From NCBI GenBank assembly GCA_023380955.1, contig JAMCTB010000070.1, forward strand, positions 1 to 29,783: a stretch of DNA of 29,783 bases. Direction: 5' to 3'. A program made the translations under genes and the position numbers. Below are positions 1 through 29,783 of this stretch, piece after piece. The DNA comes from Chloroflexota bacterium (GTDB lineage: Bacteria; Chloroflexota; UBA6077). Each line of letters opens with the position of its first letter. Positions within the stretch are counted from its first letter, which is position 1. The notes beneath the pieces are model-generated. The model had not been told where the DNA came from, searched no databases, and worked only from the letters and a program-made list of their open reading frames with translations.

Positions 1-559
1 GTTCACCGCCCCCTTCACGAACCGGGCGGAAGAGCATCATAGTCACGTCTTCGAAGCGCTCCCCCGCCGACGAGTAATCCTGGCGACCGCTGATGGTGCC
101 AAACAGCATCGCCGCCCTTCTGAAAGTCGAGATTCGGCGTAGTGCCGTCCTATCCAGGTTGGCGTCCTCGGGCATCGCGAATAGCGCGCACACCACCGAA
201 TAGGGAAACCGCATGTGGAGGGTGATCGCTTCGGTGCATAGATCGCCGAAACGGTTCTTGAGATTCTTGCCGTAAGGTTCAAAGCAGATCGACTTGATGG
301 ACACAGCCGCGAGAAGGCCATGCCGCTCGTCGGCGTAAGAAACGTCGACCTTCTTCGGCCCGAGGCCACCCTGGAACTCCACCTCGCCCGGGCCGCCTTT
401 CAGCGGCCTCACGCCCCGGAAGCCAATGGAACGCAGCGCAGCCGCAAGTTCGATGGCCAGAGCCGCAGACAACTGTTCTGAGTAGCGCTTCTTCGTCGCT
501 TGCTGCGCCGTGGTCGGTGGCACAGTGCCGGCTGCCCTAACGGCATCGAGTAAGGACAA
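1..559 (-). CDS. Probable restriction endonuclease, partner of adjacent methylase (3' end cut by window edge)
   Basis: An uninterrupted reading frame runs from a TTG at 559 to the window edge, giving at least 186 residues. The TTG is chosen because a GGAGG lies 7 bases upstream and no ATG or GTG precedes the conserved part. The protein has a helical N-terminal part and then a segment resembling a PD-(D/E)XK core, with GPKKVDVSY followed about 15 residues later by VSIKS; D and K would be the metal and catalytic residues, with Ser in place of the usual acidic residue. It begins 16 bases after the methylase stop, on the same strand, as expected for an R-M operon. The nuclease role is inferred from this context and the core pattern; a different DNA-processing partner is possible. 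Confidence 0.6.
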   Translation of the reverse strand, partial: MSLLDAVRAAGTVPPTTAQQATKKRYSEQLSAALAIELAAALRSIGFRGVRPLKGGPGEVEFQGGLGPKKVDVSYADERHGLLAAVSIKSICFEPYGKNLKNRFGDLCTEAITLHMRFPYSVVCALFAMPEDANLDRTALRRISTFRRAAMLFGTISGRQDYSSAGERFEDVTMMLFRPVREGGGE

Positions 560-574
560 CGGGATTCCTCCACT

Positions 575-2344
575 TCATCGACTACGACGGCGCCCTTTCA
601 GCAGGAGCCAACCTTCGCGAAGTTGCTGGATATCGCTCGCGGACAAGCCGAGCCCTTGCCGCAGTATGATCCCGTCCGCGAGCTCGCGAGCCAACTCAGG
701 CTTGCCGGCCCTCAAGAGCGCGTCCAGGTCGGCGGCTAGGCTGTTCAGCCCTCCAGGTCCGAAATCGGGCAGGGCAACCGCCACCCGCCCGGCCTCTGTG
801 GGCTCCAGCTTCAGCATTCCCCCGCCCAGACTGTGTCCCTCCATTTCGCAGCTCAGGGCGGTCAGCGAGGTCTGCCACGCGGCCGCCAGCTCGATGGTAC
901 CGACCCGGCTGTTGGGCGCCAGGCGCACGATGTGAAGAGTATTCGGGGCCACTGCATCGGCTTCGTTGGCCACCAACTTGGGATCTCCCCCACTCATGTA
1001 GGTTAGAAAGCCACTGGCTTCATACACGTGGGGAACCGAGTACCAGGGTTTCCTCACCCGGCACTTGTAACGATCTGGCACACCCCGTCTGACGCCCTGA
1101 CGCAGGTATGCCTCCACCGACTCCGGCAGAGACTGCATCCCCTGGATGTGAAGCAGGGAATTGGGATGTCCGGATAGACGAAGACTCTCCCAGTCCTCTC
1201 GGGTAAAACGCAAGCCCGGCAGCTCAGAGCCACGACACGCCGCGGGCCGCAGGAAGTGGGAGGGTATGCGGTAGCCATCGATGGTCTTGGCATCCAGGTG
1301 AAAGAAGGCGTTGTCTCCGGTCACGTAGCCTATGCCTACCTGCGCCAGGGACCTCAAAGGGGTGACGAGGCCCGACTCACGCAGTTGCCGATAAAGGTGG
1401 CGAGTACCATGAGGCAGAAGATAGTGAAGCACTCGCTCGTGGTCGCGGCGCAGGGGGGAGGCGTCTATCTCAACACCGTCTGGTAGCGCAGCCGATGGAT
1501 CGGTGTACTCCTCCAGGGCAGACAGCCCGGGCAGGTCTATCAGCTGGAAGGTCTCGAAAGGCTCGCCGCGCCCCGCAGCCAGCAGCAGGACCGTGTCCTC
1601 AGACAGAGTCGGGAAGATCCTGCGCGAGAAGCTGAGAATACGGGTAGAGCCAAAGCTGCTTCGCAGGTAGTCCAAGACCGGACGGGCGTAGCCGGCGTGA
1701 GTCAGCTCGGCTGGCGCCACCATGGCGAGCCGGCCGCCCGGTTTCACGAACTGCACGGCGTGCACGAGAAAAGGAGCCCACGAGCTGGTCAGTCGAGATA
1801 GCTCTACCCCGGCATCTCGAGCACGAAGCAGCGCGGCGTCTCTCGCGTCGCCGCTGAACCTCTGGTATCGAATAAAGGGAGGATTGCCAACCACCGCGTC
1901 GGCCGAGGGTAGTTGGCCTGGAACGACATCGAAGAAGCTCGCGTGAAGCAGTTGCACCGTCGAAAGGATTTCCGCGCCTCGGGCGGCGAATCTGCGATGC
2001 GCGACCGGGTCGATCTCAATGCCGAAGAGCTGCCGGCTGGGGTTCCCGCCAAGATCGCGAATCCGTTCCGCCGCCTCTGCCAGGAAAACGCCGTCTCCTG
2101 AACTGGGGTCCAGCACGTTTTCCTTGCCCGTCGTCAGAGCCCAACGCAGAAGAAATCTGGCGACAGCGACGTCGGTATAGTAAGCGCCCAGCTCTTTGCG
2201 GCGTACGCTTTCGGGCACGGGATCTCCATTCGCGGGATTGAGTAGATCGTCGATGTCGATGGAAGGTCTGCCGGCACCATATCCGGCCCGACCAGCTCGA
2301 TCGAACGCCCTGGAGATGCCAGCAGACGCGGACTCAGCCTTCAT
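575..2344 (-). CDS. N6-adenine DNA methyltransferase (class I, NPPF type) of an R-M system
   Basis: This 589-residue protein should transfer a methyl group from S-adenosylmethionine to adenine N6 in a specific DNA site. Visible motifs, in order: motif X ELGAYYTDVAVARF (about 51-64), SAM-binding DPSSGDG (79-85), acidic GIEIDP (108-113) and catalytic NPPF (154-157). The remaining 400 residues would hold the target-recognition domain. This order matches the gamma class (M.TaqI/Eco57I-like). The ATG at 2344 has a GAGG upstream at good spacing, and a strong promoter lies at 2429-2457. The probable endonuclease follows after 16 bases. Nothing looks broken. The recognition sequence cannot be read from the protein. 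Confidence 0.88.
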   Translation of the reverse strand: MKAESASAGISRAFDRAGRAGYGAGRPSIDIDDLLNPANGDPVPESVRRKELGAYYTDVAVARFLLRWALTTGKENVLDPSSGDGVFLAEAAERIRDLGGNPSRQLFGIEIDPVAHRRFAARGAEILSTVQLLHASFFDVVPGQLPSADAVVGNPPFIRYQRFSGDARDAALLRARDAGVELSRLTSSWAPFLVHAVQFVKPGGRLAMVAPAELTHAGYARPVLDYLRSSFGSTRILSFSRRIFPTLSEDTVLLLAAGRGEPFETFQLIDLPGLSALEEYTDPSAALPDGVEIDASPLRRDHERVLHYLLPHGTRHLYRQLRESGLVTPLRSLAQVGIGYVTGDNAFFHLDAKTIDGYRIPSHFLRPAACRGSELPGLRFTREDWESLRLSGHPNSLLHIQGMQSLPESVEAYLRQGVRRGVPDRYKCRVRKPWYSVPHVYEASGFLTYMSGGDPKLVANEADAVAPNTLHIVRLAPNSRVGTIELAAAWQTSLTALSCEMEGHSLGGGMLKLEPTEAGRVAVALPDFGPGGLNSLAADLDALLRAGKPELARELADGIILRQGLGLSASDIQQLREGWLLLKGRRRSR

Positions 2345-2428
2345 GCTTTACCTCAGGCCGGACGACAATCCAAGCGACTTCTTCAGCGCCATCACGCAGA
2401 AGGGGGGTAGTCGCCTTAATGTGGCACC

Positions 2429-2457
2429 AGTGTATTCTTGAAGGTTGATGTGGTCAA
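2429..2457 (-). promoter_or_regulatory. Promoter for the R-M operon
   Basis: On the minus strand TTGACC (2457-2452) and TACACT (2434-2429) are separated by exactly 17 bases, about 85 bases before the methylase ATG. This is the best sigma-70-like match in this intergenic region. It is a sequence match only. Confidence 0.5.
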
Positions 2458-2551
2458 TCTGTCATGGTAGGCTGGAGAGGCTGTACCCCCGCAATACTCG
2501 TCTAGGCTCAAGAAAGGCAGTCGGCGGAGTCTCGCCCCGACTGGGCCTCCC

Positions 2552-3379
2552 TTGAAAGAAGAGCTCAACAGGTTCAATCCGGCCAACTCGGGCATCTGCC
2601 ACGGAACCTGCGCCTATTGCGACCAACGGGTGGGGGCGACCGGCCGGTCGCCCCTGCGAGAGTGCGGCAGGCGAACCGAGTCCGAGCTGGTGGTGAAACC
2701 GAAGGCCCCGCTGTGCGTGATCGCCCCCGAGGAGGGTCGCGACCCCTACGACGCGGCTGAAGGTCGCTGCCAGGCCACCCGCCATCGGTTGCAGGAGGTA
2801 CGAGACGCGGGTACCCCGGTCCTGCTGATAACCCGGTCGGATCGGGTGCTGCGAGACCTTCCCCTCCTGGCGGAGATCGCCCGGGGCGGCGGGGCCACCC
2901 TCCTGGCAGCGGTGGCAACCCTGGACCCGGAGCTGGCAGCCTTCTGGGAGCCGGAGTCGCCGCCTCCAGACCGGCGGCTGGCAGTGCTGCGGCCGGCGGC
3001 CGAGGCCGGTGTTGCCGCGGGCTTGCTCGCCTCCCCCCTGGTTCCCTACCTGATGGACGACCACAGCTCGCTGAGAAGGTTGCTTGCAGCGGCCGCCGAC
3101 GCCGGCGCCCGGTTCTTCCTGGCGGAGATGATGGCCCTCCCGCCGGGGGCCTATCGGGAGAGGGCGCTGCGGCTGTTGGCTGAGAGGTGGCCACAGCTGC
3201 TGGGGCCGGTGCGCGGGCTGTACGGGGATGCCTCCGAACCGCCCCAGGCCTACCTGGACAGGGTAACGGAGGACGCTCGCCGGATCGGCTCGACCCTCGC
3301 CCTGCCACACGGGTTGCCCAGATCCTGGAGTCCGGGGGCACTGCTCGCCGCGGCTTTCGCGGATCGCCTGCGGAGTTGA
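2552..3379 (+). CDS. Radical SAM protein, spore-photoproduct-lyase-like (SplB/COG1533) family
   Basis: The 275-residue product carries the radical SAM cluster motif C16-x3-C20-x2-C23 (CHGTCAYC), which binds a [4Fe-4S] cluster and SAM. Downstream segments fit the COG1533 family: DPYDAAEGR, then a strand-helix stretch VLLITRSDRVLRD, then TLDPELAAFWEPESPPPDRRL, and a C-terminal YGDASEPPQAYL region. The part before the cluster is short for the family. The only usable start in the frame is the TTG at 2552, which lacks a clear ribosome site; the frame is open back to a stop at 2468 with no start codon. The N-terminus is therefore uncertain and may have lost sequence. Substrate unknown; DNA photoproduct repair is not implied. 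Confidence 0.65.
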   Translation: MKEELNRFNPANSGICHGTCAYCDQRVGATGRSPLRECGRRTESELVVKPKAPLCVIAPEEGRDPYDAAEGRCQATRHRLQEVRDAGTPVLLITRSDRVLRDLPLLAEIARGGGATLLAAVATLDPELAAFWEPESPPPDRRLAVLRPAAEAGVAAGLLASPLVPYLMDDHSSLRRLLAAAADAGARFFLAEMMALPPGAYRERALRLLAERWPQLLGPVRGLYGDASEPPQAYLDRVTEDARRIGSTLALPHGLPRSWSPGALLAAAFADRLRS

Positions 3380-3399
3380 TGCCCGTCCTCCATCTCCCG

Positions 3400-3429
3400 T
3401 TGACCCCCTCTCACAACTTGTGCTACATT
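3400..3429 (+). promoter_or_regulatory. Possible promoter upstream of the amidohydrolase gene
   Basis: TTGACC (3400-3405) and TACATT (3424-3429) are 18 bases apart. The start codon of the next gene is about 300 bases downstream, so a long leader would follow. Confidence 0.35.
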
Positions 3430-3718
3430 CGTGGCACGCGTGCTCCTTCCCTTCGCCCCCGGAGGACCGCCGAGATACGAGGTGAAGCGTGGCGGATCGT
3501 TCCAGGCTCTCTGCCCATGCCACATCCCCACACCCGTGCCCTCGATCCCGGGCCAGGGCGAGAGAAGAGGCCGCGACCCAACCAGTGCCGTCCCTGACAT
3601 CGGCGCGACCACCCCAGGGGCCAGAGCCAAGCCCAGCTGCTCCCGAAGCCAACGTGGAACCCCTGTGCAGTCCTTGCCGTTTCTGACCGGACGGCTATCT
3701 ACAAGATCAGATAGATCC
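3430..3718. other. Non-coding leader region, nothing recognised
   Basis: Short frames in this stretch are proline/arginine-rich with no family resemblance. No clear riboswitch or terminator was found. It may be the untranslated leader of the amidohydrolase gene. Confidence 0.35.
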
Positions 3719-3734
3719 GAGGGAGGCTGCATCT

Positions 3735-5105
3735 ATGGCTGTTGATCACGTGGACACGATCGTGCGCGGCGGAAAGGTGGTGCGCCCCTCCGGCGTTGCC
3801 GAGGCGGCCATCGCCATCGCGGACGGCAAGATCGTGGCCATCGCCTCCGAAGAACTGCTCCCCCCTGCCGACACCGTCGTGGATGCCTCCGGGAAGTACG
3901 TGCTTCCGGGGCTGGTGGACGTTCACACCCACGTGTACCTGGATAGCTACCGCACCATCAGCGAGTCGGCGGCCTTCGGTGGAGTCACTACCCTGCTCTC
4001 ATACATCTGGCCCGACCAGGACCAGGATATCCCCGCCTCCATCGACCACTGGCGCCGCTTCGGCGAGTCGGCCAGTATCGTCGACTTCGGCCTCCACGTG
4101 GGACTGATGGACTCCCCCGCCTCTCTGGAGCAGATCCCCGCGTCGGTGGAGATGGGGGTCACCAGCTTCAAGCTAATGATGGACTACAAGCGGCGGGGCC
4201 TGATGGTGAGCGACGAGTTCCTGATGGCCGCCCTGGAGCGGATAGCCCAGGCGGGGGGCACTGCCACGGTCCACGGCGAGAACGGCGGCGTGATCCATTA
4301 CCTGGAAGAGAAGATGATAGCAGAGGGGCTGACCTCCCCGGCCGATTACCCGCGGTCGCGCCCGCCGGAGGCCGAGGTAGAGGCCGTGGGGAGGGCCATC
4401 GCCCTCGCCGGTCTGGCCCGCTGCCCCCTCTACCTGGTCCACGTCACCACCGCCGAGTCGGTGGAGGCGGTGGCTCAGGCCCATCTTGCCGGCCACCAGG
4501 TCTGGACCGAGACCTGCCCCCACTTCCTCTTGATGACCGAGGAGGAGTACGAGCGGCAGGGCCCGATTATCAAGACCGCCCCGCCCCTGCGAACCGAGGG
4601 GGATTGCGAGGCGCTGTGGGGCGGCATCCAGCAGGGGATCATCGCCGCTATATCCAGCGATCATACCGCCTACAACCGGGAGATGAAGGAGATAGGCTGG
4701 ACCAACATCTTCCAGGCCCCCTTCGGCATCCCGGGCACCGAGACGATGCTCCCGCTGCTCTACACCGAGGCGGTGGTGAAGCGAGGGTTGCCGATCGCGG
4801 CGCTGCCCCGCCTGCTGAGCGAGAATCCGGCCAAGCTGTTCGGGCTCTACCCGCAGAAGGGGGCCATCGATGTGGGGTCCGACGCCGACCTGGTGATCTT
4901 CGATCCCGAGGCAGAGGTCACCATCACCTCGAGCATCCTCCACACTCGGGCGGACTTCACCCCCTTCGAGGGCCGGAAGGTGAAGGGGTGGCCCGCCTCG
5001 ACCCTTGTGAGGGGAAGCCTGGTGGTGCAGGAAGGTCGTCTGGTGGAGACACCGCCCCACGGCCTCTTCCTGGAGCGGAAGCCGGGGACGCTCATGCCCG
5101 TGTAG
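3735..5105 (+). CDS. Dihydropyrimidinase/hydantoinase/allantoinase-type cyclic amidohydrolase
   Basis: This 456-residue protein belongs to the metal-dependent amidohydrolases that open cyclic amide rings (hydantoins, dihydropyrimidines, allantoin). The binuclear metal site is visible: H64 and H66 in DVHTH, K146 in SFKLMMDYK as the likely carboxylated bridging lysine, H180 in VHGENG, H236 in LVHVT and D309 in SSDHT. The length is usual for the family. The C-terminal GAIDVGSDADLVIFDPE is the closing strand of the composite beta domain. The ATG at 3735 has GAGGGAGG upstream. The HpcH/HpaI aldolase gene follows after 140 bases in the same direction and may share a pathway. The exact ring substrate cannot be assigned from sequence; dihydroorotase for pyrimidine synthesis is less likely given the DHPase-like motifs. 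Confidence 0.85.
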   Translation: MAVDHVDTIVRGGKVVRPSGVAEAAIAIADGKIVAIASEELLPPADTVVDASGKYVLPGLVDVHTHVYLDSYRTISESAAFGGVTTLLSYIWPDQDQDIPASIDHWRRFGESASIVDFGLHVGLMDSPASLEQIPASVEMGVTSFKLMMDYKRRGLMVSDEFLMAALERIAQAGGTATVHGENGGVIHYLEEKMIAEGLTSPADYPRSRPPEAEVEAVGRAIALAGLARCPLYLVHVTTAESVEAVAQAHLAGHQVWTETCPHFLLMTEEEYERQGPIIKTAPPLRTEGDCEALWGGIQQGIIAAISSDHTAYNREMKEIGWTNIFQAPFGIPGTETMLPLLYTEAVVKRGLPIAALPRLLSENPAKLFGLYPQKGAIDVGSDADLVIFDPEAEVTITSSILHTRADFTPFEGRKVKGWPASTLVRGSLVVQEGRLVETPPHGLFLERKPGTLMPV

Positions 5106-5245
5106 GGGGGCTGGCGGTCGCCCTTTGGAGAACGGCGACTTTTCGGCCTGCTTCCTGCTGAAGAAGGCCCGATGCCAATCCAGCCTGGGGAGCCGCCGGT
5201 CTCGAGACCCGGCTCGCGGCACATCAAGATTAGGGGGAGTGTACT

Positions 5246-6154
5246 GTGGAGTTGCTCAGAACGCTGCTGTTCGTGCCCGGCAACCGATCCAAGATGATCG
5301 AGAAGTCCAAGGGGGTCGACGCCGACGCCCTGATCTTCGACCTGGAAGACGCCGTGCCTCCTGCGGAGAAACCCACAGCCCGGCGGATGGTGAGAGAGGC
5401 CATCGACGGCGGCGACTATCGCCGCTTCAAGGTCTTCGTGCGGGTGAACGCCCTCACCACCAACCTGCTGCCCGACGACCTGGAGGCCGTGGTGGGTCCC
5501 AATCTCTTCGGCATCGTTCTCCCCAAGACGGAGTACCCCGAAGGGGTCAACGAGGTGCACCGAATGCTGCTGGAACGGGAGCGGCGGCAGGGGCTCCCCG
5601 AGGGGCGCACCAAGATCCTCCCCATCATCGAGACGGTGAGAGGGGTGCTGAACGTGCCCCAGATCGCCGGGTGCCACGAGCGGCTGATAGGGCTCACCTT
5701 CGGGGCGGAGGACTTCGCCACCGACCTGGGGGTCGAGCGATCTCGGGAAGGCACCGAGGGGCGCTATCCCTTGACCCAGGTCGCCCTCTACGCGCGGCTG
5801 ACCGACGTGGTCGCCGTGGACAGCGTCTTCTCGGACGTCGACGACGACGAGGGGCTGGAGGAGAACGCCAAGCTGGCCAAGCAGCTGGGCTTCCGGGGCA
5901 AGTTCGTGATCCATCCGCGGCAGATCGAGATGGTGAACCGGATCTTCACCCCCTCGGAGCAGGAGATCGAGTGGGCCCGGCAGGTCGTGGCCGCCTACGA
6001 TGAGGCGGAGGCCCGGGGCGAGGCCTCGGTCGCCGTGAACGGCAAGATGGTGGACATCCCCATCGCCGAGAGGTCCCGCAGCCTGCTGGCCCTCGCTGAA
6101 GCGATCAGCAATCAGCAGTCAGCAATCAGCTCGCAGAAACAATCCGAAAAGTGA
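5246..6154 (+). CDS. HpcH/HpaI aldolase / CoA-ester lyase (CitE-like)
   Basis: The 302-residue product is a TIM-barrel lyase of the citrate-lyase-beta/malyl-CoA lyase family, which cleaves or forms C-C bonds in 3-hydroxyacyl-CoA esters such as malyl-CoA or citramalyl-CoA. Visible motifs: FVPGNRSKM (9-17), LIFDLEDAV (29-37), the substrate arginine in VRVN (R66), the Mg ligands E129 (ETVRG) and D156 (GAEDF), and the late FVIHPRQIE segment. The GTG at 5246 follows a GGGGGAG at good spacing. The last 17 residues are low-complexity and are encoded by a short intergenic repeat that has run into the gene. The specific CoA ester is not resolvable; a dedicated CitE or a malyl-CoA thioesterase-like paralogue is also possible. 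Confidence 0.85.
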   Translation: MELLRTLLFVPGNRSKMIEKSKGVDADALIFDLEDAVPPAEKPTARRMVREAIDGGDYRRFKVFVRVNALTTNLLPDDLEAVVGPNLFGIVLPKTEYPEGVNEVHRMLLERERRQGLPEGRTKILPIIETVRGVLNVPQIAGCHERLIGLTFGAEDFATDLGVERSREGTEGRYPLTQVALYARLTDVVAVDSVFSDVDDDEGLEENAKLAKQLGFRGKFVIHPRQIEMVNRIFTPSEQEIEWARQVVAAYDEAEARGEASVAVNGKMVDIPIAERSRSLLALAEAISNQQSAISSQKQSEK

Positions 6155-6250
6155 GTGCATCCATGCCGGCGCTTGAGTGCTATACTTATTACTACTGGGC
6201 CATCAGCGCGGCTGGAAGCTGATGGCTGATAGCTAACGGCTGATAGCTAC
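6103..6250. repeat. Inverted pair of CAGCAATCAGC-type short repeats
   Basis: Left arm 6103-6130 repeats ATCAGC units and encodes the odd tail of the aldolase. Right arm about 6211-6250 carries GCTGATAGCT units, the approximate reverse complement. A TATACT (6181-6186) lies between the arms. This looks like a small dispersed palindromic element inserted between two genes. Confidence 0.55.
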
Positions 6251-6263
6251 CAGGAAAACTGAC

Positions 6264-6704
6264 ATGCCTAACGACAAGCACGACAAGTACGAAGACGAGA
6301 TCCGCGAGATCCTGAACAGGATGGACAACTTCATCCCCGAAGGCGGCCAGCGGAACGTGCCGCCCAGACAGCCCTCACCACCTCCCTGGGATGGATGGAT
6401 GACCAATCTTAGGCGCCGGCTCTACAGCTACAGTTCCAACTCCTTCCTGGTAGGGTGGGTGTTGCTGGCCCTGGTGGCCGGCCTGCTCCACAAGATCTAC
6501 CCACCATTCGGGGCGCTGGCCGCCCTCGCCAGCGTCGGCTGCCTCCTGGCGGCCATCCTGCTGCCGATGATCTCCCGAGAGTTCGGCGCGCCCGAGCGGC
6601 GGTGGCGCGGCCAGGTTATCGACTTCCAGCCCTCCAGGATCCGCCGGCCCTTCTCGTGGCGCTACACCTGGTGGCGGATCAAGAGCTTCTTCGGCTTCCG
6701 GTAA
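6264..6704 (+). CDS. Small membrane protein, function unknown
   Basis: The 146-residue protein starts with a charged helix (DKYEDEIREILNRMDNFIPE), followed by a proline-rich linker (about 50-62), then two adjacent hydrophobic segments (about 75-95 and 98-116), and a basic aromatic C-terminal tail. It is predicted to be an integral membrane protein with both ends on the same side. A similar charged start followed by two membrane spans is, to my recollection, common in Chloroflexota hypothetical proteins. The ATG at 6264 has only a weak GGA upstream. No enzyme motif was seen, so no function is offered. It ends just before a palindromic repeat that separates it from convergent panB. Confidence 0.65.
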   Translation: MPNDKHDKYEDEIREILNRMDNFIPEGGQRNVPPRQPSPPPWDGWMTNLRRRLYSYSSNSFLVGWVLLALVAGLLHKIYPPFGALAALASVGCLLAAILLPMISREFGAPERRWRGQVIDFQPSRIRRPFSWRYTWWRIKSFFGFR

Positions 6705-6720
6705 ACGGCCGAAACCGGAC

Positions 6721-6795
6721 GTAGGGCGGGGCCCTGTGCCTCGCCGCCTTGGGCCTTCGACGGGCCAAGCGGCAGGGCAGAACGCCCTGCCCTAC
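6721..6795. repeat. Palindromic intergenic repeat, probably acting as a bidirectional terminator
   Basis: Terminal GTAGGGC (6721-6727) and GCCCTAC (6789-6795) bracket the element. Inside, GGCAGGGC (6771-6778) and GCCCTGCC (6784-6791) form an 8-bp hairpin with a 5-base loop. It sits between two convergent genes. Confidence 0.55.
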
Positions 6796-6814
6796 ATCGT
6801 TCACAGCTTCCCCC

Positions 6815-7669
6815 CTACCCTACCTGCTTGAGGAAGTCCCGGAAGGCGTCCTCGCCGATCTTGAAGGCGTGCTTCTCCGGATCGGGGTAGACCTTCTCCC
6901 GAACCTCCGTCACGTACTGGGTCAACGCCGTCTGCAGGGTCGGAGAGACGTTGCAGTACTGCTTCACGTGCTTCGGCAGGAAGGCCTCGAACATCCCGAT
7001 CACGTCGTGGTAGATCATGCAGTGGCCGTCGCAGCCGACACCCGAGCCGATGCTGATGGTCGGCACGCTCAGCCGCTGGGTGATGTACTCCGCCACCCTC
7101 GCCGGCACCAGCTCCAGCAGGATCGAGTAGACACCCGCATCCTCCAGCGCCAGGGCGTCGTCCAGCAGCCGCTTGGCCGCGTCCCCCGTCTTCGCCTGCA
7201 CCTTGAAGCCCCCCTGCATGGAGGCGCTCTGTGGGGTGAGACCGAGGTGGCCCATCACCGGGATGCCGGAGTCCACGATGGCCCTCACCCTGTCGGCCAT
7301 GGCCCTACCGCCCTCCAGCTTGATCCCGTCACAGCTCGCCTCGCTCATGAAGCGGCCCGCGTTCTTCACCGCCAGCTCCACGCTGGGCTGGTAGGTCATG
7401 TAGGGCATGTCGCCAATCACGAAGGCCCTCTTGCAGGCCCTGGTCACGGCCCTGGCGAAGACGACCATCTCGTCCATGGTCACGGGCAGGGTGTTGGGGT
7501 AGCCCAGCACGGTCATGCCCAGGGAGTCGCCCACCAGCACGATGTCCATCCCCGACCGGTCCACCAAGAGGGCGTTGGGGTAGTCGTAGCAGGTGATCAT
7601 GGCGATCTTCTCGCCCTTGCGCTTCATCTCCACCAGCTGGGATACCGTCACTTTGGATTGCTCAGCCAT
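6815..7669 (-). CDS. panB: 3-methyl-2-oxobutanoate hydroxymethyltransferase (ketopantoate synthase)
   Basis: PanB adds a hydroxymethyl group from 5,10-methylene-tetrahydrofolate to 2-oxoisovalerate, the first committed step of pantothenate and coenzyme A synthesis. The 284-residue product has the family signatures: TCYDYPNA (26-33), metal-binding VGDSLGM (46-52), GDMPYMTYQ (86-94), IKLEGG, MGHLGLTPQS, the catalytic glutamate in LELVPA, and IGSGVGCDG near the C-terminus. The ATG at 7669 is preferred over 7693 because AAGGAG lies 7 bases before it. No other pantothenate gene is nearby. It is divergent from the gntR gene and shares the upstream region 7670-8097. Confidence 0.93.
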   Translation of the reverse strand: MAEQSKVTVSQLVEMKRKGEKIAMITCYDYPNALLVDRSGMDIVLVGDSLGMTVLGYPNTLPVTMDEMVVFARAVTRACKRAFVIGDMPYMTYQPSVELAVKNAGRFMSEASCDGIKLEGGRAMADRVRAIVDSGIPVMGHLGLTPQSASMQGGFKVQAKTGDAAKRLLDDALALEDAGVYSILLELVPARVAEYITQRLSVPTISIGSGVGCDGHCMIYHDVIGMFEAFLPKHVKQYCNVSPTLQTALTQYVTEVREKVYPDPEKHAFKIGEDAFRDFLKQVG

Positions 7670-8032
7670 TGGACAACTCCTTTTCGCCGACAAAGGTGGG
7701 GGGTCCAGCAGATCTTCACTCCCTCTCGGGGAGGGAGCTTAATCGAGGCGTGACTTCGCTCGCCCGCGGGCGTACCTTTGCCTTCCAGGTTCGCCTCGAC
7801 AAGGGTACAACGCCGCGAAAACGGAACGCAAGCCAAGTGCGCCGTTCCGCAATTCCGCGGGTGCGGCGCAGATTTCCGGGCGGCTCATGGGGCCATTGTC
7901 CTGAAGGGCTGGTGACACCTGCGGAGGACAGGGGCATGAAAAAGGTAGCCGCAGGCCTTAGCCTGCGCGCGCCTCGTCCCGAAGCACCATCTCGTCGCTC
8001 AGGCCTACGCTCACCCCGGCCGAATCTGCTAC
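7670..8032. other. Intergenic region between panB and gntR
   Basis: No gene is supported. The plus frame is open through here into gntR, but it has no family match and is rejected as coding. One hairpin is clear: CGCAGGC (7950-7956), loop CTTA, GCCTGCG (7961-7967), resembling a dispersed repeat unit. Confidence 0.45.
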
Positions 8033-8061
8033 TTGACAGCCGCCCCATCTTTCTGCAAACT
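8033..8061 (+). promoter_or_regulatory. Promoter of gntR
   Basis: A consensus TTGACA (8033-8038) is followed after 17 bases by a weak CAAACT (8056-8061). The operator palindrome begins at the next base, a layout typical of repressor control at the transcription start. Confidence 0.4.
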
Positions 8062-8081
8062 GTTAACGGTTTTCCGTTAAC
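8062..8081. promoter_or_regulatory. Perfect 20-bp palindrome, likely GntR operator
   Basis: GTTAACGG and CCGTTAAC are separated by TTTT, giving a perfect dyad just downstream of the promoter and 16 bases before the regulator ATG. FadR-type regulators commonly bind such dyads and repress their own gene. Related sequences occur at 8763, 10909 and 11460. Confidence 0.6.
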
Positions 8082-8097
8082 CCACAAGGAGCCTGGC

Positions 8098-8769
8098 ATG
8101 ATTACCCTGCACCTCCACAAGTCCGACCTCGTAGGTGTCCCCCTGGGTCACCACGCGGCGGACTCCATCCGCGACGCCATCCTTCAGGGCTCCCTTCGGC
8201 CCGACGAGAGGCTGGTCGAGTCCGCTATCGCCTCTCAACTCAACCTGAGCCGCGGACCCGTCCGCGACGCCCTCAGGCAGCTCGCTCTCGAAGGACTTGT
8301 CGTGATTGTTCCTCGACGCGGCACCTTCGTGAGCCGGCTGGACCGGGCAGACATACGGGAGATCTCCACCCTTCGGGCCGTGATCGAGGGGCTGGCAGCC
8401 CGTTTCCTCGCTGTGAGGCGCGACCAGGCAGCTGTCGATCAGCTGGAGGAGTGCCTCAACGCGATGGCCGAAGCGGGAGATGCCGACCCCGTCCGCTTCG
8501 CCACCTTCGACCTGAAGTTCCACGAGACCCTGGTGCGAGCCTCCGGCCACAGGCGGCTCTACCATTCCTGGGCCAACCTCCGCACTCAGATCTGGATGTT
8601 CATCAGGGAAACCCGGCTCGGAAACCTCCGCTCGGCGGAGGGCACGCGTGAGTTCCACCAAACCATCGTCCGAGCGATCAGGGCCGGCGACGCCGCCGAG
8701 GCCGAGCGCGCCGCCAGGCACCATAGCGAATCCACAGGACCTGAGCTAGAAGACTACCTTACCCGTTAA
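8098..8769 (+). CDS. GntR-family (FadR/FCD subfamily) transcriptional regulator
   Basis: The 223-residue regulator has an N-terminal winged helix (about 15-80, with IASQLNLSRGPVRDALRQLALEG covering the recognition helix) and a C-terminal FCD ligand-binding domain (about 90-215). Metal-type ligands of FCD domains are suggested by D143 in the TFDLKFH segment and by later histidines (FHQTI, ARHHSE). The ATG at 8098 has AAGGAG 6 bases upstream; the long frame upstream is not counted. FCD regulators usually sense organic acids and repress catabolic genes. Its place at the head of the URO-D/corrinoid island, with a palindrome at its own promoter, supports local and self regulation. The ligand is unknown. 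Confidence 0.88.
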   Translation: MITLHLHKSDLVGVPLGHHAADSIRDAILQGSLRPDERLVESAIASQLNLSRGPVRDALRQLALEGLVVIVPRRGTFVSRLDRADIREISTLRAVIEGLAARFLAVRRDQAAVDQLEECLNAMAEAGDADPVRFATFDLKFHETLVRASGHRRLYHSWANLRTQIWMFIRETRLGNLRSAEGTREFHQTIVRAIRAGDAAEAERAARHHSESTGPELEDYLTR

Positions 8770-8770
8770 C
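8763..8770. promoter_or_regulatory. Possible operator half-site before the first URO-D gene
   Basis: CCGTTAAC matches one arm of the 8062-8081 palindrome exactly. It overlaps the gntR stop codon and lies 75 bases before the next gene. Eight bases alone are weak evidence. Confidence 0.22.
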
Positions 8771-8844
8771 TCCGTCGTCTCCCATGGTGATCGAATAGTG
8801 CCCCTGGCGTGGATTAGTAGAGTCTGCCAACAGGGAGGCTCCCG

Positions 8845-10068
8845 ATGGGTGGCGTCGACTCAGGAAACGGTTCCATCCGGTCCGAGATTCCCCGGCTGCT
8901 CGACCAGTTCTGCGCGGCCGTGGAGAGCCCTGAGAACAGGTCCCGGCTCAAGCTGTGGGCCGAGCCGTCCTTCCACCTGAAGACGGTCAAGTTCAGGGGC
9001 CAGCCGCTTCCCCTCGTCGAGACAGGAGGCAAGATCCCGATCCAGGCCGACGTGTACAGCGTCGCCTTATGGGCCAGGATCTTTGGCTTCAGCCTCGCCC
9101 AGTACTACACCGACCCCGCTACCTACCTTCACTACTATCTCAAAGCCCGCCTGCGCTGCTTCTCTGATATCCCGGATGACAGCCCCCTCGTGCCTGCTGT
9201 CCCAACATGGATCGGGCTGGGCTTCGAGGCGAGCCTCTTCGGCATCCGCCAGCTCTACGACGAAGTCGCCGAGCCTTGGGTCGACCGCGATTCCGCTCTC
9301 AAAGACTACGGCGAGCTCGGGAAGATCGGCAGACCCGACTTCAGAGCCACCGGCCTCATGCCGCTCGCCCTGCGTTTCTACGACGAGATCCAGCAGATGG
9401 TGGACGGCTACCCCGTCAGGGTACAGTTCCACGATTGGGCACCGGGCCTCCTCACGAGCTTGATCTACCTAAGGGGTTACGACAACCTGATGGTCGACAT
9501 GCTGGAGGAGCCGGAGCTGGTGCATGGCATCGTTCGCCTGGTCACGGACATCCGCAAGCAATGGGAGGTCGACCGCTCCAACTACCTCGGTCGCCCGATT
9601 CCCCAGGCAATGTACTACGACGACGACGTCAACATACCTCAGCTCTCCCCTGGCCTCTTTACGGAATTCCTCCTTCCCTACGAGAAGGAGATCCACGATT
9701 TCCAGGGCGGCGTGTCCTACTGGCACAGCTGCGGCAACATCACTCCGTTCCTGCCTGCGATCCGCGAGATGCCGCGCATCGAGCTTCTGAACGTCAGCGC
9801 CTGGACCGACGTTCGTCGCGCGGCGACGGTGTTCGCGGGCACACCATTGGAAGTCTGCGTCCACGCGGTGGACGACGTGCTTCAGGCCACTCCGGAGCAG
9901 ATGGAGGCCCGAGCGCGCGGGCTCGTGGAGGCATGCTGCGAGATGAAGGTGCCGGCCTGGACCATTCGGGCCGAGGGCATCACCGGCCTGGAGGATCCTC
10001 AGGCGGATCTTCGCCAGGTGAAGGCCTGGGTCGAAACCACCCGGAGAGCAGTGGAGGATAGAGGGTAG
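8845..10068 (+). CDS. URO-D-fold methyltransferase-like protein 1
   Basis: The 407-residue product belongs to the uroporphyrinogen decarboxylase superfamily, which includes corrinoid-linked methyltransferases (MtaA, MtbA, MtvB/VdmB type) as well as true HemE. It has H294-S-C296-GN (in SYWHSCGN), corresponding to the zinc-binding HxC of the methyltransferase branch, but the second, late cysteine motif of MtaA is not apparent. The conserved arginine-rich HemE N-terminus is absent, so heme synthesis is unlikely. The ATG has GGGAGG upstream. The SDR gene follows after 9 bases, so the two are probably co-transcribed. The likely role is methyl transfer to or from a corrinoid protein such as the one at 12647; substrate unknown. 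Confidence 0.75.
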   Translation: MGGVDSGNGSIRSEIPRLLDQFCAAVESPENRSRLKLWAEPSFHLKTVKFRGQPLPLVETGGKIPIQADVYSVALWARIFGFSLAQYYTDPATYLHYYLKARLRCFSDIPDDSPLVPAVPTWIGLGFEASLFGIRQLYDEVAEPWVDRDSALKDYGELGKIGRPDFRATGLMPLALRFYDEIQQMVDGYPVRVQFHDWAPGLLTSLIYLRGYDNLMVDMLEEPELVHGIVRLVTDIRKQWEVDRSNYLGRPIPQAMYYDDDVNIPQLSPGLFTEFLLPYEKEIHDFQGGVSYWHSCGNITPFLPAIREMPRIELLNVSAWTDVRRAATVFAGTPLEVCVHAVDDVLQATPEQMEARARGLVEACCEMKVPAWTIRAEGITGLEDPQADLRQVKAWVETTRRAVEDRG

Positions 10069-10077
10069 GAGGCGTCC

Positions 10078-10863
10078 ATGAGGCTGGAGGGCAAGGCAGC
10101 CATAGTCACGGGGGCCGGGCGGGGCATCGGGCGGGGCGTGGCATTGCGGCTGGCCCGGGAAGGGGCCGACGTCGCGGTGGTCGACATCCAGGGCGACCTG
10201 GCCGACCAGACGGCTGGAGAGATAGAGAAGCTGGGCCGCAGTCCCCTCGCCCTGCCTACCGACGTCAGCGACAGCGCCGCGGTAGCCGAGATGGTGGGCT
10301 CCGTCCACAGCAAGTACGGCCATATCGACATCCTCGTCAACTCCGCCGCCATCGTCGTCACCACCCCGATGGTTGAGACGCGGGAAGAGGATTGGGACCG
10401 GATCATGGCCATCAACCTCAAGGGCACCTTCCTCTGCTGCAAGGCGACCGTGCCCCACATGATGACGCAGCGATCCGGCAAGATCGTGAACTTCTACTCC
10501 TCGGGAGCCAAGTACGGCTCCCCCAACTCCACGGCCTACGCCGCGACGAAGTTCGGCGTTTGGGGCTTCAGCCTATCCCTTGCCGTGGAGTTGGCTCCCC
10601 ACGGCATCAACGTCAACTGCGTCTCGCCGGGGGTAATCGATACCGAGATGATCAGGGACGTGTTCACAGCTAAGAGCCGCCTGGCGGGCAAGGAGGTGGA
10701 CGCGGTGCGGGCGGAGATCACATCCCAGATGCCACTTGGACGGATGGGGACGCCCGAGGACATCGCGGGCGCGGTAGCCTACCTGGTTTCCTCCGATGCC
10801 GATTACGTCACCGGCCATGTGCTGGAGGTCAGCTCGGCGATGAACAGGCTCCGGTTCAAGTGA
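10078..10863 (+). CDS. Short-chain dehydrogenase/reductase (classical SDR)
   Basis: The 261-residue enzyme has the NAD(P)-binding TGAGRGIG (11-18), an acidic residue at the end of the second strand (VVDI, D36), which favours NAD, then NSAA (88-91), N113 in INLKG, and the catalytic S142, Y154 and K158 (YAATK). These are all intact. Family members oxidise secondary alcohols or reduce ketones. It is tightly coupled to the first URO-D gene (9-base gap), so it probably acts on the demethylated or hydroxylated product of the same pathway. The C-terminal TGHVLEVSS replaces the commoner TGQ-INVDGG, a mild divergence. Substrate not assignable. Confidence 0.88.
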   Translation: MRLEGKAAIVTGAGRGIGRGVALRLAREGADVAVVDIQGDLADQTAGEIEKLGRSPLALPTDVSDSAAVAEMVGSVHSKYGHIDILVNSAAIVVTTPMVETREEDWDRIMAINLKGTFLCCKATVPHMMTQRSGKIVNFYSSGAKYGSPNSTAYAATKFGVWGFSLSLAVELAPHGINVNCVSPGVIDTEMIRDVFTAKSRLAGKEVDAVRAEITSQMPLGRMGTPEDIAGAVAYLVSSDADYVTGHVLEVSSAMNRLRFK

Positions 10864-10908
10864 GGCATCAACCGCAGCAACGGCGCGGGCATTTCGGCTG
10901 CGGCGAGT

Positions 10909-10922
10909 TGTTGACAGTTTTC
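10909..10922. promoter_or_regulatory. Possible GntR operator-like site before the cupin gene
   Basis: TGTTGACAGTTTTC matches 12 of 14 bases of the gntR operator left arm plus spacer (8061-8074). The right arm is poorly conserved. It also contains TTGACA, but no -10 element at proper spacing was seen. Confidence 0.35.
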
Positions 10923-10950
10923 AATTCGGAATGAGGGGGCCGGCAACAAC

Positions 10951-11340
10951 ATGGAATTGCTCAGGAGGGAGGATCTCCCGAAAACCCGTCTACCTGGACG
11001 CATCATTCAGAAGACGATTGGCAGGGATGCCTCGGTCGCGAGCCGCAAGATAACCATGGGATTCGCGCAGTACTCCGCCGAAGCTGGCCCAATGACGCCA
11101 CACCAGCACGCCGAAGAGGCGGTCTACGTCATCAGCAGTCATAACGGCTGGGTGCGCTTCGGAGAGGACCAGAGCCGATTGTGCCCCCCCGTGCCGCTCG
11201 CAGCCGGGATGACCCTGCACTTCCCCGAACTCGAATGGCACGTATTCGAGTACGAGGAAGGGGGGCACGTCGACATAGCGTTCTTCTACGGTCAGGTGGA
11301 CAACATTCGTCCTGAGGAGATAGCCGCCAGTCGGCGATAA
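10951..11340 (+). CDS. Single-domain cupin protein
   Basis: The 129-residue protein is a small beta-barrel cupin. The first metal-binding motif is visible as P-H-Q-H-A-E-E around residues 50-56, and a second partner histidine in LEWHVFEYEEG (about 95). Such proteins are metal-dependent isomerases, lyases or dioxygenases, or plain ligand-binding proteins. It lies between the SDR and the second URO-D gene, and an operator-like sequence precedes it, so it probably serves the island's pathway. No further function can be given. A GAGGG lies upstream of the ATG but rather far away, so the start is moderately certain. Confidence 0.75.
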   Translation: MELLRREDLPKTRLPGRIIQKTIGRDASVASRKITMGFAQYSAEAGPMTPHQHAEEAVYVISSHNGWVRFGEDQSRLCPPVPLAAGMTLHFPELEWHVFEYEEGGHVDIAFFYGQVDNIRPEEIAASRR

Positions 11341-11373
11341 TTGGCACTCCACCATGACTTCGTCAGGAAGTAT

Positions 11374-11398
11374 CCGTCGGCACGTCGTGCGCCGACGG
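11374..11398 (+). terminator. Hairpin after the cupin gene
   Basis: CCGTCGGC (11374-11381) pairs perfectly with GCCGACGG (11391-11398) around a 9-base loop. No T-run follows, so factor-independent termination is uncertain. Confidence 0.4.
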
Positions 11399-11459
11399 CG
11401 GCAGCGATGGGCTGCGTGATTCTGGCGCTGGGTTCTGCGGTGGTTTCTTGGCCGATCTT

Positions 11460-11470
11460 CTGTTAACAGT
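11460..11470. promoter_or_regulatory. Possible GntR operator-like site before the second URO-D gene
   Basis: CTGTTAACAG (11460-11469) is a perfect 10-bp palindrome, and TGTTAACAGT matches 9 of 10 bases of the gntR operator left arm. It lies 31 bases before the start codon. Confidence 0.38.
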
Positions 11471-11500
11471 CAACCGCCGAATCAGACGGGGAGGTGCGAG

Positions 11501-12616
11501 ATGACGCGCACAGTCGAAGCGGAGTTCCTGGCCACGGTACGCGACCGGCAGCCCGGTCGAATACTTCCCGTGCTCGTGAGCGCAGGACCTTTCCTTCCCA
11601 TCCTGCGCGGCATCCCTATGCTCAAGTACTACCGCGACCCAGCCCTGCTGCTGGAGTGCAACCTCTGGCTCCAGGACCGCTTCCCGGACGTCAAGCTGAT
11701 CGTTGGACCCTGGGGCGACTTCGGCGTCGCCGCTGTGCCCTCGGCCTTCGGTTGCCCGGTCTTCTGGACCGAGGAGGACCCACCCTACGTCAAGCCTGTG
11801 CTCGGGTCCATCGAGGAGGTGGACAGGCTCCGCCCGGTAGATCCTCACCGGGACGGCCTGATGCCGGACGCCCTCGAGATCTACCGCTACGCCTGGAAGA
11901 ACACCCCCAGGCGCTACGTGGAGGAGTACGGCTGGCTGGACGGCGTCGCTTGGGTCCTGGGGCCGCTGGAGAACGCTGCGCTCATCCGCGGGTACAGCGA
12001 GTTCCTGGCGGATCTGGTCGAGGAACCAGAAAGAGTCCACAAGCTTCTCTCGATCGTGACAGAGACAACCCTGGCGTTTCTGCGTGCCCACGAGGAGGTG
12101 AACGGGCCTATGAAGCTCCTCTTCGTCGCCGAGCACTTCCCCTCGCAAGTAGGGCGCGCTCACTTCGAGGAGTTCTGTCTGCCCTACGTCCGAGCCATCT
12201 TCGCCGAGTTTCCCGGGGCGATAGGGCTGTATCACAACGAGGGGAATGTCTCCCATATCTTGGACCGCATTCCAGAGTTGGGAGCGGAGATCTTCCACTT
12301 CGGGCTCGTCACCCCCCAGGGACGCAGCCGGAGCGGGAGCGAGAGGGAGCGGTTCCGCGAGAGCATAAAGACGGCCGTGGCGGCTCTGGGCGACCGGATG
12401 TGTCTTGCCGGCAACGTCCATCCCGTCGACGTGATGCTGAATGGGACTCCGCAGGAGGTCGCCGAGGAGGCTCGTTTCTGCATGGACGCGGCGGTGGGCA
12501 AGGCGCCCTTCCTTCTCACCGGCGGTGGCGGAATGGCTCCCGGCACGCCGTTGGAAAACGTCGACGCGCTGGTGGCAGCGGCGCGAGAGTATCGCTTGAT
12601 CCCATCTCCTGTCTAG
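11501..12616 (+). CDS. URO-D-fold methyltransferase-like protein 2
   Basis: The 371-residue product has the URO-D/MtaA fold signature, including a late [18 protein letters not shown] segment equivalent to the MtaA G-C-x-x-P-x-x-T-P-x-x-N region. The expected zinc cysteines are replaced: the HxC position reads H245-N-E247-G-N, and the late GC reads GG. It may therefore bind metal differently or use another chemistry, for example as a substrate-specific demethylase rather than a thiol methylase. It lies 30 bases before the corrinoid protein gene, the usual arrangement of a methyltransferase with its cognate corrinoid carrier. The ATG at 11501 is preceded by GGGGAGG. HemE activity is unlikely. 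Confidence 0.75.
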
Positions 12617-12646
12617 CACTGGGGAATCTCTGAAGGGAGGGCACCT

Positions 12647-13318
12647 ATGACCGAAGAAGTGCGAGAGAAGCTGGACGCAGTGCGCGAAGCGGTGATCCAC
12701 GGCAAGACCAAGGTGGTTAAGGATCTCACCTCCGCCTGCCTGGATGCCGGAGCTACGCCTGGGGCGATCCTCAACGAGGCGTTGATCCCAGGCATGGCCA
12801 GGGTCGGAGAACGGTTCGGCTGCGGCGAGATCTTCGTACCGGAGATGCTGATCGCCGCCAGGGCCATGTACGCCAGCCTGGACGTCCTGAAGCCCCTCAT
12901 GAACGCCACGCAGATGGAGCCCCGAGGTACCGTGCTGATCGGCACCGTCAAGGGCGACCTCCACGATATCGGGAAGAACCTGGTCAGGATGATGGTGGAG
13001 GGGGCTGGCTACACGGTGGTGGATCTGGGAGCGGACGTGGCGCCTTCGGCCTTCATAGAGGCCGTGCACAAGCACCGCCCCCAGGTGCTGGGGCTGTCCG
13101 CTTTGCTCACTACGACGATGGCCCAGATGCGCACAACCCTGCGGGCGCTGGACGAGGCAGGGCTCCGGGCCAGGACAAAGGTGATGGTGGGCGGAGCCCC
13201 CGTGACCCAGCGCTATGCGGATGAGATCGGCGCGGACGGCTACGGGGCCGACGCCAACTCCGCCGTACGCATGGTGAACCAGTGGTGTTCGGAGCCGCAG
13301 AAAGTGAGCGCACCATGA
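12647..13318 (+). CDS. Corrinoid (B12-binding) methyl-carrier protein, MtbC/MttC/MtvC type
   Basis: The 223-residue protein has the N-terminal helical cap domain (about 1-88, with ALIPGMARVGERFGCGEIFVPEML) and the C-terminal Rossmann-like B12 domain. The lower-ligand motif D104-x-H106-x-x-G109 (GDLHDIGKNLV) places H106 as the cobalt ligand; LSALLTTTM and VGGAPVT complete the corrinoid pocket. Such proteins accept a methyl group as methyl-Co(III) from a substrate:corrinoid methyltransferase and pass it to a second one. The partner methyltransferase is probably the URO-D gene 30 bases upstream. Its stop overlaps the E1-alpha start (ATGA), indicating translational coupling to the 2-oxoacid dehydrogenase. 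No reductive activator gene lies in the window. Confidence 0.93.
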   Translation: MTEEVREKLDAVREAVIHGKTKVVKDLTSACLDAGATPGAILNEALIPGMARVGERFGCGEIFVPEMLIAARAMYASLDVLKPLMNATQMEPRGTVLIGTVKGDLHDIGKNLVRMMVEGAGYTVVDLGADVAPSAFIEAVHKHRPQVLGLSALLTTTMAQMRTTLRALDEAGLRARTKVMVGGAPVTQRYADEIGADGYGADANSAVRMVNQWCSEPQKVSAP

Positions 13319-14307
13319 CCGAATTGATCGCGAAGATCAACGAGGAAGTCGACGTCGAACCCACCGAGTTGGTGCGCATGTACCGCAGCATGCTGCGCAT
13401 CCGCCACTTCGACGGCACCATCAAGGACCTCTTCACCAAAGACTTCATCTCCGGCCCTACCCACACATACATCGGGGAGGAGGCGGTGGCCGTCGGGGCG
13501 ATGTCCATGCTGACCAGGGATGACTACATCATCAGCACCCATCGCGGCCACGGCCACTGCATCGCCAAGGGCGGGGACGTCAAGCGCATGATGGCGGAGC
13601 TCCTGGGCAAGGCGACCGGCTATTGCAAGGGCAAGGGCGGCTCCATGCACATCGCCGACTTCGACCTGGGCATCCTCGGAGCCAACGGCATCGTCGCCGC
13701 GGGACTGCCGATCGCCGTCGGCGCTGCCCTGGCCCTTCAGATGGACGGGAATGGTCGGGTGATCCTCGCCTTCTCCGGGGACGCGGCTACCAACAACGGC
13801 GCATTCCACGAGGCCCTGAACCTCGCCTCCGTCTGGAAGCTCCCGGTGGTGTTCGTCTGGCTCAGGGCTCTGCATGCAATCACCACCCGGATCACCAGCG
13901 CCACAGCCATAGAGGACCTGGCGATCAGGGCTTCCTCCTACGGCATGGAGGGCGTGATCGTGGATGGAAACGATGTCCTCGCCGTCCGCCGGGTGGTGGG
14001 CGAGAAGGTCGCGAAAGCCCGGGCCGGGGGTGGACCCACCCTGGTCGAGTGCAAGACCTACCGCTGGTTCGGGCACGTGGCCACCGACCCGGGGCTCTAT
14101 CGCGGAATCGAGGAGATCGAGATCTGGAAGGCCAAGGACCCAATCGCCCGCTTCAGGAAGGACCTGGTGGCCCGGGGAGTCCTCACCGATGAGCAGGCCG
14201 AGGCCATCGATCAGGAGGCAGCCCGGGAGATCGAAGAGGCCATCGAGTTCGGCATGCAGAGCCCTGAGCCAGACCTCGACCAGCTACTGGTAGACATCTA
14301 CGGGTAG
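13315..14307 (+). CDS. 2-oxoacid (pyruvate/acetoin-type) dehydrogenase E1 alpha subunit with altered cofactor motif
   Basis: The 330-residue product aligns with the thiamine-diphosphate E1-alpha subunit that decarboxylates a 2-oxoacid or cleaves acetoin. Recognisable parts: HTYIGEEAVAVG (50-61), STHRGHGH (74-81), GKGGSMHI (106-113), NNGAFHEALN and the YRWFGHVATDPG phospho-loop-like segment. The ThDP/Mg motif is damaged: GDG reads GDA (155-157), and the usual C-E-N-N-x-Y about 27 residues later reads W-L-R-A-L-H (182-187), losing the Asn that ligates Mg. That block is the exact reverse complement of a sequence near the gene's own 3' end. The ATG at 13315 overlaps the corrinoid gene stop. Either the enzyme is inactive or rewired, or the assembly has an error here. 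Confidence 0.85.
   Translation: MTELIAKINEEVDVEPTELVRMYRSMLRIRHFDGTIKDLFTKDFISGPTHTYIGEEAVAVGAMSMLTRDDYIISTHRGHGHCIAKGGDVKRMMAELLGKATGYCKGKGGSMHIADFDLGILGANGIVAAGLPIAVGAALALQMDGNGRVILAFSGDAATNNGAFHEALNLASVWKLPVVFVWLRALHAITTRITSATAIEDLAIRASSYGMEGVIVDGNDVLAVRRVVGEKVAKARAGGGPTLVECKTYRWFGHVATDPGLYRGIEEIEIWKAKDPIARFRKDLVARGVLTDEQAEAIDQEAAREIEEAIEFGMQSPEPDLDQLLVDIYG
13855..14274. repeat. 23-nt perfect inverted repeat inside the E1-alpha gene (arms 13855-13877 and 14252-14274)
   Basis: Bases 13855-13877 (starting GTCTGGCTCAGG) are the exact reverse complement of 14252-14274 (ending CCTGAGCCAGAC). The right arm encodes the expected C-terminal GMQSPEPD. The left arm covers the codons where the conserved E-N-N motif should be. 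The arms are about 375 bases apart. Confidence 0.9.
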
Positions 14308-14377
14308 GAGATTCGGTCTCCAGTGGACCGGGGCCTTCTGCCCGTCCACCGGTGAGGCAGCGCAACGGAGTGGATAG

Positions 14378-15352
14378 ATGAAAGAACTCACCTATTCAAA
14401 GGCCATCAACGAAGCCCTCAGGGAGGAGATGGCCAGGGACAGCAAGGTCCTTGTCCTCGGCGAAGAGGTCGGCGTGCCACGCGGCGGTGTCTTCGGAGTG
14501 ACTCAGGGACTGGGAGAGGAGTTCGGGAAGAGTCGGGTGCGCAACACCCCCATCTCGGAGATGGCTATAGCGGGCGCGGCCGTAGGGGCCTCGCTCCTGG
14601 GGTACCGGCCCGTGGCCGAGATCATGTACGTCGACTTCATCACCCTGGCAATGGACCAGATCGTCAACCAGGCAGCCAAGGTGCGATACATGTTCGGCGG
14701 GAAGGCCCGGCCGAGCCTGGTGATCCGGACCCAGGGCGGGGTCGGCCGGGGCGGGGCAGCTCAGCACTCCCAGAGCCTGGAGATCTGGTTCGCCACCATT
14801 CCAGGGCTGAAGGTGGCGATGCCCGCGACGCCCGCCGACGCCAAGGGGATGCTGAAGGCGGCCATCCGCGACGACAACCCCGTCATCTTCATAGAGCACA
14901 AGAAGTTGTACGCCACCAGGGGCATGGTGCCGGAGGGGGACCACGTGGTGCCCCTCGGCAAGGCGGAGGTGAAGCGCCAGGGCACGGCCGCGACGATAGT
15001 CACCTATTCCTACATGGTCCTGGAAGCGCTGGCGGCAGCGGAGCAGCTGGCGGCGAGGGGGATTGACGTGGAGGTAGTGGACCTCCGGAGCGTCAATCCC
15101 ATTGATTGGGAGCGGGTCCTCTCCTCCGTGAAGAAAACCGGCAAGCTGATAGCCGTCTACGAGGCCTGCAAGACCGGCGGGTTGGGCGCCGAGATCTGCT
15201 CCCGCGCGGCCGAGGAGCTGTTCGACTACCTGGACGCCCCGGTCCAGAGAGTAGCAGGGCTGGACACGCCGATACCCTACAATCGCAAGCTGGAGCGCGC
15301 GGCCATACCCAACGCAGACCAGATAGTCGCCGCCGTGGACAGGGTTCTCTAG
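14378..15352 (+). CDS. 2-oxoacid (pyruvate/acetoin-type) dehydrogenase E1 beta subunit
   Basis: The 324-residue E1-beta subunit completes the E1 heterotetramer and supplies residues to the thiamine active site. Conserved segments are intact: VLGEEVGVPRGGVFGVT (26-42), RNTPISEMAIAGAAVGAS (55-72), the FGG and QGGVGRGGAAQHSQSLEIWFATIPGL stretch, and the C-terminal domain VEVVDLRSVNPID. The length is standard. It follows E1-alpha after 70 bases that include an imperfect hairpin (14323-14349). Two conserved GGLGAEI and GLDTPIPY segments near the end fit the E1-beta C-domain. No damage comparable to that in E1-alpha is visible. Whether the substrate is pyruvate, acetoin or a branched 2-oxoacid is undecided. 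Confidence 0.92.
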   Translation: MKELTYSKAINEALREEMARDSKVLVLGEEVGVPRGGVFGVTQGLGEEFGKSRVRNTPISEMAIAGAAVGASLLGYRPVAEIMYVDFITLAMDQIVNQAAKVRYMFGGKARPSLVIRTQGGVGRGGAAQHSQSLEIWFATIPGLKVAMPATPADAKGMLKAAIRDDNPVIFIEHKKLYATRGMVPEGDHVVPLGKAEVKRQGTAATIVTYSYMVLEALAAAEQLAARGIDVEVVDLRSVNPIDWERVLSSVKKTGKLIAVYEACKTGGLGAEICSRAAEELFDYLDAPVQRVAGLDTPIPYNRKLERAAIPNADQIVAAVDRVL

Positions 15353-15538
15353 GGGTGGCAAGGAAGCCTGTGGGATAGAGGGGGCGACGAAGCCTTCGCT
15401 GGACTCATCGTAGCGTACCTGGTTTGTCCAACGACTCCCGCGGGGGGATTTCGAGAGGAGGTGAGACGGCCACAAAGAGCGCCAGCATCGCGTTGATTTG
15501 TTGGTCCTGGTAGCTTCTAGACTAGGAGGAGAATGGGC

Positions 15539-16669
15539 ATGTCGAGAGCACGATCCAAGGGTCTTTCGTTTCTTGTGATGGTCACCGGTGTCGTGATGCT
15601 GGCGCTGCTGGTCCAGGCGTGTGCGCCGGCCGCCCCAGCGCCGGCCCAGGCTCCTGCCAAGCCGGCAGCAGAGCCGACCAAGGCTTCGGCACCCGCACAA
15701 CCCGCCGCAGCACAGCCTACCGCGGCCGCGGCTCCGGCCAAGGCCGCTGCGCCCAAGTACACCCTCAGGCTTGCCCACCACGTGGCCCTGACCCACTTAG
15801 TGCAGACCGTATCGGAAAAGTTCGCCGAGACGGTGAGCAAGAAGACCAACGGCCAGGTGGAGGTGAAGGTCTTCGGTGCCGGCCAGATCGGCGGCCTCAA
15901 GGACAACACGGAGGGTGTGAAGCTGGGTACCCTGGATCTGGCGTGGGCCGACCTGAGCGCCGCTGCCCTCTACTATGACCGGGCTAACATCATCAGCCTC
16001 CCGTTCCTGTTCCGCGACCACGACCACTGGCAGAAGGTGGCCAATGGGCCGATAGGCAAGCAGCTGGCCAGCGAGCTGCTGGAGAAGACCGGCATTCGAA
16101 CCCTCTCCTACCAGGTTTCCGGCTTCAGGGTGATGATGTCCCGGAACAAGCCAATCAACAGTGCAGCCGACATGAAGGGGTTGAAGATACGCATCCCCGA
16201 AGTGCCGATCTACGTCGACACCATGAAGGCGCTGGGGGCCAACGCCACGCCGCTGCCTTGGGGTGACGTCTACACGGCCCTGCAGACGGGCGTTGTGGAC
16301 GCTGTGGAAGTGCCCGCCGACACCGCGCTGTCTGGCAAGATACCGGAGGTCGCCAAGTACGTTTCCAAGACCTACCACATCTTCACAGATGTCAATCTCA
16401 TCATGAGCGATAAGGTGTACAAGGGCCTGCCGGCCGACATCCAGAAGGCGATCGACGACTCGGCCAAGGAGGTAGTGACCGACTGGGGTCAAGCCGAGGC
16501 AATCAAGCTGGACAAACGGTCCTACGACGACCTGGTCAAGGCGGGCATGCAGGGAATCGATAAGCCCGACATGGCTTCCTTCCAGAACGCCGTTAAGCCC
16601 GTGTGGGACAACTTCATCACCACAACCAAGTCCGCTGAGTTGGTCAAGGCGATAACCGACACCAAGTAG
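15539..16669 (+). CDS. dctP: TRAP transporter solute-binding lipoprotein (DctP family)
   Basis: The 376-residue protein is an extracytoplasmic binding lipoprotein: a basic start, a hydrophobic segment and the lipobox L-V-Q-A-C with lipidated C28. An Ala/Pro/Gln/Thr linker (about 29-72) tethers the binding domain, a style common in Chloroflexota. The DctP core shows GLKIRIPEVPIYVDTMKALG, whose arginine usually pairs with the substrate carboxylate, and PLPWGDVYTALQTGVVDAVE. The ATG at 15539 is preferred over 15533 because AGGAGG then sits 9 rather than 3 bases upstream. It heads the dctPQM operon placed between the E1 and E2 genes. The ligand is probably an organic acid; identity unknown. Confidence 0.92.
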   Translation: MSRARSKGLSFLVMVTGVVMLALLVQACAPAAPAPAQAPAKPAAEPTKASAPAQPAAAQPTAAAAPAKAAAPKYTLRLAHHVALTHLVQTVSEKFAETVSKKTNGQVEVKVFGAGQIGGLKDNTEGVKLGTLDLAWADLSAAALYYDRANIISLPFLFRDHDHWQKVANGPIGKQLASELLEKTGIRTLSYQVSGFRVMMSRNKPINSAADMKGLKIRIPEVPIYVDTMKALGANATPLPWGDVYTALQTGVVDAVEVPADTALSGKIPEVAKYVSKTYHIFTDVNLIMSDKVYKGLPADIQKAIDDSAKEVVTDWGQAEAIKLDKRSYDDLVKAGMQGIDKPDMASFQNAVKPVWDNFITTTKSAELVKAITDTK

Positions 16670-16689
16670 TCCTATTCATCGCCTGCAGT

Positions 16690-16728
16690 CCCGGGCCGTG
16701 CCGCAGCAGAGCCACGGTGCGGCCCGGG
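16690..16728 (+). terminator. Strong intercistronic hairpin between dctP and dctQ
   Basis: CCCGGGCCG (16690-16698) pairs with CGGCCCGGG (16720-16728), and after a TG/TG internal loop CCG pairs with CGG. No T-run follows. Such hairpins often stabilise or attenuate mRNA so that the binding protein outnumbers the membrane subunits. Confidence 0.45.
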
Positions 16729-16782
16729 AGCCGATAGCCCGGCCTTTGGTGGTGAGCTCGACAACACAGGGAGGTAGCCGCC

Positions 16783-17310
16783 GTGCAACTCCTTTTCAGC
16801 TACCTGGACAAATTGCTTTACTGGATCGTCGGTGCCATGATCCTCGTCTTGGCGGCCGTTGGCTTTGCCGGAGTCGTATTCCGGTACGTTCTCCAGTCGT
16901 CGCTGTTCTGGGCAGACGAGTTCCTACGATACTGGGACATCTGGCTTATCTTCCTGGGGGCCGCGCTTGCCACTCGCCACGGGTCCCTGATAACGGTGGA
17001 CATCTTCACTGGCTTGCTGCCATACCGGGCACGCCACTACCTGGAGGCAGCCGTGCACGCTGTGGCCACGCTCTTTCTCATTGCCATGATCTGGTTCTCC
17101 TGGGAGCTTGTTACCCGCAGCTCGGGCGGCGTCTCGGCTGCGATGAGGGTACCAATGGACAGAATGTACATGGTGTTTCCCGTCGGGATGGGGCTAATGG
17201 CAATCAACTGCCTTCGCCAAGCAGTCGAACGCTTCAAAGAGGCCTCCAGGGGTAAGCCTGCTGTGACATCAAGCCTGGAGGTGCCCGACCTCCAAGCCCA
17301 TCCTGAGTAG
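16783..17310 (+). CDS. dctQ: TRAP transporter small permease (DctQ family)
   Basis: The 175-residue membrane protein has four hydrophobic segments (about 10-32, 47-64, 85-106 and 130-148) as in DctQ subunits. The family-typical stretch VVFRYVLQSSLFWADEFLRYWDIWLIFLG spans the first loop, and TRHGSLITVDIF follows. DctQ scaffolds the DctM transport subunit. The start is GTG at 16783 with GGGAGG about 8 bases upstream. It lies between dctP and dctM, with 113- and 65-base gaps. The C-terminal 30 residues are hydrophilic. Confidence 0.9.
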   Translation: MQLLFSYLDKLLYWIVGAMILVLAAVGFAGVVFRYVLQSSLFWADEFLRYWDIWLIFLGAALATRHGSLITVDIFTGLLPYRARHYLEAAVHAVATLFLIAMIWFSWELVTRSSGGVSAAMRVPMDRMYMVFPVGMGLMAINCLRQAVERFKEASRGKPAVTSSLEVPDLQAHPE

Positions 17311-17375
17311 CCCGTGATCGTCCTCACGATGAGAATGAGCTAGAGATGCCCCCAAGTCTGTCCAGGAGGTGATCG

Positions 17376-18659
17376 ATGCTTGTCCTGATGTTCGTGGTCC
17401 TGACGGTGTTGATGTTCGTCGGGATGCCGGTGGCTCTCGCGATGGGCATCTCGGCCTTGATGGTGGTGGTCCTCAGGGGTGAGGTTGCGCCCATGGTCCT
17501 GGCCCAGAGGATGTTCGTGGGCGTGGATTCGCTTCCGCTCCTGGCTATTCCTTTCTTCATCCTAGCCGGCGAGTTGATGGAGAGGGGCGGCATCTCCTTG
17601 CGCCTCATTCGGTTCGCCGCTGCCCTGATAGGGCACGTGAAGGGTGGGCTAGCCATGGTCACCATTGTGGCGAGCATGATCTTCGCGGGCATCTCCGGTT
17701 CGGCCGCCGCCGATACCAGTGCCATCGGCTCCATCATGATGCCCGCCATGATCAAGCGGGGCTACAAGCGGGGCTTCGTGGTCACTCTCCAGGCCTCGGC
17801 AGGCACCATCGGGCCCATCATCCCGCCCAGCATCCTGATGATCGTCTACGGGTCAATGACGAATCTCTCCATCGGGCAGCTGTTCCTGGCGGGTGTGGTG
17901 CCTGGCGTGCTGGTCGGCCTCTCGTTGATGGCGCTGACCTACTACTACGCTGTCAAGGACGGATATGAAGGGGAGGCACGGGTCAGCATCAAAGAGACGA
18001 GGAGCGCCTTCTGGAACGCCCTCCCCGCTTTGGCGCTTCCCTTCGCCATCATCGGTGGCATTCTCGGCGGCATCTTCACCGCCACAGAGGCGGGTGTCTC
18101 CGCCGTGGTCTATGCCTTGATCGTCGGCTTCTTCGTCTACCGCGACCTGAAGCCGAGAGAGCTGCCCCAGATCCTTGCCCGCGCTGCCACGACCTCCATG
18201 GGGCTCATGTTCATCGTGGCCAACGCGGCGATGTTCGGCTGGGTGCTGGCGCGGGAGGAGTTCCCCAGGCTCACCGTGGGCCTTCTCACCTCCCTGACAA
18301 CCGATCCCAACGTGATCATCATCTTGATCATCGCTTTTCTTGCGCTTGTGGGGTGCTTCATCGAGACGATGGCAGCCATGATCATCCTGGTGCCGGTGCT
18401 GTTCGCCACCGGCGCGGCCTACCACTTCGATCCGGTTCACTTCGCCATGGTGATCGTCGTGATGCTGCTGATCGGCACCATCACGCCGCCGGTCGGGATA
18501 CTGCTCTACCTGACATGCTCAATGACCAGGACGCCAATCGCCGAGGCAATGAAGTACGTCATACCCTTCGCCGGCGCAATGCTGGCGGTGGTGATCCTCA
18601 TTGCCTACGTGCCGGAGCTCACCCTATTCATACCGAGACTGTTCTTCGGAGGTAGGTAG
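17376..18659 (+). CDS. dctM: TRAP transporter large permease (DctM family)
   Basis: The 427-residue protein is the ion-coupled transport subunit, with about twelve membrane segments and standard family length. Diagnostic stretches are GMPVALAMG near the start, LLAIPFFILAGELMERGG, the GISGSAAADTSAIGSIMMP helix-loop (substrate and sodium region), TIGPIIPPSILMIVYG, and GTITPPVGILLYL near the end. These are intact. The ATG at 17376 has AGGAGG 6 bases upstream. With DctP and DctQ it forms a complete secondary importer for a carboxylate or similar anion, presumably the substrate of the surrounding pathway. Confidence 0.95.
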   Translation: MLVLMFVVLTVLMFVGMPVALAMGISALMVVVLRGEVAPMVLAQRMFVGVDSLPLLAIPFFILAGELMERGGISLRLIRFAAALIGHVKGGLAMVTIVASMIFAGISGSAAADTSAIGSIMMPAMIKRGYKRGFVVTLQASAGTIGPIIPPSILMIVYGSMTNLSIGQLFLAGVVPGVLVGLSLMALTYYYAVKDGYEGEARVSIKETRSAFWNALPALALPFAIIGGILGGIFTATEAGVSAVVYALIVGFFVYRDLKPRELPQILARAATTSMGLMFIVANAAMFGWVLAREEFPRLTVGLLTSLTTDPNVIIILIIAFLALVGCFIETMAAMIILVPVLFATGAAYHFDPVHFAMVIVVMLLIGTITPPVGILLYLTCSMTRTPIAEAMKYVIPFAGAMLAVVILIAYVPELTLFIPRLFFGGR

Positions 18660-18688
18660 CCATCGGGCTACGAGACTCGGAGGGAAAC

Positions 18689-19074
18689 GTGACGACAAAC
18701 ATTCGCTTCCTCGGCGCCGCAGCTTACGAGATCACCGCGCCCAACGGCATCAAGATCCTGATGGACCCCTGGCTGGAATAGGCGAGTTGTACAAGCCGAA
18801 CATCGGTCTGATGCACGTTACATTGCCTATCCCGATCGAGGCCGACGGCATGCGCGTCGTGACGGGCGAGCTAACCCCCTACGAGGCTGTGCTTGCCACT
18901 CAGTGGCTCGGCCTGGAGTACGTTCTGCCGATGCACTACCTGGATCCCGACTGCGATGAAGTCCGGGAGTATCTCAACCTGCTCGAGACCATGTCGGTGC
19001 GGGGCGGACCCGTCGCGAAGCCGGTCGTCCTCAGGGCGGGGGAATCCTGGACCTTTACACCACCGGCGCAGTGA
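18689..19074 (+). pseudogene. MBL-fold (UPF0173/UlaG-like) metal hydrolase, internally deleted remnant
   Basis: From a GTG at 18689 with GGAGGG upstream, 30 residues match the first strands of a metallo-beta-lactamase-fold hydrolase (IRFLGAAAYEI, then KILMDPWLE) and end at a TAG (18779-18781). In the next frame the C-terminal part follows at once: GELYKPNIGLMHV, GELTPYEAVLATQW, VLPMHYLDPD, to a TGA at 19072-19074. The middle, including the HxHxDH zinc motif (about 100 residues), is absent and the frame is shifted. It can no longer be a hydrolase. It sits between dctM and the E2 gene, so a hydrolase (lactonase or thioesterase type) may once have belonged to the operon. Confidence 0.8.
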
Positions 19075-19111
19075 CCCCGGCGAGCTGGGCCGAGAACTGG
19101 AGGATGGAACC

Positions 19112-20395
19112 TTGGCAGTCGAAGTAATCATGCCCCGCCTCGCGGCCGAGATGGAGGAGGGGACTGTCGCTTCCTGGCTCGTGGCGGAGGGCGACCCTAT
19201 CGAAAAGGGCCAGCCGCTCTTTCAGGTCGAGAGCGAGAAGGCCAACGTGGAGGTGGAGGCCCCTGCTTCGGGGTTTCTCCGCTCGCTCAAGGTGGTGGCG
19301 GGGACGACGGTAAAGTGCGGCACCTCCCTCGCCCTGATAGCCACCGGTGACGAGATGGTGCTGGAGACTCTTCCTGCTACGGCTCCACCGCAGGAGGCCC
19401 CCCCAGCGGGCGTAGTACCGCGCGTCGGCGCCTCGAGTCCCAGACTGCCGCACCGCTCCACTCCAGCCGCGAGAAGGGTCGCGGCGGAGTTGAACGTGGA
19501 CGTGGGCCAGGTCCATGGCACGGGGCCCGGGGGCAGGGTCGTCGAGGACAACGTTCGCGCCTATGCCCTGGCCAGGAACGCGGCCCTCGCTACGGCGGGA
19601 GCCCCCCGCGCAGCCGCGCAGAAGGAGGAAGCGGATCCTCTCCCTCAGCCGACGTCCGCGGCCGTCGCGACCGCTACCCCACCCACGGACACGGCATCCA
19701 CCGTGTTCGCCCAGGCGGAGACGATCGAGCTTTCCCGCCTCCGCAGGGTCACCGGCGAGCGAATGGTGGAGAGCATTCGCCAGGCTCCCCACTTCGACCT
19801 CACCGTGGACGTGGACATGGAAGAGGCCTCCAGGCTTCGAGATCGCTGGTATCACGAAACAAGCCAGGAATCCGGGAAGGCGAGCTACACGGCCATCCTC
19901 ACGCGCGCCGTGTCCCAGATCCTCGTGCGGCATCCCATGGTGAACGCCACCTTCCAGGCAGGGCAGCTCCGTCTCCTGAAGGAGGTTAACCTCGGCATCG
20001 CCATGGCCCTCAAGGACGGGCTCATGGTTCCGGTGGTCAGGAACGCGGATCGCAAGAGCCTCTCGCAGCTCTCCAACGCCTTGGAGGACCTGCGAAAGCG
20101 AGCTGCGGAGATGCGGTTCAAGGCGGAGGAGCTGTCCGGAGGTACCTTCACCATCTCCAATCTGGGGATGTACGGCATCGACCAGTTCTCCGCGATCATC
20201 AATCCGCCGGAGGCCGCCATCCTGGCCGTGGGGCAGATCGCCAAGCGGGCGGTGGTGGTGGATGACCATGTGGTTATCCGGCCGATAATGACGATGACCC
20301 TATCCGTCGATCACCGCGTGCTGGACGGCGCAATCGCTGCGGCCTTCCTGCGCGACGTGAAGCGAGTACTGGAGAACCCCTATTTGCTGATCTAG
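19112..20395 (+). CDS. Dihydrolipoamide acyltransferase E2 of 2-oxoacid dehydrogenase
   Basis: The 427-residue E2 core has, in order, a lipoyl domain (about 1-78; lipoylated K43 in ESEKANVEVEAP), an Ala/Pro linker, a peripheral subunit-binding domain (about 116-150; STPAARRVAAEL, HGTGPGGRVVEDNV), a second linker, and the catalytic domain with DHRVLDG near the C-terminus (H and D of the acyltransfer site). It moves the acyl group from E1 to CoA. The start is TTG at 19112, with GGAGG 8 bases before it; an ATG at 19130 would cut the first lipoyl strand. It is separated from E1 genes by the TRAP operon. No E3 (lipoamide dehydrogenase) gene is present. Confidence 0.92.
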   Translation: MAVEVIMPRLAAEMEEGTVASWLVAEGDPIEKGQPLFQVESEKANVEVEAPASGFLRSLKVVAGTTVKCGTSLALIATGDEMVLETLPATAPPQEAPPAGVVPRVGASSPRLPHRSTPAARRVAAELNVDVGQVHGTGPGGRVVEDNVRAYALARNAALATAGAPRAAAQKEEADPLPQPTSAAVATATPPTDTASTVFAQAETIELSRLRRVTGERMVESIRQAPHFDLTVDVDMEEASRLRDRWYHETSQESGKASYTAILTRAVSQILVRHPMVNATFQAGQLRLLKEVNLGIAMALKDGLMVPVVRNADRKSLSQLSNALEDLRKRAAEMRFKAEELSGGTFTISNLGMYGIDQFSAIINPPEAAILAVGQIAKRAVVVDDHVVIRPIMTMTLSVDHRVLDGAIAAAFLRDVKRVLENPYLLI

Positions 20396-20444
20396 CCCGA
20401 CTATTCGCGGGCGGCCGCGGGCGTCAATCAAAGGAGTAGCGACG

Positions 20445-21626
20445 ATGTTGCCTAAGGAGCGCATGCTGGCGGCGATGGAACACCGAGAGGGCGACCGCGT
20501 CCCGGTGGGTGAGCTGGCCTCCGACTTCGAGATGACCGAGCGAGTGCTGGGTCATCCCACCTACTACCGCTCCAAATGGAGAGAGTACAAGGCGGAGTGG
20601 GAGGGCCGGCGTGAGGACATAGCCGCTTCCTACTCCCGGGACATAGTCGATCTCGCCCGCACCCTGGAGTGGGACTTCCTGGTGGTGCCGCTTGTGCCGG
20701 CCCGACGACACGTCTACCCGAAGCCGGAGATGCTGGGCGAGTACCGCTGGCGCGACGCATCCGGAAAGGTGTGGCAGTACTCGCCAGATTCGGGTGGCCA
20801 CGCCATGCTGATCGAGGCTCCGCCCATGGACGTCGCGGACATCGTCTTGCCTAAGGACTTTCAGGTCGACGAATCGCGCCTCGAGGCGATCGCCGCTGCC
20901 GTGAGAGCGCTAGGGGATACCCACTTCGTGGTGGGGAGGCTGCCTGAATGCACCTTCCCCTGGGACCTGACGATCGGGATGGAGGACTTCCTCATGAGGA
21001 TGATCACCCAGCGGGAGTTCGTACAGAGGGCTACCGAGGCAGCCGTGCGCCAGGGCGAAGCCTGGGCGGCGGCGATGTGCGACCTCGGCGTCGACGCCGT
21101 GATAGAGTGTACCGATTACTGCGACAACTTCGGCCCTATGATGGGTCCGAAGCTCTTCCGTGAATTCATTCTGCCGGGCATCAGGAGGCTGGGCAAGGTC
21201 GCCCACTCGAAGGGCAAGTACTTCCTGAAGCACACCGACGGCAACACCTGGGCCATCTTGGACGACATGATCGCGGCCGGCATCGACGGCTGGCAAGGTA
21301 TACAGCCCAGCATCGGCATGGATCTCAAGGCGCTCAAGGAGAAGTACTGCGGCAAGCTCTGCCTCTTCGGCGGGGTAAACAACGAGACGCTGATCGCCGG
21401 TACGCCCGCGGAGGTGATGGAGGAGGTGGAGTACGCCTTCCGCTACGCGGCCCCTGGAGGTGGCTACGTGCTCGCCTCCGGCAACACACTCCAGATCGGC
21501 ACGAAGTACGAGAACTACGTGGCAATGCGAAAGGCGGCCAGGCAGTTCGGAACCTACCCTATCGTCCTGCCTGAGGTCAACTGCCCTGGCCGACCCCTGA
21601 GTCCGGTTCGCCCGACAGACAGCTAG
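20445..21626 (+). CDS. URO-D-fold methyltransferase-like protein 3
   Basis: The 393-residue protein is a third URO-D superfamily member of the island, only distantly similar to the other two. It shows a typical N-terminal ERMLAAMEHREGDRVPVGE, the central DAVIECTDYCDNFGPMMGPKLFREFI and LFGGVNNETLIAGTPAEVMEEVE. The zinc-ligand position reads H263-T-D265-GN (KHTDGN), with Asp in place of Cys, and the late GC region reads ASGNTLQIGT. This variant is likely a substrate-specific methyltransferase or lyase rather than HemE or a classic MtaA. The ATG has AAGGAG 8 bases upstream. It follows the E2 gene by 49 bases and is probably the last gene of the operon. Confidence 0.72.
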   Translation: MLPKERMLAAMEHREGDRVPVGELASDFEMTERVLGHPTYYRSKWREYKAEWEGRREDIAASYSRDIVDLARTLEWDFLVVPLVPARRHVYPKPEMLGEYRWRDASGKVWQYSPDSGGHAMLIEAPPMDVADIVLPKDFQVDESRLEAIAAAVRALGDTHFVVGRLPECTFPWDLTIGMEDFLMRMITQREFVQRATEAAVRQGEAWAAAMCDLGVDAVIECTDYCDNFGPMMGPKLFREFILPGIRRLGKVAHSKGKYFLKHTDGNTWAILDDMIAAGIDGWQGIQPSIGMDLKALKEKYCGKLCLFGGVNNETLIAGTPAEVMEEVEYAFRYAAPGGGYVLASGNTLQIGTKYENYVAMRKAARQFGTYPIVLPEVNCPGRPLSPVRPTDS

Positions 21627-21707
21627 CCGAGACCTGGTCATGAATCATCAGGCTGCCTGCAAGCAGGGCTTGAGCCCGACTCGTAGGTCAGCACCGCTCT
21701 CGAAACG

Positions 21708-21930
21708 ATGGAGCAAGGTCAGTTGGTACACCAAGACGGCACCCAGGACGTAGAGCGGGTGATCGTCGGCAACCGGCCTCTACTTCTTCAACCAGCGCAC
21801 GGGGGATTTCGAGTTCCGCCCCGGCCCCATCTTCGCTCACATGGTGCTGGCCGACGAGATCAATCGGGCCACCTCTCGCACCCAATCCGCCCTCAACGAT
21901 GGTTTCGATCTCGAGGAGTCGAGGCTTTAG
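21708..21930 (+). pseudogene. MoxR-type AAA ATPase, internally deleted remnant
   Basis: An ATG at 21708 opens a short frame with DVERVIVGN, the typical MoxR N-terminal helix, to about 21777. The next frame then carries [34 protein letters not shown] (Walker B region of MoxR) and ends at a TAG at 21928-21930. The Walker A P-loop segment between them is missing and the frame is shifted. Everything after the Walker B helix is also lost. It is a non-functional relic. Intact MoxR genes normally sit with DUF58/VWA genes, none of which are here. Confidence 0.75.
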
Positions 21931-21973
21931 CCGGCACCCCGGGGAGACCTCCGACCGAAGCCTCGATTCCTCG
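21912..21973. repeat. Inverted repeat overlapping the end of the MoxR remnant
   Basis: CGAGGAGTCGAGGCTT (21912-21927) and AAGCCTCGATTCCTCG (21958-21973) are complementary at 15 of 16 positions. The left arm lies in the last codons of the remnant, so the tail DLEESRL is probably repeat-derived. Confidence 0.6.
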
Positions 21974-22244
21974 ATGGCTGCTAGCCCGCTGGCTTTCGCG
22001 CCGGGTGGGCTGGCTCGCAGGGCCGGAGGAGCGGGCTGGAACCCTGCCTGGTCCCCCTTTTGCTTACTCCTGTACCTTCCTTCGAGGGCGAAGGCTGGCC
22101 CCCGGGGGTCCACGGCCTCTCCTCACCGCCGATAGGGAGGCCGCCGCACCGACATAACTACATAGGATCGGGGTTTCATCCGGCCCTCGTGACGAGGGGC
22201 CGGAGAGCACACTACACCATGTATGGAACCGGTAGGGAAGAAAA
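21974..22244. other. Intergenic region, no gene seen
   Basis: No frame here resembles a protein family. The only clear structure is the hairpin at 22180-22203, listed separately. The sequence may be the decayed remainder of the MoxR locus. Confidence 0.4.
22180..22203 (+). terminator. GC-rich hairpin before the deacetylase gene
   Basis: CCGGCCCTCG (22180-22189), loop TGA, and CGAGGGGCCGG (22193-22203) form a 10-bp stem with one bulged base. It may terminate transcription from the island, but no T-run is present. Confidence 0.35.
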
Positions 22245-23402
22245 GTGAACTCATTCCTCAAGCTCCGCAGCAACCATCGATTTTTCAGGACGCGGTTCGG
22301 GTTGTACCCAGCCACTACCCTTGCTCTCGCGCTGGCGCTGGCCACGGCCGCTTGCTCCGGCATCGGCACCACCAGCTTGAACCTCGACAACGGCCCCGGA
22401 AACCGATCGGCGTCGGGACCCTCCAACGCCGCCAAACCGGCGGCCGCCCCGGCCTCACCGACGTCGGTACCCACCCCGGCGGCCACAGCTACTCCGACCC
22501 TGGACTTGCAGAAGGTGAAGCCCAACGAGTTGGGCAACATCCCGATCCTGGAGTTCCACATCATTGCCTACGCCGAGGAGGACCAGTGGACCATCACCCC
22601 GGACCACTTCCGGCAGACGCTGCTGCAGCTGTACGACGCCGGCTTCCGGCCCGTATCCCTCAACGAAGTGCTGGACAACCAGATCGACATCCCGGCCGGC
22701 ACCAGTCCGGTGGTGTTGACCTTCGACGATTCCAGCCCCGGGCAGTTCACCTTCATACAGAAGGATGGACAGCTGGTGGTAGACCCGGACTCCGCCGTCG
22801 GCATAATGGAGGCCTTCCACACGACCTATCCGGATTTCGCGGCGAAGGCCACCTTCAACGTCCTGCCGGAGGCGGCGGAACCCCACAAGCTGTTCGGACA
22901 GCCTGAGTACGAGGCTCAGAAGCTCCAGTACCTGGTGCAGCACGGCTTCGAGATTGGCAACCACACCTACTGGCACCAGCGACTGGACGAGTTGGACGAC
23001 CAGGGGGTTCAGAAGCAGCTGGCCCTGGCGGTGAAGGAGATCGACCAGGCCGTCCCGGGCTATAAGGTGCGCGTCCTGGCACTTCCCCTGGGGCTCTGGC
23101 CCAACAACCGATCCCTGGCCCTCACCGGCTCCTTCCAGGGGGTTTCCTACCAGAACGACGCCATCCTCCTGGTAGGGTCGGATCCCGCCCCCAGCCCGAA
23201 CGCCCAGGACTTCGATCCGCAGGCCCTGCCGCGGGTCCAGGTCTTCGACCACAACCTGGACAACTGGCTGGACTACCTGTCCCAGCACCCGGACGAACGA
23301 TACGTGAGCGACGGGGATCCGAACACCGTTACCTTCCCCCAGCGTCTGGAAGCGAGATTCAACTCGGCTTCGGCGAGCAACCGCACCGTCCGGACCTACT
23401 GA
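22245..23402 (+). CDS. Lipoprotein polysaccharide deacetylase (CE4/NodB domain)
   Basis: The 385-residue protein has a signal peptide ending in a lipobox (A-T-A-A-C, C37), an Ala/Pro/Thr linker to about 85, and a NodB-type carbohydrate esterase 4 domain. Motif 1 TFDD (159-162) provides the catalytic base and metal aspartate; motif 2 H240-TYW-H244 provides the two metal histidines. It should remove N-acetyl or O-acetyl groups from a cell-surface polysaccharide outside the membrane. An insertion between TFDD and motif 2 (about 163-230) is longer than in small NodB enzymes. The GTG at 22245 follows GGGAAG. It is monocistronic, flanked by hairpins. Confidence 0.87.
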   Translation: MNSFLKLRSNHRFFRTRFGLYPATTLALALALATAACSGIGTTSLNLDNGPGNRSASGPSNAAKPAAAPASPTSVPTPAATATPTLDLQKVKPNELGNIPILEFHIIAYAEEDQWTITPDHFRQTLLQLYDAGFRPVSLNEVLDNQIDIPAGTSPVVLTFDDSSPGQFTFIQKDGQLVVDPDSAVGIMEAFHTTYPDFAAKATFNVLPEAAEPHKLFGQPEYEAQKLQYLVQHGFEIGNHTYWHQRLDELDDQGVQKQLALAVKEIDQAVPGYKVRVLALPLGLWPNNRSLALTGSFQGVSYQNDAILLVGSDPAPSPNAQDFDPQALPRVQVFDHNLDNWLDYLSQHPDERYVSDGDPNTVTFPQRLEARFNSASASNRTVRTY

Positions 23403-23412
23403 GGCAACGCCC

Positions 23413-23448
23413 CGGGGTAGAGGTGCACGGCGTTGCACCTCTACCCCG
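23413..23448. terminator. Perfect 15-bp hairpin, terminator of deacetylase gene
   Basis: CGGGGTAGAGGTGCA (23413-23427) and its exact complement (23434-23448) flank a 6-base loop, 11 bases after the deacetylase stop. There is no T-run, but the stem is very stable. Confidence 0.6.
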
Positions 23449-23489
23449 TCGAACGGCATCTGGCCCTGGCATCGCACTCTCAACAAGCG

Positions 23490-23524
23490 TTGGGGAGGGT
23501 TGGACTGCGTCCAACCCTCCCCAA
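23490..23524. terminator. Perfect 16-bp hairpin between convergent genes
   Basis: TTGGGGAGGGTTGGAC (23490-23505) and its exact complement (23509-23524) enclose a 3-base loop. It lies downstream of both convergent genes and could serve either, or be a mobile repeat unit. Confidence 0.6.
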
Positions 23525-23593
23525 ACTTCACGTCAAGGTCTGCGCCGATCGCGTGGGCTCAGGCGGTTCTTCGCCTCCTGCACCCATCGAGCC

Positions 23594-24661
23594 CTATGGC
23601 AGCGGGATGAGCGACTGGTACTGGGTGTTCAGTGAATTCAGGTTGAACCCAGTGGACGACTGGAGTTGCGACTCGAAGTTCTGGCCGGCACCAAGGCCGC
23701 TCAGGAGGCTCGTTATCTGCGTTCCGCTCACGCTATCGAGAAGGCTTCGCGCCGAGAGGAAGGAGACGCCCTCCCCCACGGCAGCGGACGTCCCACCGGT
23801 GCTTAGCAGGGTCGGGAAGCCGCCTGCGTTGATCTGGGAGAGAGTCGGCAGCATACCGACGTTGCTCTGGGACCGCGCTACAGACTCGGCCAGCCCGCTC
23901 TCCAAGGGAGTCCCGGGAACTATGCCGAAGGCGAGCGAGTCCGACACCCCCTGTCGGAGCCAACCAGGCACATTGTTGCCACCCAGGTCGGTCATCATCA
24001 GGTTCGCATACTGTTTGGCCAGCGACTCCTGGATCAGCAGCATGGCGTTGTTGAACATCTGGGACTGGGACAGCTCGCCGGTGTTGACGCTGCTGCTGCT
24101 GCCAACCGAGCTGGAGGTGGCGCCTGGGACCAGGCTCGCGTTGATTGCGTTTATCTGGCCGCTCAGGATGGCGAATTGCTGAGATGCTGCGTCCGTATCC
24201 GTGTTGACCAGGATCGCAAAACTGTTCGTGGGTACCAGGCCATCGCCCTGAGTGACCATGACAAGGGCCGCAGGCTCGCTCAACGCCCGGGCTTGCTGAC
24301 TGGCACTGAGCGTGCCGCCCGTGAAGCTTTGGAGACCGCCAGCCAAGTTGCTGCTGGTGGAGTACAGCAACACCGTCGCCGGCTTTGAGGGCCTCCAGCC
24401 AAAGCGGGTGGCGAAGTAGGCATCCAGATCCTGGACGTAGGGCACTAGAGTGGTTCCCATGGAGGCCGACGTGAAGTCGACCGCCTTCACCTGAGGCACG
24501 AAGGTCCCAGACGCAACGGCCGGCACAGCCTCGGTTTGAGATAAGCCGACGATCTGGTCGACTCGACCGTTCGATGTGACCGCCACCTGGGCGAAGGCAC
24601 TGGCGACCGTGGCCAGGATGACTAGTCCTGCCAAGGCCAGGCTCAAAACGCGGTGTTTCAT
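23594..24661 (-). CDS. Secreted protein, possibly a degenerate gluzincin-like (peptidase MA type) protein
   Basis: The 355-residue product has a clear signal peptide (basic start, hydrophobic core, A-F-A about residue 24) and no further membrane segment. Two stretches recall peptidase-MA-like domains: a surface-protein start (YFATRFGWRPSKPATVLLY) and, later, QESLAKQYANLM followed by NVPGWLRQGVSDSLAFG, where active families have HExxH and P-x-W-L-x-E-G. Here the metal residues are lost, so it would not be a protease. The rest is Ser/Gly/Thr/Gln-rich. The ATG at 24661 has GGGAGG 7 bases upstream and is preferred over 24676. The assignment is tentative; I do not recognise a definite family. Confidence 0.6.
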   Translation of the reverse strand: MKHRVLSLALAGLVILATVASAFAQVAVTSNGRVDQIVGLSQTEAVPAVASGTFVPQVKAVDFTSASMGTTLVPYVQDLDAYFATRFGWRPSKPATVLLYSTSSNLAGGLQSFTGGTLSASQQARALSEPAALVMVTQGDGLVPTNSFAILVNTDTDAASQQFAILSGQINAINASLVPGATSSSVGSSSSVNTGELSQSQMFNNAMLLIQESLAKQYANLMMTDLGGNNVPGWLRQGVSDSLAFGIVPGTPLESGLAESVARSQSNVGMLPTLSQINAGGFPTLLSTGGTSAAVGEGVSFLSARSLLDSVSGTQITSLLSGLGAGQNFESQLQSSTGFNLNSLNTQYQSLIPLP

Positions 24662-24909
24662 TCGAAATCCTCCCATTGGTTGACTCGGGGAACGAATGCG
24701 GTCTCACCGAGCCGCAGACATCCCCCATCCTCTCTGTCTGCTCGTACTCAGACCAGTTGCTTGGAAACGCAGACCTTGACGATGGCGGTGCGTTGCCATG
24801 GAGGGGGGATCGAGAGGCTGTCGTAACCTTCGAGCTCTTTTCCCGAGGCGGCGAAGGAGCAAGGTGTGTACCAGACAATTGCTCTTGCTATTCTTCGACT
24901 ATTGCCTTT

Positions 24910-26643
24910 TCAGTCGAGGTTACCAAGCCGGATTGGAGGTGTGCTCAATGTGGTTGATGAAGTCGACTCGGCAGCCTGGACCCGCTCCCTTATCTCCTCC
25001 TCGTCCAATTCATCCTTCAGGAGGAGCCCCTCGGCGATGCCGGCCACGGCCTCCTTGTTGCTTTCCAGCAGCAGCTTTACCTTCTTGTACTGGTCCTTCA
25101 GCATCTTGTCGATTTCCCGCTTCATGACCGGATCCGGGGTCATCTCGCCGAAGGCCCGGACGGAGTAGAGGCTGCCGTTCATGCCGAACCAGCCGATGGC
25201 GGCGGCGGCCATGCGGGTCGCCTGCTCCAGGTCGGAGGTCACGCCGGTCAGGGCGGTGTTCAGGAAGATCTCCTCGGCTGCCCTGCTGGCGAGGCTGGAC
25301 TGGATGTCCGCCAAGAGCTCCTCCCGGGTGTGGGTGTACATCTCCTCCAACGGCTTGGTGGCCGAGAGCCCCAGGGCCTGCCCGTGGCGGATGATGGTGA
25401 CCTTGGTCATCCGCTGGCGGGGCAGCAGCTTCAGCTGGGCGTAGCAGTGGCCCGCCTCGTGGTAGGCGATCCTCCTCCGCTCCTCCTCGGACATGTTCTT
25501 GATCGGCTGTCTGAGTCCCCACTCGTGGGTCTCTCTGGCCAGGGTGAAGTCCCGGTAGGTGATGGTGTTCCTGCCGTCGAAGTGGGCGATGACCGCGGCC
25601 TCGTTGATGACGTACTTGATGGCCACGGGGGTGTAGCTGATGGTGTCGAACACCAGCTTGTCCAGCCTCATCTCGTCGTGGTGGACCTTGGCCAGGTAGT
25701 ACTCCAGGATCTCGCGCCGCCCGTCGGCGCTGGGCAGGTCCACGCTGATCTTTCGGTCGAAGCGGCCCGGGCGGAGCAGGGCAGGGTCCAGCACCTCCGC
25801 CAGGTTGGTGGCCCCGATGGTGAGCACAGGGGGCATGTCGACCTTCTTCTTCCGGAGCCCCAGGGCGCGCATCATCCGCCCCCAGCGGCTCTGCTCCTGG
25901 GGGGGAGGGTCCATCTGGAGCAGCAGCTCGTTCAGCATGCCGGTGTTGCCGCCGAACATCATCCCGCCCATGCCGGTGCTGGCTCCCTGGTTGGCCCGAG
26001 CCGCCCCGATGGCGTCGATCTCGTCGATGAAGAGGATGCAGGCTCCGTACTTCTTGGCCAGCTTGCGGGCCTTGCCGTACAGCATCATGACCCGGAGGTT
26101 GCCGATGCCCATGAACATGTTCTGGAAGCTGGGGGCGCTGGCGTAGCCGAAGGGGACGCCAGCCTCGGTGGAGATGGCCTGGGCCAGGTAGCTCTTACCT
26201 GTGCCTGGAGGGCCGATCAGCAGGAGGCCGCGGATCGCCTCGCCGCCCATCTGCCTGAAGCCCTTGACCCCTCGCAGCAGGGTGACTATGCGGCGGGCGG
26301 ACTCCAGCACCTCGGGATTGCCCTTGTAGTCCTTGAAGCCCACCCCGGTCTCGCCCGGCTTCACCCAGTAGGTGCGGCCCCTCCCGAGGAACCAGAAGAG
26401 GGCTCCGAACTGGACGATCATGAACATGACGGCGAAGAACAGCTGGAACAGCAGCATGGCGCCCGCGCCCAGGACTGGAAGCCACCTCTGCCAGGTGGGC
26501 AGCAGGAAGGTCCAACAGAGCACCGCCGCGGCGACGAGGAGCGACAGCACCCTGATCTGGCGGCCGACCCCCTCCAAGAGGGTGTCGACAAGGTGGTTGA
26601 TTGAGCGGTCGAGAGACTCGGGGGCCGGAGTAGTGCGCGTCAT
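24910..26643 (-). CDS. FtsH-like membrane-anchored AAA+ zinc metalloprotease
   Basis: The 577-residue protein combines two N-terminal membrane segments (about 35-52 and 60-85), an AAA+ module and an M41 peptidase domain. Visible: Walker A GPPGTGKS (about 144-151), pore-loop region FMGIGN, Walker B ILFIDEID (about 203-210), the second region of homology PGRFDRKI, and the zinc site HEAGH (about 395-399) with the third ligand Asp in SDLEQAT. It should extract and degrade membrane or soluble proteins. Unlike standard FtsH, the loop between the two spans is very short, so the periplasmic domain is missing. The ATG at 26643 overlaps the upstream stop (ATGA); 26658 is an alternative start. It is probably not the sole housekeeping FtsH. 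Confidence 0.9.
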   Translation of the reverse strand: MTRTTPAPESLDRSINHLVDTLLEGVGRQIRVLSLLVAAAVLCWTFLLPTWQRWLPVLGAGAMLLFQLFFAVMFMIVQFGALFWFLGRGRTYWVKPGETGVGFKDYKGNPEVLESARRIVTLLRGVKGFRQMGGEAIRGLLLIGPPGTGKSYLAQAISTEAGVPFGYASAPSFQNMFMGIGNLRVMMLYGKARKLAKKYGACILFIDEIDAIGAARANQGASTGMGGMMFGGNTGMLNELLLQMDPPPQEQSRWGRMMRALGLRKKKVDMPPVLTIGATNLAEVLDPALLRPGRFDRKISVDLPSADGRREILEYYLAKVHHDEMRLDKLVFDTISYTPVAIKYVINEAAVIAHFDGRNTITYRDFTLARETHEWGLRQPIKNMSEEERRRIAYHEAGHCYAQLKLLPRQRMTKVTIIRHGQALGLSATKPLEEMYTHTREELLADIQSSLASRAAEEIFLNTALTGVTSDLEQATRMAAAAIGWFGMNGSLYSVRAFGEMTPDPVMKREIDKMLKDQYKKVKLLLESNKEAVAGIAEGLLLKDELDEEEIRERVQAAESTSSTTLSTPPIRLGNLD

Positions 26644-27251
26644 TGATCCATGCTCCACTGGATGTTGCTGATCTTACCGTCTTGATCCACGACGAAGGTG
26701 TAGGGCAACCGAGAGGTGCCGTTGGGCCCGTCCACGGTCAGCACGTAGAAGTAGCCGTTCCGGCCACCATCCAGCGTCACGCCGCCCACGTAGGTTACGG
26801 CAGTGTAGCGTCGCTGCTGCTGGCGGGACGCATCCAGGTCCCTCTGGAGCTTCTCCGGGGAGTTGCTCGTCAGCAGCATCCGCTGCTTGAGCTTATCGCT
26901 CATGGTGTCCCACATGTCGGAGGCGTTGTACTCCGCCTGGGCCTTCATGTAGCGCTCCACGGCGGCCGGCTGCGGCAACTGAGCGGTCACGGCGGTGGAC
27001 ACAGCCCCTCGGTCGCCACCGCCGGCGGAGGACCAGGGGAGAAAGGCGGGACTGCCCAGAGCCTTCCAGGCGACGGCACCGGCCACCAGCAGGATCACCA
27101 GTCCGTAGCGGACCAGAGCGGGCCGCAGGAGAAAACGGATCCCCAGAAACAGGAGAACCAGCGCCTTGATCGCCCAGTAGAGCAGGAATCGCACGGGCAG
27201 CAGCAGCGGATTTCGACGGCTCGATCTATCCGAGAAAGCTTCAGCGGTCAT
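26640..27251 (-). CDS. Membrane protein with NTF2-like extracytoplasmic domain, partner of FtsH-like protease
   Basis: The 203-residue protein has two close hydrophobic segments (about 15-40 and 46-64), then a soluble domain (about 90-203) whose pattern (AAVERYMKAQAEYNASDMWDTMS, later YTFVVDQDGKISNIQW) resembles the SnoaL/NTF2-like fold. It overlaps the FtsH-like gene by four bases (ATGA), implying coupled translation and likely physical association. An attractive reading is that it supplies an extracytoplasmic domain that the protease lacks; this is inference. No catalytic residue pattern is visible. A weak promoter-like sequence lies at 27374-27404. Confidence 0.75.
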   Translation of the reverse strand: MTAEAFSDRSSRRNPLLLPVRFLLYWAIKALVLLFLGIRFLLRPALVRYGLVILLVAGAVAWKALGSPAFLPWSSAGGGDRGAVSTAVTAQLPQPAAVERYMKAQAEYNASDMWDTMSDKLKQRMLLTSNSPEKLQRDLDASRQQQRRYTAVTYVGGVTLDGGRNGYFYVLTVDGPNGTSRLPYTFVVDQDGKISNIQWSMDQ

Positions 27252-27373
27252 TGCTATCGCACCTTCGAAGGGGAGGTAGGCGCACTCACCCGGCGGCCAC
27301 GAGGCCCTGTATGGACGACGATTCTGCCGCGGAGAGAGGGCAACTTGGGATAATTGGAATGGCCAACGCGATA

Positions 27374-27404
27374 ACTATAACACAAATTTGGAATGCGGTG
27401 GCAA
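27374..27404 (-). promoter_or_regulatory. Possible promoter of the FtsH-like operon
   Basis: On the minus strand TTGCCA (27404-27399) and TATAGT (27379-27374) are 19 bases apart, about 120 bases before the start at 27251. The -35 lies inside a hairpin repeat. Confidence 0.3.
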
Positions 27405-27420
27405 GCCACCGCACTCCAAA
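27387..27420. repeat. Short hairpin repeat
   Basis: TTTGGAATGCGGTGGC (27387-27402) and GCCACCGCACTCCAAA (27405-27420) pair at 15 of 16 positions around a 2-base loop. It has the look of a dispersed REP-like unit. Confidence 0.6.
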
Positions 27421-27444
27421 AATTGGGCCTTCCAGATCGAGCCC

Positions 27445-27473
27445 TTGCGGCCCTGCGTCGTTCCTGGTATGAA
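27445..27473 (+). promoter_or_regulatory. Possible promoter of the selW-like/AOR pair
   Basis: TTGCGG (27445-27450) and TATGAA (27468-27473) are 17 bases apart, 36 bases before the GTG start of the SelW-like gene. The match to consensus is partial. Confidence 0.35.
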
Positions 27474-27508
27474 GGTTGCGCAACCAACATCTTCAGGAGG
27501 TGGCGCCG

Positions 27509-27766
27509 GTGGCAGAGCCGAAGCAGCTGTCCATTTCAATCGAGTACTGCAACATCTGAAACTACCTCCCCCAGGCCGTCGGCCTGGCGGAATCGGTGCT
27601 CGATCAACTGGGAAACGACGTGAAGGAGCTTACCCTGATCCCCTCACGGGGAGGGGTCTTCGAGGTAACCGTCGACCGAGCGCTCGTCTTCTCCAAGAAG
27701 AAGGAGGGTCGCCACCCCACCATCGACGAGATCACCAAGGTCCTGCGCCGGAAGCTGACCGTCTGA
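27509..27766 (+). CDS. SelW-like (Rdx family) selenoprotein with in-frame UGA
   Basis: A GTG at 27509 with AGGAGG 8 bases upstream opens an 85-codon frame that reads through one TGA (27557-27559) to a TGA stop at 27764-27766. If the internal TGA is selenocysteine the protein starts MAEPKQLSISIEYCNIUNYL, with a thioredoxin-like C14-x-x-U17 motif as in selenoprotein W and its Cys homologues. The rest fits the Rdx family: LTLIPSRGGVFEVTVDRALVFSKKKEGRHP and a final helix. The family consists of small thiol/selenol redox proteins of poorly known partners. A hairpin 18 bases after the TGA fits a bacterial SECIS. Alternatives are a recent Cys-to-stop mutation or a sequence error. Confidence 0.78.
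27560..27591 (+). promoter_or_regulatory. Candidate bacterial SECIS element
   Basis: Just after the in-frame TGA, CCAGGCC (27571-27577) and GGCCTGG (27581-27587) form a 7-bp stem with a GTC loop. A C-C mismatch and three more pairs (27567-27569 with 27589-27591) extend it. The loop begins 18 bases after the TGA and its first base is G, within the published bacterial SECIS pattern. Confidence 0.7.
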
Positions 27767-27800
27767 CACGAGAAAGCGAGTGCTGGGTCTAGGAGGCATC

Positions 27801-28667
27801 ATGGTTGGAGGCTACGCCGGCAAGATTCTCGACGTGGATCTGACCACGGGGAGGATGCGTGAGGAGAGGCCAGGGGAAGGGCTGCTGAGAGGCTTCCTGG
27901 GTGGATACGGGGTGGGGGCCCGCCTGCTCTACGATCGCATGGCCGCCGGGATCGATCCCCTCGGTCCCCTCAACCTGCTGGGTTTCTTCACCGGCCCCCT
28001 GACCGGCACCCCGGCCATCGAGGGGAATCGCTTCACCGTGGTGTGCAAGTCGCCCCTCACCCTCACCTGGGGGGACGCCAACTGCGGCGGCACCTTCGGC
28101 CCCCACATGAAGTTCGCCGGCTTCGACGGCATCCTCTTCTCCGGCGTCTCGGAGCGGCCGGTCTACCTCTTCGTCGAGGAAGGAAGGGCCGAGCTGCGGG
28201 ACGCCTTCGACCTGTGGGGCAGGGACACCAACGAGACCGAGGATCTGTTGAAGGCTCGCCACGGCAAGGAGGCCCAGGTAGCCGGCATCGGCCCCTCGGG
28301 GGAGAAGCTGGTCCTCATCGCCGGCATCGTCAACGACTACGGCAGGCTGGCGGCCCGCTCGGGCGTCGGCGCCGTGATGGGCTCCAAACGGCTGAAGGCC
28401 GTGGTGGTGAAGGGTAGCCTGGCGGTCCCCCTGGCCAATCCCGACCGGGTCAAGGATCTGAAGGCCTCCTACCTGAAGCAGCACGGAGGGGGCTACGACT
28501 TCTTCGTGAAGACCGGCAACGTCCGGGGGGTGACCGTGGATCTGGCCACCCAGGTGAGGGAGTTCTGCCGGGCGATGGGGTGGGACCCCGAGACTGCGAT
28601 GCCCGACCCGCAGCGGCTGGAGGAGCTGGGGCTGGGGGACGTGGCCCGGGACCTGGGGTTGGCCTGA
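27801..28667 (+). CDS. Aldehyde:ferredoxin oxidoreductase (AOR) family protein lacking the central cluster-binding region
   Basis: The 288-residue product begins as a tungstopterin-type AOR: GGYAGKILDVDLTTG (3-17), LLRGFLGGYGVGARLLYD, TGPLTGTPAIEGNRF, WGDANCGGTFGPHMKFAGFDGILFSG (90-115) and RSGVGAVMGSKRLKAV (186-201). After about residue 241 it jumps to what is normally the extreme C-terminus: REFCRAMGWDPETAMPDPQRLEELGLGDVA. Full AORs have about 600 residues; the middle 300, with the [4Fe-4S] cysteines, is missing in frame. It could be a pseudogene, a pterin-binding fragment or an assembly gap. The ATG has AGGAGG only 4 bases upstream. It starts 34 bases after the SelW-like gene, probably in one transcript. 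Confidence 0.8.
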   Translation: MVGGYAGKILDVDLTTGRMREERPGEGLLRGFLGGYGVGARLLYDRMAAGIDPLGPLNLLGFFTGPLTGTPAIEGNRFTVVCKSPLTLTWGDANCGGTFGPHMKFAGFDGILFSGVSERPVYLFVEEGRAELRDAFDLWGRDTNETEDLLKARHGKEAQVAGIGPSGEKLVLIAGIVNDYGRLAARSGVGAVMGSKRLKAVVVKGSLAVPLANPDRVKDLKASYLKQHGGGYDFFVKTGNVRGVTVDLATQVREFCRAMGWDPETAMPDPQRLEELGLGDVARDLGLA

Positions 28668-28682
28668 TCGTGGAGGGGCTCG

Positions 28683-28699
28683 TGGAACGCCGCGTTCCA
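28683..28699. terminator. Short hairpin between convergent genes
   Basis: TGGAACG (28683-28689), loop CCG, and CGTTCCA (28693-28699) form a perfect 7-bp stem in the 38-base gap between the AOR-like and ttuA-like stops. Confidence 0.45.
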
Positions 28700-28705
28700 T
28701 GGCTT

Positions 28706-29602
28706 CTACTGGACTGTCTCCATCATCCGGCAGAAGGCGCAGACGACCTCGGTGGTGGGTTGGCCGCACCGCTCGCAGTCTCGCAGGTCGACGGCACCCT
28801 CCACCTCCCGAAAGAGGGCCCGACCGGTGTCCAGGTAGCCGAAGAGGAAGCTGTGCTTGGCGCCGGGCGACTGCTCCTCCAACCGGTTCAGGATCTCCTT
28901 GTACAGGAGAGAGCGGGCACCCTCGGCCAGGGGGCACTCCTCCACCACGTAGTCGATCCCCCGCAGGAGGGCGTAGGCCGCCGTCTCCCTCTCGGTGAGG
29001 CGGAAGAGGGGCTTCACCTTCTTGACCAGGTGGGGATGGGTGCTCTCCAACACCGGCGACTGGCGGGCCAGGTAGCCTGTCTTCCAATGGAGCAGGTTGC
29101 CCAGGAGGGAGGCGGCCTCGTCGTCCAGGTTGTGGCCCGTGGCCACCACGTCGAAGCCCCCCTCGCGGGCCACGGCGTTGAAGTAGTGGCGCTTGCTGAG
29201 CCCGCAGGCGGAGCAGGGTTTGCGCCGCACCCTCCTGTAGAGCTGGTCTATGCCCACACCGAGCTGCTGCCGGTAATCGACGACGATCAACTCCAACCCG
29301 CGCCCCTCGGCGAAGGCCTCCACCTTCCGCCGGGAAAGGGAGGAGTACCCCTCGATCCCCAGCTCCAGGTGGAGGCCGGCGGTCTGGAACCCCAGCCGCT
29401 GAAGCACGTCCCAGAGGGCGAGGCTGTCCTTTCCTCCCGAGACGGCTACCAGCACCCGGTCCCCCGGGGTGAACATCTTCTCCCTGTGGAGGGCTCGGGT
29501 GACCTGCTCCTCGAAGTGGTGAAGGAAGCATTGATCGCAGTAGGCCGCGTTGTGGCGGCGCAGCTCGATCCACGCCTTGCTGCCGCATCGGGTGCAACGC
29601 AC
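28706..29602 (-). CDS. tRNA 2-thiolation enzyme, TtuA/Ncs6 (CTU1) family
   Basis: The 298-residue enzyme is an ATP-pyrophosphatase that adenylates a tRNA uridine and inserts sulfur, as TtuA does for 2-thioribothymidine at position 54. Seen: an N-terminal zinc finger (C3, C6, C22, C25), the PP-loop VSGGKDS (54-60), C130-x-x-C133 and C223, which match in position the three cysteines holding the [4Fe-4S] cluster of Thermus TtuA, and a C-terminal zinc finger (DCERCGQPT to CAFC). All key residues are present. The GTG start at 29602 uses a GGGAGG that lies in the end of the upstream gene, only 3 bases separating the two genes. The upstream product is the likely sulfur donor. Confidence 0.92.
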   Translation of the reverse strand: MRCTRCGSKAWIELRRHNAAYCDQCFLHHFEEQVTRALHREKMFTPGDRVLVAVSGGKDSLALWDVLQRLGFQTAGLHLELGIEGYSSLSRRKVEAFAEGRGLELIVVDYRQQLGVGIDQLYRRVRRKPCSACGLSKRHYFNAVAREGGFDVVATGHNLDDEAASLLGNLLHWKTGYLARQSPVLESTHPHLVKKVKPLFRLTERETAAYALLRGIDYVVEECPLAEGARSLLYKEILNRLEEQSPGAKHSFLFGYLDTGRALFREVEGAVDLRDCERCGQPTTEVVCAFCRMMETVQ

Positions 29603-29605
29603 TGG

Positions 29606-29783
29606 CTAGCCTCCCGAGATCACCGGGCGGACCTCCACCTCGTCCGCCTCCTGCAGCAGCTCGTCGCCCGTCAGCAGGCTGCCGCCGCGGATCACCAGAA
29701 CCGTCTCGGGGTTGACCCTCAGCTCCTTCAACAGATCCCTGACCCGGCGCTTGCCGGTGAACTCCACCTCCCGCGTCGGGTTT
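29606..29783 (-). CDS. MoaD/ThiS-family ubiquitin-like sulfur carrier (TtuB-like), 5' end cut by window edge
   Basis: The visible 58 residues show the beta-grasp pattern of small sulfur carriers: VEFTGKRRVRDLLKELRVN, VLVIRGGSLLTGDELL, DEVEVRPVISGG, ending exactly in Gly-Gly before a TAG (29608-29606). The C-terminal Gly is adenylated by an E1-like enzyme and converted to a thiocarboxylate that delivers sulfur. It lies 3 bases upstream of the TtuA-type thiolase, so TtuB is more likely than MoaD or ThiS. The N-terminal strand lies outside the window. Confidence 0.88.
   Translation of the reverse strand, partial: NPTREVEFTGKRRVRDLLKELRVNPETVLVIRGGSLLTGDELLQEADEVEVRPVISGG

What the first reader, a model, noticed from the sequence alone, without database searches (positions are those of the whole stretch)
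27509..27766. Hidden selenoprotein W-like gene with Cys-x-x-Sec and a SECIS-like hairpin
A standard gene caller would miss this 85-codon gene because of the in-frame TGA at 27557. Seen directly: good ribosome site, uninterrupted family-like sequence on both sides of the TGA, the TGA exactly where Rdx/SelW proteins carry the second Cys or Sec of C-x-x-C/U, and an 18-base distance to a 7-bp hairpin with G first in its loop. Known: bacterial SECIS elements follow the UGA at 16-37 bases with a G in the first two loop bases. Inference: this organism reads UGA as selenocysteine here. To my knowledge SelW-like selenoproteins are not widely described in Chloroflexota.
Basis: partly seen in the sequence, partly recalled or inferred. 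Interest (0 to 1): 0.87.

Follow-up and report, generated by a model that had tools for sequence, protein, structure and literature searches.

The report
Bacterial selenoprotein W with conserved SECIS
A small redox-protein gene of an uncultured, probably Chloroflexota bacterium very likely reads an internal UGA stop codon as selenocysteine; the protein family is already known, and a hairpin conserved in about a hundred related genes supports the readthrough.

Summary
Window 27509-27766 is an 85-codon frame with a good ribosome site and one in-frame TGA at 27557; read through, it is an Rdx/SelW protein with Cys-x-x-Sec. In 80 homologous loci the same codon is TGA in 79 and Cys (TGT) in one. The window fits that model (41.9 bits, E 1.3e-8); the two hairpins exclude each other. 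In Chloroflexota, 91 of 93 genomes with a TGA-form gene carry selB, against 32 of 46 with stop-free forms only. No genome of the window's organism was available; its nearest relative found (G130) has selA, selB and tRNA-Sec but no SelW. Bacterial SelW-like selenoproteins have been in print since 2005 at the latest, so this is a new member of a known kind, common in Chloroflexota though I found no paper saying so. By-products: a UxxU SelW clade in Verrucomicrobiales, and a neighbouring aldehyde ferredoxin oxidoreductase gene lacking its C-terminal domain.

The parts
27495..27500 (+). Shine-Dalgarno AGGAGG, 8 bases before the GTG start
   Evidence: sequence
27509..27766 (+). selW-like gene, 85 codons plus stop; GTG start, Sec at codon 17, TGA stop
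   Evidence: Rdx PF10262 3.1e-21, TIGR02174, NF041051
27548..27550 (+). TGC, Cys14 of the C-x-x-U motif
27557..27559 (+). in-frame TGA read as selenocysteine
   Evidence: TGA in 79 of 80 homologous loci; model R1 match starts here
27576..27590 (+). conserved SECIS hairpin: stem CCGUC/GGCGG (27576-27580 with 27586-27590), loop GGCCU 27581-27585 with the near-invariant G at 27582
   Evidence: covariation in 100 relatives; window match 41.9 bits, E 1.3e-8
27801..28667 (+). next gene, 34 bases after the selW stop: aldehyde ferredoxin oxidoreductase N-domain with a short tail, no PF01314; possibly co-transcribed (context)
   Evidence: AFOR_N 3.4e-73
28706..29602 (-). TtuA-like tRNA thiolation protein, convergent (context only)

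Best explanation
The gene encodes a SelW-like (Rdx family, thioredoxin-like) selenoprotein with a Cys14-x-x-Sec17 redox pair. Translation starts at GTG 27509. At UGA 27557, SelB carrying Sec-tRNA binds the hairpin at 27576-27590 just downstream and inserts selenocysteine; translation ends at the second UGA, 27764, where the SECIS model finds nothing. Shown: the frame, the family, the conserved TGA, the covarying hairpin, the association with selB. Inferred: that this organism has the Sec machinery, that Sec is really inserted, which hairpin is used, and the thiol/selenol redox role. My odds for Sec insertion by either hairpin are 0.95; the figure below is for the whole statement, family hairpin included.
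For: Family match across the TGA. TGA at codon 17 in 79 of 80 loci, Cys in 1; among all 112 loci with a match, 107 TGA, 4 TGC, 1 TGT (two of the 107, L081 and L084, are second copies of L017 and L020). On 100 distinct TGA loci without the window, the stem at alignment columns 20-24/30-34 is paired in 91.0% of cells (shuffled 76.2, slid copies at most 58.2), with 71 two-sided changes (shuffled 17.5) and covariation 0.472 (shuffled 0.180, slid at most 0.128); 0 of 500 shuffles reach these three values. G in the first two loop bases in 101 of 101 including the window; all 5 pairs in 73 of 101, 4 or more in 89. A model built without the window finds it at 27557-27604 with 41.9 bits, E 1.3e-8, next best 13.0 bits. 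Loci not used for the model: 13 of 13 TGA loci match at E 5.9e-5 or better; 0 of 21 stop-free loci below E 0.1. Of 41 genomes checked (from the 80 loci; 40 TGA, 1 Cys): selB over cut-off in 31, tRNA-Sec over cut-off in 33; 37 of the 40 TGA genomes have one or both, the Cys genome neither. Chloroflexota: selB in 91 of 93 TGA-form genomes, 32 of 46 stop-free-only genomes, Fisher p 3e-6. Nearest relative found, G130 (panB 83%, AAA protein 81% identical), has selB, tRNA-Sec and selA. 9 of 21 other frames taken as genes end in TGA.
Against: No genome for the window, so selA/B/C/D were not seen in the organism itself. The nearest relative with the machinery, G130, has no SelW. In the window's own RNA the conserved hairpin is 6-11 kcal/mol less stable than the competing one and nearly unpopulated unless about 14 bases after the UGA are hidden. 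The competing stem's diagonal is the second best of all in pairing excess (0.44 against 0.65). One of the five measures, the number of pairs with a two-sided change (4), is reached by 351 of 500 shuffles. U at the third loop base, usual in the family (70 of 101), is C here. The window is a long branch in the tree. 3 of 40 TGA genomes showed neither selB nor tRNA-Sec over cut-off, and 2 of 93 in Chloroflexota no selB.
Confidence: 0.77

Rival explanations
1. Sec is inserted here, but through the 7-bp hairpin seen by the first reader rather than the family hairpin.
For: It is far more stable in the window, has G first in the loop at an allowed distance; a weaker covariation signal exists at its columns (0.213 against 0.158 shuffled and at most 0.127 slid; second-best diagonal).
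Against: Its pairs form in 67.9% of cells across relatives against 91.0% for the family stem; the window fits the family model over its full length.
Confidence: 0.18
2. The TGA is a real stop (nonsense mutation or sequencing error) in a Cys-type Rdx gene, or the downstream 56-aa frame is the gene.
For: Database predictions start after the TGA. No machinery seen in the organism itself.
Against: 79 of 80 loci from other genomes have TGA there; upstream codons including the redox Cys are conserved; covarying stem; the ribosome site is at the upstream GTG.
Confidence: 0.03
3. UGA is read as another amino acid (a tryptophan or glycine code, or near-cognate readthrough).
For: Two database relatives show Trp at this site and one Arg (P0006, P0007, P0009). 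I could not see their DNA; a code-4 translation would explain Trp but not Arg.
Against: The gene's own terminator and 9 of 21 other frames taken as genes use TGA as stop; L054 and the PDB relative 2fa8 have Cys at this column; the SECIS is conserved.
Confidence: 0.02

Closest known systems
Bacterial SelW-like (SELENOW-like) selenoproteins, PF10262, CxxU (PMC1794560, PMC1088965, PMC13188914: passages read)
   Same: Rdx domain, CxxU with Sec at the second position, bacterial SECIS just downstream. The 2026 review lists CxxU with one Sec; the 2006 survey lists 10 bacterial members.
   Different: Host: members named in the passages I read are Deltaproteobacteria, Clostridia and Symbiobacterium; this one is probably Chloroflexota. 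A second, stronger hairpin overlaps the SECIS.
Cys-type Rdx proteins with solved structures (2fa8, 3dex, 2oka, 2ojl, 2obk, 2p0g)
   Same: Same family over residues 8 to about 80; Cys at the Sec column in 2fa8, the one alignment shown.
   Different: Cys instead of Sec in 2fa8. In the tree four of the five Cys rows group together; the fifth (L117) sits on a long branch beside a TGA row.
Mammalian selenoprotein W (recalled; not tested here)
   Same: CxxU redox motif in an Rdx fold.
   Different: The eukaryotic SECIS lies in the 3' untranslated region (PMC1088965 passage); here it is inside the coding region.
E. coli fdhF SECIS (recalled, no call)
   Same: Apical loop with the key G; many family members here have a GGUCU-type loop.
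   Different: Not compared by any search; the window loop is GGCCU.

Membership tests
Bacterial SelW-like selenoprotein | Rdx domain over the curated cut-off | tested here: met
   PF10262 75.8 bits against 22.6; TIGR02174 60.7 against 34.2; NF041051 90.1 against 88
Bacterial SelW-like selenoprotein | C-x-x-U with in-frame UGA at the second redox position | tested here: met
   TGC 27548, TGA 27557; TGA in 79 of 80 loci, Cys in 1
Bacterial SelW-like selenoprotein | bacterial SECIS: hairpin downstream of the UGA with G in the first two loop bases | tested here: met
   21 bases lie between the UGA and the loop
Bacterial SelW-like selenoprotein | that conserved hairpin is the favoured fold of this RNA on its own (not a defining feature in print as far as I know, but a check) | tested here: inconclusive
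   not favoured: a competing hairpin, itself of SECIS shape, is 6-11 kcal/mol more stable; the tested family pair also has probability under 0.05 in 26 of 101 sequences, the window included, with 10 bases hidden
Bacterial SelW-like selenoprotein | selA, selB, selC, selD in the same genome | not testable with these tools
   no genome held; relative G130 has selA, selB, tRNA-Sec; selD not searched
Bacterial SelW-like selenoprotein | selenocysteine in the purified protein | not testable with these tools
   needs experiment

The most novel reading that the evidence does not exclude
The window's mRNA holds two mutually exclusive hairpins, a strong one that hides the conserved SECIS and the conserved SECIS itself. 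The advancing ribosome or SelB would have to melt the first before Sec can be inserted, so the pair could act as a switch between termination and Sec insertion.
Probability: 0.08. Interest if true: 0.6.

Novelty: new member of a known kind. Interest (0 to 1): 0.36.

Why it matters
It gives a well-supported case of a selenoprotein gene that standard gene calling halves, and a usable tool: a structure model from 100 relatives that picked out 13 of 13 TGA genes not used to build it and none of 21 stop-free relatives below E 0.1 (the model contains the TGA and coding sequence as well as the stem). It also shows that SelW is a common selenoprotein in Chloroflexota, where a 2006 survey counted 3 selenoproteins in all (PMC1794560, passage), and suggests that the RNA hairpin constrains the protein, since two of the covarying pairs lie at first and second codon positions (inference).

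Tried and rejected
Rfam at gathering cut-offs: nothing in the window. tRNA search of the window: none. Viral contigs: no relative. Placing the organism by name: not possible; the nearest genome, G130, is unnamed, and 'Chloroflexota' rests on G006's record title (L006), on the tool's phylum and class groups and on the tree neighbours of SelW, a set of 19 rows that also holds Actinomycetota, Bacillota and one Acidobacteriota. A functional link between SelW and the neighbouring oxidoreductase: among loci fetched up, a match to that protein occurs in one other, L134 of G242 (many of these loci hold only 1.5 kb of flank); there an oxidoreductase gene is divergent from SelW with a MoaD-like frame, judged by eye, between them. 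Too little to claim. Selenophosphate synthetase (selD) was not searched. No structure was predicted.

Full report
What is there. Window 27509-27766 (+) has AGGAGG, 8 bases, GTG, a TGA as codon 17, and a TGA stop after codon 85. Read through the first TGA it is an 85-residue Rdx/SelW protein: PF10262 at 3.1e-21 over residues 9-80, TIGR02174 and NF041051 over their cut-offs. Seven PDB sequences match (2fa8, 3dex, 2oka, 2ojl, 2obk, 2p0g and, weakly, 2ljk, labelled C17orf37); the best, 2fa8, has Cys at the TGA column.

Is the TGA meant? A scan of genome contigs (one genome for each of 84,980 species, by the tool's description) gave 205 pattern matches, 90 confirmed relatives, of which the best 80 were kept. 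In these 80, codon 17 is TGA in 79 and TGT in one, L054 (in L010 the codon was read by extrapolation). The scan did not favour TGA: the query had Cys there, and the one pattern of six that spans the site asked for Cys. Among the 112 loci with a match, which add profile hits from Chloroflexota, codon 17 is TGA in 107, TGC in 4, TGT in 1; L081 and L084 repeat L017 and L020. In the protein database 14 of 18 hits, the window's own 56-aa fragment included, are 53-62 aa and begin after the site; of the four longer ones, P0006 and P0007 have Trp and P0009 has Arg there, and P0019 comes in from another frame; I could not see their DNA.

The SECIS. Lining up the bases after the TGA without gaps shows something better. 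Pair 19-29 has the largest excess of all, and 19-29, 20-28 and 18-30 have the highest mutual information (0.63, 0.48, 0.41) among the 30 pairs best in excess. On the 100 distinct TGA loci without the window: 91.0% of cells paired (shuffled 76.2; slid copies 24 to 58), 71 cells changed on both sides (shuffled 17.5), 15 further pair types (shuffled 10.1), covariation 0.472 (shuffled 0.180; slid at most 0.128), each reached by 0 of 500 shuffles. The fifth measure, 4 pairs with a two-sided change, is reached by 351 of 500. All 101 have G in the first two loop bases, 98 at the second; 73 form all five pairs, 89 four or more. A covariance model from the 100 finds the window at 27557-27604 with 41.9 bits, E 1.3e-8; the next match has 13.0 bits. 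On 34 loci not used for the model it matched 13 of 13 TGA loci (E 5.9e-5 or better; eight are Verrucomicrobiales, six of them from the clade of L072 and L076, which are in the model) and none of 21 stop-free loci below E 0.1 (three weak matches, E 0.11, 0.11 and 0.64). The model includes the TGA and coding sequence, so part of its score is sequence; the covariation test does not depend on that.

Two hairpins. With 10 bases hidden, 26 of 101 sequences, the window among them, have a probability under 0.05 for the tested family pair; the mean over all 101 is 0.66. I take the conserved stem as the SECIS and leave open whether the other is used, is a decoy, or is an accident of the codons. The odds are split accordingly: Sec insertion by either hairpin 0.95, by the family hairpin 0.77.

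The machinery. For 41 genomes holding these loci (of 80; L001-L031 and ten others; 40 TGA, 1 Cys), selB is over cut-off in 31 (over cut-off in 2 of 14 controls, named as E. coli and M. jannaschii) and tRNA-Sec in 33 (that cut-off also passes 5 of 14 controls, not named, but the best match of each of the 33 scores 56 bits or more). 37 of 40 TGA genomes have one or both; G009, G013, G041 and the Cys genome G037 have neither. In 400 genomes of the phylum of G006 (L006, titled uncultured Chloroflexota bacterium), TIGR02174 matches 187. From the 150 matches that the capped output listed, 93 genomes have a match with a TGA inside and 46 only stop-free ones. selB at E 1e-65 or better is found in 91 of 93 and 32 of 46 (Fisher p 3e-6), and in 309 of 400 overall, 306 of them over the curated cut-off. 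I did not check that every TGA in that list lies at codon 17; in the TGA loci that read, it did. The window has no genome of its own. The nearest relative by panB (83%; next 61%) and by the AAA protein (81%, with two of the same neighbours, 58% and 45% identical) is G130. It has selB, selA and tRNA-Sec at 72 bits, but no SelW match, where 18 of 29 genomes of its class have one.

Not a changed code. The selW gene itself ends in TGA, as do 9 of 21 other frames that I took as genes; the other 12 end in TAG.

How it works. Best reading: SelB with Sec-tRNA is recruited by the hairpin just downstream and inserts selenocysteine at codon 17; the product is a small thioredoxin-like protein with a Cys-Sec redox pair. 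The redox role is inferred from the family; the Sargasso Sea paper gives it as a suggestion (PMC1088965, passages read).

Known or new. Bacterial SelW-like selenoproteins are well documented: 48 genes, the most abundant family, in Sargasso Sea data (PMC1088965, passages), 10 in the 2006 survey (PMC1794560, passages), among the most widespread in ocean data (PMC2398784, passages), and listed as CxxU with one Sec in a 2026 review (PMC13188914, passages). The 2006 survey counts 3 selenoproteins of 3 families in Chloroflexi; the passages I saw do not name them. Searches for SelW-like with Chloroflexi and Chloroflexota with selenocysteine and selenoprotein listed no report of SelW there; the terms SelW and Chloroflex do not occur in PMC5029168 or PMC12013277, and Chloroflex not in PMC13188914 (term searches). 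Subscription journals are mostly not held. So: a new member of a known kind, with a good demonstration of its SECIS.

By-products. In Verrucomicrobiales, a clade of SelW genes has TGA at both redox codons (UxxU): of 32 matches in 29 of 189 genomes of the order, 12 (in 11 genomes) show two in-frame TGAs, 18 one, 2 none. All 8 of the 12 that I read (L166-L168, L170-L174) have them at the two motif positions (L168 and L166 are the genes of L072 and L076), and the family model matches after the second in the six of these not used to build it. G040 has selB and tRNA-Sec, G041 neither over cut-off. UxxU SelW is in print for amphioxus and Ostreococcus (PMC7539508, passage); I found no bacterial report (of whose 124 papers 20 were listed, and 71).

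Noticed in passing
L072:10046, L076:7006, L166-L168, L170-L174: Verrucomicrobiales SelW genes with TGA at both redox codons (UxxU), followed by the same SECIS; 12 matches in 11 of 189 genomes of the order have two in-frame TGAs, 8 read. In print I found UxxU SelW only for eukaryotes (PMC7539508).
   Followed up: partly
window 27801-28667: Aldehyde ferredoxin oxidoreductase gene of 288 aa: N-domain only, then a tail that looks by eye like the extreme C-terminus of a full-length enzyme; roughly 320 residues shorter than the G242 gene. P0020 (288 aa, 99% identical with 4 substitutions, a 5540-base contig) has the same shape, which speaks against a single assembly error.
   Followed up: partly
L017, L020, L040, L065: In 4 of 80 loci, all Bacillales, a selB gene lies on the same fetched stretch as SelW, directly beside it in L017 and L020. 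L081 and L084 are the same two places seen from selB.
   Followed up: no
L155:6316-8869: In G242 a TGA-form SelW is divergent from an aldehyde ferredoxin oxidoreductase gene, with a MoaD-like frame between them (judged by eye).
   Followed up: partly
window 8845-13318 and 20445-21626: Three URO-D-type proteins and a B12-binding protein, suggesting corrinoid-dependent methyl transfer.
   Followed up: no
P0006, P0007, P0009: Database relatives with Trp or Arg at the Sec position; whether this is a code-4 translation, a sequencing difference or a real replacement could not be checked.
   Followed up: no
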